In this document: positions 1 through 57,468 of the stretch, piece by piece
How positions within the stretch are numbered: the first letter of the stretch is position 1
Layout of the letters: each line of letters opens with the position of its first letter
NCBI GenBank assembly: GCA_963205385.1
Contig: CAUJKE010000311.1
Span: 1-57,468, forward strand
Source: Planctomycetota bacterium
Lineage (GTDB): Bacteria; Planctomycetota; Planctomycetia; Pirellulales; Pirellulaceae
Length of the DNA stretch: 57,468 nt
Reading direction: 5' to 3'
Program-made: the position numbers and the translations under genes
Notes under the pieces: generated by a model
Database searches by the model: none
What the model saw: only the letters and a program-made list of their open reading frames with translations
Told to the model about the DNA's origin: nothing

Positions 1-627
1 GTTGAGAATGTCCGAGCGATTGACCTCGATGGGGCGCGGGGCGTAGTTTTCGTAGTTGCTTTCGGCGTCGATATATTCAGCGTAAAAGCGAAACCGTTCG
101 CCGACTTGGGCATTCAAGTATACGCGGGTGCGGTGCAGCAGGAAGTCGTCGTCGAGTCCGGTGAGCCCGAGTCCGCGCATGTTCTGTTCGTGATGGTAAC
201 GGGCGCGATATTCGCCACCGACATCGATGATCGCGCTACCGTCGTTGATGCAGATCCGCTTGAGCCCTTCGCCGAGGTGATAGTCGTCGTAGGCCGGGTT
301 GCAGAGATAGTCGAAGTTGTTGTCGTAGAAGACCCCCTTATACGCCCCTGCAACGGCGGCATCGAGTTTCTTCTTGGCCTCGGCTTTCTTTTTGGCGGCG
401 CATTTGTCGCATTGGCACTCGGCGTGGTCGGTCGCTTCCGTCGCGGCGACGGCCGAGGTCTCCGTGAGCGCAGCTTCTTCGGCATCCAGCGGCGCGACTT
501 CGGCCGGGGCGTCATCGTAGTAGCGATACGTCACTTCTTGCGCGAACGCCGGCGCGGTAAGCAGCAGTCCGGCGGCCAGCGGTCCGATCTTCAACAATTG
601 GGAAAGCAGCCCAGCGCGCGAAGTCAT
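1..627 (-). CDS. Porin-like / alginate-export-type outer membrane protein, N-terminal part
   Basis: The reading frame is open from an ATG at 627 down to base 1 and continues beyond the window, so only the first 209 codons are seen. It begins MTSRAGLLSQLLKIG, followed by a hydrophobic stretch ending APAFAQ, a good Sec signal peptide. A low-complexity linker rich in Ala and Glu with a CQCDKC motif and Lys/Ala follows (about residues 40-75). The sequence then contains GGEYRARYHHEQN and LLHRTRVYLNAQVGE, alternating patterns like those at the start of alginate-export-family beta barrels (known family pattern). I infer an outer-membrane channel. The substrate cannot be told from this part. Confidence 0.7.
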   Translation of the reverse strand, partial: MTSRAGLLSQLLKIGPLAAGLLLTAPAFAQEVTYRYYDDAPAEVAPLDAEEAALTETSAVAATEATDHAECQCDKCAAKKKAEAKKKLDAAVAGAYKGVFYDNNFDYLCNPAYDDYHLGEGLKRICINDGSAIIDVGGEYRARYHHEQNMRGLGLTGLDDDFLLHRTRVYLNAQVGERFRFYAEYIDAESNYENYAPRPIEVNRSDILN

Positions 628-887
628 GGGAGTAAGTCCAGCGGAGATGGCGGGCAAACGGCCGTCGCCTGTCAACAGTTCATCAATAACAGGGCGCACG
701 CGAGGTGCGAGTTCCAACGGCAATACAGTCTCTCAGTTCTCCTTTCGTTCAGATTCGCCGGCCAATCGAGAAAAAGTGCCAGCACCGTCAATCTCAACGC
801 AGCTTAAAGCGCCGCGCGCCGCCAAACTCGCCAGCAGCGCGAAAATCCCTGGAGTTTGGTGCTTGGAGTTTGGAATTCCTCCCTGCC
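628..887. other. Intergenic region with short tandem repeat
   Basis: There is no convincing gene between the porin-like start and the sulfatase stop. The ten-base word TGGAGTTTGG occurs twice, at 850-859 and 864-873, just beyond the sulfatase 3' end. I see no clear terminator with a T-tract. Confidence 0.4.
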
Positions 888-2390
888 CTACCGGATCTTC
901 GGGTCCGGCAATTTCTGCTTCACCCCTTCATCCAGCGGCATCTTGTCGGGATCGGCGCCGGTGGCTTTTAACAACCGGGCAAGTTCGGCCTTTAACTCTT
1001 TCACCTTGCCGGCGTACTGCGGATCGTGGATGAGGTTCTTCAGCTCCTCGGGGTCGTCCTTGAGATTGTAAAGTTCCGCCATGTGCTTATCAGGCGAGCC
1101 GTCGCCGTGGGGATAATGGACATACTTCCAGTCGTCGGTCCGCACGCCGCGGACGTTGGGCGTGTAAGGGAACTGCACTTCGTAGTTGTAGTGATACAGG
1201 AACGACTTTCGCCAATTGTCGTCCTTGCCGTGGATCAGCTTCTTGAACGATTTGCCGTGAATGTTTTGCAGCGGTTCAGCGGCGCAGATGTCCAGGACGC
1301 TGGGAGCGATGTCGACGGTGAGGACCATCTCATCCACGACGCGCGGCTGGTTGACCGGCACGACCGCCGGACAACGCAGCACCAGCGGGATGCGAATGCT
1401 CGGCTCGTGCATCGTCCGCTTGTCAACCATGCCGTCTTCGCCGTTGAGCAGGCCGTTGTCTCCCATGAAGATCACCAGCGTGTTATCGAGTTGGCCGGTC
1501 GATTTCAAGAATTCGTACAAACGACCGACGCTGTCATCGACCGACTCGATCGTTCCCCAGTACGCGCGCGTCATCGCGGCGAAGTCTTTGACCGCTTCCG
1601 GGCTATCGTCGGGGAAATTCTTGCGATAGTCGAACAGCGGGCCATAGATGCCGTGCCAGGTGCTTAAACGTTGTTTGATCCAGTCCGGCTTGTCGTCGAG
1701 CATGAAGGCGGACTTGGGATACTCGATTTTCACGTCGTCGAACTTATGTTCATATTTCGGTTCGGGATAGTAGAAGCTGTGCGGCGCTTTGTGACCGAGC
1801 ATGAGACAGAACGGCTTGTCACGACTTTGCTTCAGCCAATCGAGAGCCATGTCGGTGACGACGGTGGTGTAATAGCCGTCCAGCACCTTCCGCTCCTTAC
1901 CATTGAAATTGAACTCGGTGCCCCAATACTTCCCTTGTCCCTTGTGGGTGACGAAGTAATCAAAGCCGGCCCGCGGTTCGTCGTTATCCTCGCCCATGTG
2001 ATACTTGCCGATGTAGCCGGTCTCATAGCCGGCCTTGTGCAATTGTTGCGGGAAGCTCTGAAGGTCGGTGGGATATTCGGTGAAGTTGTTCGAGACGCCA
2101 TGCTTGTGGGCGTAGAGCCCGCTGAGGATCGAGGCGCGACTCGGCGAGCAGAGCGACGTGGTGCAGAAGGCGTTCTTGAAGTAGACCCCTTCATGCGCCA
2201 GGCGGTCGATATGGGGCGTGGTCAGATGGGGATGTCCGGCGACGCCGAGGCAATCCCAGCGCTGATCGTCGGTGAGGATGAGCAGGACGTTAGGCCGCTG
2301 CGGTTCCGCGGCGGCGGCGGTCGCGCACACGAGCAGCCGCGTGGCAAGCAGCGCGCAGCAGAGGGTCAAGAGAGTCAAGGCATGGCGCAT
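888..2390 (-). CDS. Exported formylglycine-dependent sulfatase (family S1)
   Basis: This 500-residue protein is a type I sulfatase that would cleave sulfate esters, probably from sulfated polysaccharide, outside the cytoplasm. A signal peptide (residues 1-28, ending ATAAAA) precedes the mature start. Metal-binding Asp41-Asp42 lie in LTDDQRWD. The formylglycine motif CSPSR is at 81-85, followed by the family continuation [23 protein letters not shown] and the late metal motif FMGDNGLL are also present. The frame stays open upstream to 2786, but the ATG at 2390 has a ribosome site (AAGGAAG) and leads directly into the signal peptide. It is divergent from the giant gene that follows. The substrate class (heparan/N-acetylglucosamine-6-sulfate-like or other) is not decided by these motifs. 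Confidence 0.93.
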
Positions 2391-2573
2391 GACGCTTCCT
2401 TTATGGGGAATGTGGGAGTGGGTGGGGCCGCGCGGGTTGTCTGAAATCTGGCGACTTCCGTGCGGTGATCGGGCGATTCTTGGCTGACGCCAGTGTGACA
2501 CAACGCGCCCCGCGCGACAACGTTTTGGCGCCCGACGATATGTTCTGATGTTCACCGGACGATGACAAAAATG

Positions 2574-2601
2574 TTGACATTGGCCATAAAACAAGTAGTA
2601 T
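2574..2601 (+). promoter_or_regulatory. Sigma70-like promoter of first giant gene
   Basis: A perfect TTGACA (2574-2579) is followed after 16 bases by TAGTAT (2596-2601). It points at the giant gene that begins at 2774 and would leave a leader of roughly 165 bases. Confidence 0.6.
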
Positions 2602-2618
2602 CTCACGTTAATGTGAGA
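2601..2618 (+). promoter_or_regulatory. Inverted repeat at the expected transcription start
   Basis: TCTCAC (2601-2606) and GTGAGA (2613-2618) are perfect inverted arms around GTTAAT. The left arm shares its first base with the -10 hexamer. A dimeric repressor bound here would block the start site, so an operator is a reasonable inference. A small hairpin at the 5' end of the mRNA is the alternative. Confidence 0.45.
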
Positions 2619-2773
2619 TTGCAGGGTTTTTGCAAACTTTCGGCTTGGTTCGTCACTCGTCTGGTCCTCATCTACTTGCGCGACCGCGCCCCAGCGCCGC
2701 GCCAAGTGCGCCTGTCTTCGATTTCGCGCCGGGGACGCGCCAATGCCTTCACTTCTGTTCCGGAGAACGACGC

Positions 2774-5700
2774 ATGGCTCCTTCATTTGAGTTGACCGGC
2801 GGTCGATTAGCGCCGCGTTTCAACCGCCCTCGGACCCGCGCCGCCAGGCTCCGCTCGCGGCAGCGCCGTCGCCGTTTGTGCCTCGAAACGCTCGACGCGC
2901 GACAAATGCTCGCGCTCGTCGCGTTCGACGGGTTTGATAGCTACACCGCAGGCGCGCAGTTGGAAGCCAATGACGGCACGGGGCTCAATGGTGGAACGGG
3001 ATTCGCAGGCGCCTGGAATGTAGCCGACGCACGACGCAGTGAACTCACCATCGCGCCGGCTTCTCTCAGCTACACAAGCGGCGAAATACAAGTCCTCGGC
3101 GGCGCCCAAGCACTGAAGTTCACGATGCCGGACAATACCGCGGTTCAAGAGGCGTCGCGTCCGTTCGCCACACAAACAGGCACGGTGTACCTGAGCTTTC
3201 TGTATCAGAACACCGTGGACAACAATTCGGCGACGGATGATGACTTCCTGCAATTCGGTTTCGATACCGCGGCGCTCCCGAACCCGCGCGTCAGCGTGAT
3301 TGACGAAAACGGCCGCTGGGCCGCGCGTGGCGGCGCCGGCACGAGCGCCACATCCACCATTGCTACCGATGTCGGCACGACGTACTTCGTGGTCTTGAAA
3401 ATCGACAAAGCGAATCCTGGGGACAATTACAACCGCATCAGCATCATCATTAACCCGAACTCCGCCACCGAACCTGCGGCTACGATTACGTCGACCACCG
3501 ATTCCGGGATAAACGCGGTGTCGCAACTCGCCATGCGCCGCGCACGGCACGACGCCGGCGATACGTATCTCATCGACGAGTTCCGCGTCGGTACAACGTA
3601 TGCGGACGTTATCACGCTCAAGCCAAAACTCAAGGCGCATGAGGACTTTGAGAGTTACACGGCCGGCAGTCAATTGCATGGGCTCAGTGGCGGCGATGGG
3701 TTTGTCGGTCCGTGGGTCGTCAACGCCGATTCCAATCGTCGCGCGGAGGTCACCATCGTGCCTGCCGCGCTGACGTACAACAGTGGGGAACTCTTGATTG
3801 ACGGCGGCGCTCAGGCATTGCAGTTTGCCGCGACCGCTCCGGTGAACGTCGTGCAAGCCTCGCGCCCTTTGACTGGGACGGAGGATACGGTTTACCTCAG
3901 CTTCCTCTATCGCACCACGGGCGAAGGCGGAACGCCGGCGGATGATTTCTCGCAGTTTGGGTTCGACAATCAGCCGCTTACGAACCCGCGCGTGAGCGCG
4001 CTTGATAGCGACAATCTCTTCCAAGCCCGTAGCGGCACATCCGACCGCGGCAGTTCCGGCATCACGAGCGATTTGAACACGACCTATTTTGTCGTGATGA
4101 AAGCGGAGAAGACCGGCGCGAGCACGACCTATAACCGCGTGAGCATCTTCGTCAATCCCACCACCGGCACCGAGCCTGCGAGCGCCTCTGCGGTGTCGAC
4201 TGTTGATAGTGGTTTGAATCTGACGGCCGCGGCGCATCTCACTTTCCGCCAGGCTAATCATGAAAGTGGTGATACGTATCTCATCGACGAGTTCCGCATG
4301 GGCACAGCCTATAGCGATGTTATCACGCTCAAGCCGCTGGTAATTTATGACGGCTTCGAGGACTATGCGACCGGCGCTCAGCTCTACGGCCTCGATGGCG
4401 GGATGGGATTCGTTGGTCCTTGGAATGTCACCAGCGGTCGCCAGGATGAACTCACGATCGTGGATCGCGCGCTGACCTATGACGGCGGCGAGCTGTTGAT
4501 CGACGGCGGCGCGAAGGCGTTGCAGTTTTTGGCGACGGACGCCGACATTGTTCAGCAGGCCTCGCGCCAATTTCCCGCCGTCGATGGTACGCTCTACATG
4601 AGCTTTCTCTACCATACCCTCAATGATGTTGGCGGGGCCGACGATGATTTCATGCAACTGGGGTTTGACGACGATACATTGCCCAATCCGCTCGCGAGCG
4701 CGCTGGACCGCAATGACACCTGGCAGGCCCGCGTAGGGACGGGAACCAATGACGATTCGGGGATTGCGTCGGCAGTGGGCGTTACTTATTTCGTCGTCTT
4801 GAAGGTCGAGAATACCGGCGGCGGTAACTACGACCGCGTCTCCATCTTCGTCAATCCCATCACCGCCGCAGAGCCGGCGGCCGCCGCGGCCGTGGCCACG
4901 GGGGATACCGGGCTGAGCCTGGCCACCACCGCCCATCTCGCATTTCGTCAGGCGTTTCATGAAGCTGGCGATACCTATTTGATGGACGAGTTTCGCATCG
5001 CGCGCACGTATGAGGATGTTGTCACCGCCAGGCCACCTGTGCCGCCAAACGCCGGCGACCGCGTCTGGACCGGCGCCGCTGGCGATCGGTTGTGGAACAC
5101 GCCGGGGAACTGGGCTGGCAACGATGTTCCCAATACCCCGGCTGAATTCGCCGTGTTCACCGACGACAGCCCCGGCCTGGTGAGCTTGGGAGGCGGCGCG
5201 TTCATTGTCGGCGGCGTGAAGTTCGAGAACTCCAGCGGCGCTGACTTCACGTTGCATACGGGGACGTTGCAGGTCAATACGTTGACGCAGACCCGCACCG
5301 GCACGAACACCATCACCGCGCGGTTGAACTCCGGCCCAAGCCTGGTGGGAGAGATCAACGCGGGGACGCTGCAACTCACCGACGTCGCCAACGCGCTGAC
5401 CGGCACGATCAACGTCGCCGCTGGCGCTGTTCTGGAAGCTGTCGGCGGCGACGCTGCCAGCGCACTGGGGACGACGTCGCTCGTGGTCGCTGGGGGAACC
5501 GTGCGCGCCTTGCCAGGCGGGATGGGAACGTATGAAGGGCTCGACGGGCGACTGCTTCCCGCCAGCACGGCCGATTTGGTGAACGACGCGAGCATCGCCG
5601 CGGCGCTCGCGGCGACGCCGGCCTTTTCGCGCACTCTGTTTCAAGGGGCGATCGAGTACGTTCCCAATGCCGACAGCAACATCGCCAGTTACTTCGGCAC

Positions 5701-8700
5701 GACGACCTCCAACACGAACACGTTCACGATGTTGTTCGTCGGCCAGTTCACCGCGCCAACCACCGGGACGTATACGTTTCTGTCGAGCCAAAACGACGAT
5801 CGCGCGTATATCTGGCTCGATCGCGATGGCAATGGTCTGTTCAGTACGACCGGCGCGAGTGGAAACGAACTCATCACGTCCCCCACGATGGGCAACAGCA
5901 ATACCACGGCGAATACCGTGGATCTGAATGCCGGCACTTACAACATCGTCTTCGCGCTGCGCGACACCGGAGGGAACTCCGGTTCCGTGATGCAATACGG
6001 TCTGCCGGGCGTCGCGGCGACGGATTTGAACCATGTTCGTCCCCTGCTCGATATTGGGCGGTTCACGTTTACAGGCACCGCCGGTCCCGGCAACTTCACC
6101 GCCAATCACATCACCGTCACCTCGTCAGGAGGCAGCGTCGACTTGGGCGCCGGCACGGCGGGCGCGCGGTTCGGCAATCTCGATCTGTCATCCGGCGGAA
6201 CGTTGAACGCCACCGGCGCTGCGGTCGCTGGCGGCGTGCGCAACGCGATTCGCTTTGAAGGAGCGGTGACGCTCCCCGGTTCAGGCGCGACGATCATCAA
6301 CCCAACCTCGGCTGACCTGGCGCTAGCCGGTCAGATCAGTGGCGGCGGCGGATTCACTAAAAACGGTAGCGGCACGCTGTTTGTCACCAGCGGCGCCAAC
6401 GACTACGACGGCGTGACGACCATCAATTCCGGCTACATGGCCATCACTGAGAACAACAGTCTCGGTTCGACGGCCGCAGGCACCGTCGTGGCGTCTGGCG
6501 GCAACCTCGTGCTGTTGAACGACGTCGATTACACCTCGCCAGAGTCGCTGACGTTGGGCGGAACACTGGGGTCGCGCGGCAGCGATAATCAATGGTCCGG
6601 TCCGATCACGCTCTCCGGCAACGCGACGATTATCGTCGATAATCGCAATTTTGACATCACCGGCGGCGTGGACCTGGGGAGCCGCACGCTGACCGTGAAC
6701 ACGCTCAACGCCTACAATCAACTGGCCACCGCGACCATTCGCAACCAGCCCATCGTCGGCGCCGGCAATCTCACCAAGGTTGGCAGCGGCGCGTTGGAGT
6801 TGCCGAACGACAATTCCTATAGCGGCACGACCACCATCAACGGCGGCGTTACCATCATCAGCACGAACAACCCCTTCGGCCCGTCGCTGCTCGCGCTGCA
6901 AAGCGGTGAGTTGCGCTCCAGCGGCGCGACGCCAACCAATGACCGCACGCTCGCAAACAATTTGTCGTTTACCGGCAACGTGACGTTGGGCGATCCCGTC
7001 AATAACGGCGTGTTGACCTTCAACGGGCAAGGAAATATCACCGGCGACCGCACGCTGACGACCGACAGCGACGTGATATTCAACGGCGTCATCAGCGGAT
7101 CCTCTACGCAATCGCTCGCGAAAGTCGGCAGCGGCGATCTGACGTTGGCTGGGTCCAATACGTTTGATGGCGCTCTCTTGATTGGCGCCGGACGAGTGCT
7201 CGCGACCAACAGTAACTCGCTCGGCAGCGGCGTCAGCGGCACGCGCGTCGACAGCGGCGCCGCGCTCGAACTGAGCGGCAACCTCGCGCTGCCTGCGGAA
7301 GACATCGTGCTGGAAGGGACAGGCTTGAATTCCGGCGGCGCGCTCCGCGCCACGGGCAACATCAGCTTGCCAGGCAACATTGGTCTGGCCGGCAATGCGA
7401 CCATTCACGCGGCCGGCGCTGGGACAACGCTCGCGATCGGCGGTGGCGTCGTGCGCGAAATCGCTAGCGACCTCACCATCACAGGCGACGGCGAGGTGTC
7501 GATCGCCGGAGAAATTCGCGACGGCGCGCCGCTGGTGTTTGGCGACTTCACGGGGCGACTCTTCACCGCCGCGAACATTGGTTTTCAAAACGATACCGCC
7601 GCCGACGGTGCGAATAACATCAACGTGCTCGCTTTCACCGGCACACCGGCCAACACGGCCACGTTGTCCGCGCCGCTCGTGTTTGCCAACGACGCGGCGT
7701 TTGGCAATTTCTTCGGAAACGCAGCCGTCGGTTCCAATACGACCAACTTCACGGCGGTGTTCGTCAGCACGATCACCGTCGCAGAGGCCGGCGACTATTA
7801 CTTCGCTATCTCCAACAACGACGATGCGGCCGCTGTGTGGATCGATCTCGATCACAACGGCGCCTTCGTGACGGCCAGCGGCGAGCGCGTCCAAGTTACC
7901 AGCGGCAACAACAGCACGGCCGTTCCCGCCGGCGTTCACCTGAACCCAGGAACTTATACGCTGGCTTATGTCGTGCAAGACACAGGCGGCGGCAGTTCGA
8001 TGCAAGGCCGGTTTGAGCCCAGTGCCCTGGTGCGGCCGCGCATTTCGACCAATATGTCCGTGGCGAATCCGGCAGCGACGCCAACGGTGGGCACGAATCG
8101 CTTGGTCAAGAGCGGCGCCGGAATGCTCACACTCAGCGGCAACAATTCGTACACCGGCGCGACCCTCGTCAGCGAGGGCACGCTCGTCGCCGCGCACAAC
8201 TCCGCGCTCGGGGCGACAGCCGCCAACACGCGCATCCAAGCCGGTGCGACGCTCGCGCTTGATAACACCTTCGTCGATCTCGCGGACAATGGCGCGCTCG
8301 ACAACAGCGCTCATTTGACCATCGCCGAAGAGATCATCTTCGAGAACGCCTCCGATACGACGACGACTTCGATTCAGAACCTCCGCGGCAACAACACGCT
8401 CACCGGCAACGTCACGGTAACGGACGCGCCCGGCTTGGGAGTGACCGCAGGACTCGAACTCTGGCTCGACGCTTCCAATCTCGCGAGCATCGTCTCCGCC
8501 GATGGCTCGCTCGACAACGGCGACCTCATCTCCAGTTGGAACGATACGCTCGCAGGCGACAACACCAACCCCAGCAATGCAGTGCAAGCGAATCCCAACA
8601 AGCAACCGCAATGGATCGCGTCGTCCGTCAACGGTTTGCCTGCGATTCGCTTTTCGCCCAACGATGCCAACGACGAAGCCAATGGCGACGATCTGCAGAT

Positions 8701-11700
8701 TGCCGGGCTGAACCTCGGTAACAATGTCTCGCTGTTCTTCGTGATTCAACACGCCGCGCAAACCAACGCCGATGGAAGTTGCTGCCGCCCGTTCTTCACC
8801 GGCGACGGCGATGTTTACGCGTCGAGTGATCAGTATTCGCTCGCGCTGCAGCGCAACAACCTGACGCCGGCCGTGCGTTTCGAATCGCCAAATTCCAGCA
8901 ATACGATTAACGTCGCCAGTGGTGTCCAGGACGGTTCGTTCCACGTTTATTCCTTGACCCGCGACGGCAGCGCCGCCAACGGCACGCAGTTGTTTCTCGA
9001 TGGCGCTAACATTCTCACCCGCACCGTCACCGGCAACGCGACCGAGACGAATTACAATGTCGGCGGTCAAAATAATTCCACCGCAGGCAATGGCGCGCGG
9101 CAGTACAAAGGGGACATCCCCGAAATCATCGCCTTCAACCGCACGCTTTCGGCCGAGGAGCGAGAAGCGGTAGAAGCCTATCTCGACGCCAAATACTTCC
9201 AGCCTGCGTCGTACGCAGCGACCATCACCACGCAAGCCGATACGCTCACGCTGTCCGGGCAAGTCTCGTTTCCCAAACTCACCATCAACGGCAGCGGCAA
9301 CACCGTCATCACCGGCCTGCTGCAAGACGGCCCGCAGTCGTCCGGCGAACTCGTCAAGGCCGGCTCGGGCTCGCTGCTTGTTAATAGCGGCAACTCGTAC
9401 AGCGGCGGCACCACCGTTAGCGCTGGGAATTTGATTGTCGGCAACGCCGCCGGTTCCGCCACCGGCGCCGGCGATGTGGATGTGCAAAGTGGATATCTCG
9501 GCGGCACAGGAACGATCTCGGGAACTGTGAATGTGAACGCGCTCGCGGTGCTCTCCGCCGGCAACGGCTATCAAAACGGCGATCTTAGCGGCTTTGGTTT
9601 GCCAACCTTCCTCAACATGCCTGCGGGAGCGCCGATCGCGGGAACCTTGACAGTCGGTTCGCTCAATCTGCTGCCCAATAGTATTTCCACCACCGATATT
9701 ACTAATAGCGGCAGCGATCGACTCGTCGTCCGCGGGACGGTCAATATCGCTCCCGGCACGGCCATCGGCACCGGCGAAATCGCCAGCGGCTATTCTTCGA
9801 ACGCCACCGTGGTGGTGCTCGAAAACGACGGGACCGACCCGATCGTCGGCGAATTCTATAGCTTGCCCAACCAGCCTGGCGGTTTTCCGTTCACGTTTGA
9901 CGGCCGTCCGGCGGTCATCTATTACAACTACGACACGAACACCGGAACCACCGGCAGCGGCAACGACATCGCGATCGTGTTCAACCGCCCGCCGGTGGCG
10001 ACCGACGATACGTTCGCGATCCCAGAAGACGCCACCTTGACCGCCAATGTCATCACCAACACCAATCCCAACGGGGCCGATAGCGATCCCGATGGCGACG
10101 CGATCACCGCCACGCTCGTCGGCCCAGCGCCGCCGGGGAACTTTAACCTCGCATCCAATGGCGTCGTCACCTATACGCCTCCGAACGGGTTTTCCGGCCA
10201 GGTCTCGTTCCAGTACGAAGTCCGCGATCCTGCCGGCTTGGTGTCGAACGTCGCCACCGTGACGATCAACATCGCCGCGGTCGCTGATGTGCCTACGCTC
10301 ATTCTGCCGCGCGCGCAAGGGGACGAAGACACCGCGATCCCGCTCAACATCACGGCCACTTCCAACGATCCTGATGGTTCGGAAACGCTCTCGGTGGTCA
10401 TTAGCAATGTCCCTGTGGGGGCGATCCTGTCGATCAACGGTACGCCGCTGCCGGTGATGTCGAGCTACACGCTGACACCACTGCAAGCGTCGCAAGTGCG
10501 CTTGACGCCCCCTCTCAACAGCGACGTGGATTACACCATCGCCAACGGCAACGCGCTGCTTGTTACGGCCATCGCCAGCGAAGGGGGGACGACCGCGCAA
10601 ACCAGCGGCATGTTGGAAATCATCGTCAACTCGGTGGCGGACGCCCCCACGCTCACCCTGCCGGCCGCCCTCAGCGGTGGTGAGAATACGCGGATTCCGC
10701 TCGGCATTTCCGTGACGTCGGTCGATGTCGGCGGGACGCTCACCGTCACCATCGACGGCGCCAGCCTGCCGGCCGACGCACGCTTGTTTGTCGAAGGCGT
10801 CGAACAATCGCCTGCCGCCTCGTACGTGCTGACCACGCCTGGCCAGTGGACCAGCGCGGCAATTCTCAAGCGCAACAACAGTCCCAACAATGCCCCGTTC
10901 ACGGTGCAAGTCACCGCCACTTCCAGCATCGCAGGCCTCTCGGAAAGCACCGTCCGCACGACCCAAGTCATCGTGACGAATTCCCCGCCGGTTCCCCAGC
11001 AAGACGATGTGCTGCTCAACGGCCAATCGCTGGGCGGCGGCGCGACCGAGTTGACCGTCGTCCCTGGCCTTGCAGTGACATTCGTCGTCTCGACCACCGA
11101 TCCGGCCTTCGATCATCTCGACGCGCCGTTTGGCTTCACGGTCAACTTCGGCGATGGTTCGCCGAATGTTGTCATGACGGCGTCGGAAGAAGGACAACCG
11201 CTGTCGTTTACGCATGTTTACACGCAAGTGGGGCAAACCTATCAACCGACGCTGACCGTGCAGGACGAATTCACGACGCCGCCCAAGCCGACTTCGCTCG
11301 CCACGACCATCGACCTCGCCGAGGTCACGGTCGCCCGCCAGGCGGTCATTGACGGCGCGCTCTACGTCGGCGGTTCGGAACAAAGCGATCGCATCATCGT
11401 CAGCGGCGATGGCTCGGTCCGCTTCAATGGTGTGCCACTTCCCAAGGAGTGGCCTGGCGGACGATTCATCGTGCTCGGCAATGGCGGCAGCGACACGATC
11501 AGCACCAGCGGCGTTCGCTTCCCGGTCGAATTCTACGGCGGCGCTGGCAATGATTACCTCGCCGGCGGTACGAGCGACGACATCCTCGATGGCGGCGACG
11601 ACAACGACCGCATCCTCGGCGGAAACGGCAACGATATTCTCCTCGGCGGCAGCGGCAACGATCGTCTCAGCGGCGGTAACGGCGACGACTACGCGTTCGG

Positions 11701-12298
11701 CGACCACATGATCGATTTCGCCAACGGTGAAATGTTCACGTTCTCCTTTAGCGGCGGCGCGGACATGGTCGAACTCCCCATTCGCCTCGGGAGCAAGCCT
11801 GGCCGCGACACCATTGCCGGCGACAACGGCAACGACACCCTCGATGGCGGACCGGGGAACGATACGCTCACCGGCGGCAATGATGACGATCTGCTGCGCG
11901 GCGGCGAAGGGAACGACCGGCTCGACGGCGGCAACGGCGATGACCTCCTGTTAGGTGAAGGGGGCGCGGACCTCCTCTACGGCCGCGGCGGCCACGACAT
12001 CCTCATCGGCGGCAGCGGACTTGATTCGCTCTACGGCGGCAACGACGACGACCTCCTCTACGGCGGCGATCTGCTTGAGGACAACACCGACGACGATCTG
12101 CAAGACCTCTGGATGTTCTGGCGCACCGCGCAACCAGAAGACGCCGTTGACGCGCTGGAAAGCCTCTTCGGCGACGAAGACGCCTCCGGCGACACACTGC
12201 ACGGCGAACGGGGTGACGACTGGTACCTCCTCTTCGCCCGCGACCGCCTCCGCGTCAGCTCGGAAGCGAAGAGCCCCAACGTAATCAAAACGTATTAG
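2774..12298 (+). CDS. Giant surface/secreted protein with beta-sandwich, PATR, PKD-like and RTX regions
   Basis: This 3174-residue protein is probably exported and adhesive or matrix-forming. The ATG at 2774 follows GGAGAA; the frame is open further upstream but without a ribosome site. Approximate order: Arg-rich N-terminus with [11 protein letters not shown], the planctomycete export signature (30-50); three tandem 235-residue beta-sandwich units, each starting like [11 protein letters not shown] (49-755); a PA14-like region (910-1095); autotransporter-associated beta-strand motifs near 1198, 1336, 1451, 1779 and 2196; a second PA14-like region (1590-1755); a LamG-like domain starting LELWLDASN (1893-2139); cadherin-like and Ig-like domains (2406-2738); a PKD-like domain with VNFGDGSP (2763-2849); RTX repeats of GGxGxDxLx type in two blocks (2919-2983, 3013-3100); and a C-terminal module (3103-3174). 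The RTX repeats should bind calcium. It is a partial paralogue of its neighbour at 13103. The ligand is unknown. Confidence 0.9.
2920..5040 (+). repeat. Three tandem copies of a ~705-base coding repeat
   Basis: Units start near 2920, 3637 and 4342. Each encodes about 235 residues, from a GF(D/E)(S/D)Y motif to a DTYL(I/M)DEFR motif. Units 1 and 2 share a 27-base identical stretch (3560-3586 and 4271-4297), which points to fairly recent duplication within the gene. Confidence 0.8.
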
Positions 12299-12498
12299 CC
12301 CGAGGCGACAGACCGCGTAAACTCCCGTGTGATTGAGCATCAACTACTGAATCTGTCTCGTGCAAGAGTATACGGAGTTAATCAAGTATTGTCAATACAT
12401 TTTTATCAATTAGATTCGAAATGCGATTAGCCTCTGCCGATCCGACCCGCGCGCCGAGCAGCGAAGTCGCGCTCCCCCAAACCATGGCTCCACCCTTC

Positions 12499-12571
12499 TG
12501 AGGACAATTATTAGGACACGTGCGCACCTGCCGCCGGAACCAGAATTCCCCCTTGTGAGGACAATTATTAG
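12499..12571. repeat. Direct repeat TGAGGACAATTATTAG, two copies
   Basis: The 16-base word TGAGGACAATTATTAG occurs exactly at 12499-12514 and 12556-12571, each preceded by a C/T-rich run containing CCTT and followed within about 15 bases by GCGCAC. The start-to-start spacing is 57 bases. It may be the remnant of a small mobile element or a pair of binding sites. Confidence 0.7.
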
Positions 12572-12888
12572 CGCAGCGCGCACGAGCGAATCGACGTAAA
12601 TAACGTTCTGAAAACGACTTGCGTCATTTGCGTCCCGCCCAGCGTCTGCCCTTATTAGCGACCTTCACCATCTGGGGGGTGTTGCGCACCGACCATTATA
12701 ATGGGTGGAATAATGCCCCTCCATCACCGCCCCGTTGCGCGCGAAACCGCAACCGAAACGGACGCGAGCCCCAGCGGCTTTGCCCGCGATGTTGCGGTTG
12801 TCCGCCAGGGCATCCCAGCCCGCTCCGCTCCCGACCTCTAACGGTCGCCACTTGAGGTTGGTTGATTAGGCAAAAGTTCCCTAAATTA

Positions 12889-12917
12889 TTGACGCCTGGA
12901 GAAATCCGATCTACTAT
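12889..12917 (+). promoter_or_regulatory. Sigma70-like promoter of second giant gene
   Basis: TTGACG (12889-12894), 17 bases, then TACTAT (12912-12917). A short inverted repeat GGGCT (12919-12923) / AGCCC (12935-12939) starts just after the -10 box. The leader to the ATG at 13103 would be about 180 bases. Confidence 0.6.
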
Positions 12918-13102
12918 CGGGCTACAGCCGTTACAGCCCTGTTAGTTTGCGCAGCCTTATCATTCGTTACAGTGGTCAACTCTGCGTTGCGCTCGGTTGG
13001 TTCCTGCCCGTGAGCCTACTCGTGGCTCCAAAACACAGTTCACCGCCATTTGATATTTACGTTTCCGCGGGTCGATACGCCGTCCCCAAGAGGAGTCCCC
13101 CC

Positions 13103-16100
13103 ATGTTTTCGTCTTCCCGCGCCGCCTCGCGTCGTGCCCGCCGTTTGCAACAATCCTCGCGAGCACGGCGGCTGATGCGCGTGGAGACGCTGGAACGCCG
13201 CGAAGTCTTAGCGACGGCGGTCACGCCGGACGTGTTCGTGTTCAACGCCGCCGATCATGCAGGCGTCGGCGAGTACACGTTGCGGTTGAGCGGCGCGAAC
13301 CTGGAAATCGTCGAGACCGCCAACCCCACGAGCGTGCTGGCGACGCAAGACCTCAGCGCGACCGCGCGGGTTCAAGTCACCGGCCAAGACAACGCCGACG
13401 ACACGCTGACCATCGACATCAGCGGCGGTTGGACGCTTCCGATCGACTACGAAGGGGGCGCTGCCGGGTTCGATACGCTCGCGCTCACCGGCGGTTCGGT
13501 CAATCACGCCAACTATTATTTCACGAACAAGCACGACGGCCGCATCTCGCTGGACGGCTGGCAGATTTCGTACACCGGCTTGGAGCCGATCTCGGCCAAT
13601 ATCACGGCGACCGACGTGACGCTCAACTATGGCCCCGCCGATGAGACGATCACCGTCAGCAGTCCAGGCGCGGGGCAACTGCAAGTCGCTTCCACCTCCG
13701 GCGAGGCGGTGCAGATGTTCGCGCTGCCGACCAATTCGCTGACCATCAACGGCGGCGGCGGCATCGACACGGTGACGTTCACAAGCAACTTCACGCTCCC
13801 CGGCGACCTGAACATCTACGCCGAGAACGTGACGCAAACCTCGGAGTTCGCCGTCAGTGGCACGTTCAAGATCGCGGCGCAGCCTCCCGGCGCTTACACG
13901 CAAGCCGTGCTCGCGGATAACCCGGCGAATTACTTCAAGTTCAGCGAAACAACGGGAACCAATGCAGTTCCGACCACAGGCGCGAACAACGCGACCTACC
14001 AGGGGGGCGTGTCGCTGGGCGAGCTCGGCGCGATCCCTTCGGACGGTGTGAATAACCTCGCGCCGCATTTGAATGGGAGCAATGGTTGGATCGAAATCCT
14101 GGGCAACTTGCCGGCCAGCTTGTTTAGCGACGGGAGTTACTCCATCGAAGTGTGGTTCCAGTCGGATACCGGCGCCGCCGGGCAGGATCTCGCAGGCATG
14201 ACGGATGCGACAGGCGGCAATCATGGCATCCTGCTCGAGACGCTCACGGGGCAACATCTCCGCTATCTCCATCGCTCGCCGTCGGGAGGCGGCGGCGGGC
14301 AGAATATCAACCCTTCGAATCAGTCGTATACCACAGGCGCGTGGAATCATCTGGTTGTCGTCAACGACAACAACGCGATGAAGTTGTACTTGAACGGTGT
14401 CTTGGATTCCACAACGAACACGTCATCGGCCGCGATCAACTACGACATACGCGCCGCGCTCGGTCGCATCGACGTCAACAGACAAGAGCGCGCTTTCGAT
14501 GGCCTCTTGGATGAATTCGCCGTCTACAACAACGCCTTGAGCCAGGCGCAAGTTCAAGCGCACTTTTCCGCCGCGCAGTTGCAAATGGCCGGCGAGCCGG
14601 TGGTGGTGCTCAATAGCGCCGCCAACGACTTTAATGAAGTGCTACTGGTCAACGTCGCATCCGCGGATGTGCGCGACGCCAACGACATGACGGTCCGCGC
14701 GCCCAGCGTCACCGGCGCGCTCAAGTTGACCGCCGCGGGGCAGTTGATTCTGCCGGAGAACGTGAATGCCGGCTCGGTGAATTACACCGCCGGACTCGTA
14801 TTGCAAGGGGCGGGCATCACCACCACCGCCGGGGGCATCACGGTTAGCGGCAATACCTTCACGACCGACAACGTTACGCTCGACACGACGGCCGCCAATG
14901 GCAACATTATTTTCAACGATCGCTTGCAATCCGCGAACCCGCTCGCCGCAAACTTGACCATCAACGCCGGCACAGGGAGCGTGGTCTTCAACGGCGCCGT
15001 CGGCCTGCCGCAAATCGGGGCCGTCGCCTCCGCTAGCCGCATGTTTGTGATCGAAGGGGAGAACTTCTTCAATCGCAACGATTTCGGCGCCACCGATAGT
15101 TGGCTCGTCGTGCCGACGGAAGACTCCGGCGCGGGGCCGCGCGCCATCAACGCCCGCGGCTTTAAGTATGTGCAATCGTTGCCAGACGGTTCCGGTGGCG
15201 GGGGCGGGCCTAACGCCACACCGAACATCGAGTATCAGGTCCAGATTCGTGAACCGGGGCTCTATCAACTGTATCTGCGTCTGGATGGCAACTACACTGA
15301 CAGCAGCACCGCTGGCGCTAGTGATTCGGCGTTTGCGAGCATCGTGGAACTGATCGACGGGCTCGGCGCAGGCACCAATGCCGATTGGTACGAATACAAC
15401 TTCACCCCCGACGCGAACTTCAATAACCAGGCGTGGATCGGCACTGGCGGGTTTGAAATCAATAGCGCCGACGGGAATCCCAAAATCCCCGCGACCTGGA
15501 ACATCACCGCGCCGGGCACCTACACCGTTCGCGTGAGCCAGCGCGAAGATGGCTCGACGCTCGATGCGCTCATTCTGCAAGACGCGAGCTACGCTGCGCC
15601 AACCGGCTTTGGCCCCACCGACTCGGGACGACTCGGCACCGTCACGATCAACAGCGCCGGCAGCATCGACGCGAACTCCACGTTCCAGGTCTACAGCTAC
15701 GATCAGAACGTCGCCAGCGGCGTCACCGCGACCTTTGACAACGGCCTCGACGCGCTCAACAACGTCTACATCGACCGTGGCGACGCCATCGTCACCGGCG
15801 ACCTCGCGGCGCAAAACGCCCGCGTCGGCCTGGCCGATTTAGGCGCAGGCACCATCGCCAACCTGACCGTCACCGGAGGGAGCGTGCAGATCGGCGGCAA
15901 CGGCACGTCCTTCGAAATCGGCCGTCTTGCCGCCAATCTTAACGGCACCAACGTTATCGGGAACGCCGACTTCAGAACCGCCACGAGCGTCAATGTCAAC
16001 GTCAACGACATTCGCTTAGGCTACATCACCCAGGGCGTGAACGGCTTCGCCGAGGGGAACCTGCTCCTCTCCACCACAGGCGACAATGTTCTCGCCGCGA

Positions 16101-19100
16101 ACAACATCGAAGTCGGCGATTCCGACCACTCCGGCAATACGGCCGTGACGAGCGATATCGTCTTCGGCGGCGGCAACAACACCGTCAACGCCAACACGTT
16201 TGAAGTCGGCGGCCTGAAGTCCAAGGGGCAAGTCACCATCCTCCCCGGCGGCGTACTGACGATCAACAACCGGGCCGGAACCGGGAACGCGAATCTCTAC
16301 ATTGGCCGCAATAACGTCAGCACAGGCGCGAGCGATAGCGGCGTCTTCGACATGCGCGGCGGCACGCTCAACGCCTCGCTGAATAACCTCGTGATTGGGG
16401 TGCATACCGCTGGATCTGGGAGCGGCGTGGGTACGCTCTACTTCGAAACCGGCACGATCAACGTCGCCGGCAACGTGACGCTCGCCGATCCCGATACCAG
16501 TGCCAACCCCGCCAATACCACCGGCCAAATCAACCAGACCGGCGGTGCGATCAACATCACCGGCGGCGTCATCGACGGCGGCGGCGCCAGCACCATCCGC
16601 CTCGAAAACGGGACGATGACCGTCGGTAATGGGTTTGATGTCGATAACCTGCTCGTCGGCTTAGCCAAGGCCAGCGGGAATGTGACGGCAACGCTCACGG
16701 TCAATGGCGGCGCCGTCCGCATCGGCGATGGTTCCGCAGGCAGCTCGCTGAGCATCGGGCTGCGAGACAGTGACACCGGCGCCAAAACGCTCGGAACGGT
16801 CAATCTGGCCAATGCAACCAGCGCCAACATTCAAGTCGATACCGTCCAACTCGGCGCGGTCGTCGGTACTGTCGGCGGAGGGCAGGGGGGGGTGAACGGC
16901 AAGCTCACCCTCCCCACGGCTGGAAGTGTGACGATCGCCGCCCCGACGATCGTAGTCGAGGATTCGCCTGCCGTCGGCCTCATCGATAGCGACTTTAGCC
17001 TGCTGGCGCTCGGTAGCGGCGTGACCAACATCAACGCCGATACGTTCACCGTCGCCGGCCGCAAGGCGGAAGCCAATCTGACGATCCTCCCCGGCGGCGT
17101 GCTCAACCTCGCCGGCCAGACCGGCGCCGCGACGGACCTGTTCATTGCCAGCAACGTTACTGGAACCGGAACGATCGCCCGCGGCAACGTCAATCTCTCC
17201 GGCGGAACCTTCAACGCCACGCTCGATGAACTCCGCATCGCGCGGCACGGCAGCGGCAGCGCCGCTGGCGGCGCGGTCGGCACGCTCACGTTCGACGCAG
17301 GCACCGTCAACGTGCGCGAAATGGTCCTGGGTCAGGCGAGCGTCTCCACGACCAACGGCAGCAACGATCCCCGCAATACCGTCGGCACGCTGACCATGAA
17401 CGGCGGCGCGCTGACCGTCTCCGGCGGAGACACGATCCTCGGCCTCAACGGCGGCATCGGGAACTTGATCGTCAACAGCGGCACGGTGAATATCGGTGCG
17501 GGCGGCGGCGATGACTTCTTCGTCGGTCGCCGGACGCAAGATGTACTCGGCAATCCGGCCTATACCGGCGCGGCGGCTTCCACCGCAAACCTCTCCGGCG
17601 CGAACTCCGTCAACATCAACGTCGCCATCCTCGGCGTAGGTTCCGTAATCGGCGGCGGCGGCGGCCAGATTTTCCCCAACGGCACGCTGCTCTTGGGCCA
17701 GAACAACACGCTCACCGCCAGCAATCAAATCGTCATTGCCGATTCGCCCAGCGTCGGTCTCGGCGGAAACGTCAATCGCCTGGGGCTGGGGCAGAACAAC
17801 AACATCCAGACGCCGACGTTCATGGTCGGCGGCAGCAAAGGCAACGGCCGACTCGATTTCAACACGCCCGGCGGCAGCCTCACGCTCGGCGCCGCCGGTA
17901 GCCCGGTCGACTTGTTGATCGCCAACCAAACCGTCGGCACCGGCGGCGGCTCGACCGGCGTGGTCGATCTCAGCGCCGGCACCGTTACGGCGTTTCTGGA
18001 TCTGTTGCGCGTGGGAAGCAAGCCCGATAACGCTACGGGAACCACTACCGGCACGTTCACCATGAACGCCGGCAGCGTGGACGCCAATACCATTCAAATC
18101 GCCCAGCGGACCAACGCGGGAACCGCCGGCACGGTCAACGGCACGTTGAACCAAAATGGCGGCACGCTCCGCTTCGGCGCGCTGAGCCAGAACGGCAACT
18201 CGGCTGCGTTCAACTTCAACAGCGGTACGATCCAGAACCTGCCAGGACAGAACCTCAGCGACACCAACGTCGTGATCAACGTCCTCACCGGCGCCGCGCA
18301 CACGTTCACCGTCGATGCCGGGCAAACCGCGACCATCCAAACGGCCGCACAACTCGCGGGGACTGGTCCCCTCACCAAGAACGGCGGCGGCGCGCTCGTG
18401 CTCCCCGGCGCGAACCCACTCAGCGGCACAACGAGCGTCACCGCCGGCGCGCTGCAGGTCGATGGCAGCCTCGCGGGGCCTGTCGTCACTTCCAGCGGCG
18501 GTACGCTCTCCGGTCAAGGCGCAGTGAACAACACCGTGACCGGCAACAGCGGCGGCCTGGTCGCCCCCGGCCCCGCGACCAAGATCCTCACCACCGGAAA
18601 CCTCGTGCTCAACAGCGGCTCGACCTACGCCGTCGAGATCAACGGCACGACGCCTGGCGCGCAGCACGACCAGTTGAATGTGCAAGGGTCGGTCGCGCTC
18701 AACAATGCCACGCTGAGCATCACCGGCACGGCCCCCAATGCCGCGCCTGGCACGGCGATCGTGATCATCACCAACGATGGCGGCGACGCCGTGAGCGGCA
18801 CGTTCAACGGACTTCCCGAGTTCGCGCAAGTCTCCGTCAACGGCGAGCGGTACCGCATCACCTACCGCTACGATGCCGGCAGCGGCACGCTCGGCAGCGG
18901 CAACGATGTCGCGCTGATTCGCAATCGCCCGCCGGTCGCCGTGGCCGATAGCTTCACGACACCGGAAGACACAACCTTGACGGCCAACGTCGTGACCAAC
19001 CCCTTGGGGCTGGATAGCGATCCCGATGGCGACCCGCTGACCGCGGTCCTCGCGACCGGCCCGTCGTTCGCGGCTGCATTCAACCTCACCGCCAGCGGCG

Positions 19101-20887
19101 CGTTTACTTACACGCCTAGCGCCAATTTCTCCGGCGCGGACAGCTTCACCTATTATGTGAACGACGGCGAATTGAACTCGAACACCGTCACGGTGAGTTT
19201 GACCGTGACCGCCGTGGCCGATCCGCCGAACCTCGTCGTCACCAACGTTTCCGGCGGCGAAAACAATCCGATCCCACTCCAGATCCAAACCTCCCTCAAC
19301 GACACGGACGGCTCCGAAACGCTCAGCGTCATCATCGCCGGCGTCCCCAGCGACGCAACGCTTTCCGCAGGCATCAATCAGGGGGGCGGCGTCTGGCGCA
19401 TGACCGGTGCGGAGGCGAACGCCGTCGCGCTCACCAAGGCCAACAACAACCCCGGCAACGCGCCGTTCACGCTCACCGTCACCGCCACGGCGACCGAAAC
19501 CAGCAACAATGACTCCGCCAGCGTCACGCGCACGATGTCGGTCACCGTGAACAACTTGCCGCCGCTGCCGGAGCAACTGGACCTGCTCATCCAAGGCGAG
19601 TCGCAAGGCCCCGTCCCCTCGGTCAGCGTCGTCCCCGGCGTGCCGGTTACGTTCGTCGTCACCACGACCGATCCGGCCGGCGTCGATGACATGCTCAACG
19701 ACCTGGATGCTCCGTTCCAGTTCACGATTAACTTTGGCGACGGCAGCAGCGCGCAAGGCGAACTGCTCGCGGAAGGGCAGCCGCTTGAATTCACGCACGT
19801 CTACAACGACTTCAGCGATGAATTTGGCTATCAACCGACTCTGACCGTCACCGATGTCGACGGCGCTTCCACGACGATCGACCTGACGAGCGTCGTCGTC
19901 TCGCGGTTGGTTGTAATCGATGGTGTGCTGTACGTCGGCGGCACCGACCGTAGCGAACGCATCATCGTGCAAAGCTCGAACTCGCAGGGCGTGTTCGTCA
20001 AGATCGACGGCCGCAACTACTATCCCTCGGAGCCTGTCTGGGACCGCGTCGTGGTCTACGGCAACGGCGGCAGCGATTCCATCACAGTCACCGGCTATGT
20101 CCTCCCAGTGGAGTTTTACGGCGGAGCCGGTAACGACTACCTGGCCGGCAGCTCCTATGCCGACTTGCTCGACGGCGGCGAAGGGAATGACCGCATCTTA
20201 GGCGGAAATGGCGACGATGTCCTGCTCGGCGGCGGCGGCAATGATCGTCTCAGCGGCGGCAACGGCAACGACTATCTGCACGGCGACGACACCGTCGATA
20301 ACGTGTCCGGCATGGCGGTGTACTTCGATTCGCTCGAACGCGAGATCTCGATCGGCCACAGCGCCAATCCTGGGCGCGACACTCTCGCCGGCGACAATGG
20401 CGACGACATCGTCGATGGCGGACCCAACGACGATCGCGTCGCCGGCGGCAACGGCAACGACATTGTTCGCGGCGGCGCCGGGAACGACCGGGTCGATGGC
20501 GGCAATGATGACGATCTCGTTCTGGGGGACGATGGGGCCGATCTGCTCTACGGCCGCGCCGGCAACGATGTGTTGATCGGCGGCTATGGCATCGATTCCC
20601 TCTATGGCGAAAGCGGCGATGACCTGCTCTATGGCAGCGGGCTATTCGAAGACGTCGAACTGGATGATCTCATCGCCATCTGGATGTCGTGGCGCGACGG
20701 CGATAGCGAAGGCGCGGCTGACGCGCTCACCGATCTCGCCATGGACGACCTCGTCGGCGACACGCTGCACGGCGACCGGGGCATCGACTGGTACTTGCTC
20801 TTCGCGGAATACGCGGTCGCTGGCAAGGATCGACTCCGCGTCGCCAGCGACGGCCGTGCTCCCAACGAAGTGCGCGAGTTGATGTAA
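13103..20887 (+). CDS. Giant surface/secreted protein with LamG-like, beta-solenoid, PKD-like and RTX regions
   Basis: This 2594-residue protein is the neighbour and partial paralogue of the gene at 2774. The ATG at 13103 has AGGAG eight bases upstream; the open frame before it is treated as leader. Approximate order: Arg-rich N-terminus with RVETLERREVLA, the planctomycete export signature (1-37); an extracellular beta region (40-260); a LamG-like domain with LNGSNGWIEI and LLDEFAVYN (268-491); a carbohydrate-binding-like domain from MFVIEGENFF (647-831); a Gly/Asn/Thr-rich beta-solenoid with three ~265-residue repeats (about 850-1850); cadherin-like and Ig-like domains (1942-2151); a PKD-like domain with INFGDGSS (2173-2266); RTX calcium-binding repeats in two blocks (2336-2400, 2423-2513); and a C-terminal module (2513-2594). 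From the cadherin-like domain onward it aligns by eye with the first giant protein, while the N-terminal halves are unrelated. Export and adhesion or carbohydrate contact are inferred. Confidence 0.9.
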   Translation: MFSSSRAASRRARRLQQSSRARRLMRVETLERREVLATAVTPDVFVFNAADHAGVGEYTLRLSGANLEIVETANPTSVLATQDLSATARVQVTGQDNADDTLTIDISGGWTLPIDYEGGAAGFDTLALTGGSVNHANYYFTNKHDGRISLDGWQISYTGLEPISANITATDVTLNYGPADETITVSSPGAGQLQVASTSGEAVQMFALPTNSLTINGGGGIDTVTFTSNFTLPGDLNIYAENVTQTSEFAVSGTFKIAAQPPGAYTQAVLADNPANYFKFSETTGTNAVPTTGANNATYQGGVSLGELGAIPSDGVNNLAPHLNGSNGWIEILGNLPASLFSDGSYSIEVWFQSDTGAAGQDLAGMTDATGGNHGILLETLTGQHLRYLHRSPSGGGGGQNINPSNQSYTTGAWNHLVVVNDNNAMKLYLNGVLDSTTNTSSAAINYDIRAALGRIDVNRQERAFDGLLDEFAVYNNALSQAQVQAHFSAAQLQMAGEPVVVLNSAANDFNEVLLVNVASADVRDANDMTVRAPSVTGALKLTAAGQLILPENVNAGSVNYTAGLVLQGAGITTTAGGITVSGNTFTTDNVTLDTTAANGNIIFNDRLQSANPLAANLTINAGTGSVVFNGAVGLPQIGAVASASRMFVIEGENFFNRNDFGATDSWLVVPTEDSGAGPRAINARGFKYVQSLPDGSGGGGGPNATPNIEYQVQIREPGLYQLYLRLDGNYTDSSTAGASDSAFASIVELIDGLGAGTNADWYEYNFTPDANFNNQAWIGTGGFEINSADGNPKIPATWNITAPGTYTVRVSQREDGSTLDALILQDASYAAPTGFGPTDSGRLGTVTINSAGSIDANSTFQVYSYDQNVASGVTATFDNGLDALNNVYIDRGDAIVTGDLAAQNARVGLADLGAGTIANLTVTGGSVQIGGNGTSFEIGRLAANLNGTNVIGNADFRTATSVNVNVNDIRLGYITQGVNGFAEGNLLLSTTGDNVLAANNIEVGDSDHSGNTAVTSDIVFGGGNNTVNANTFEVGGLKSKGQVTILPGGVLTINNRAGTGNANLYIGRNNVSTGASDSGVFDMRGGTLNASLNNLVIGVHTAGSGSGVGTLYFETGTINVAGNVTLADPDTSANPANTTGQINQTGGAINITGGVIDGGGASTIRLENGTMTVGNGFDVDNLLVGLAKASGNVTATLTVNGGAVRIGDGSAGSSLSIGLRDSDTGAKTLGTVNLANATSANIQVDTVQLGAVVGTVGGGQGGVNGKLTLPTAGSVTIAAPTIVVEDSPAVGLIDSDFSLLALGSGVTNINADTFTVAGRKAEANLTILPGGVLNLAGQTGAATDLFIASNVTGTGTIARGNVNLSGGTFNATLDELRIARHGSGSAAGGAVGTLTFDAGTVNVREMVLGQASVSTTNGSNDPRNTVGTLTMNGGALTVSGGDTILGLNGGIGNLIVNSGTVNIGAGGGDDFFVGRRTQDVLGNPAYTGAAASTANLSGANSVNINVAILGVGSVIGGGGGQIFPNGTLLLGQNNTLTASNQIVIADSPSVGLGGNVNRLGLGQNNNIQTPTFMVGGSKGNGRLDFNTPGGSLTLGAAGSPVDLLIANQTVGTGGGSTGVVDLSAGTVTAFLDLLRVGSKPDNATGTTTGTFTMNAGSVDANTIQIAQRTNAGTAGTVNGTLNQNGGTLRFGALSQNGNSAAFNFNSGTIQNLPGQNLSDTNVVINVLTGAAHTFTVDAGQTATIQTAAQLAGTGPLTKNGGGALVLPGANPLSGTTSVTAGALQVDGSLAGPVVTSSGGTLSGQGAVNNTVTGNSGGLVAPGPATKILTTGNLVLNSGSTYAVEINGTTPGAQHDQLNVQGSVALNNATLSITGTAPNAAPGTAIVIITNDGGDAVSGTFNGLPEFAQVSVNGERYRITYRYDAGSGTLGSGNDVALIRNRPPVAVADSFTTPEDTTLTANVVTNPLGLDSDPDGDPLTAVLATGPSFAAAFNLTASGAFTYTPSANFSGADSFTYYVNDGELNSNTVTVSLTVTAVADPPNLVVTNVSGGENNPIPLQIQTSLNDTDGSETLSVIIAGVPSDATLSAGINQGGGVWRMTGAEANAVALTKANNNPGNAPFTLTVTATATETSNNDSASVTRTMSVTVNNLPPLPEQLDLLIQGESQGPVPSVSVVPGVPVTFVVTTTDPAGVDDMLNDLDAPFQFTINFGDGSSAQGELLAEGQPLEFTHVYNDFSDEFGYQPTLTVTDVDGASTTIDLTSVVVSRLVVIDGVLYVGGTDRSERIIVQSSNSQGVFVKIDGRNYYPSEPVWDRVVVYGNGGSDSITVTGYVLPVEFYGGAGNDYLAGSSYADLLDGGEGNDRILGGNGDDVLLGGGGNDRLSGGNGNDYLHGDDTVDNVSGMAVYFDSLEREISIGHSANPGRDTLAGDNGDDIVDGGPNDDRVAGGNGNDIVRGGAGNDRVDGGNDDDLVLGDDGADLLYGRAGNDVLIGGYGIDSLYGESGDDLLYGSGLFEDVELDDLIAIWMSWRDGDSEGAADALTDLAMDDLVGDTLHGDRGIDWYLLFAEYAVAGKDRLRVASDGRAPNEVRELM
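16000..18090 (+). repeat. Three ~265-residue coding repeats in the solenoid of the second giant protein
   Basis: Comparable segments lie near 16000-16460, 16850-17320 and 17620-18090. Each contains a VGGxK-like or VAGRK motif, a PGGxLxL motif, then SGGTFNATLD-type and GTVNV-type strands. The protein pattern is conserved while the DNA has diverged, so the repeat looks older than the one in the first giant gene. Confidence 0.65.
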
Positions 20888-20926
20888 ACCCAGCGCAGCG
20901 CCAAGACTTCAGTTGCACCGGCGATC

Positions 20927-21652
20927 TTACACGGCGACCGCGACTTCTGCGCGCGGCGCGCCGCGGTTCGAGAGATCGGCGGCCGCGCCAAAACGGACGC
21001 CGCGCTCGATCGCCCCCTGCGGAAAGCGCGCGCGGCTCAACGGCCCCCAGCCGTAAGTCACGATCCGTCCGAGGCGCTGGTAGCCTAAGCGGTCGCAGCT
21101 CTTGAGCGACGCCAGGTTCGTCCAGTCCACGGTCGAGACCAGACTGCGCACGTCGTACTCGGCCGCCAAAGCTTCGAGCGCCAGCCGCATTGCGAAGCCA
21201 TGCAGCCGCAGGCCGCGAAAATCAGGATGCGTGAACCCTTTGTACATGTACGACACATCGGCAGGGAACGAGAGGTTCACGCCATCGCAGTGTTCCCCCT
21301 CGATGCTCCCCAGCGCGTACCAGCCGTAGCCAGCGAGCCGCTCGCCGGAAATTGCTGCAAAGCACAGGTCATGACCTTGCTGGGCGCGCCGAACGTGCCG
21401 CTCGTCGAGTTCATTCTCTGGCGCAGCAAAGGCGGCGACTTCGTCTGCACTGAGGAAGCGAAACTCGAAGCCCTCCGGCAAGTCGCCAGCGAGTTTGATG
21501 TCGTCGAGACCCAGCCACACCACTTCGCTCACGCTGAGGTTGAGGAGCCGTCCGCCGATGCGATCAACGACGTACTCCCACGCGGCGCGGCGGCCGTTGT
21601 CGGCCTTGATTTTGGCGAAGCGTTGATAAGCAGTTGCAAAAGGTAGAGACAT
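20927..21652 (-). CDS. GNAT-type N-acetyltransferase
   Basis: This 241-residue protein has a C-terminal half typical of GCN5-related acetyltransferases: a strand with GERLAGYGWYALG, then MYKGFTHPDFRGLRLHGFAMRLALEALA, whose RGLRLHG lies where the acetyl-CoA loop is expected, then VDWTNLASLKSCDRLGYQRLGRIVTYG, the usual late motif. The substrate is unknown. Its start lies 48 bases downstream of the FabH-like gene stop on the same strand, so the two are probably cotranscribed and the role may be in lipid or cell-envelope chemistry. Its 3' end converges on the giant gene, with 39 bases between them. Confidence 0.75.
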   Translation of the reverse strand: MSLPFATAYQRFAKIKADNGRRAAWEYVVDRIGGRLLNLSVSEVVWLGLDDIKLAGDLPEGFEFRFLSADEVAAFAAPENELDERHVRRAQQGHDLCFAAISGERLAGYGWYALGSIEGEHCDGVNLSFPADVSYMYKGFTHPDFRGLRLHGFAMRLALEALAAEYDVRSLVSTVDWTNLASLKSCDRLGYQRLGRIVTYGWGPLSRARFPQGAIERGVRFGAAADLSNRGAPRAEVAVAV

Positions 21653-21700
21653 GAGCGTGCTTTCTCGTTGAGGGGGAAGTGTGGCGGAAGGGGGATGAGT

Positions 21701-22699
21701 TTACAGTTCCAAGAGGACGCCCCCCCACGCGAGTCCGGCGCCAAAACCGACAAGCGCCACCAGGTCGCCTGGGCCGGCGCGGCCGGCTTGCAAGGCTTCG
21801 TCCAAGGCGAGCGGCAAGCTGGCGGCGAGGGTGTTTCCGTACCGCTCGATGTTGATCGCGACGCGCTCCAGCGGAATGCCGAGTTCGGCCGCCGAAGTCG
21901 CGATGATGTTCACATTCGCTTGATGCGGCACGAGTAGTTTGATTTGATCGACCGTGACGCCGGCGTCCGCGCACAGGTGGCGCACGGTCTGCGGCAACAC
22001 GCGCGTCGCAAAGGTCCAGATCGCGCGGCCGTCCATGCTCATCGCGCCGCCGATCGGCACCGACAACGACTCCGCATCGCCTGAGGAAAATAACGCCGTC
22101 GCGAGGATGCGTCCTTGGCCCTTGGCGCCAAGCACTACCGCGCCTGCCCCGTCGCCAAAGAAAATGCACGTTCCGCGATCGGCGAAGTTCACCAACCGGC
22201 TTCCTAAATCGACGCCAATCACCACCGCATGTTCCACCTCCGTCGCCAGGTAGCGCGCGGCGCAGTCCAGCGCATAAGCAAAGCCAGAGCAAGCGTTGAC
22301 AATATCGAACGCAATCGCCTGGCGTGCGCCGAGCTTCTGTTGCACCAGGCACGCCGTCGAAGGCATGATGTAGTCCGGCGTGCTCGTCGCGACGATGATC
22401 AGTTCGATATCTTGCGGCGTCAGTCCCGCGCGCTCGATGGCGCAGCGGGCGGCGTCCGCGGCGATGTCCGACGCCTGCACTTCCGGCGCGGCGTGCCGCC
22501 GCTCGCGAATGCCGGTCCGCTCTTCAATCCACTGGCAAGAGGTGTTGAGTCCCAACTCTTGCACAAAGAATTCATTGCCGACCACCAGCGGCGGAACAGC
22601 CGAACCGCTGGCCAGGATCGTGGCGCGATGCGCGCGCCGCCGTCGGGGTGGACCCACCCAATGAGCCAAGGTGGAGTTCGATACAGTCAGGGATTCCAT
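21701..22699 (-). CDS. 3-oxoacyl-ACP synthase III-like ketosynthase (FabH family)
   Basis: This 332-residue thiolase-fold enzyme has the FabH triad: Cys137 in DIVNACSGFAYALD, His259 in VPHQANVNI and Asn289 in ERYGNTLAASLP. The FabH-type segments ATSTPDYIMPSTACLVQ and FGDGAGAVVL are also present. The family condenses an acyl-CoA with malonyl-ACP to start fatty acid synthesis, and relatives make other beta-ketoacyl products. Because it stands next to a GNAT protein and a glycosyltransferase-like gene rather than fab genes, a specialised acyl or envelope-lipid role is possible. The first 25 residues are unusually basic (PPRRRRAHR), and no other in-frame ATG lies close to the domain start. Confidence 0.9.
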   Translation of the reverse strand: MESLTVSNSTLAHWVGPPRRRRAHRATILASGSAVPPLVVGNEFFVQELGLNTSCQWIEERTGIRERRHAAPEVQASDIAADAARCAIERAGLTPQDIELIIVATSTPDYIMPSTACLVQQKLGARQAIAFDIVNACSGFAYALDCAARYLATEVEHAVVIGVDLGSRLVNFADRGTCIFFGDGAGAVVLGAKGQGRILATALFSSGDAESLSVPIGGAMSMDGRAIWTFATRVLPQTVRHLCADAGVTVDQIKLLVPHQANVNIIATSAAELGIPLERVAINIERYGNTLAASLPLALDEALQAGRAGPGDLVALVGFGAGLAWGGVLLEL

Positions 22700-22912
22700 G
22701 CGGCGCCAGGTTGCCGAGCGAGCGGCAAGTTCGTGAGGATGGGAGACGATAATGCAGCGAGTGTCGTGCTCAAGTCTACGTCACCCTCGCGCCGCGCTCG
22801 AAGCGCGCACCTTCGACCGCGCGCCGATTCTCGGACAACGCCAGCGTTATGCTCGGCATCTCCTGACTGAAGCGCATAACCGCGCTAGATGGCCCGCGGC
22901 CATGCGGCGCCC

Positions 22913-23593
22913 TCAGGCCGACTTGTCCCATCCAAACAGCGGATCGAATCCCACCGCGGCGGTGCTGGGCGTGGAGTAGTGGCCGACGCTCGAGTTCGCC
23001 CCTCCGGCATGCGCGCACAGGCTAGGGACGTGAAAATAGACGCGGCGGCCGAGCGTTTGCGTCGCCGCGCAGACCACTTCATCCGTGCCGTTCTGCCCGC
23101 CATGCGCGAGCGTCGTCTTGGCATGCAGCAGTTCGCGTAGCGATGCGCGCGTGAACGCCAGGGCCAGCGAGCCCCACGCAATGCGCTGGGTGGACAGCGG
23201 CTGCCAGCCGTTTTGGAGCGTTTGCCCCCACACGTTGTGCGCCGGGGTGTATAGCGAAGCGTAGCCGAAGTCGGTCCACGGCAAGGTGCGATAAGCGGCG
23301 GCGAGCGCGCTGGCCGCGCCGGCCGCGAGCGACAGATCGTCCTCGCAGATGAGCAACCGGCTGGCCGTCGTCTCGCATAATAGCCACCGCGCCGCGTGTA
23401 GCCAGTTCCGCCACATTCCCAAGCGCTGCGGGTGGGCATGCACTTCGACGTCGGGATGAAATCCCAGGCGGCTGTGCGGCTCGGCGAAGACGTGCAGCCG
23501 CTCGCGAAAACCGGCGCGCCGAAGTTCGCCAATGGTCGCGTTGAACGTCGGCTGCGGCCGAGGCGCCGTAATCACTGCAATCGCCAGACTCAT
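22913..23593 (-). CDS. Glycosyltransferase-like protein
   Basis: This 226-residue protein starts with a strand MSLAIAVITAPRP, as in GT-A folds, followed by a helix and a second strand (HVFAEPHSRLGF). An acidic motif ICEDDLSL at about residues 81-88 could be the nucleotide-sugar metal site. A later Trp/Gly-rich region and GTDEVV could form the acceptor side. It resembles glycosyltransferase 25/LPS-type proteins in pattern only. It lies 13 bases downstream of the stop-to-start junction with the hypothetical gene at 23607, so both are probably one transcript. Substrates are not known. Confidence 0.55.
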   Translation of the reverse strand: MSLAIAVITAPRPQPTFNATIGELRRAGFRERLHVFAEPHSRLGFHPDVEVHAHPQRLGMWRNWLHAARWLLCETTASRLLICEDDLSLAAGAASALAAAYRTLPWTDFGYASLYTPAHNVWGQTLQNGWQPLSTQRIAWGSLALAFTRASLRELLHAKTTLAHGGQNGTDEVVCAATQTLGRRVYFHVPSLCAHAGGANSSVGHYSTPSTAAVGFDPLFGWDKSA

Positions 23594-23606
23594 CGGCCTG
23601 TCACCC

Positions 23607-24572
23607 CTAGTCCGAGATCGTCACGACCGGCATCTTGGCTTGTGCAGGCCCCGGCAAGTCCGCCAGGAACTGGTTCTCCCCAGGCAAACTCCAGGCTTGC
23701 GCTCGCCAGACCAGCGGCGCTTCGAGTCGCGTGCCGAACAAGTGCGCGAGCGACACCACGGCGTAGGGCTGCCCGTTGTTGTGCATTACCCACAGCTTCC
23801 AGCGCATCTCGGGATGGGCCTTGGCGCACGACGCCCACACGGTTTCGCTGTGATTGCATTCCGCATCCTTGCGTTGCAGCGTGACCGAAACCGGCCCCGC
23901 AAGAAAATCCGCGTCAATCGTCAGCGACAAGTTCGCGGGAACGCGCGCTCCTCCCATCGCCAGCGCGCTCGGCGGCGGCGCCGCGCCTGGCGAGCATTCT
24001 GTGGAGGCCGCAGTCACGCCGCGAAAGGGCGCGATATGCGGCCCCGAGACCGCGCTGCCGGTCAGGAGCCAGACCACGACATCGCTGGGCTTGCCGGTCG
24101 TCGAATGCGCGGCGCCGGTCAGTTCGTTGCCATAGGTGGGATGAAAGACGAAGTTGACCGCCCCGCAGGGCGACGGGGGCGAAAAGGTCGGCTGTCCCAG
24201 GACGTTTACGAGCTGCGCCTGCACCGCATCGGCCGGCGGGTTGTCGGGATACGCGTCCAGCGGCGGCGCATAGACTTTGCCTACCACATAATCAGGCTCC
24301 GTCCCGAACATGGTCGCGTTTCCCAACACGCAAACACCGCCATCGGCCGCGCGCACGCTTTGCAGCGGATTGCCCATCGGCGGCAAGCACCACGTTACCA
24401 ACGACGCGGACGCGGTGGCGATCTCCATGGTTGGCCCGCGCGACTTATCAGCCTCGTCGCTTCCGCCACCTTCGAGAGTGACCGAAAAGACAAAGCGATT
24501 CGCGCGCGCCGCGAGCCGGCGATCGAGGCGAAAGTGGAACGACAGTTCGTCGTCCGGTCTTGGTGTACTCAC
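23607..24572 (-). CDS. Hypothetical protein, possible carbohydrate or ligand-binding
   Basis: This 321-residue protein has no signal peptide and starts with GTG at 24572. It contains strand-rich segments such as DELSFHFRLDRR, NRFVFSVTLEGGG, a Pro/Gly-rich middle and LSLTIDADFLAGPVSVTLQR. It has seven or so Cys residues spread through the chain. I do not recognise the family. It is 13 bases upstream of the glycosyltransferase-like gene on the same strand, which suggests a shared transcript and perhaps a shared envelope function. Confidence 0.6.
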   Translation of the reverse strand: MSTPRPDDELSFHFRLDRRLAARANRFVFSVTLEGGGSDEADKSRGPTMEIATASASLVTWCLPPMGNPLQSVRAADGGVCVLGNATMFGTEPDYVVGKVYAPPLDAYPDNPPADAVQAQLVNVLGQPTFSPPSPCGAVNFVFHPTYGNELTGAAHSTTGKPSDVVVWLLTGSAVSGPHIAPFRGVTAASTECSPGAAPPPSALAMGGARVPANLSLTIDADFLAGPVSVTLQRKDAECNHSETVWASCAKAHPEMRWKLWVMHNNGQPYAVVSLAHLFGTRLEAPLVWRAQAWSLPGENQFLADLPGPAQAKMPVVTISD

Positions 24573-24654
24573 AGTTGCAGCTCCAGGTTAGCACGGCGCC
24601 AGTACCTCGCGGCGGCAGTCATACGGCATGCGGCAGTCACACTCGACAGTATTG

Positions 24655-26481
24655 TCACGTTCCGTTATGCAAGCGAATCATCGCGTTTTCAAACGAGACG
24701 CCGGAAACTTGCCCCGCCAACACGCCAAAGTCTCCATAGTACGCCGCGTGCGGAAACTCCCGGTTCAGTTCCGTCGAAAACAAATTCGCCAGCAATTGGC
24801 CGGCAAAGCGGACCTCGGTCAATCGCCCCTGGTTCACAACCAGGTCCAGTTGGTAGTGCTTTCCGGCGTAGAGGCGCCCGATTTTGTGGATATACGGCGC
24901 GCTCGTGCGGGGCGGAGGCATCGTCACGTCGTGTCTAAGCGTCAAGTTCAGACGAGCGATCAAATAGGGAAACTCCTGGTGATCCGCAGCGGTATTGCGC
25001 ATCAAGACTATCGCTTGTCCCGTCTGCCCCGCACCATCCGGCTCGTCATGCAGTCCCCAGAACATTCCGACCTGTCCTTCCCACTGGGCGGCCTGTTTCA
25101 AATCCAGTTGCAGGGTATAGCTCGCGTGGTGGATCGCTCCCAGCTTGTAAATCCCCAAGTCCGTCGCCGCCACGTGCCAGCGCTGAGCGCCGGCGTCATG
25201 GAAGCGGCCTTCGGCAGTACTTACTAACGCCAGCGGCGGCCGGGTGAGCAAGCGATACGGGCGTTCGAATACGAGTTCAGCTTCATTGAAGGCGTGAAAA
25301 TCATCGTCCGGCAGCGCGACCACCGGGGCCGGCGCGCGGTTGCTTTGATCGACGGGGCGATTCCAAAGCGCGGCTGCTACTCCAGACGCGAGCAATAAGA
25401 GAAACGTGCACGTCCCCACAAACAGCCACCTCGTGGACGACCCCTTGGTCGCGGACGTCGCCGGGACGACCACCTTTTCCGCCGGGTCCACGGAACGCTT
25501 CCAGGCGATGAGATCCTGCGCGAGGTCGGCCGCCGTCGAGTAGCGATCGGCAGGGCGGCGCTCCAAGCAGCGCAGGCAAATTCGCTCGAGCTCTGGTGGA
25601 ATCTTGTCGTTGATCGTGCGTAGCGGTCGCGGTTCTTTTTCCAGAATCTGCACCACGTAAGCTTCCGCGTCGATCGGTAAATAAGGGAGGCGATGCGTCA
25701 GCAGTTGATAGAACACGACCCCGAGCCCGTAGATATCCGTCCGCGCGTCCACCAGGTGGCTCTCGCCGCGGGCCTGCTCCGGCGACATGTAATACACGGT
25801 CCCCAAACGGCCTGCGGTTTCCGTCAAGAGTTCCCACTCATCGACCGCCAAACCCAGGTCGCCGACGTACGGCCGCCCCTCTCGATCGAGCAGCACATTG
25901 GCCGGCTTGATGTCGCGATGCACCAGTCCGCTCAGATGAATCTGGTGCAAGCTCGTGGCGATGTCCGCGACCAATTGCGCGATCTGCGGAAACGCCATGA
26001 TCGGCTGGTTCATGCCGTCGGCCAACGTGCCGCCGGCCATCAATTCCGAGACGATATAAAACTCGCCCCCTTCGCAGCCCACGTCATAAATCGGCACGAT
26101 GCCAGGAATCTTCAACCCCGCCACCTTGCGCGCCTCGCTCAGCAAAACTTCCGAGCGGTTGCTGTGGGGCGAGAGCGGCTGCCGCGAAACTTTGACCGCG
26201 ACATCCCGATGGAGCAACTCATCGCGCGCTCGCCACACAGTGCCGAATCCGCCGCTCCCCAAACATTGCAGCACGCGATAGCGGCCGATGTTCTCTGGCT
26301 GAGGGCGTGCGGCGTCGTCCGTCGACGGACTCACATGAGTGTGCGCTTGCAGTGGGTGAATCGACAGCGAAGGCTTGTTCTCACCTAGGTCGGTCGTCTC
26401 GTAGTCCGACCCGTGCCGCGCCCTCGCCTCGGCTCCGCGGTTGGAATCGGCAAGCACTTCGGCGATGGTCCGTTGTTCCAT
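24655..26481 (-). CDS. Transmembrane Ser/Thr protein kinase with extracytoplasmic lectin-like domain
   Basis: This 608-residue Hanks-type kinase has a disordered N-terminus (1-65), then the kinase domain: P-loop LGSGGFGTV (74-82), VAVK with Lys97, catalytic HRD at 188-190 with Asn195, metal Asp208 in a DLG rather than DFG motif, and MSPEQARG (232-239). One membrane helix follows (about 352-372). The 230-residue C-terminal domain has alternating strands (YTLQLDLKQAAQWEGQVGMFWGL, YQLDLVVNQGRLTEV) like a concanavalin/LamG-type jelly roll. It would therefore sense an outside ligand and phosphorylate cytoplasmic proteins. Such architectures are frequent in planctomycetes. The ligand and targets cannot be read from the sequence. 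Confidence 0.92.
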   Translation of the reverse strand: MEQRTIAEVLADSNRGAEARARHGSDYETTDLGENKPSLSIHPLQAHTHVSPSTDDAARPQPENIGRYRVLQCLGSGGFGTVWRARDELLHRDVAVKVSRQPLSPHSNRSEVLLSEARKVAGLKIPGIVPIYDVGCEGGEFYIVSELMAGGTLADGMNQPIMAFPQIAQLVADIATSLHQIHLSGLVHRDIKPANVLLDREGRPYVGDLGLAVDEWELLTETAGRLGTVYYMSPEQARGESHLVDARTDIYGLGVVFYQLLTHRLPYLPIDAEAYVVQILEKEPRPLRTINDKIPPELERICLRCLERRPADRYSTAADLAQDLIAWKRSVDPAEKVVVPATSATKGSSTRWLFVGTCTFLLLLASGVAAALWNRPVDQSNRAPAPVVALPDDDFHAFNEAELVFERPYRLLTRPPLALVSTAEGRFHDAGAQRWHVAATDLGIYKLGAIHHASYTLQLDLKQAAQWEGQVGMFWGLHDEPDGAGQTGQAIVLMRNTAADHQEFPYLIARLNLTLRHDVTMPPPRTSAPYIHKIGRLYAGKHYQLDLVVNQGRLTEVRFAGQLLANLFSTELNREFPHAAYYGDFGVLAGQVSGVSFENAMIRLHNGT

Positions 26482-26610
26482 GAATCCAGCCCCCAGAAAA
26501 GAAGGAGAACCTGCCCCTATCGACTCCTTCCTTCATAGTACCCGCAGCGGCTACCCGCAAGCAAGCGCCGAATAAGAACTTTCCCACCTCTTTGGATGGT
26601 TTTAGAGCGG

Positions 26611-27711
26611 CTATGCAGCGGGGCTGTAGGCTCGGCGGACCAGCAGGTACGAGCGTCGCCAGCGGATGCTCACGCGGCCGCAAAAATACGCTGTTAAGCC
26701 GGTCAAGAGGAGCATGATGAAACACCACGCAATCGCCTGGCCGTTGTCCACATACGGTCCCAGGTCGAGCGCTTGCACTAACTGGCTCCGTCCGCGCACG
26801 AGATAAATCGCCGTTAGCAGCATGGCATAGATCGCCCCTTGCCCGAGCGTCACTCCCGTCAGCACCCAAGCGGAACTCCAGTCCGGCAGTTGCGCCAAAT
26901 AAATCGCATATGCCAGGTGAATCAGCCCGAGAAAGAAAAGCATGAAGGCCCACCGTCCGACGAATTCGGAATCGGTGTTGCTGAGATACCGCACCACGTC
27001 GTAGGTCGCGGGAATCATGCTGAAGATGCCCAACAGGGCCACGAGCATCGCGAGCAAGTAGGCCGCCCCGAGTTTTTCCTGATCCGGCTGGTAGCCATAG
27101 CGCACCGCGACATTCGCCGTGCTCGCAACGCCGGCGGGCGCAGCCGGCGCCAGTGGCGGTGGGGAAGATGACGCCGTTGAACTGCTTGCACGACTCGGCG
27201 CTGGCGTCGTTGCGAGCGGGGCGACAAGCGTGTCTTCCTGGGGTTCCCGCGGTCGCTGCCTGGCGGAAGGGGCGATCGGCTCGGTGGGGAGCGTGATCGG
27301 CGGCGGACCCGACGGCGAGCCTGGCTCCGCAGGCGTCGATTCCGGCGACGATGGCGGACCTGGCGAACTCGGCGGCGTGGGCTCCGTGTGTGCCTGCACT
27401 TGTTCCAGGATGCGAGGTTTGAGCGGCGGCGGCGTGGGACGTTTCTTTGCCTGCTGACTTTCCGACCGGGAAGCCTTGGCTGGCTTCATCGCTTCCCCGT
27501 GCTTCGCGCGTCCCGAATCGGGCCTCTGGCCGCTCGCTGCCGCTGGCGCACGTTCTACGACAGGCGGTTGAAGTCGGGGCGACGCAACGTTGCGGCGCTC
27601 CCCCGGTATGCTCACGCGCCGCCCGCACTTAGGACACTGCACGCTCCATCCCGCGCGCTCATCGGGAACGATCAAGTTGCGACCGCAGTCGCAGGCCAGT
27701 TTAATCGGCAT
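26611..27711 (-). CDS. Zinc-ribbon, Pro-rich, polytopic membrane protein
   Basis: In this 366-residue protein, residues 1-36 carry CDCG...CPKCGR, a four-Cys zinc ribbon with the spacing CxC/CxxC. Residues 40-205 are Pro/Ser/Ala-rich and probably disordered. The C-terminal 160 residues hold about four hydrophobic helices (for example LGAAYLLAMLVALLGIF, WAFMLFFLGLIHLAYAIYLA, AIAWCFIMLLLTGLTAYF). Planctomycetes have many such ribbon-plus-membrane proteins of unknown role. It precedes the kinase on the same strand, 129 bases apart. A shorter relative of the N-terminal ribbon is encoded at 45204-45404. Confidence 0.75.
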   Translation of the reverse strand: MPIKLACDCGRNLIVPDERAGWSVQCPKCGRRVSIPGERRNVASPRLQPPVVERAPAAASGQRPDSGRAKHGEAMKPAKASRSESQQAKKRPTPPPLKPRILEQVQAHTEPTPPSSPGPPSSPESTPAEPGSPSGPPPITLPTEPIAPSARQRPREPQEDTLVAPLATTPAPSRASSSTASSSPPPLAPAAPAGVASTANVAVRYGYQPDQEKLGAAYLLAMLVALLGIFSMIPATYDVVRYLSNTDSEFVGRWAFMLFFLGLIHLAYAIYLAQLPDWSSAWVLTGVTLGQGAIYAMLLTAIYLVRGRSQLVQALDLGPYVDNGQAIAWCFIMLLLTGLTAYFCGRVSIRWRRSYLLVRRAYSPAA

Positions 27712-27917
27712 GGTTCATCTCGCTGTGCATTCGCAATTCCGCATACGAACGTCGTCGTCGCTGATTGGTACGTTCAGTCTTATCGCCGCCAGGCCGGAGG
27801 TCAACCATATTAGCTCACCAAAGCGGTTGACGCCGCTGGCGTCAGCGGTCATCCTCTGGGTTTCGCAATCGCTTCGCTCCCCGGCAAACTCCACATCAGC
27901 GGCATGGGCAATCGATC
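27712..27917. other. Divergent intergenic region
   Basis: Two hundred bases between the zinc-ribbon protein and rhamnulokinase. No clear promoter boxes, hairpins or small gene were seen. Confidence 0.3.
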
Positions 27918-29414
27918 ATGGCTGACAAATCCCAGGTGTATCTCGCGGTCGACCTCGGCGCCTCCGGCGGGCGCGTCGTCGCAGGTGTGTATGACGGCCA
28001 GAAGTTCACGCTCGAAGATGGCTATCGTTTCGATAACGGCGGCGTCTTCGCAGCCGACCGAATGTATTGGGACGTCCTCAACCAATGGAACCACATCACC
28101 CGCGGCCTGCGCCAGGCAAGCCAACAATATGGCCAGCGGGTGAAGAGTATCGGCGTCGATACCTGGGGGGTCGATTTCGCGCTCTTGGGGCGCGGCGATG
28201 AACTGCTGGGCAATCCCTATCATTATCGCGATCAGCGGACCACGGGGATGTTCGAAAAAACCTTCGCGCTCGTGCCGCGCGAGGAGATTTTCGCCGAGAC
28301 CGGTTTGCAGTTCATGGAGATCAATACGCTCTATCAAATCGTCTCGATGGTGCTCAGCAAGTCGCCGCTGCTAGACATGGCGGAGCACTTTTTGATGATG
28401 CCGGACGTCTTCAACTGGCTCCTCACCGGCGTGAAGGCGAACGAGTTCACCGACGCTTCGACCACGCAGTTTTGCAACCCGCACACGCGCGACTGGTCGC
28501 GCTCGCTGCTCGAGCGCTGCGGCGTGCCGACGAACATCCTGGGAACGATCATGCATCCCGGCGCGAAGCTGGGCCCGCTGCGGCCGCAGGTCGCTGAAGA
28601 AACAGGGCTGGCGAATGTGGATGTCGTCCTGCCTGGTTCGCACGATACGGCCAGCGCGGTGATGGCGGTGCCGGCTGAAGGAGAAGTGCAAGCTCAGCCT
28701 GCGTGGTGCTATATCTCCAGCGGGACGTGGTCGCTGATGGGGGTCGAGATTCCCAAGCCGATCGTCACCGAGCAATGCCGCGCGTTCAACTTCACCAACG
28801 AAGGGGGTATCGGCTCGACCACGCGATTGCTCAAGAACATCGCTGGGCTGTGGCTGGTGCAAGAGTGCCGCCGCGTGTGGCGTAACGCCGGGCACGATTA
28901 CGGCTGGGAAGAGCTCGTGCGCCGCGCCGAAGCCGAGCCGCCGCTCGTGTCGCTGATTCATCCCGACGATCCCCGCTTCGCCGCGCCGCGCGAGATGCCG
29001 ACCGCGATTCGTGATTATTGCTTGGAATCGAGCCAACCGATTCCGCAAAGCGAAGGGGCCGTCATCCGCTGCGCCCTCGAAAGCCTCGCGCTGCGCTACC
29101 GCATGGTGCTGGGGATGCTCGAACAACTGACCGGCGGGCGGATCGACACCATTCACATCGTCGGCGGCGGCACGCGCAATCGGTTACTATGCCAAATGGC
29201 CGCCAATGCCTGTAACCGCCGCGTCATCGCGGGGCCGGTGGAAGCGACCGCGATCGGCAACGTCATGATGCAGGCAGTCGCCGCCGGAGAAGTGCCATCG
29301 GTCTCCGCCGCGCGGCAGATTATCAAGAACAGCTTCGAGGTCCACGAATACACGCCCCGGCGACCAGAGATTTGGGATTACGCTTACGAGCGATTTCAGC
29401 GACTGGTCGGGTGA
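27918..29414 (+). CDS. rhaB: Rhamnulokinase
   Basis: This 498-residue FGGY-family sugar kinase phosphorylates L-rhamnulose at O1 in L-rhamnose breakdown. The two ATPase-fold halves are visible: AVDLGASGGRV at the N-terminus (first phosphate loop) and SIGVDTWGVDFALLG, which is diagnostic of rhamnulokinase, then PDVFNWLLTG, LPGSHDTASAV, ISSGTWSLMG and the adenosine motif VGGGTRNRLLCQMAANA near the C-terminus. The length fits the family. No isomerase or aldolase gene is adjacent. The next gene is an oxidoreductase 184 bases downstream, separated by a repeat-rich spacer, so an operon is uncertain. Rhamnose is common in the algal sulfated polysaccharides that planctomycetes degrade. Confidence 0.92.
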   Translation: MADKSQVYLAVDLGASGGRVVAGVYDGQKFTLEDGYRFDNGGVFAADRMYWDVLNQWNHITRGLRQASQQYGQRVKSIGVDTWGVDFALLGRGDELLGNPYHYRDQRTTGMFEKTFALVPREEIFAETGLQFMEINTLYQIVSMVLSKSPLLDMAEHFLMMPDVFNWLLTGVKANEFTDASTTQFCNPHTRDWSRSLLERCGVPTNILGTIMHPGAKLGPLRPQVAEETGLANVDVVLPGSHDTASAVMAVPAEGEVQAQPAWCYISSGTWSLMGVEIPKPIVTEQCRAFNFTNEGGIGSTTRLLKNIAGLWLVQECRRVWRNAGHDYGWEELVRRAEAEPPLVSLIHPDDPRFAAPREMPTAIRDYCLESSQPIPQSEGAVIRCALESLALRYRMVLGMLEQLTGGRIDTIHIVGGGTRNRLLCQMAANACNRRVIAGPVEATAIGNVMMQAVAAGEVPSVSAARQIIKNSFEVHEYTPRRPEIWDYAYERFQRLVG

Positions 29415-29441
29415 GGGGAAGTTTCAAGAAAATCCGAAATC

Positions 29442-29558
29442 CGAATATCGAAATCCGAAACAAATTCAAATGCCAAATGACCAAAGGTGATAAACGAAAG
29501 ACGCGCTGCAAGGCGTTGTGATTCGTGATAATTCGTTTGTTTCGGATTTCAATATTCG
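29442..29558. repeat. AT-rich element with 23-base imperfect terminal inverted repeats
   Basis: Arms at 29442-29464 and 29536-29558 are inverted copies differing at one position; their core is AAATCCGAAACAAA / TTTGTTTCGGATTT. The element is 117 bases, much more AT-rich than the flanking genes, and sits between rhaB and the oxidoreductase. Related sequence (GAATTTCGATATTCGGA) is found at 57173-57189. A miniature mobile element or a degenerate dispersed repeat are both possible. Confidence 0.65.
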
Positions 29559-29598
29559 ATATTTAATATTTAACTCCTCTCTACCACAGTAACTCAAC

Positions 29599-30645
29599 AT
29601 GCTTCGCGTTGGACTCGTCGGGATTGGCTTCATGGGTTGGATTCACTGGCTCGCGTATCACAAGGTGCGCGGTGTCGAGGTGACGGCCATTTGTTCGCGG
29701 GACGCCAAAAAGCTTGGCGGGGATTGGCGCGATATCCAAGGCAACTTCGGCCCGCCTGGCGAGCAAGTCGATGTGAGCCAGGTGAAGCAATATTCGGCGC
29801 TCGATGACCTGCTCGCCGATCCGGACATCGACCTTGTCGATCTCTGCCTGCCGCCGCACATGCACGAACAGGCGACCGTCGCCGCGCTGCGCGCCGGCAA
29901 GCATGTGTTTGTCGAAAAGCCGATGGCGCTCACCACGGCCGCTTGCGACAAGATGGTCGCGGCCGCGAACGAGGCGCAAAAGCTGCTGTTCGTTGGGCAT
30001 GTGCTGCCGTTCTTGCCGGAGTACGCGACCGCGCTGGAGACGATCCGCAGCGGCAAGTACGGCGCGCCGCTCGGCGGCACGTTCAAACGTGTGATCAGCG
30101 ACCCCACCTGGCTCAAGGATTTCTTCGACCCCGCGCGAGTTGGCGGGCCGCTCATCGACTTGCACGTACACGACGCGCACTTCATTCGCACGGCGTTCGG
30201 CATGCCGACCGCGGTGGTTAGTCAAGGGCGCATGCGCGGGGACGTCGTCGAGTATTGCAACTCGCTGTTCCACTTCGCGGACCCGCGCATTTCCGTCCTG
30301 GCGACCAGCGGCATCATTGGTCAGCAAGGCCGCCCTTTCACGCACGGCTACGAGATTCACCTGGAACAGGCCACGCTGCAATTCGACTTCGCGGTGGTAA
30401 AGGATGGAACCAATGACAGCGAGCCGCTCAAAATCTTCACGCCCGACGGCGAAGTGCGCCGCCCAGCGTCACCCCCCGGCGACCCGATGCTCATCGCCTT
30501 CGAGCAGGAGATTCAAGAAGTGCTCGCCTGCATTAAGAGCAACCAGCCCTCGGCGCTTCTGGGCGCTAACCTCGCGCGCGACGCCATCGTGCTGTGTCAT
30601 CGGCAAACGGCGGCGGTGAAGAGCGGGAAGGTGGTGAAGGTTTAG
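29599..30645 (+). CDS. Gfo/Idh/MocA-family oxidoreductase
   Basis: This 348-residue NAD(P)-dependent dehydrogenase has an N-terminal Rossmann fold with GLVGIGFMGWIHW (glycine-rich loop, residues 5-17). It has DLVDLCLPPHMHEQATVAAL and the family signature HVFVEKPMAL, whose Lys belongs to the catalytic set. The C-terminal alpha/beta domain includes LIDLHVHDAHFIRTAFG. These enzymes act on sugars or cyclitols and are greatly expanded in planctomycetes. Position after rhaB suggests carbohydrate catabolism; the actual substrate is not determinable. Confidence 0.9.
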   Translation: MLRVGLVGIGFMGWIHWLAYHKVRGVEVTAICSRDAKKLGGDWRDIQGNFGPPGEQVDVSQVKQYSALDDLLADPDIDLVDLCLPPHMHEQATVAALRAGKHVFVEKPMALTTAACDKMVAAANEAQKLLFVGHVLPFLPEYATALETIRSGKYGAPLGGTFKRVISDPTWLKDFFDPARVGGPLIDLHVHDAHFIRTAFGMPTAVVSQGRMRGDVVEYCNSLFHFADPRISVLATSGIIGQQGRPFTHGYEIHLEQATLQFDFAVVKDGTNDSEPLKIFTPDGEVRRPASPPGDPMLIAFEQEIQEVLACIKSNQPSALLGANLARDAIVLCHRQTAAVKSGKVVKV

Positions 30646-30667
30646 ATGCGAGTGAAGAGGGGGAGGG

Positions 30668-30696
30668 GAACCACCAAGGCACGAAGGCACGAAGGG
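30668..30696 (+). repeat. Dispersed repeat of ACCAAGGCACGAAG type
   Basis: The sequence contains ACCACCAAGGCACGAAGGC immediately after the oxidoreductase stop. Variants occur at 45058-45090 on the same strand and at 57139-57167 in the opposite orientation. All three are intergenic. Confidence 0.6.
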
Positions 30697-30819
30697 AGAA
30701 AGACGGAAAGAAGACAGGAGCAAAGTTATGCGAACGCAATGCGCTTGCCGATACGCTGGACAACTTTCTCCGTCAGCATTTCCTGCGGGCCTTTTAGGGT
30801 TCGTGGTTCTTTGCTGCTT

Positions 30820-31335
30820 TTATTTCTTCCCGTTATCATCCAAGCGCTCAAACGTCTGGTAATGATCCGGCGTGTAGTAGATCTCGCCGTCGCTCCCGGT
30901 TACGACGCGTTGTGGGCCGGGGCCGCTCAGGCCGGGAGTGGGGTGGACCCATTCGCGATAGTAGCCGGCGGGGCGCTGCGGCAGGCGGCGCTCGCGGTTT
31001 TGAAATTCGGAGCCGTCGTGGGAATACCGCATTCGCTTGCCGGCCGCAATGCGGGCGAGCGTGTTCGTGAGCTCGACGTCGCCGCGATAAACCACGTCGC
31101 CTTGTTCGTTGCGAATCGTCATCCGCGGCACGACGACGTCGCCCGGTTCAGTCACCGCTTGCGGCGGTTGCTCCGGCGTGAGTGGCCCCGTTTCCGTCGT
31201 CGTCGGCGCACGAGGTGCTGCGCGCTCCGGCAGCCAGCCATTGCGCGCGGCGACATAGCCCACCGCCAGCACGATCAGAAAGACCGCCAGACGTACAACT
31301 TGCGGATTAAGTTTCGCGGGGCGGGGCGACGACAT
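30820..31335 (-). CDS. Membrane-anchored guanyl-specific ribonuclease (RNase Sa/T1 family)
   Basis: This 171-residue protein has a membrane helix at about residues 13-30 (VVRLAVFLIVLAVGYVAA), a Pro/Thr-rich linker to about 70, then a complete microbial RNase domain. FQNRERRLP and GYYREWV match RNase Sa, and the catalytic residues are all present: Glu128 in GYYREW, Arg143 in PQRVVTG and His158 in YYTPDHYQTF. The family cleaves single-stranded RNA after guanosine by the 2',3'-cyclic mechanism. The helix would hold the enzyme on the outer face of the inner membrane, so it could degrade extracytoplasmic RNA for nutrition or attack others. The gene starts 15 bases after the stop of the upstream gene, and GAGG precedes the ATG, so the pair is cotranscribed. 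Confidence 0.9.
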   Translation of the reverse strand: MSSPRPAKLNPQVVRLAVFLIVLAVGYVAARNGWLPERAAPRAPTTTETGPLTPEQPPQAVTEPGDVVVPRMTIRNEQGDVVYRGDVELTNTLARIAAGKRMRYSHDGSEFQNRERRLPQRPAGYYREWVHPTPGLSGPGPQRVVTGSDGEIYYTPDHYQTFERLDDNGKK

Positions 31336-31350
31336 GAGCAGCAGCCTCGG

Positions 31351-31827
31351 TTATAGGTACATCCCCACAAACCCGCCGGCCTCATCGCTCGCTTCGCGGA
31401 GTTTTGCAAGCCGCTCGACTGTCTTCTGCAAGTCGCCGGCTTCGATGTAGCGGCCGAATTCCACACAGACCGAGTGCTGCACCGATTCGTGAAACCATTG
31501 CACGACTGACGCGTTGATCCAGTCGCACGTCTCGCGCGTCAGCTCCACCGTCAAATCGCAGCGGTTGGGCTTGAGGTCCGTGGCGTCGGTGAAGAGCGTC
31601 CCTTCGAACTTGAACTGCAACATGCCAACATCGGGGTGATTCGTGAGATGGTACGTGCAGCTGGCGTTGTACAAGTAATAGGTGTTGTGGTTGCCGTGCA
31701 TTTCGATGGCCGCTTTGATCCGTTCGCAGAGTGCGCGATAACCCGGCGACGCATCGAGCGGAATATCGAGCCGCGTCACCGAGCGCAGCGGCAGGCAATC
31801 GAAATTGATCTCAACCCAGCGGTTCAT
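31351..31827 (-). CDS. Hypothetical protein linked to the ribonuclease gene
   Basis: This 158-residue protein is read from an ATG at 31827 with GGGAG nine bases upstream; the frame is open a little further but without a better site. It begins MNRWVEINFDCLPLRSV and contains DIPLDASPGYRALCERIKAAI, YYLYNASCTYHLTNHPD and FEGTLFTDATD, a mixed alpha/beta cytoplasmic protein without signal peptide or membrane helix. I do not recognise the family, and it does not resemble barstar in sequence. Its tight link to a potentially toxic RNase makes an inhibitor or folding partner thinkable, but this is inference from position only. Confidence 0.75.
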   Translation of the reverse strand: MNRWVEINFDCLPLRSVTRLDIPLDASPGYRALCERIKAAIEMHGNHNTYYLYNASCTYHLTNHPDVGMLQFKFEGTLFTDATDLKPNRCDLTVELTRETCDWINASVVQWFHESVQHSVCVEFGRYIEAGDLQKTVERLAKLREASDEAGGFVGMYL

Positions 31828-31977
31828 GAAAGCAGGCTCCCAGCGAGTGGATAGTTTGGTGTCGTTATCAGTTCGACGCGCCGCAGGCAGCAGGCACACT
31901 CCCGCGGGCCGTCCGCGCAAAGCCTTGCGCGGACGGAGGGAATTATCGCTCTGGCGGCAAACGGAGTCTGCCTGTGG

Positions 31978-34095
31978 CTATTCAGCACCAAGCGACGCCA
32001 CATGCTCCGCCGCATCAGGCAGTTCCCAACCGAGTGTCAGCCAGCCTTGGTCGGATTGCAACTGGCGCAGCGTCAGCCGGCCGGCGCGCTCCCATTGCCC
32101 AGGCAATTTCAGCCCTTCACTAGCGAACTCTGGCTTAAACAGCGATTCGAATTTCTTCCGCAGGAACGTCTTGAACGTGATCTGCCGAATGCTTTGCCGG
32201 CCTTTGATGTCCATGTATTCCACCACCACGTCGCCATCGCGGGTGAGCTTCGAGCCGTTGCCGTCTTGCTCGAGTTTGTACCTGGCGGTGATCATCATGC
32301 GGTCGTTAATCTCTTGATCGCCGCGGGTGAACTGTCGCCCGCGCAGCGCCAGCGTCGCGGTCTGGCCGGTAAACTCCACCGAAAATGGCCGCACAGCGGC
32401 GAACGTGATCGACCAGGGATCCTTGTCTTGCGAGATCTGCAACTCCTCTGGCACTTCGCCGGTTGCTTCCTCGAGCATTTCGGCCAGGCGTTCGTCGGTG
32501 AGTTTGCGTCCGGCCACGACGATCTCGGCGGCGTTGCCCACCATCGATTCATGCAAGCGCACCGAGAGATCCAACTCTTCCTGCAAGGCCGGCGGCGCGG
32601 TGGGCGCGCCGAGTCGGTCCGCTCCCGCTTGCAGCGCGGTGACGAAGATGTTGTCCGCACTCGTCGCGAATTGCAGTTGCTGCGGAAAGCCATCCTTCCG
32701 GAGCAAAGGGCGGCGGAACTTGTTCTCGAACGCATCCCGGGCCTTGGCGAGCATTTCGTCCGCACGCTCATCGACGCGCTTTTCGAGTCGCCGTTCCGCC
32801 CGCTTGCTCGCAATCGCTTCCGCCTGGCCGGCGCTCTGGCTGACTTTCTTAGCGGCGATCTTGCGCACGATGCGATGCTTGGCGCCAATGCCGGTGATGT
32901 CGGTGTCGGTGTCCGCAACCGCGACCGCCGGTTCCGCATGCAAACCCTGGGCATCGACGAAGATGCGTTTGGAAGCGCTCAGGGTCGTCAGGCCGTTGGA
33001 GTAGATCGTGACGGGGCCGTTGTAGCCTTTGTTGCGCGAACTCGAAGTGCCGGACATCAGGATTTCCAAGAGCGCCGTTTGGCCGCTGGGAATGGTGCGG
33101 AGCGAAACATTCCCGACCGTGTGCGCAGTCCCGAAAATGTTGGTTCCCAAAATCACTTCACGGACCGGCGTAATGTCGTCGACTGGATCGTTCACACCGG
33201 CGGCGGCTAAGCGTTGCGAGGCAATGACATACAGATTAGGCCGTGCATAGTTCCGCCGCACCGCGCTAATCACCGGCCCGGCTTGTCGCTGGCGCTTGAG
33301 CTGGCCGAGCAGTTGGCCAATCGTGACGGCTTGTTCATCGGTCGGCGCGGCTTGAAAAGCAGCGAGCTGCTGAGAGAGCGCTTCGAGACGCGTATCGAAG
33401 ACCGCCTTGGAGTCGGGAAGACTCGCGACCTCGAGCGCGGCGATGTAGTTACGCAGCGCGCGGCGCGCTTCCACAAACTGCGGCAGATCGAGGCCGACTT
33501 CGTTCTGGAAAAAATTGTTCGCGACCGCCTCTAGCACGCGCGCGTCAGGCGTCTCTTTCGCAAGTTCGGCTTGCAATGCCGACCAACCGAGATAGGCCTG
33601 CCACGCCGCCTGATTGGTTGGATTGGATTTCAGGAAGTTGTTCAGCCGGTTCAAAGCTTGCCGCAATTGCTCACGAGCCTGCGCCACATAATTTTCCCCA
33701 GGCGGCGTGAAACTATCCTTGGCTTCGAGCACAAATTGCGGCAGCTCGGCGGCGGTCGGTTGCGATAGCTCCTCGAGCCAGGCCGCGAGTGCTGTGCGGA
33801 CCGCGACGAACTGCCGCCGCTCTAAACCAGGCTTGCCGCTGTTGTACTGTTTCAGCACCTCCGCGACGACGTGCTGATCCGCCTTGGCGCCCAGGGCGAG
33901 CTGTTCTTCCAAGGCCCGGTTGTGAAGAAAGGTGTGCCAACCGGTCGCCGTCGCGCTCCCTGGACCAAGCCATTTATTTTGCACGGCCAGTTTGGCGGCT
34001 ACCTCGCCGGCGGAGTCCGCCCAGACCGGCGAAGCCCCCACTGCGAGGACGAAAGCGAGAAAACCGATCCTGATGGCGCTTGAGAACGCTGGCAT
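31978..34095 (-). CDS. Large exported hypothetical protein
   Basis: This 705-residue protein starts at an ATG at 34095 followed by a signal peptide (MPAFSSAIRIGFLAFVLAVGASPVWA). The first 250 mature residues are helical and look like repeats around QFVAVRTALAAWLEEL and QFVEARRALRNYIAAL. The middle part has an all-beta stretch (VREVILGTNIFGTAHTVG, NGPVTIYSNG). The next part, 390-470, is a charged coiled-coil-like helix (SKRAERRLEKRVDERADEM). The C-terminal part has strands such as ITFAAVRPFSVEFTGQ and YMDIKGRQSIRQITFK. It is probably periplasmic. The family is unknown to me. Confidence 0.8.
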   Translation of the reverse strand: MPAFSSAIRIGFLAFVLAVGASPVWADSAGEVAAKLAVQNKWLGPGSATATGWHTFLHNRALEEQLALGAKADQHVVAEVLKQYNSGKPGLERRQFVAVRTALAAWLEELSQPTAAELPQFVLEAKDSFTPPGENYVAQAREQLRQALNRLNNFLKSNPTNQAAWQAYLGWSALQAELAKETPDARVLEAVANNFFQNEVGLDLPQFVEARRALRNYIAALEVASLPDSKAVFDTRLEALSQQLAAFQAAPTDEQAVTIGQLLGQLKRQRQAGPVISAVRRNYARPNLYVIASQRLAAAGVNDPVDDITPVREVILGTNIFGTAHTVGNVSLRTIPSGQTALLEILMSGTSSSRNKGYNGPVTIYSNGLTTLSASKRIFVDAQGLHAEPAVAVADTDTDITGIGAKHRIVRKIAAKKVSQSAGQAEAIASKRAERRLEKRVDERADEMLAKARDAFENKFRRPLLRKDGFPQQLQFATSADNIFVTALQAGADRLGAPTAPPALQEELDLSVRLHESMVGNAAEIVVAGRKLTDERLAEMLEEATGEVPEELQISQDKDPWSITFAAVRPFSVEFTGQTATLALRGRQFTRGDQEINDRMMITARYKLEQDGNGSKLTRDGDVVVEYMDIKGRQSIRQITFKTFLRKKFESLFKPEFASEGLKLPGQWERAGRLTLRQLQSDQGWLTLGWELPDAAEHVASLGAE

Positions 34096-34680
34096 GACGC
34101 CGCTCCTAAAAAGAAAAGATAGGCGATTCCGTCTCGCCAATCCCGTTGTCTTAACACGTTTGGTTTTTTTTGCCTACTCGAACAATGCACCCTCGTCACC
34201 GCCGCTTGCCAACGCCTGAGAACGCCTCAGGGGGACGAAATCCAGGGTGAACTATCAAAGCATAGGTGAATGAGGGGATTTGTACGACCCAGCACGGCAA
34301 TTGCGATCCCCCCATGAGGACTGAAAGTGGACGTTAAAATTATCTTAATTAACCTAACTTAGCCAATTGACAGGCTCCGAGGCCTTTTCTATTCTGGCGG
34401 CACCTTCCTTGGGCGGCGAGCTGTTCCCAATGGAGTGCGACCTGACATCCTCGCAGGTGAAGCGGCCAGGAGCCGCGCCTGACTTGGAATGCCTGCCTTG
34501 GGTCGCCCGGCAGGGAATGCCTGCCGTGTACTCGCCGCCTACCATCGTCGCGCAATCCCGCCTGCTCTTGGTTCGCATTACCGCCACTTTAGTTGATGTC
34601 AGCCGTTCGTGAACTTTGCTGCTGCCGTCCGGCATTGCGCTCGACCCCAAAGACTATGCCTTCCTCCGAGGAGAAACGAC
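34096..34680. other. Divergent intergenic region
   Basis: Nearly 600 bases without a convincing gene; the small open frames here have no ribosome site and unusual composition. GGAATGCCTGCC is present twice, at 34486-34497 and 34514-34525. An AT-rich stretch at 34335-34370 leads into the promoter candidate listed separately. Confidence 0.4.
34367..34395 (+). promoter_or_regulatory. Possible promoter for the gene at 34681
   Basis: TTGACA (34367-34372), 17 bases, TATTCT (34390-34395), preceded by an AT-rich stretch. The leader would be long, near 280 bases, so a second promoter nearer the gene cannot be excluded. Confidence 0.35.
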
Positions 34681-35604
34681 ATGCCGTGGCGTTCGATACT
34701 TACTTTGTCGATGCTCGCCTCTGTGCTGCTCATGGGCAGCGCGGCCCGTGTGGTCGCTGAAGATCCTGCCCCCCAAGCGGCGCACAACTCCCCCATTGCC
34801 TGGTACACCGACTACGCCGAGGCGCAACGCGCCGCGCAACTGTCGGAGCAGATGTTGATTGTCTTCTTTCACGACCCGCGTTTCCCCGACGCCTACAACG
34901 ATTACCTCGCGACGCTCGAAAAGAATGAGAAGATCGCAGCGGCCGCCGAGAACTTCGTGATGTGCAAGTTGCCGGTCGATTTTGAAGTCGTCACGCCCCC
35001 TGCGGAAGGCAGCACCGAAACCGAACACGCGCGCACCAAACTCTTGAGTCATCCCGCGTTTGAAGAGATGCACGAGCACACCGGCGTTGCGTTCATCGAC
35101 TACGCCCACACCCAGAGCAAGTTTTATGGCCATGTGGTCAATGTCTTCCCGTTCAAGTCGCGGTTCCTCGCGCCGGATCGCCTGTTGGTGATGATGGACT
35201 TGCCGGAGGGTTCGCTCACGCAGCGGACGATGATCTACGCGGTGCTCACGCATCCGGAAAAGCCTGCAAGCGCCCAGGGCCAGTTCGATCCCACGCTCGC
35301 GAGCGAAACCGAAAGCCATTCGCAATATCAAGCGAACATTCGCGTGCAAGGGCATCATCGGTGGGAATCGCGTTTTCATCGCATCAACGCGCTGCTCGGT
35401 CGCGGGCTAATGTCGCAAGAAGTCGTGGCGGAAAGCTGGCCGGGGCAAGATCTGGTCGAAGCCGCCGAGGAATGCGTGCATAGTTGGCGGCAATCGTCCG
35501 GCCACTGGTCCGCCGTCCGCGCGCGTCAACCGGTCTTCGCGTACGACATCAAGCGCGGCCGCAACGGCATCTGGTACGCCACCGGCATCTTCGGCCGTCG
35601 TTGA
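34681..35604 (+). CDS. Exported thioredoxin-like protein with CAP-like C-terminus
   Basis: This 307-residue protein starts at an ATG at 34681, chosen because GAGGAGA precedes it and a signal peptide follows (LTLSMLASVLLMGSAARVVAE). Residues 40-140 show thioredoxin-fold features: WYTDYAEAQRAAQLSEQMLIVFFHDP, then a strand FVMCKLPVDF and VAFIDY. There is no CxxC redox motif, so it is not an ordinary disulfide enzyme. The C-terminal 100 residues contain INALLGRGLMSQEVVAESW and HSWRQSSGHWSAVRAR, like the SPGH region of CAP/SCP domains, and end in IWYATGIFGRR. The role is unknown; a periplasmic location is inferred. Confidence 0.75.
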   Translation: MPWRSILTLSMLASVLLMGSAARVVAEDPAPQAAHNSPIAWYTDYAEAQRAAQLSEQMLIVFFHDPRFPDAYNDYLATLEKNEKIAAAAENFVMCKLPVDFEVVTPPAEGSTETEHARTKLLSHPAFEEMHEHTGVAFIDYAHTQSKFYGHVVNVFPFKSRFLAPDRLLVMMDLPEGSLTQRTMIYAVLTHPEKPASAQGQFDPTLASETESHSQYQANIRVQGHHRWESRFHRINALLGRGLMSQEVVAESWPGQDLVEAAEECVHSWRQSSGHWSAVRARQPVFAYDIKRGRNGIWYATGIFGRR

Positions 35605-35616
35605 GTAAGTTACAAG

Positions 35617-38085
35617 TTACGGCTGCTTAGGTTCGGCCACCTGGCGGCGGAGTTCGGCGAGAATCTGCGCTGCGCCCGGATCCCGCGGGCGCAGTTCCAG
35701 AATCGCCTCCATTTGGTCGATCGCTTCCTGATCGCGCCCCTCTTTCTGCAACAGCAGACCGTAAGCCATGCGAAAGTCGGGGACGTTCGGTTCGCTCTTG
35801 ACGGCGGTTGCTAAAGCGGCGAGTGCCCCCGGGATGTCATCGCGCAAATAGAGCGCCAGGCCGTAGCGATACTGCACGGACGCATTGTTTGGCGCCAGAC
35901 GAGCGTCGCGGGCGAGTAGTTCAAAGTCTGCATTGCGCAGTTGCGTGATCTCGCTCGCAATGTTGCTCCGCTCGGCGGCGGAGAGTTCCGGTTGTTGCAA
36001 TTTCTGTTCGAGCAGCGCGGCGAGGTTAGCGCGCGGGCCGATCAGGTTCGGCTCCACGCGGAGCGCCGTGCGGTACGCCGCTTCCGCCCGCTGGCCGTCG
36101 CGCAACTGTTCGTAGAGACTCCCCACGGCCAGATGCGCGCCGCCGCGATCGTTGTTCACCAGAACCCCTTCCGTCCAGGCCAAGAGGGTGAGTTGCAATT
36201 GATTCCGCTGCTTGCCTGACAGCAACTGCGCGCAATCGGCCAGCGCACGGGCGGCCGTGCGTCGCACCAGAAACGCTTCGTCGGCCAACAGGGGCGCCAA
36301 CAACTTCGCGCGCTCTTCCTGCGGCAGGCGCGCCAGATTATTAACGGCCGCCGCGCGCACTTGTGGATTGGGATCGGCCAATGCCTTTTCGGATGAGGCG
36401 AGCATTGCGCGGGAGTCGAACGCGCCCCACTCGGTGAGCGCCGTCGCGCGCACGATCGCCGCGTTCAGCCGATTGCCGACGACTTGCGCCAGCAGTTTTT
36501 CCGCTTCCGGCTTCCCGTCCCGCGCGGCCGCAAGCGCGAAGGCGAAGTGCGGATCGTCGCTGACTTCTTTCGGCGGGTGGCCGTACCACTTTTCAATCGC
36601 GTCCGCCGACCACTGATCGAGCCGCTTCAATTCCGCGCCAATGGTTTTGTCCCCCGCCCGCGCCGCTTGAATGAAATTCAAATATTGTTTGAGGCGCGAA
36701 ACCTTCGTCGCGTTCTCACTTGCACTCGCATGCTCACTCTCACTCCCCGCGACTTCCGCTTTCAACTTCGCCTGATCCAGATGGCACGCCGTGCAGGCGT
36801 TTGGGGTGCCGAGCTGGACACTGAGATCGGGCCGCGGCACGCGGATGCTATGATCGCGCCGCGCGTGGACTTCCATGTAGGTCGTTTGCGGCATGTGGCA
36901 CTCGACGCACGAGGCGCCGTTCGTCCCTGCCTGGTGATGATGGTGCAACGGCGTATCGTACTTGCCGGCCGGATGTTGATGGCACGACGTGCAGAGCTTG
37001 TTCCCTTCGTGCTGGAGCTTGGCGGTGTGCGGGTCATGGCAATCGGTGCAGCGGATGTTCTTGTGATACATCTTGCTCTGCAAGAACGAGCCATGCTCGA
37101 AGTCTTCGTCCTCGATTTGGCCATCGGTATGATACGTCAACCGCGAGAGCAATTCCGTATCGAAATGATCCCAATAATTGTCGCCGGGATCGTAATCACC
37201 GGCCACGACTTGCCGCCGCGCGTGGCACTCGGCACAGACTTGAATCTGCGGCTCGGCGCTGGCGACCTTCAGCTTCGCCGTCAATCCGTAACCGAGGTTC
37301 CGATCCCAAAACAGCGACTTCGCCTTGGCGAGTTTGACATGCGTGCTCCCGGGGCCGTGACAGGCTTCGCAACTGACGTCGATTTCAGAAAAACTCGTGT
37401 GATATTTCAGCGTCTGGGGATCGAAATTGCGCTGCACATTGGTTGAATGGCAATCGGAACACATGTTGTTCCATCGCTGCGCGATGTTCGTCCAGTACAG
37501 GTCATCGTCCGGCGCGAGCTTGTCGTCCACGTCCGGCGGCGGCAGGTAGAACCACCGCTTCTTCCTCGTGTCCCACGCGATGCGGAGCACTTGCACGCGC
37601 CCCAGTTCGTTCGGTTTGAGGTCCGCCCCGCGGTCGAATTCGACCATGTAATTCTGCAAGGGATCGACCCCCAGCACGTACTTTACTTCGAAGTCCCCCA
37701 TTTTTCCGTCGGGGCCTTCGGTGTGAATCATGAACTTCTCGCCGTCCCGATACATGCGCGAGGTGACGTCGAAGTAGGTTAATTCCGCGTTATTAAAATC
37801 GCCGAGGACCGTCTCGTCCGTCGCCCGATCCATCGCCAGGTCGTGATGTGAGCCTGCATAGAGGCTCGCTTCGTGCTGGTGGCACTGGACGCAGCTGTTC
37901 CGCCCCACATAGGTCGCCTGGGTGTCTGGCGGGAGGCAGGTGTACCAATCGGCGAAGATCAAACCGCCGGCCAACAGCACGATCGCCAGCGCCACGGCCA
38001 GAATTATCGAAGGCTGCCGCCACGCGCGCAGGCGGGCGGAGGCGGGCGGGGTGGTCGGCGGACGGGGAGCGGAGCGGGACTTCAT
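35617..38085 (-). CDS. Eight-heme c-type cytochrome with HEAT and TPR repeats
   Basis: This 822-residue protein has a membrane helix at 26-46, then a periplasmic part with eight CXXCH heme sites at residues 65, 209, 239, 284, 346, 365, 393 and 431. The arrangement of paired heme motifs and HxH-rich spacers (LHHHHQAG) resembles cytochrome c554/octaheme relatives. Residues 450-640 contain HEAT-like helices (VRAAAVNNLARLPQEERAKLL). The last 190 residues are TPR-like (AYRTALRVEPNLIGPRANLAALLEQ, YGLALYLRDDIPGALAALATAVK). It probably transfers electrons in the periplasm or paryphoplasm and docks to a partner through the repeats. No obvious terminal reductase gene is nearby. It converges with the gene at 34681, with 12 bases between the stops. 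Confidence 0.9.
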   Translation of the reverse strand: MKSRSAPRPPTTPPASARLRAWRQPSIILAVALAIVLLAGGLIFADWYTCLPPDTQATYVGRNSCVQCHQHEASLYAGSHHDLAMDRATDETVLGDFNNAELTYFDVTSRMYRDGEKFMIHTEGPDGKMGDFEVKYVLGVDPLQNYMVEFDRGADLKPNELGRVQVLRIAWDTRKKRWFYLPPPDVDDKLAPDDDLYWTNIAQRWNNMCSDCHSTNVQRNFDPQTLKYHTSFSEIDVSCEACHGPGSTHVKLAKAKSLFWDRNLGYGLTAKLKVASAEPQIQVCAECHARRQVVAGDYDPGDNYWDHFDTELLSRLTYHTDGQIEDEDFEHGSFLQSKMYHKNIRCTDCHDPHTAKLQHEGNKLCTSCHQHPAGKYDTPLHHHHQAGTNGASCVECHMPQTTYMEVHARRDHSIRVPRPDLSVQLGTPNACTACHLDQAKLKAEVAGSESEHASASENATKVSRLKQYLNFIQAARAGDKTIGAELKRLDQWSADAIEKWYGHPPKEVSDDPHFAFALAAARDGKPEAEKLLAQVVGNRLNAAIVRATALTEWGAFDSRAMLASSEKALADPNPQVRAAAVNNLARLPQEERAKLLAPLLADEAFLVRRTAARALADCAQLLSGKQRNQLQLTLLAWTEGVLVNNDRGGAHLAVGSLYEQLRDGQRAEAAYRTALRVEPNLIGPRANLAALLEQKLQQPELSAAERSNIASEITQLRNADFELLARDARLAPNNASVQYRYGLALYLRDDIPGALAALATAVKSEPNVPDFRMAYGLLLQKEGRDQEAIDQMEAILELRPRDPGAAQILAELRRQVAEPKQP

Positions 38086-38377
38086 ACGAATCTATCTACG
38101 CGGGGAGCGGTTGTAAGGTTGCGTGCGCCAGTCGCGAACTGGCCGCCCCCGCGGTTGCAGGGGGCGACGGCTGCGCGGAAGCTTTTCTTTCCTAAACTAG
38201 CTTATCGTCCCATCATCCCACAGAGCGAAATCGCCCGCCACCTTCTGGTAAGCGAGCAAATTGCGCACTTCCGTTGCCGCGAGTGCTGGGCAACGGATAG
38301 AATAGTAAAATCGAGCGTCGGAGAATTGCGCTGGCGTGGTTTTAGGATGGCGCTGCCGAGGCTTGGAGGTGCGGAAC

Positions 38378-38860
38378 ATGATCTACGTTTACGTCGCTCT
38401 GGGAATTGCGGTTTTGCTCGTGGGGACGTTAGCCGCCGCGGCGCTCGTCGCGCGGCAGCGCACGGGGCCGGTGGTTCGGCCGGTGCTCCAAGTCTCGGAG
38501 GAAAGCTCGCGGGATGAATTCCACATTCGCCGCGAGATGTTGGAAGCGAAGTTCCTCACCCTCGCCGCCGCAAGCGGCAAGCCCCGCGGCCTGGCCTGGA
38601 CCGATTGCGATTTTGAGGACGACGTGTCGTTCGCCAGAGCGCGCGAATCCCGCGAGTTGCAAGCGCTCGTCGCGGTGACGATTCGCTTTGAAGCCGTGGA
38701 AGGGGGCGGCATGGAAGACAACCCCAATGTCGCTAACCTCCGCGCGGCCACGGCGGTGTTCCGTTTTCATCAAGGGCAGTGGGTGACGGACGGCCGGGCG
38801 ATTTTCAATCTCAATCCGGCCGAAGCGATTCGTTATTACCAGTTGGAAACTGCGGATTAA
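38378..38860 (+). CDS. Small membrane-anchored hypothetical protein
   Basis: This 160-residue protein starts at an ATG at 38378 with GGAGG eight bases upstream. It has an N-terminal helix (YVYVALGIAVLLVGTLAAAALVA) and a soluble domain with LAWTDCDFEDDVSFARARESRELQALVAVTIRFEAVEGG and ATAVFRFHQGQWVTDGRAIFNLNP. The strand pattern resembles small beta domains of unknown function. No catalytic motif is seen. It stands alone and is divergent from the cytochrome gene. Confidence 0.75.
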   Translation: MIYVYVALGIAVLLVGTLAAAALVARQRTGPVVRPVLQVSEESSRDEFHIRREMLEAKFLTLAAASGKPRGLAWTDCDFEDDVSFARARESRELQALVAVTIRFEAVEGGGMEDNPNVANLRAATAVFRFHQGQWVTDGRAIFNLNPAEAIRYYQLETAD

Positions 38861-39300
38861 CGCCTATCGTTTTTAGGTCACTTGCGCGCAACTTCGTTCA
38901 GGTTGTTACCGTTTCGCACACTGCGATGGGAACGACCTTCTGCTGAGCGCGTGGCGTGCACGCAGCGGGCATAAATGTTTGGCGAAATTCGCCATCCTCG
39001 ATTGACTCCGCGCGACTAGACCTTATAACGAAACGTGTGGATCGCGTGGACCGGCAGCGAGCATTCTCAGGGATCCGACCTTGTTCGCCGCCCAGTAGCA
39101 AACCAGTCGCCTTGCCCAGCTTTTCATCCGCAAGGCCGTTGCCTAAGTGTCGTTCATGTGGTCAGGCGTCGCTGGCGAAAACGGGTTTCGCGCGGCGCTG
39201 GTTGCGCGCCGTCAAGCGGAGGACGTCGCGCTCAAACTGGTGCGCATCATTTCGCGCACGCGCGCGCGGTACAGTCTCAATTCCACGGTGGGAGGGTGAC
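38861..39300. other. Intergenic region before the BON-like gene
   Basis: About 440 bases with no firmly supported gene apart from the possible 47-codon frame listed next. I see no clear promoter or terminator. A purine-rich ribosome site for the following gene lies at its end. Confidence 0.35.
39156..39299 (+). CDS. Possible 47-residue basic small protein
   Basis: An ATG at 39156 opens a 47-codon frame ending in TGA one base before the ATG of the BON-like gene. The peptide has a basic amphipathic stretch (AALVARRQAEDVALKLVRI). The close stop-start junction would suit translational coupling. The ribosome site is poor and no relative is known to me, so this may be chance. Confidence 0.25.
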   Translation: MWSGVAGENGFRAALVARRQAEDVALKLVRIISRTRARYSLNSTVGG

Positions 39301-39573
39301 ATGATTTTTCCAGCACGTCCCTACGATGCAGGCAGCAATCGGCTGCTGTCAGAATCCATGGATGGCGAAGAATGTCTTCGCAGCGCGGAGCTTTGCTTGC
39401 GCACCTGCAGTTACCTCGCACTGCGGGCGATCCACTGCTCTTATCACAATGGCATTCTCACGCTCCACGGGCGCGTGCCAACCTTCTACATGAAGCAAAT
39501 TGCCCAGGAGTTGGTCAGCAAGGCCAGCCACGTCGAGATCGAGAATTGCCTGGAAGTGGAACGGGTCGGCTAA
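39301..39573 (+). CDS. BON-like small protein
   Basis: This 90-residue protein has an ATG at 39301 preceded by GGGAGG. The C-terminal two thirds follow the BON pattern: a helix (LRSAELCLRTCSYLALRAI), two strands around NGILTLHGRVPTFYMKQIAQEL, a helix and a last strand VEIENCLEVERV. BON domains bind membranes or other proteins, but there is no signal peptide here, and I infer a cytoplasmic or peripheral role. Small BON-like proteins of this form are common in planctomycetes. Confidence 0.75.
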   Translation: MIFPARPYDAGSNRLLSESMDGEECLRSAELCLRTCSYLALRAIHCSYHNGILTLHGRVPTFYMKQIAQELVSKASHVEIENCLEVERVG

Positions 39574-39664
39574 ATAGCGCTGTGACATTGCGCGGTCACA
39601 TCAGGTTTTTCAGGAATCTGGGAGCGGCAACGCCCGCTCGCACGCGGCATGGGGCTTCTAGGCC

Positions 39665-39736
39665 AGAGGGGGCAGAAGTCGTGTACTACTGTCCCCCTCT
39701 ACGTCCGTTGACTGACAAGTGACGCTCCACGTAGAG
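39665..39736 (+). promoter_or_regulatory. Two mutually exclusive inverted repeats upstream of the YiiX-like gene
   Basis: First pairing: AGAGGGGGCAG (39665-39675) with CTGTCCCCCTCT (39689-39700), one bulge. Second pairing: CTCTACGT (39697-39704) with ACGTAGAG (39729-39736). The two share CTCT, so only one can form at a time. No T-run follows, so this is not a simple terminator. Confidence 0.4.
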
Positions 39737-39781
39737 TGGGCGTTGGCCCCACGTTGACAGGCTCGGTGCTCGTTGTGCGGG

Positions 39782-41194
39782 ATGTACTTTATGGCAGGCG
39801 CAGGTTCCCAACTTGATCCCGCGGCGCTAGCTGCCATGGTGGAGAGCGGCGGGCGCACGGTCGCGGCCGTGTTCGAGCAGTTCGGCGAACTGAAGGAGTC
39901 CGCGTTTGGGTTTCTGGCGTCGTACGCCGCGCGTGAGCGGGGCTACTTCACGCCGACCGAAGACGAACGGGTGCGGCAACTCCTGATTTCCTATTGGCAA
40001 TTGCGGTGCGCGCTGTTTGAGGTCGTCACCGCGCTGCGCGACCAAGTCGAGACGGCCGGCGAACAACGGTCGCGGGTGTTTCTCGTCGGCTACGCAGGCG
40101 CGATGGTGTTGATCGATGCGGCGCGGTTCTTGCGCGAGCAGTTCCACGCCTATCCCACGATTCGGCAGAAGTTGAACGAGCCGGAGCCGCACTTCGGCAT
40201 CCCCGGCGATGTCTACGACACGGTGCAGAAATCGGTGACAAAGCCGATCCACATCTGGCATCTCTATCATGCGTCGCTCTACTTCCAGGAGCATCGCCAA
40301 ACACTTGAAGCCGCCGGGCGGGACGACGCGCATTGCGCGCTGATGCTGGCGATCATCGACAAGCTCGCTGTCCGGTTGGCGATTAGCATCGGCGACTATG
40401 CGACCGCGCGGCTACGGGTGCGGGTGCGGGAAGCCTGGACGAGTGTGAACCGCGACTTGTTTCACCTGGCGCTGTACGGCCTGCAAAAGTTGGCGGGGAG
40501 CGTGGTGGCCAATATCTACGTTCGCCCAGGCCATCGCCCCCAACTGCCGCCGGAGATTATTGAGCAGTTGCGCAACCGCCTCGCCCCTGGCGACGTGCTG
40601 GTAACGCGCAAGGAATACGCCCTGACGAACTATTTCCTGCCTGGCTATTGGCCGCACGCCGCGCTGTTCCTGGGACAGGTCGACGATCTCCAGCGGCGGG
40701 GGCTATCGACGCATCAGAATTTTCGAACGCGCTGGCCGCGGTTTATGTCGTGCGATTTGCAAGAGCAGGGCCGCGTGCTCGAAGCGATGAAGGACGGCGT
40801 GCTCGTTCGTTCGCTCCGGTCTCCTTGCGGTACGGATTCCGTCGTCGTCATTCGCCCGCAGCTCGACGAGATGCTGATCAACGAGGCTCTCACGCGGGGC
40901 ATGTTTCACGAGGGAAAACATTACGATTTCGGCTTCGACTTCACACGGGCGGATCGGCTGGTTTGCACCGAGGTCGTCTATCGTTCGTATGAAGGCTTGG
41001 GATCGGTCAAGTTCAACTTGCTTCCCCGCGCCGGGCGGATGACGCTGGCGGCGGAAGACCTCGTGAACATGGCCCTGCGCAGTGAACACTTTCGCGTGGC
41101 GGCCGTGTACGCGCGCTCGCACCATGCCGACTTGTTGACCGACCACGACGCGGCGGAAGTGGTGCAAACGATCATGACGTCGCGCGGGATGTAG
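39782..41194 (+). CDS. YiiX/NlpC-P60-like cysteine hydrolase
   Basis: This is a protein of about 470 residues. The N-terminal 260 residues are helical (LLISYWQLRCALFEVVTALRD and similar) and have no recognised name. The C-terminal 200 residues show the permuted papain fold of YiiX-type enzymes: LAPGDVLVTRKEYALTNYFLPG, the catalytic His in WPHAALFLG, and the catalytic Cys in LVCTEVVYRSYEG. The family hydrolyses amide or ester bonds, and some members act on peptidoglycan or lipids. Start codon: ATG at 39782 or 39791; neither has a good ribosome site, and a TTG at 39773 is also in frame. It is followed 18 bases later by a membrane protein, so they likely form an operon. Confidence 0.8.
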   Translation: MYFMAGAGSQLDPAALAAMVESGGRTVAAVFEQFGELKESAFGFLASYAARERGYFTPTEDERVRQLLISYWQLRCALFEVVTALRDQVETAGEQRSRVFLVGYAGAMVLIDAARFLREQFHAYPTIRQKLNEPEPHFGIPGDVYDTVQKSVTKPIHIWHLYHASLYFQEHRQTLEAAGRDDAHCALMLAIIDKLAVRLAISIGDYATARLRVRVREAWTSVNRDLFHLALYGLQKLAGSVVANIYVRPGHRPQLPPEIIEQLRNRLAPGDVLVTRKEYALTNYFLPGYWPHAALFLGQVDDLQRRGLSTHQNFRTRWPRFMSCDLQEQGRVLEAMKDGVLVRSLRSPCGTDSVVVIRPQLDEMLINEALTRGMFHEGKHYDFGFDFTRADRLVCTEVVYRSYEGLGSVKFNLLPRAGRMTLAAEDLVNMALRSEHFRVAAVYARSHHADLLTDHDAAEVVQTIMTSRGM

Positions 41195-41212
41195 CTCGCC
41201 AGAAAGAATCCC

Positions 41213-41839
41213 ATGCAGCGCGGTGAGTTTATCTTCTGGGTCAGCCTCGTCGCGCTCGTCTCCGTCGTCACTTTCGTGGGGACGGACGATCGTGTGAACT
41301 GGCTGCTCGATGCAGGCTGGGTCGCGGCGGGCGTGCCGCTGCTGCTACTCACACGCAAGCGGTTTCCACTCACTCCACTCTTGTATCGGCTGCTGGTCAT
41401 CCACGCTTTGGTGCTCATCGCCGGCGGCTATTGGACGTATGAAAATAACCCTCTCGGCAAGCTGGTTCAAGACTGGACCGGCTCGTCGCGCAATCATTAC
41501 GATCGCTTCGGCCACTTCCTGCAGGGCTTTGTGCCGGCGATCATCTTTCGTGAGCTGTTCGTCCGCGCGTCGCCGGTCACGCGCAGTGGTTGGCTGAGCT
41601 ACTTCGTGATCACGAGTTGCCTGGCATTTAGCGCTTGTTTTGAACTCTTGGAGTGGGCCGCCACGCTGATCGCAGGCGCTGGGGCAGATGAGTTTCTTGG
41701 CCACCAGGGAGATATCTGGGACGCGCAGTGGGACATGCTCTGGGCGCTGATTGGCGCGCTCGCCGCCGTGGTGCTCCTTAGTCGTTGGCACGATCGTGAG
41801 CTAGAACGACTGAAACACGCCGTTCAACCGCGTGGCTAA
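41213..41839 (+). CDS. YjdF/DUF2238-like membrane protein
   Basis: This 208-residue protein has about six hydrophobic helices (FIFWVSLVALVSVVTFV, GVPLLLLTRKRFPLTPLLYRLLVIHALVLIAGGYW, ITSCLAFSACFELLEWAATLI, ALIGALAAVVLLS). The family motif is clear: HYDRFGHFLQGFVPAIIFREL and the late acidic DIWDAQWDMLWALIG. The function of the family is not established. Its start lies 18 bases after the cysteine hydrolase stop. Confidence 0.85.
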   Translation: MQRGEFIFWVSLVALVSVVTFVGTDDRVNWLLDAGWVAAGVPLLLLTRKRFPLTPLLYRLLVIHALVLIAGGYWTYENNPLGKLVQDWTGSSRNHYDRFGHFLQGFVPAIIFRELFVRASPVTRSGWLSYFVITSCLAFSACFELLEWAATLIAGAGADEFLGHQGDIWDAQWDMLWALIGALAAVVLLSRWHDRELERLKHAVQPRG

Positions 41840-41942
41840 TGGCCTGCGCGTTGCTGGGTCGTCGCATCGTGAGAATATAACCTGCCATCTGGCGAGATGG
41901 TCTCGGCCCGTCGCGATGCCCACGCGGCTAAACGAAGTCGCG

Positions 41943-43463
41943 CTACTCCAGTTCGAACTTCACGCCTTGCGCCAGCGGCAAGGCGTCGCCGTCGTTGATC
42001 GTGCAGGTCTGCCGTCGCATGTAGGCTTTCCAGGCGTCGCTGCCGGATTCGCGCCCGCCGCCGGTCTCCATTTCGCCGCCGAACGCGCCGCCGATCTCCG
42101 CCCCGCTGGTGCCGATGTTCACGTTGGCGAGGCCGCAATCGCTGCCGACCGGCGAGAGGAACCGCTCGGACTCCCGCACGCTGTCGGTGAAGATGGCGGA
42201 AGATAACCCCTGCGGCACGTCATTATGCAACGCGATCGCTTCGTCGAGCGTGTTGTACGTCAGCACATACAGCAGCGGGGCGAACGTCTCTTGGCGGAGC
42301 ATGGACATCCCAGAGTGTGCGCGCATGATGGTCGGCTCGACGAAGTTGCCGGCGCGGGCGATGCGCTTCCCACCGGTGACGAGCCGCGCGCCCTCCTGCT
42401 TCGCTTGTTGCACCGCCGCGAGCATCTGCTCGACGGCGATCTCGGAGATCAGCGGACCGACCAGCACCCCTTCTTCCCACGGATTGCCGACCTGGAGCGA
42501 GTGATAAGCTTGCACCAGGCGGCCGACGAATGTTTCCGCAATCGAGTCTTGCACGATCAAGCGGCGAAGCGTCGTGCAGCGTTGGCCCGCGGTGCCGACG
42601 GCGGCGAAGACGACCGCCTGCGCCGCGAGTTCGAGGTCGGCGCTCTCCGTGACGATGACTCCGTTGTTGCCGCCGAGTTCGAGTAGCGAACGCCCCAGCC
42701 GCGCCGCGACTTGCTGGCCGACGCTCCTCCCCATGCGGCAACTGCCGGTCGCGGAGACGAGCGGCACGCGCTCATCGGCCGCGAGCCACTCGCCGCCGGA
42801 TTGATCGGCCGTGAGACAGAGTTGAAACACCGGCGGGAGTTGCATCTCGCGACAGACATCCGCCGCGAGCTTGCTGACGGCCAACGCGCACAGCGGCGTA
42901 TGTTCGCTCGGCTTCCAGATCGTCGGATCGCCGCAGACCGCCGCGAGCAATGCGTTCCACGCCCACACGGCGACGGGGAAGTTGAACGCCGTGATCACGC
43001 CGACCGGGCCCAGCGGATGCCATTGCTCGAACAGGCGGTGCCGTGGGCGTTCGCTGGCGATCGTGAGGCCATACAACTGCCGCGACTGACCGACGGCGAA
43101 GTCGCACATGTCGATCATCTCCTGCACTTCGCCTTGCCCCTCGCTGATGATTTTGCCGGCTTCGAGCGTCACCAGCAGACCGAGGTCCGCCTTCTTCTCG
43201 CGGAGCGCTAGCCCGATGCGCCGCACCAATTCACCCCGCGCCGGCGCGGGGACCGCGCGCCACGCGCGAAACGACTCTTGCGCCGCGGCGACAACTTGTT
43301 CGTAGTCCGCGCGCGTCGCCGTGGCGAATGTCGCGAGCGCTTCGCCGCTCGCCGGATTGAACGACGTGAGCGGCGCGCCTGTGGTCGGCAACCAATCGGC
43401 CGCATGCGCCGCGGAGAGTGTTCCGGCCAGGCCAAGACGTTCGAGCAGGGAAGGGATGTTCAT
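41943..43463 (-). CDS. Antiquitin-type aldehyde dehydrogenase (ALDH7)
   Basis: This 506-residue NAD-dependent aldehyde dehydrogenase has catalytic Cys296 (GTAGQRCTTLR), general base Glu262 (LLELGGNNG), Asn161 (TAFNFPVAVW) and Lys184. The C-terminal segment GGGRESGSDAWKAYMRRQT is characteristic of the antiquitin group (ALDH7A1/P6C dehydrogenase), which oxidises alpha-aminoadipic semialdehyde to aminoadipate in lysine catabolism. The upstream gene, 81 bases away on the same strand, encodes a class III aminotransferase that could supply the semialdehyde. The ATG at 43463 was chosen over the open frame to 43535 because the family normally begins here. Confidence 0.9.
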   Translation of the reverse strand: MNIPSLLERLGLAGTLSAAHAADWLPTTGAPLTSFNPASGEALATFATATRADYEQVVAAAQESFRAWRAVPAPARGELVRRIGLALREKKADLGLLVTLEAGKIISEGQGEVQEMIDMCDFAVGQSRQLYGLTIASERPRHRLFEQWHPLGPVGVITAFNFPVAVWAWNALLAAVCGDPTIWKPSEHTPLCALAVSKLAADVCREMQLPPVFQLCLTADQSGGEWLAADERVPLVSATGSCRMGRSVGQQVAARLGRSLLELGGNNGVIVTESADLELAAQAVVFAAVGTAGQRCTTLRRLIVQDSIAETFVGRLVQAYHSLQVGNPWEEGVLVGPLISEIAVEQMLAAVQQAKQEGARLVTGGKRIARAGNFVEPTIMRAHSGMSMLRQETFAPLLYVLTYNTLDEAIALHNDVPQGLSSAIFTDSVRESERFLSPVGSDCGLANVNIGTSGAEIGGAFGGEMETGGGRESGSDAWKAYMRRQTCTINDGDALPLAQGVKFELE

Positions 43464-43544
43464 GGAAGCACCTTCGAGTACGCATCTCACTCCGCGAGCG
43501 GCGCTCGTTGCGCGGAGCGCGAGGTCTCTGGTCATCGCATGGGC

Positions 43545-44867
43545 CTACTTTGGCGTCGTCAACTCCGCCAGCGCCGCGCCAAGAATCTCCACGGCGGTGT
43601 CGCACTGCTGGTTCGTCACCACCAGCGGTGGGCAAAAGCGAATCGTACTGACGCCGCAGCCTAGCAATAACAGGCCGCGCTGGAAACAAGCTTGCACCAG
43701 GTCGTCGCGGAGCCTGGTCGCAGGCTCCTTCGTAACGCGATCGCGCACCAGTTCCGCGCCCACCATCAACCCTTTGCCGCGCACATCGCCAATGACCGCG
43801 AACCGCTCAGCGAGCGCGCGCAGTTTGGCTTGCAAGTGCGCGCCGACACGCGCGGCGTTCTCGATCAACTCCTCTTCGAGCAGGCGAATCGTTTCGAGCG
43901 CCGCGACACACGACAGCGGATTCCCGCCGAACGTGCTGGCGTGCGACCCCGGCGGCCAGTTCATCACCTCTTCGCGAGCAATCATCGCCCCCAGTGGCAT
44001 ACCGCTGGCCAGCCCCTTTGCCAGGCAGATGATGTCCGGCTCGACGCCGAAATGCTCCATGGCGAACATCTTGCCGGTCCGCCCCATGCCGGATTGAACT
44101 TCGTCGGCAATGAGCAAGATGCCGTGCTGTTGGGTAATGCGGCGCAGCGCTTGATGGAACTCGACGCGCGGCACGATGTATCCGCCTTCGCCTTGGATCG
44201 GTTCGACGAAGATCGCCGCGAGTTCGTCTGGCGGGAGCGTCGTCTTGAAGAGGGTTTCCAACGTGCGGGCAATATCGACCTCATGGCGATAGACGTTGTC
44301 GTAATCGACGTGCGTCACTTCCGGCACGAGCGGTTGAAAGCCGCGGCGCTGCAATGCCTTGCTGCCGGTGAGCGAGAGCGCGCCCATTGTGCGGCCGTGA
44401 AACGCGCCGCGAAACGCAATCACTTGCTGGCGACCGGTGTGATAGCGGGCGAGCTTGAACGCGGCCTCGACCGATTCCGCCCCGCTATTGGTGAAGAACA
44501 CCCGCTTCGCGCCGCTACCGGGGACGATCGTTGCGAGCTTCTCCGCCAGGGCGCGCTGCGGACCATAGTAGAAATCGGTCCCTGACATGTGCAACAGCTT
44601 CTCCGCCTGCTCTTGAATCGCCGCGACCACGCGCGGGTGGCAATGGCCGGTCGCCGTGACCGCAATCCCGGCGGTGAAATCCAGAAACAGGTTGCCATCG
44701 ACGTCTTCAATCACGCACCCTTCGCCGCGCGCCACCGCGAGCGGATAGACACGCGTGTAGGACGGCGACGTGAACTGCTCGTCGCTATTGATGAGCGCCT
44801 GGGCCTTGGGCCCGGGGAGCGTCATGCGGATATTGGGCACGCGCGTGGATGGTGTCTGCCACAACAT
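43545..44867 (-). CDS. Class III (omega-amino acid) aminotransferase
   Basis: This 440-residue PLP enzyme has the PLP lysine as Lys284 in ICLAKGLASGMPLGA and Asp255 in LLIADEVQSGMGRTG. The family signatures NSGAESVEAAFKLARY, FHGRTMGALSLTGSK and VEPIQGEGGY are present. It belongs to the acetylornithine/4-aminobutyrate aminotransferase group and moves an omega-amino group to 2-oxoglutarate. Together with the antiquitin dehydrogenase downstream, lysine 6-aminotransferase activity is a reasonable inference, with 4-aminobutyrate or ornithine as alternatives. GGAGG stands eight bases before the ATG at 44867. Confidence 0.9.
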   Translation of the reverse strand: MLWQTPSTRVPNIRMTLPGPKAQALINSDEQFTSPSYTRVYPLAVARGEGCVIEDVDGNLFLDFTAGIAVTATGHCHPRVVAAIQEQAEKLLHMSGTDFYYGPQRALAEKLATIVPGSGAKRVFFTNSGAESVEAAFKLARYHTGRQQVIAFRGAFHGRTMGALSLTGSKALQRRGFQPLVPEVTHVDYDNVYRHEVDIARTLETLFKTTLPPDELAAIFVEPIQGEGGYIVPRVEFHQALRRITQQHGILLIADEVQSGMGRTGKMFAMEHFGVEPDIICLAKGLASGMPLGAMIAREEVMNWPPGSHASTFGGNPLSCVAALETIRLLEEELIENAARVGAHLQAKLRALAERFAVIGDVRGKGLMVGAELVRDRVTKEPATRLRDDLVQACFQRGLLLLGCGVSTIRFCPPLVVTNQQCDTAVEILGAALAELTTPK

Positions 44868-45203
44868 GGCGCCGCCTCCAGTGAATCAGAAAAGAAAACG
44901 CGGTCAGCGCAGGGAGCAAGAGCGCTCCCATAGGCAATCGTACGCACTCCTCGTGTGGGGGCAAGAGCAAGGGGCGCGGTTATCACGATTGTGCCAGCAA
45001 ATGTGGCGCGCGTTGCACCGCGAAGCCGGGGGCTGGTGGCGGGGTGAAAGGCAGATTGAACCACGAAGCCACCAAGGACACGAAGAAGACATCAGCAAAT
45101 GGACCGTCGGCCGAGCCAGTTGTTTCTAATTCTGCTTTCCTTCTGCTCTTCGGTCCTTCGTCCTCTCGTGTTCAATTTCCTCACCGCATCGCGCTCGCGC
45201 CCC
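44868..45203. other. Intergenic region with dispersed repeat
   Basis: No gene was seen. The stretch 45058-45175 contains ACCACGAAGCC and ACCAAGGACACGAAG, then, 50 bases on, CTTCGGTCCTTCGTCC followed by TCTCGTGTTCAA, a rough inverted copy. It looks like a degenerate member of the family also seen at 30668. Confidence 0.45.
45058..45090 (+). repeat. Dispersed repeat of ACCAAGGACACGAAG type
   Basis: Same family as the repeat at 30668-30696, with an approximate inverted partner at about 45138-45175 (TCCTTCGTCC, CTCGTGTTC). Confidence 0.55.
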
Positions 45204-45404
45204 TTACTTCGCCCACTGCACCAGGAAGTACACGCCAGCGAGTAACAGCCCAAAGAACCCGCCGATCACGACCGCCGGCCAAAGAAATGCTAGCGGCGGG
45301 CGGCGCACGGATTTGATGATGCGGCCACAATGCGGGCAATTGGGAGGGAGCGGGCGGGGCACTTCGCCGCCGCAATCGCAGACTAGTCGCGTGTGTCGAG
45401 ACAT
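45204..45404 (-). CDS. Small zinc-ribbon membrane protein
   Basis: This 66-residue protein has an N-terminal four-Cys ribbon, CDCG...CPHCGR, as in the protein at 26611, followed by one or two membrane helices (PPLAFLWPAVVIGGFFGLLLAGVYFLV). No function is known. Similar tiny ribbon-plus-helix proteins recur in planctomycetes. The conserved Cys spacing argues that the frame is real. Confidence 0.7.
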   Translation of the reverse strand: MSRHTRLVCDCGGEVPRPLPPNCPHCGRIIKSVRRPPLAFLWPAVVIGGFFGLLLAGVYFLVQWAK

Positions 45405-45549
45405 GAGAACATTGTAGGCTGGGTTGCGAATCCGATCACGCGTGAGTCTAGCATGCCTTACGCCTGGATGCGAACATGGTAGGGTGCGTGCAGGGGCGGA
45501 AAACGCCTCCGTGTGTTTTGTGAGTTACTAACAAAGGGATCCGATCGTG

Positions 45550-46875
45550 ATGAGAAATATTTTGGCACTCGCCAGCGTGTTGCTCGCGCTCCTGACGCTG
45601 GCGCCTGCCGCGGAGGCGGTGGATGGCCGCACCGCTGCACCGGGTTTTGACTGGTCCGCGGTGGACTCTCAGCCGGAGCAAGCTGCGTACATCTTGAAAC
45701 AACTGCAAGCGTGGCGGACAACTAACGAGCCGCGCGCCGGCCGGTCGCTGCGCGTGGTCTACTTCGTCCCCCAGGATCGCGAGCAACAACAGGATCATGC
45801 CCAGCGGTGGGATCGAATCATGACCGATATCGAGCAGTTCTATCGCGACCAGATGGGGCGACTCGGCTACGGCGACGTCACGCTCTCGCTGGAACGCGAG
45901 CACGGCAAGCTCAAATTGCATGAAGTGCGCGGCGCCGCGAAGGACGACGGCAGCTACAACTATGGCTCAGGCGGACGCATTTATGGCGAAGTCGTGAAAG
46001 CGCTCGCCGAGGAGGGCATCGACGCGAACCAAGAAACTTTGCTGATCGTGTGTGGGCTATCGAAAACCGAAGATCAGAACGTGACGATCTACTCCCCTTA
46101 CTACGGCATGGGGGCGAATCATACCAAGGGAATCTGCTTCGTCGCTGATTCGGACTGGCTTTCGATTGACGGCCTGAAGCCGGCCGCTAGCGGTACTACG
46201 CTGCAGGTCAAAGAGCATCGTGGCTTTGAGCCGTTCACGCTGCCGCGGTTTAACACGACTTATATCGGCGGCACGATCCACGAGTTGGGGCACGGGCTGT
46301 CGCTGCCCCACAACCACGCCACCAGCGAAGAAGCCAAACTGGGCACCGCGCTAATGGGCGCTGGCAACTACACCTATCGGCAAGAGTGGCGTAATGAAGG
46401 GAAAGGTTCGTTTCTCACCCACGCCCATGCCATCCGGTTGCTCGTGCATCCAGTGTTCAGCGGCACTTCGCAGCGAGCTAGCGAAGCGCCTAACATGCGA
46501 CTGCAAGAAGTAAAGCTGTCTTATGAGGACGGCGAGATTCATATCCGTGGCAATCTCACGGCGGACATTCCCGCGATCGCCATGCTCGCCTACAACGACG
46601 GCGAGAACGCTGGACAAAAGGGCTACGCGGTGAACAACGACTACGACGCCACCACGTGGGTCTCCGTCATCAGCCCCAACAACGAGTTCTTCGTACGCGT
46701 CGGCGACTTGAAGGACGGCAATCATGAACTTCGCCTGATTAGCGTCCACGCCAACGGCGCCGTCGTCACTCATCGTTTGCATTACAGCATGCAGGGCGGC
46801 GTGCCGGATTTCGAAACGGCAAACAAGGAGATCGCCGCGATTGTGGCGGCGGACGCGGCGAAGCCGGCGAAGTGA
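45550..46875 (+). CDS. Exported metzincin-like zinc protease
   Basis: This protein of about 441 residues starts at an ATG at 45550 (a GTG directly before it is in frame) and has a signal peptide ending PAAEA. The zinc motif HELGHGLSLPH lies at residues 244-254, giving three His ligands (244, 248, 254) and catalytic Glu245. A Met-turn candidate, Met269, is in GTALMGAGNYTY. The residue three after the second His is Ser rather than the metzincin Gly, so it is an atypical member. A C-terminal beta domain follows (VKLSYEDGEIHIRGNLTADIP, VRVGDLKDGNHELRLISVHANG). It would act outside the cytoplasm; the substrate is unknown. Confidence 0.75.
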   Translation: MRNILALASVLLALLTLAPAAEAVDGRTAAPGFDWSAVDSQPEQAAYILKQLQAWRTTNEPRAGRSLRVVYFVPQDREQQQDHAQRWDRIMTDIEQFYRDQMGRLGYGDVTLSLEREHGKLKLHEVRGAAKDDGSYNYGSGGRIYGEVVKALAEEGIDANQETLLIVCGLSKTEDQNVTIYSPYYGMGANHTKGICFVADSDWLSIDGLKPAASGTTLQVKEHRGFEPFTLPRFNTTYIGGTIHELGHGLSLPHNHATSEEAKLGTALMGAGNYTYRQEWRNEGKGSFLTHAHAIRLLVHPVFSGTSQRASEAPNMRLQEVKLSYEDGEIHIRGNLTADIPAIAMLAYNDGENAGQKGYAVNNDYDATTWVSVISPNNEFFVRVGDLKDGNHELRLISVHANGAVVTHRLHYSMQGGVPDFETANKEIAAIVAADAAKPAK

Positions 46876-47369
46876 CGGGAAGTTCTGTGATGTGGGACTT
46901 CTGGCGCAAGAGAGTGTATCGCCAACCGCACGTGTGTAACGACTGAGGGGCGATCGATCGATATGTTTCCGATTTTCACGTGGGTCAAAAGATCACGACC
47001 CCATCCGCCTTGTGCGGATGGTGAGCGAGATGGTGAGCTAGTAGCCAGATGCACCAACATCACGACCCCATCGGGCTCGGCCCGATGGTGAAGAAGTCCT
47101 GTGGGCTACCGGCGCCACGCGGGGATCTTCAGCTAAGGAACTCATTCACCATCCGCACAAGGCGGATGGGGTCTAAGAAATACGAAGCGGCAACGCAGTT
47201 AGCTCACCATCTGGTTCACCATCCAGACGAGCTGGATGGGGTCCGGGAAGCCGTTCGGGGCAGGCCACAGATCAGTATCCAAGTGTCACGCAAGTCGCGG
47301 CGTTCGTATTTACAAGACCAGAACGTTATTTGCCGGACGCCTCTGAATCCATCTCAGCGGAGCCTCCCA
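46876..47369. other. Intergenic region with hairpin-repeat cluster
   Basis: Almost 500 bases between the protease and the phosphoesterase. The cluster of four hairpin units at 46997-47243 fills much of it. The frame of the phosphoesterase is open back into the cluster, but the Tat signal sets the start at 47370. Confidence 0.6.
46997..47243. repeat. Four 29-base hairpin units in two inverted modules
   Basis: Units lie at 46997-47025 and 47064-47092 (forward) and 47145-47173 and 47215-47243 (reverse). Each follows GACC, CCATC, three variable bases, a five-base loop, three complementary bases, GATGG, TGA. Stems are eight base pairs. Inner pairs are CGC/GCG, GGG/CCC, CGC/GCG and CAG/CTG, with loops CTTGT, CTCGG, CTTGT and CTCGT when read in the same direction. 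Between the units of each module sits AGATGGTGAGCTA (47028-47040), whose inverted copy is at 47200-47212. The whole block therefore looks like an inverted duplication of a two-unit module. No T-runs follow, so these are not ordinary terminators. Confidence 0.85.
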
Positions 47370-48305
47370 ATGGCCAACATCAACAACAGCAACGACATCC
47401 AACTGGGACGAAGGGCGTTTCTCCGAGGGGGAACGCTCGTGCTTACGGCGGCGGCCCTTAGTTCGCGACAGTTGTTAGCAGCGGACGACGCTCGCCCGCT
47501 GCGCGTCGGCCTCGTCACCGACTTGCATTACGCGGATAAAGCGCCAGCCGGCACAAGACATTACCGGGAATCGCTGACGAAGCTCGCGGAAGCCGCGCGG
47601 CAGTTCGAGCAAGACCAGCCGACCTTCGTGGTCGAGTTGGGCGACTTGATCGACGCGGCCGACTCCGTGGCGGTTGAGCAGCGCTATCTGAAGACGATCA
47701 ACCGCGAGTTCTCGGCCATCGGCAAGGACCGGCATTACGTCTTGGGAAATCATTGCGTCGACACGCTCACAAAAGAGGAGTTTCTCGGCAGCGTCCAGCA
47801 GGAGAAATCGTACTATTCGTTCGACCGCGGCGGCGTTCATTTCGTCGTGCTGGATGCCTGCTTCCGGAGCGATGGAGAGCCGTATGAGCGCAAGAACTTC
47901 AAGTGGACCGACGCCAACATTCCCGCGGCGGAACTCGAATGGCTCACAGCCGATCTTAAAGCCGCCGACGGTAAAGCCGCCGACGGTAAAGCCAACGACC
48001 AGCCGGTGATTGTCTTCGCCCATCAACGCCTGGATGTCAGCAACAACCATGGGGTGAAGAATCATGCCGAAGTGCGCAAGGTTCTGGAAGCTTCAGGCCG
48101 GGTGTTGGCGGTGTTTCAAGGGCACAGCCATCAGAACGATGTTAAGGAGATTGGCGGGATTCACTACTGCACGCTGGTTGCGATGGTGGAAGGCTCCGGC
48201 GAGGAAAATAGCGGCTACTCGCTGCTGGAAATCGAGCCCGGCGGCAACCTCCGCGTTACCGGATTCCGCAAGCAGAAGAGTCATGCCTGGGAGCGGCGGG
48301 GATAA
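47370..48305 (+). CDS. Tat-exported calcineurin-like metallophosphoesterase
   Basis: This 311-residue protein has GGAG before the ATG at 47370. A twin-arginine signal (LGRRAFLRGGTLVLTAAAL) shows export in the folded state. Phosphoesterase motifs in order: TDLHYAD (Asp51, His53), ELGDLID (Asp92), VLGNHC (Asn127, His128), VFAHQR and QGHSHQND. These ligate two metals and hydrolyse phosphomono- or diesters. A 15-base tandem repeat encodes AADGKAADGKAND before the VFAHQ motif and adds a small lysine-rich loop. The physiological substrate is unknown. Confidence 0.88.
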   Translation: MANINNSNDIQLGRRAFLRGGTLVLTAAALSSRQLLAADDARPLRVGLVTDLHYADKAPAGTRHYRESLTKLAEAARQFEQDQPTFVVELGDLIDAADSVAVEQRYLKTINREFSAIGKDRHYVLGNHCVDTLTKEEFLGSVQQEKSYYSFDRGGVHFVVLDACFRSDGEPYERKNFKWTDANIPAAELEWLTADLKAADGKAADGKANDQPVIVFAHQRLDVSNNHGVKNHAEVRKVLEASGRVLAVFQGHSHQNDVKEIGGIHYCTLVAMVEGSGEENSGYSLLEIEPGGNLRVTGFRKQKSHAWERRG

Positions 48306-48351
48306 TCGTGCCGTGGCGCTCAGCGCAGCGCGCCTCGCGCTGCGCCTTCGA

Positions 48352-51147
48352 TCAAGCGTCGTGTTTGAGGAGCGTACACCGCACAAACTTCTCTCCTTCC
48401 ACGGCGAAAAACACCACGGAGGCCAGGCCGATGCAGAGGAGCAGGTGTGCGGGGCTTAATGGTTGCGTGCTGAAAAGTCGCTGAAGCGCCGGCACATAGG
48501 TGATGGCCATTTGCGCGCCGAACATCAGCACGATCGCGCCCCACAAGGCTTTATTGGTGAACCAGCCAATCTGCCAGATGTTGTGGCGTTCGCCGCGCAC
48601 GGCCAAGGCGTGAAAGAGTTGCGAGAGGGTCATCGTCATAAAGACCATCGTTTGCCAGGGGCCGCTGGGGTCTTGGGACCACGACCAGTAACCCATGCCG
48701 AACGCGCAGAGCGCCATCACGATGCCGACCCACAAAATGTCGCGCCCCAAGCCGCCGGCGAAGACGCTCGCGCCCGCCGCGCGCGGTGGGCGCTGCATGA
48801 TGTTCTTCTCCGGCGGTTCAATTCCCAGCGCTAGCGCCGGCAGGCCGTCGGTCGCCAGGTTCATCCACAAGATTTGCAGCGGCAGGAGCGGCAGCGGCAT
48901 GCCAAACAGCAACCCTAGCAGCATCACCCAAATCTCGCCGGCGTTCGTGCAGAGCAAGTAGCGAATGAACTTGCGGACGTTGTCGAAGATCACGCGGCCT
49001 TCTTCAATGGCGGCGACGATGGTGGCAAAGTTGTCGTCGCGGAGCACCATGTCGGCCGCTTCCGTGGCGACGTCGGTCCCGGTGATTCCCATGGCGATGC
49101 CAATGTCCGCCTGTTTGAGCGCGGGGGCGTCGTTCACGCCGTCCCCGGTCATCGCGACGATTTCCCCTTGTTTGCGGAGCGCTTCAATCAGCCGCAGTTT
49201 ATGTTCCGGCGAGACGCGGGCGTAAATCGAACGCTCGCGCACGAGCTGCGCCAATTCCTCCGGCGACTTCTGGTCGAGCTCGCGCCCGTTGACGACCCCT
49301 TGGGAAACATCGAGCCCGAGTTTTTCGGCGATGGATTTGGCGGTCAGCGGATGATCGCCGGTGATCATCATCACGCGGATGCCAGCGGTGTGGCATTTTT
49401 CAATCGCGCCGATGGCTTCCGGCCGTGGTGGATCGAGCATCCCCACCAGCCCGATGAACGTCAATTCCCGCTCCCAATCCGGCTGCTGGCCATGTTTGGG
49501 AGGCGTTTTGTCCAGCGTGCGAAACGCGACGCCCAGCACGCGCATCCCTTGCTGTGCGAGCCGATCGTGGGCCTGGCTAATGCGTTCGCGCCACTGGTCA
49601 TTGAGGGGCTCGGGTTGATCGCCTGCCCAGACTTGAGTCGAGACTTCCAGCAAGCTGTCGAGCGCCCCCTTGGCGAAGACGATCGGACGCTCCGTCTGAC
49701 GCAAGGCGTCTGGAAAGAGCGCGGACAAGTCGCCTTGCTTATTGTCTGTCGGTTGATGCACCGTTGACATCCGTTTGCGCTGGGAATCAAACGGATGTTC
49801 CGCAATGCGGGGAAAGAGTTGCTCTAACCGCTGCTTCTCGACGCCTAGCCGCTTTCCCGCCATCACGAGCGCGCCCTCGGTGGGATCGCCGACGACTTCG
49901 TCCTCCGCAGGCTCAGCGCGGTCATCATCCTGCTCGCGCTCTTCGATCACCGCGTCATTGCAGAGCGCGCCGCCGGCGATCAAGAGCGCGAGCGTCGGCT
50001 GCTCTTCAATGGCCAGCACGTCATCCGCGCGCAGGGTGAACCGGGCCCGGCCTTGGTCGTCCACTGCTTCGGTGACGTTGGCGCTGTGGCCGGCGACATC
50101 GAGCGCGGTGACGGTCATCTGGTTCTTGGTGAGCGTCCCGGTCTTGTCCGAACAGATCACCGTGACCGACCCGAGCGTTTCCACTGCGGGGAGCTTGCGA
50201 ATGAGCGCGTTGCGGGCGAGCATTCGCTGCGAGCCGAGGGCCAGCGCGATCGTCACCACGGCGGACAGCCCTTCCGGCACCACGGCAACGGCCAGGCTAA
50301 CGGCGGTGAGGAACAGCGTCCGCCAACCGTGCGGCTTATCGGCTTCGCCGCGAAACACGCCCAGTGCGAAGATTGCGATGACCAACACAAGTGCGACCAC
50401 CGCCAGGCGTTTGCCGAGATGATCGAGCCGCTTTTGCAGCGGTGTCGCCTCGCCGCCGGCCGACTGAATCATCTTGGCGATATGCCCCAGTTCGGTCTCC
50501 ATGCCGACGGCGGTCACGAGCATCACGCCGCGGCCGTAGCTGGAACTGGTTCCCAGGTAGACCATGTTGCGGCGCTCCGCGAGCGGAGTATCGTCTGCGA
50601 CGGTCAGCTCGGCGTCTTTCTCCACCGGTTCCGATTCGCCGGTCAGGGCTGCTTCTTGCACGCGCACGCTGGCGCTTTCCAGCAAGCGGCCATCCGCGGG
50701 AATGGCGCTCCCGGCTTCAAGCTGCACGATGTCGCCGACCGTGAGTTGCGTCGCTTCCAATTCTTGCACGTGCCCGCCGCGGCGCACTTTCACATGCGGA
50801 ACCGCCAAGCGTTTGAGCGCTGCCATCGCCTTTTCGGCCTTGTATTCCTGCCGCAGTCCGAGCAGTGCGTTGAGCACGACAATCGTCACGATGGCCACGG
50901 CGTCATGCCAATCCCCCAGCGCGGCCGAGATCGCCGCCGCGACGATCAGAATTATGACCAGCGTGCCGGAAAGTTGCTCCAGCAAAATTCGCCACGGGCT
51001 CTTGATCCCCTTATCGACCAGTTCGTTGGGACCATGCTCCTGCAGGCGGCGGGCGGCTTCTGGCTTGCTCAAACCTCGCGCAGGATCCACCTCCAGTTGC
51101 CGCGCAACCTCGGTGGCGGACTGGGTATGCCAGGCGGAGGCAGGCAT
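48352..51147 (-). CDS. P2A-type Ca2+-transporting ATPase
   Basis: This 931-residue cation pump has actuator loop TGES (169-172) and phosphorylated Asp334 in [24 protein letters not shown] is present in the P domain. The ion-site motifs match SERCA-like pumps: VVPEGL in TM4 (290-294), [10 protein letters not shown] in TM5 and [13 protein letters not shown] in TM6. It exports Ca2+ from the cytoplasm using ATP. The nucleotide domain carries an acidic insertion ([18 protein letters not shown]). The C-terminus has four further hydrophobic helices. Mn2+ transport is also possible in this subfamily. It stands alone and converges with the phosphoesterase gene. Confidence 0.93.
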
Positions 51148-51319
51148 AAAGGCGATTTCCCGCGCGCGAAATGGGTGGAAAGTTCAAACGGATGCGTCCC
51201 TAGATCATAACGACAATGCGCAGCAAGACTACCCCGCGCAGCACGGCTACCCCCGCACGTGCGCCAGCGCGATGGATTAACGAAAGCCCTGACTTGCGCC
51301 GCCTGCGAGTAAGCGGCGC

Positions 51320-51859
51320 CTACGGCAACTCGAACAACGATTGGCTCTTCACAATCGCGTAGTCGTCGGGGAAGGTGTGAAACGCCTGAATGAGGAGGCT
51401 GCGATTGCGGGTTTCCACATGGATGTAGCTGAGCGCGCCGAGCGCCATGCGGCCGCTGGCATCGAAGCGGTGGAGCATTCCTTGGCGCTCCCCTTCGTGC
51501 GCTAATTCTTGCTGAAACATCCAAAAGATTTCTGGCGCGACCGGTTCGAGCGAAAAATTGAACTGGTAGCGCACCCCACCCCGACACTCGACTCGGTCGT
51601 GCCGCTCCCCTTTGAGCTTGTAGGACAACAAGCGACGGCGTTGCGGGAGCGGATGCTGCGCACTCGCGGCGACTTCGGTCAGCGTGAGGCCGCCATAACG
51701 CCAGGTGACCAAATGCCCGGCGCTGGTAATTTGGATTTTCGCCGTATAGCCGCCGCGTTCTATCTCGCGAGACTGATAGATATCGAATAGTTCGGGATGC
51801 AGGGCTCGGCCAAATAACTGAAAGGCCAATTCGGCAACCCGTGGTCTGGCAGATAGCAC
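51320..51859 (-). CDS. DUF2617-like protein
   Basis: This 179-residue cytoplasmic protein starts with GTG at 51859, with AAGGA upstream. It contains RPRVAELAFQLFGRALHPELF, GYTAKIQITSAGHLVTWRYGGLTLTEV, ECRGGVRYQFNFSLEPV and the C-terminal AFHTFPDDYAIVKSQSLFELP. The pattern fits a planctomycete protein family that I believe is labelled DUF2617. Its biochemical role is not known; the strand-rich middle suggests a ligand-binding beta fold. It lies upstream of the Ca2+ pump on the same strand, 172 bases apart. Confidence 0.6.
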   Translation of the reverse strand: MLSARPRVAELAFQLFGRALHPELFDIYQSREIERGGYTAKIQITSAGHLVTWRYGGLTLTEVAASAQHPLPQRRRLLSYKLKGERHDRVECRGGVRYQFNFSLEPVAPEIFWMFQQELAHEGERQGMLHRFDASGRMALGALSYIHVETRNRSLLIQAFHTFPDDYAIVKSQSLFELP

Positions 51860-52023
51860 AACGAAAATCCTTAAGGACGAGCAAGGTTCAAGGCTGCATT
51901 ATACGCGGCGCTCGCGGCTCGAACAAAGCCACTTTCTTTGCCAGAAATAAAGTTGGTGCGCAGCACTTGACAGGCGTGAATTGGGTGGTCACGTTTTGTC
52001 GCGCGGCACGCTAGCAAGCCGCA

Positions 52024-52899
52024 TCAGGACCACTGCGTGCAGAGCGCGACGGCGATGTCGTACAGCGCATGCGCGCCGGCGGCCAGACCGAAGCCGCGCG
52101 ATTGAAAGAGCACCGCGAAGTACACGCCGGCCAGGAAGCGGAACGTGAACGAGAACAAGTTCCACGCATCGCCTACCGGCATCGCCAGATGCCAAGGGCC
52201 GAACCACAGATCGAGCTGATAGTGGGCCGCCGAAAACAACAGACTCGTGAGCACAATCCCGCCGACTACACCGGCGCGCGGTTTCAGTCCGGCGGCGATC
52301 AGGCCGGTGATCGCGAGCGGCAAGAGTAGCAACCGAAACAGCAGCTCTTCATAAATCCCAGCGCCCAAGTAACCGACCATGCGGCTGAACAGACCCGGCG
52401 GTGCATGGGTCGCGAGCGTAATATCCGCCGCGAGCGCCGCGCGCAGGTGGCCAAAAATCACCCCTTGCACACGGGCCAACAGCAACAGCGCCAGCGCATA
52501 GACGAGCGACTCGGCCAGCATCCGCATCAGCACGCGCGGCGAGATGGTCCACGGATCGCGGCGCAAATAATGCCACCCCAAGAGCACGCCGCAGACCAGA
52601 ATCGGCAGGAGAAAATACTGGCCGATGCCGAGCACATCCAGCGAAGAGCGCAGCCACACATCCGCGCCATTGCGCGGCGCGTGGCCCCCCAGCGCCAGCA
52701 CGCCGACTTCATACAACACCAACATCGGCGCGACGAACACCAGGCTCACCAGCGGCCGGCGCGACACCTGCCAATAGTCGCCGGCGAAAGGTCCGACGGC
52801 GGGCGCGGAGAGTTCCAGTTTTGTCGCAGCGGTCGCCATGGGCAGTTCGTCGAAAGTTAGCCGGGGAGCGAGCAAGGGCTCACAACCACTTTCGGCCAT
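52024..52899 (-). CDS. CPBP-family intramembrane metalloprotease
   Basis: This membrane protein of 271-291 residues has about seven helices. The catalytic motif EELLFR occurs in GIYEELLFRLLLLPLAIT, followed by LLFSAAHYQLD and GAHALYDIAVAL, the usual His and Asp/Asn positions of CAAX-processing and bacteriocin-related proteases. It may cleave within or beside the membrane. The start could be the ATG at 52899 or, more in line with family length, the ATG at 52839. The M1 peptidase gene ends 70 bases upstream on the same strand. Confidence 0.85.
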   Translation of the reverse strand: MAESGCEPLLAPRLTFDELPMATAATKLELSAPAVGPFAGDYWQVSRRPLVSLVFVAPMLVLYEVGVLALGGHAPRNGADVWLRSSLDVLGIGQYFLLPILVCGVLLGWHYLRRDPWTISPRVLMRMLAESLVYALALLLLARVQGVIFGHLRAALAADITLATHAPPGLFSRMVGYLGAGIYEELLFRLLLLPLAITGLIAAGLKPRAGVVGGIVLTSLLFSAAHYQLDLWFGPWHLAMPVGDAWNLFSFTFRFLAGVYFAVLFQSRGFGLAAGAHALYDIAVALCTQWS

Positions 52900-52969
52900 T
52901 TTTCGACAAGCAGTGCAGCACCGCGTCGAGGAGTAGGAACGTAGCGATTATGCAGGCAATCGCCCCGGC

Positions 52970-55540
52970 TCAATCCTTCTGCTCCAGTTTCTGCAACCGC
53001 TCTTCGAGCTTCTTGTTCTGCGCGCGCAGTTTCTCCAGTTCCTCTTGCAGTTTTGTTACCGGCTTTTGCGCCGCGCGAATCTTCTCGATGGCTTCGTCAA
53101 TCTGCTGCACCATTCGCGGGTTCTCTTCGCGATTGCGCAATTCTTGTAGCCAGTCGGCGGCTTGCGGCGTGGCGAGCGCGGTGACGGTGTCGATGGCGAT
53201 GCGGCGGACGTGCCCGCGGTCGTTGTCAAGCTGCTGATGCAACTGTTCGAGCAGCTTGTCATCGTCGGGTTTGAGCTTCGCGAGCGCGCTCAGCACCACG
53301 ATCCGCTCGCCAGGCGAAAGTTTCTCCTCGAGCTTCCGGGAAAGTGGTTCGACGGCCGCGACGGATTTCAGCTCCGCCAGACCGTCACACGCGGCGCGCA
53401 GGATCACATCCCGATCACTGCTCACTTGCAGCGCGGCGAGCAGGTCCGCCTCGCAAGCGTCGCGATCGACCTTTACCAGCGACTTGAGCGCTTCCGCCAC
53501 CGCGTAATACGACGGATCTTCGGCAATCGTCTTGCGCAGCGCTGCGTTGGTGCTGTCGTGCTTGAACTTACCGAGAGAATCGAGCGCCGCGCGTCGCACA
53601 AAGGACTTCTCATCGTGCTGGGCAACTTCGATCAGCGTCAGGCGAACGTCGTCTCCACTGAGCGCGCCGAGCGCCTTGGCGGCTGTCTCTCGCACGCCCC
53701 AGAACGCATCTTCGCGGGCCGCTTTGCCGAGTGCCGTGACGACATCAGCTTGATCCTTGAGCTTCGCGAGTTCTTCCACGGCATCCGCCCGCGGAATGAT
53801 GTGCGGCGAGTTCGTTAACTGATCGAGCCATTCTTCCTTGCTCTTGTCGCCGGTGAGCGTCTTCAAAATCCAGTCCCGCGGATCGAAAACGACGCGCGTC
53901 GGCCGTTCGCTGAGTTCAAAGTGAAACGTCTCTTCGGCCTTGCTGACGCGAATCCGCCTGGTTTGAGTCGACGTGCCGTGTCCGATTTCGAGTTCGACCG
54001 GCATTTCAAACAGAGGGGTCAAGTCATCGACCTTTTGAGTCTGTTTGACGACAACGGCCAGACTCTTATGTTTGGCATCCCACTCCCACGATACCTGAAA
54101 CTCCGGATGCCCGCCGTGCGCGACCCACTGATCGAAGAACCAATTCAAGCCTTGCCCCGTGGAGTCCTCGATCGCCTTACGCAGATCGGCCGTTTCGACC
54201 GTGCGAAGTTGATTCACCTCGGCATAACGACGAAGCGCTTTCCAGAAATCATCGTCACCGAGCACGAACCGCAGCATGTGCAACACGCGGCCCCCTTTGG
54301 GATACGTGTGGCGGTCGAACATCGTATCCGCGCGCGGATAGCGATAGGTCACAATCGGGCGACGATATCGCTTGTCTTCTTCGAGGTAGCTAAGCGCTTC
54401 CTTGCGCCGCTCCCACGCGGCTTCGTCCCAGCTTTGGTGGTGTTCCGTCCAGAGCGTGGCGAAGTACGTGGCGAAGCTTTCGTTGAGCCATAGCTCGGCC
54501 CAGTCCTTGCACGTGAGCAAGTCGCCCCACCACTGATGCGCGAGTTCATGCGCGACCAGATTGTCGCTCGACACGTCCAGCGCGGCGCGCTCGTCGTGCA
54601 GCGTGTTCAAGTTGAGCGTTGTGGCGGAAGTATGCTCCATGCCTCCCCAGTTGTATTCATCCACGCAGATTTGCGCGTATTTCTCCCACGGATAGCGGAC
54701 GCCGATCTTTTCCGAAAAGTATTGCACCATTGCCGGCGTGGTGTGGAACGAGCGCGGCGCATCGGCCAGACGTCCGCGCGGCACGTAGGCCACGATCGGG
54801 ATTCCGTCCCAGGCTTGTTCCAGCATTTCAAAATCGCCAGCGACGACGGAGAGCAAATAAGGGACATGCGACTTCGCCTGCACCCAGTGCCAGGTGCGGC
54901 GGCCCTCGGCCGGTTCGGACTTCTCTTTCAAAACGCCGTTGGAGAGGACGACATACTCCGCCGGGACGGTGGCGATGATCTCGCTCGTGAGTCGGTCGCT
55001 GGGGGAATCGAAGCAGGGGTACCAATAGCGCGCGAACTCCGGTTCGCTCTGCGTCCAGACCATTTTCGGTTGATCCGGCTCGCTCGCGTCCGGCAGCACG
55101 AAGTGCGCGCCATGCTTGGGCTTCTTGATGACGTAAGTAATGTCGAGTTCGAGCTCCGCATCGGCGGGATACTCGCGCCCCAGCGGAATCTCAATCGCCT
55201 GGCCCTTGGTGCGCGACTTCACTTCTTGCGCGGGTGCTTTGTCGCCTGTCGCGCGTACTGTGACCTTTTGAATTTGCAGGTCCGCGGCGTCGAGCGTGAT
55301 GGTCGATAGCGGTTGGAAAAGTTTCACGCGTTGCAGGGCGCGGCAGTCGATTTGCTGCTGGTCAAAGTCGAAGTCGAGCTCGAGCCGAATATGCTGCTGG
55401 TCGATCTCACGACTCCGCACGCTCCGCGGCGGGGCAGTGAAAACACCCCGGCGATCCTGCGCCGCAAGGGGGAGCGTGGCGTAGAGCAGCGTGAAGATGA
55501 CAACAGCGTGCAAGCAGAAGCGCGTGGCGCGGCAAGGCAT
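52970..55540 (-). CDS. M1-family aminopeptidase with C-terminal HEAT repeats and coiled coil
   Basis: This 856-residue exported zinc aminopeptidase starts at an ATG at 55540 with GGAG upstream and a signal peptide ending LPLAAQ. The substrate-binding GGMEH lies at 299-303, in the place of GAMEN. Zinc site: HELAH at 331-335 with Glu354 in WLNESFATYF. From about 600 to the end, HEAT-like repeats occur (AAKALGALSGDDVRLTLIEVAQHDEKSFVRRAALDSLGKF), then a short coiled coil (LEKLRAQNKKLEERLQKLEQ). The family removes N-terminal residues from peptides. The HEAT extension may bind a partner or substrate. Confidence 0.92.
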   Translation of the reverse strand: MPCRATRFCLHAVVIFTLLYATLPLAAQDRRGVFTAPPRSVRSREIDQQHIRLELDFDFDQQQIDCRALQRVKLFQPLSTITLDAADLQIQKVTVRATGDKAPAQEVKSRTKGQAIEIPLGREYPADAELELDITYVIKKPKHGAHFVLPDASEPDQPKMVWTQSEPEFARYWYPCFDSPSDRLTSEIIATVPAEYVVLSNGVLKEKSEPAEGRRTWHWVQAKSHVPYLLSVVAGDFEMLEQAWDGIPIVAYVPRGRLADAPRSFHTTPAMVQYFSEKIGVRYPWEKYAQICVDEYNWGGMEHTSATTLNLNTLHDERAALDVSSDNLVAHELAHQWWGDLLTCKDWAELWLNESFATYFATLWTEHHQSWDEAAWERRKEALSYLEEDKRYRRPIVTYRYPRADTMFDRHTYPKGGRVLHMLRFVLGDDDFWKALRRYAEVNQLRTVETADLRKAIEDSTGQGLNWFFDQWVAHGGHPEFQVSWEWDAKHKSLAVVVKQTQKVDDLTPLFEMPVELEIGHGTSTQTRRIRVSKAEETFHFELSERPTRVVFDPRDWILKTLTGDKSKEEWLDQLTNSPHIIPRADAVEELAKLKDQADVVTALGKAAREDAFWGVRETAAKALGALSGDDVRLTLIEVAQHDEKSFVRRAALDSLGKFKHDSTNAALRKTIAEDPSYYAVAEALKSLVKVDRDACEADLLAALQVSSDRDVILRAACDGLAELKSVAAVEPLSRKLEEKLSPGERIVVLSALAKLKPDDDKLLEQLHQQLDNDRGHVRRIAIDTVTALATPQAADWLQELRNREENPRMVQQIDEAIEKIRAAQKPVTKLQEELEKLRAQNKKLEERLQKLEQKD

Positions 55541-55646
55541 GGCGGAACTCCGGGGGATGAGGTCGTTTCCCCAGCTTAACGGTGAACTGCGTCCCATGGA
55601 CTAACTGTCCGGTAACTGGCATCTTATTGTAGTTTGCGGCATGAGC

Positions 55647-55675
55647 GTCACAACCGACGTTCCAGTCGCTATAAT
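55647..55675 (+). promoter_or_regulatory. Promoter of the Tyr-Ala-Pro repeat protein
   Basis: GTCACA (55647-55652), 17 bases, then a perfect TATAAT (55670-55675), about 110 bases upstream of the start codon at 55789. The -35 box matches four of six consensus positions. Confidence 0.6.
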
Positions 55676-55788
55676 GAATGTGTTAAGTGAGGCGCACGCT
55701 TCACCCACGGGGTCAAGAAACGTAGTTTTGTGTTGCGGTTGGCGTGCATGGCACTGCCGCGAAACACGAAACTGTGAGGAGACATCCA

Positions 55789-56211
55789 ATGAAGACGTTC
55801 GTAAAATGCATGTTCGTGGGAAGTGTCGCGCTCGGCATGGCGTTGGTCGCATCGCCGCGAGAAGCCGCCGCTCAAGTGGTGGTCGCCCCGGCTGTGACGC
55901 CGGTGGTGACATATTATCGCCCCAACCCCATCCTGCGGCCATTTTACCGGGTTCCGGCGGTGTCGTATGTACCGACAGTCGGGGTCGCGCCGGTGACGAC
56001 GTACTACGCTCCCGCTGCCCCAGTGACGACTTACTATGCGCCCGCTGCGCCGGTGACCACCTACTACGCCCCGGCGGCGCCAGTGACGACTTATTCCGCT
56101 CCGGTGCAGACGTTTTACGCCCCTTCCGCAACGGTCGTGAGTCCCGCTCCGGTAACAACCTATTACGCCCCAACCGTAGTAGCCCCGCCGGTCATCATCC
56201 GTCGTTGGTAG
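55789..56211 (+). CDS. Exported PVTTYYAPAA-repeat protein
   Basis: This 140-residue protein has GGAG upstream of the ATG at 55789 and a signal peptide MKTFVKCMFVGSVALGMAL ending EAAAQ. The mature part is almost only Val, Thr, Tyr, Ala and Pro, with three full copies of PVTTYYAPAA and degenerate ones (PVTTYSAPVQ, PVTTYYAPTV), ending in PPVIIRRW. It has no Cys. Such repeat proteins are frequent in planctomycetes and are probably structural, perhaps cell-wall or surface components. A promoter and terminator enclose it, so it is a single-gene unit. Confidence 0.8.
   Translation: MKTFVKCMFVGSVALGMALVASPREAAAQVVVAPAVTPVVTYYRPNPILRPFYRVPAVSYVPTVGVAPVTTYYAPAAPVTTYYAPAAPVTTYYAPAAPVTTYSAPVQTFYAPSATVVSPAPVTTYYAPTVVAPPVIIRRW
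55990..56109 (+). repeat. 30-base coding repeats of the Tyr-Ala-Pro protein
   Basis: Units start at 55990, 56020, 56050 and 56080. They differ at third codon positions but hardly at the amino-acid level, so the peptide sequence is being kept rather than the DNA. Confidence 0.85.
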
Positions 56212-56240
56212 CCAGTCAAGGGCAATGAGAGATTCAATCA

Positions 56241-56276
56241 CGCTGGGCGACGCGATGACGTCGCCCGGCGTTTTTT
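56241..56276 (+). terminator. Rho-independent terminator
   Basis: CGCTGGGCGACG and CGTCGCCCGGCG form a 12-base-pair stem (one G-T pair) with loop CGATGA, followed by TTTTTT at 56271-56276. It lies 30 bases after the Tyr-Ala-Pro protein stop and is a strong intrinsic terminator. Confidence 0.9.
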
Positions 56277-56304
56277 GTCGGGAGCAACGACTGTCGTTGG
56301 CGGC

Positions 56305-56739
56305 CTACCTTCGCCCGGTCAATTGTCGGCGTTTCAAGATGGCTTGAATAAACTCGTCGCGGGCCTTGTCTTGCTGGAGCATTTCTTGCAACAACGCCAC
56401 TAACGAAACAACGTGTTCGGCAGTCTCAACACAGATCATGGCAAGCTGTGTTTCTTCGACATCGACCCGTCCAAGTTGATAGTCAGCGGCCACTCGGTAG
56501 GCATGCAATTCGCGCAAGTGATTACCGATCGCTTGGGATTCGATTTGGGGCGGCGTCATGAAATCCATCCACACGCTCCCATGCCGGGCCTCGGTTTTCA
56601 GGGAAAGCTCGTGAAGAAGTTGTACGGCCGAGTGGAACGCGCCGTAATATGCGCGGCTAATAGCCGAGCGGATCGCAGCAGGTTGCGAATGGAGAACTGC
56701 GATCTTGCTCGCGAATGCGAGAAAGTCTTGCCCATTCAT
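56305..56739 (-). CDS. HEPN-domain protein
   Basis: This all-helical protein of 144 residues has the segment SAISRAYYGAFHSAVQLLHEL, typical of HEPN domains. It contains Arg29, six residues, His36, fitting the Rx4-6H motif that gives RNase activity in active HEPN proteins. Later helices include ESQAIGNHLRELHAYRVAADYQLG and ETAEHVVSLVALLQEML. Its ATG overlaps the stop of the upstream gene by four bases (ATGA), so the two are translationally coupled. HEPN genes in such pairs are often toxins, but the usual MNT nucleotidyltransferase partner is not present here. Confidence 0.75.
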   Translation of the reverse strand: MNGQDFLAFASKIAVLHSQPAAIRSAISRAYYGAFHSAVQLLHELSLKTEARHGSVWMDFMTPPQIESQAIGNHLRELHAYRVAADYQLGRVDVEETQLAMICVETAEHVVSLVALLQEMLQQDKARDEFIQAILKRRQLTGRR

Positions 56740-57041
56740 AACAGCGTGGGCACGACGCGAATCGTGATGCCATGTCCGGCGGCGCCAAGTTCTAAGATCA
56801 TGCGCCGGTGCCAGAGAGACTTACGCTCCACAATCTCCTTCACGGTTCCAGTGACGGGTACGATCACGACTTGCCACTGATCCTCTGGATCCTCGGGATC
56901 GAACTCTTCCTCGACCTTGGTCGGACCGGGAAAAATATCGTTCGTGATGCGCAACGCATGCGCCAGAGGATCCGCCTGTGGCCCTACACGCACACCATCC
57001 GCGGCGTTCGTCAGCGAATCCGACGGTTGAACATCACTCAT
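56736..57041 (-). CDS. Small partner protein of the HEPN gene
   Basis: This 101-residue protein is read from an ATG at 57041 with GGAGAG upstream. The N-terminal 60 residues are acidic and probably flexible (VEEEFDPEDPEDQ). The C-terminal part has two strands and a helix (WQVVIVPVTGTVKEIVERKSLWHRRMILEL) and ends ITIRVVPTLL. It lacks the GSxARG nucleotidyltransferase motif and has no recognised DNA-binding motif. Coupling to the HEPN gene suggests an antitoxin, adaptor or RNA-binding partner, but this is inference. Confidence 0.65.
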   Translation of the reverse strand: MSDVQPSDSLTNAADGVRVGPQADPLAHALRITNDIFPGPTKVEEEFDPEDPEDQWQVVIVPVTGTVKEIVERKSLWHRRMILELGAAGHGITIRVVPTLL

Positions 57042-57138
57042 GAGCGCTCTCTCCAAGGCTTGAACACCCCTCGATTGTAGTGCGCAGCGACGATGCGGTC
57101 AAAATGAGAACTCGTCGGATGTCCACTCTTGCCGTTTT

Positions 57139-57189
57139 GAGCCTTCGCTCCTTCGTGCTTTGAATTCCTTCTGAATTTCGATATTCGGA
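57139..57189 (-). repeat. Composite of two dispersed repeat families
   Basis: 57139-57167 contains, on the minus strand, AAAGCACGAAGGAGCGAAGG, related to the repeats at 30668 and 45058. Directly next to it, 57173-57189 (GAATTTCGATATTCGGA) is related to the arms of the element at 29442. Confidence 0.5.
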
Positions 57190-57208
57190 CTTCCTGGGAA
57201 TTTCCCCC

Positions 57209-57468
57209 CTACAGCACTTCGCAGATCGCGTCGCACAGCCGATCCAGGTTACTGTCTGTCATCCCGGCGATGTTAATTCGTCCACCGCTGACGACGATGT
57301 AAATGGAATGCTTGTTCTTGAGCTCGTCGACTTGGAGCGGCGTTAGCCCGGAGTAGCTGAACATTCCCTTTTGCCTGGCGAGGAAGGAGAAGTCGCGTTT
57401 GGCGCCGCGGGCTTTCATTTTCTCGACGAACGCGCCGCGCATCTTATGAATCCGCTCGCGCATCGCGG
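57209..57468 (-). CDS. Aspartate/aromatic aminotransferase, C-terminal part
   Basis: The frame runs from a stop at 57209 to the right edge, so only the last 86 codons or so are present. The segment MFSYSGLTPLQVDELKNKHSIYIV followed by SGGRINIAGMTDSNLDRLCDAICEVL is the conserved end of AspC/TyrB class I aminotransferases. The Arg usually needed for the substrate carboxylate lies further upstream and is out of view. It transfers an amino group between aspartate or aromatic amino acids and 2-oxoglutarate. Confidence 0.88.
   Translation of the reverse strand, partial: AMRERIHKMRGAFVEKMKARGAKRDFSFLARQKGMFSYSGLTPLQVDELKNKHSIYIVVSGGRINIAGMTDSNLDRLCDAICEVL

Follow-up and report, generated by a model that had tools for sequence, protein, structure and literature searches.

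The window, a stretch of 57,468 nucleotides from a Planctomycetota bacterium, contains four hairpin units between positions 46997 and 47243, exactly where the first-pass annotation had placed them. The units occupy the gap between two open reading frames (ORFs), the first ending near 46875 and the second with a probable start at 47370. The order of the units is + + - -, so that two modules face each other within a longer element, the features of which are as follows.

46997-47024, plus strand: hairpin unit 1; GACC foot, CCATCCGC, loop CTTGT, GCGGATGG, TGA
47037-47040, plus strand: GCTA, candidate cleavage motif, 15 nt 3' of stem 1
47064-47091, plus strand: hairpin unit 2; GACC foot, CCATCGGG, loop CTCGG, CCCGATGG, TGA
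47105-47108, plus strand: GCTA, 16 nt 3' of stem 2
47130-47133, minus strand: GCTG, a variant of GCTA, 15 nt 3' of stem 3
47146-47173, minus strand: hairpin unit 3; CCATCCGC, loop CTTGT, GCGGATGG
47200-47203, minus strand: GCTA, 15 nt 3' of stem 4
47216-47243, minus strand: hairpin unit 4; CCATCCAG, loop CTCGT, CTGGATGG
about 46943-47341, no strand: whole repeated element, half A plus inverted half B, from blastn against a second copy (L083)

A long ORF called from ATG 47049 (47049-48305) passes through hairpins 2-4; the metallophosphoesterase-like, Tat-signal protein encoded here more likely has its true start at ATG 47370 than at ATG 47049.

Each unit follows the layout GACC, CCATC NNN, CTNGN, NNN GATGG, TGA. 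The constant ends, outer stem and CTNGN loop described earlier are all present, and the unit measures 28 nt, with a stem of 8 bp, rather than the 29 nt originally given. From unit 1 to unit 4 the inner pairs are CGC/GCG, GGG/CCC, CGC/GCG and CAG/CTG, three types among four units. Exact matches to CCATC-N11-GATGG in the window are limited to these four units; when one mismatch was allowed we found 6 matches versus 2.0 expected, a number reached by 1 of 100 shuffles. As single-stranded DNA, the four units folded with z-scores of -4.2, -3.7, -6.0 and -2.5 relative to shuffled sequences, in each case more stably than almost all of the shuffles. The modules had been read as an inverted duplication: they do face each other, and the outer units have AGATGGTGAGCTA in common, but the halves are a similar rather than an identical pair. 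Half A consists of a left end of 54 nt followed by units 1 and 2, and inverted half B of units 3 and 4 followed by a right end of 98 nt. In blastn comparisons with fetched copies, 46943-47341 was 89% identical to copy L083 and matched over an equal extent in L081, L105 and L108.

We found that the unit is abundant elsewhere in the same genome (G000). In the 6.03-Mb assembly, the core CCATC NNN CTNG NNNN GATGG has 198 exact matches, compared with 0 for reversed-pattern controls. Complete ++-- elements recur (for example L059, L063, L081, L083, L105 and L108), and the repeat also occurs as ++ pairs, solitary units and head-to-tail arrays. Copies adjoin unrelated genes, and of the 96 exact units fetched, 86 fall outside ORFs of 150 aa or longer, though such ORFs span 75% of the loci. 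To measure compensation we used 118 inner triplets from units collected without any pairing requirement: 110 paired, whereas re-dealing the 3' sides gave 38 on average and never more than 54. The excess over reversed controls and the triplet pairing together rule out chance. A set of 38 distinct units, hand-picked and with relatives included, behaved similarly: 98% of its pair cells were standard (75.5% after shuffling), double changes numbered 63 (20.6 after shuffling), and two-sided changes affected six of the eight stem pairs. None of 500 shuffles reached the covariation score of this set, and slid registers collapsed. From these results, we conclude that the family is real, dispersed, mostly extragenic, under selection and REP-like. 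The proposal that stem changes are compensated is borne out, and the unit, which is also present in other Planctomycetota, is far from being confined to this locus.

Units of the GGG type form a subfamily in this genome, with an upstream block of their own, GATTATTAGCCCCTCTGCGCAA, and head-to-tail arrays with a period of about 70 nt (L026, L054, L057, L075, L085, L086 and L087).

The functional unit comprises the GACC foot, the 8-bp stem with its CTNGN loop, 15 nt, and GCTA. Of 92 units in the window's genome, 65 have a GCTA at 15-16 nt on the 3' side of the stem. The same motif stands at 15 (or 16) nt in 41/94 units of CAMDEA, 24/31 of CAMATH and 16/22 of CAMDPX, and at exactly 15 nt in 12/30 units of G028; the 3' spacing is thus found in each genome examined, while GCTA on the 5' side stands at a variable distance, mostly 31-38. 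The conserved tail that leads to GCTA is the shared AGATGGTGAGCTA noticed in the first-pass annotation, and in many solitary copies similarity spans foot to GCTA and ends there. The foot has the consensus GACC (variants GGCC and GCCC), preceded by a variable base. What stays constant across the family is the foot, the outermost pairs, the loop and the 15-nt ruler; the inner stem changes and still pairs. Because the E. coli enzyme TnpA_REP cuts between C and T beside REP palindromes (PMC8266576), the CT of GCTA is a candidate cut site.

A dedicated transposase or hairpin-binding protein had also been suggested, and a transposase gene was found in relatives, though not in the window's own genome. 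In assembly CAUJKL (L212/L265) an ORF lies exactly between ++ and -- hairpins. A transposase gene holds the same position in L266, with a layout as in L265, and in L267 the gene lies between two elements. Bracketing of a Y1 gene by cognate palindromes was seen in L265, L266, L268, L277, L278 and others. The units at L268 and L278 have the same foot and tail, with a loop that is partly of 4 nt; those at L269, L270, L271, L274, L275 and L277 differ in their stems, which are fully compensated, and have a loop of the same type and, about 15 nt downstream, [AG]CTA. Within the close tandem clade, all 11 members with intact flanks have cognate hairpins within about 150 bp, the exception being L276, a fragment at a contig end. 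As a control, we inspected 64 other distinct Y1 loci drawn from genomes that contain the hairpin, and found units only at L300 and L317, where they stand some 900 bp away from the transposase gene. Ordinary Y1 transposases, with 0 of 64 distinct loci having units within 150 bp, were rejected as the partner. Of the two distant relatives, L272 has arrays of GCCGCCCG-cttgc-CGGGCGGY on both sides, with CTAG after a further 15 nt, and L279 has no such hairpins nearby.

In the window's genome, which is 97.6% complete, we found no Y1 domain at Pfam level and no match to the clade profile; G028 and G046, like the window's genome (G000), contain many units, with no close cognate gene found. In a search of 392 genomes of the phylum, the profile matched 3, one of these weakly. 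A gene could have been missed in the window's genome because repeats break assemblies and many copies lie at contig ends. None of 35 plasmid records covers 80% of the query, the plasmid matches listed being single-domain IS200 TnpA proteins aligned over the C half. We infer that the window's copies were made by a transposase member that is now absent or unassembled. Since the gene sits between the ++ and -- halves in L265 and L266, the window's element corresponds to the gene-less form: on sequence grounds, the window holds what appears to be an orphan copy of a short mobile-element relic.

More surprising is what the relatives contain. Their likely partner enzyme is, as judged from its motifs, a Y1 transposase in which two domains are fused and the active site is divided, so that each half alone lacks part of the site and only the two together would be able to cut DNA. 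The protein is about 260-300 aa long, and Pfam finds Y1_Tnp twice in most members. We aligned the halves of 12 proteins separately with 17 single-domain Y1 proteins from hairpin-containing genomes. The HUH histidines are present in 17/17 controls; C halves keep the first in 12/12 and the second in 11/12 (it is lost in L270, which reads DHLP), and the motif is absent from all N halves of the 12 proteins. The distribution of the catalytic Tyr is the reverse: 17/17 controls and 12/12 N halves have it, compared with 2/12 C halves, these two belonging to the most distant members, L272 and L279. Similarly, the catalytic Gln is found in 16/17 controls, 12/12 N halves and 0/12 C halves. Several proteins end before the Tyr-helix position of the C half. 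The clade motifs are D/N-H-x-H (DHLH) and Y[ILV]xxQ, and in a comparison of the clade profile with the solved TnpA structure 2ec2, the HUH part is matched by profile positions 157-231, and the Tyr helix by positions 93-133. A structure model of the fused protein made without an alignment had a pLDDT of 38, too poor for geometry. The N halves group together in the tree (support 0.84), as do the C halves (0.97), and the similar way in which the two groups branch suggests a single old fusion. In IS608, each site combines the HUH of one subunit with Tyr127/Gln131 of the other, in trans (PMC5934647). The simplest reading of the alignment is that the fused protein is a single-chain dimer that would retain one of two composite sites.

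Our data favor a model, which we consider highly probable, in which the cluster is a non-autonomous REPIN/BIME-like element whose hairpin ends, in the form of folded single-stranded DNA, are recognised by a Y1 HUH transposase related to IS200. The unit would fold on the strand exposed as single-stranded DNA, and the enzyme would bind the GACC foot, the outermost CC/GG pairs and the CTNGN loop, requiring of the inner stem only that it pair. Cutting would occur at GCTA, 15 nt 3' of the stem, with the ends joined through phosphotyrosine, and pieces running from foot to GCTA would thereby be moved, tandemly repeated or inverted. The enzyme would act as a fused dimer with one composite site, to which the C-terminal half supplies the HUH and the N-terminal half the Tyr/Gln, much as the trans site of the IS608 TnpA dimer is composed. 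The more specific proposal, that in one lineage of single-stranded DNA transposases the enzyme turned into a single-chain dimer with one composite site, each half lacking what the other provides, and that it drives REP-like repeats of its own, which have GACC as foot and are cut at GCTA 15 nt 3' of the hairpin, seems to us fairly likely.

E. coli TnpA_REP appears to be monomeric, and in IS608-type enzymes two active sites are shared between two subunits. A natural single-chain dimer with one composite site, if it is one, would test how many active sites single-stranded DNA transposition needs and whether they act in cis or in trans. The repeat family, for its part, offers a clean natural experiment on the hairpin features that such enzymes read.

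One alternative is that the repeats are canonical REP/RAYT sequences (class 2, TnpA_REP) whose foot has drifted. REP, BIME and REPIN sequences with their RAYT genes (TnpA_REP, REPtron; PMC6006769, PMC3116915, PMC3733652, PMC8266576) are likewise short, high-copy, extragenic palindromes, dispersed singly or as inverted pairs, with variants that differ in the stem, and there too inverted copies bracket a single-copy Y1 HUH gene; the C/T step near the hairpin, here a candidate taken from the fixed-distance GCTA, is a further likeness. However, the 5' foot of REPs is GTAG (GT[AG]G) rather than GACC, and the four-hairpin ++-- element and the rigid GCTA 15 nt 3' of the stem set the present family apart. 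The transposase differs as well: it has two fused domains, a split active site and a YIxxQ rather than a YIxxNP motif, and the clade proteins score at most 23 bits with the NCBIfam profile REP_Tyr_transpos (NF047646), the cut-off of which is 80. We therefore regard drift from the canonical family as unlikely. By behaviour this is, as far as sequence can tell, a REP/REPIN system, as the first-pass annotation had surmised; by foot and family profile it is not a member of the GTAG class.

A less probable alternative is that the host maintains the hairpins as regulatory or structural DNA or RNA, such as terminators, mRNA stabilisers or sites for nucleoid proteins, the link to a transposase being historical or incidental. 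The units are indeed strong hairpins and mostly extragenic, and REPs elsewhere have such secondary roles (PMC6006769). Against this idea stand the patchy occurrence (5 of 397 genomes of the order), the placement of copies beside unrelated genes, the dedicated Y1 gene bracketed by the same units, and the rigid 15-nt GCTA tail, which is no feature of terminators; we consider it improbable. A family of structured non-coding RNA genes would explain the compensated stems equally well, by selection in RNA, but is very improbable given that no Rfam family scored above its gathering score (only chance miRNA models were returned), that units lie on both strands and also as inverted pairs, and that a bracketed single-stranded DNA transposase gene predicts folding as DNA. 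A CRISPR-like array was ruled out by the stem variation and the inverted repeats.

The nearest described relative may be class 3 TnpA_Y1, a comparison made with the class 3 description only. Class 3 is rare, occurs mainly in Planctomycetes, and comprises one-domain proteins of about 178 aa with NHVH and YV[VI]xEQ motifs and a CnGA foot (Quentin et al. 2018; PMC6006769). It resembles the present system in its Tyr-Gln motif of class 1 type and its high-copy, atypical flanking hairpins. In contrast, the proteins described here have two Y1 stretches in about 260-300 aa, with DHLH and Y[ILV]xxQ, and their foot has the consensus GACC with a variable base before it. The IS200/IS605 TnpA proteins (IS608, ISDra2) share the Y1_Tnp domain, the HUH and Tyr/Gln chemistry, the hairpin with a 5' foot and a site common to two subunits (PMC5934647). 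Those enzymes have two identical subunits with two active sites, the complete HUH and Tyr/Gln being in one domain, whereas here one chain with one possible site has them divided between its halves. Similarly, their LE and RE hairpins lie on one strand, while L265 and L266 show the inverted-symmetric order ++, gene, --; and the gene, unlike that of class 1, is not multiplied. With the IS200 profile NF033573, the cut-off of which is 55 bits, four of the eight proteins scored 59, 61, 55 and 93 bits, and the others stayed below the cut-off. Among open-licence papers we found no description of either the tandem Y1 enzyme or the repeat, in keeping with the earlier view that the sequence family is undescribed; Quentin et al. 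discarded unexpectedly long proteins, which they put down to gene fusions or annotation errors (PMC6006769).

Two further sets of tandem-Y1 loci deserve mention. G407 and G408 are rich in CCATC-type units, yet the stems that bracket the tandem-Y1 genes there (L269 in G407, L270 and L274 in G408) are of other kinds, namely CCTCC, CCACTGAG and CCACCGAG; this leaves two readings, a single enzyme that serves more than one stem type, or loss of the cognate gene. In G028, a second, distant tandem-Y1 gene (L272/L286, G028:C26, about 740-2390 of L286) is flanked by head-to-tail arrays of GCCGCCCGcttgcCGGGCGGY with a period of about 65 nt and CTAG 15 nt downstream.

Within the order, the 26-base pattern of the unit is present in 5 of 397 genomes and reaches high numbers in G000, G028 and G046. 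It also occurs in scattered other Planctomycetota assemblies, and isolated matches elsewhere look like chance. The ++-- layout is found in another family of the order as well. Among viral contigs the unit is rare, being present in two (L233 and L234), one of which holds a + - pair. We found neither an empty site nor a target duplication, and orthologous loci compared between genomes gave none usable. A MITE, with its terminal inverted repeats, would be expected to have precise ends and a target duplication; in G028, copies terminate at GACC on both sides. Together with the copy number, the unrelated flanks and the patchy distribution, these ends lend indirect support to mobility of the repeat. 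The gene copies L265 and L266 occupy one site, with 80% identity over 3.9 kb, and for this reason the gene itself seems not to have hopped recently, a pattern to be expected of a REPtron-like resident gene that acts in trans, and not of a mobile IS. In both assemblies, the transposase element of L265 and L266 lies between genes resembling tadA and tadB of a pilus operon.
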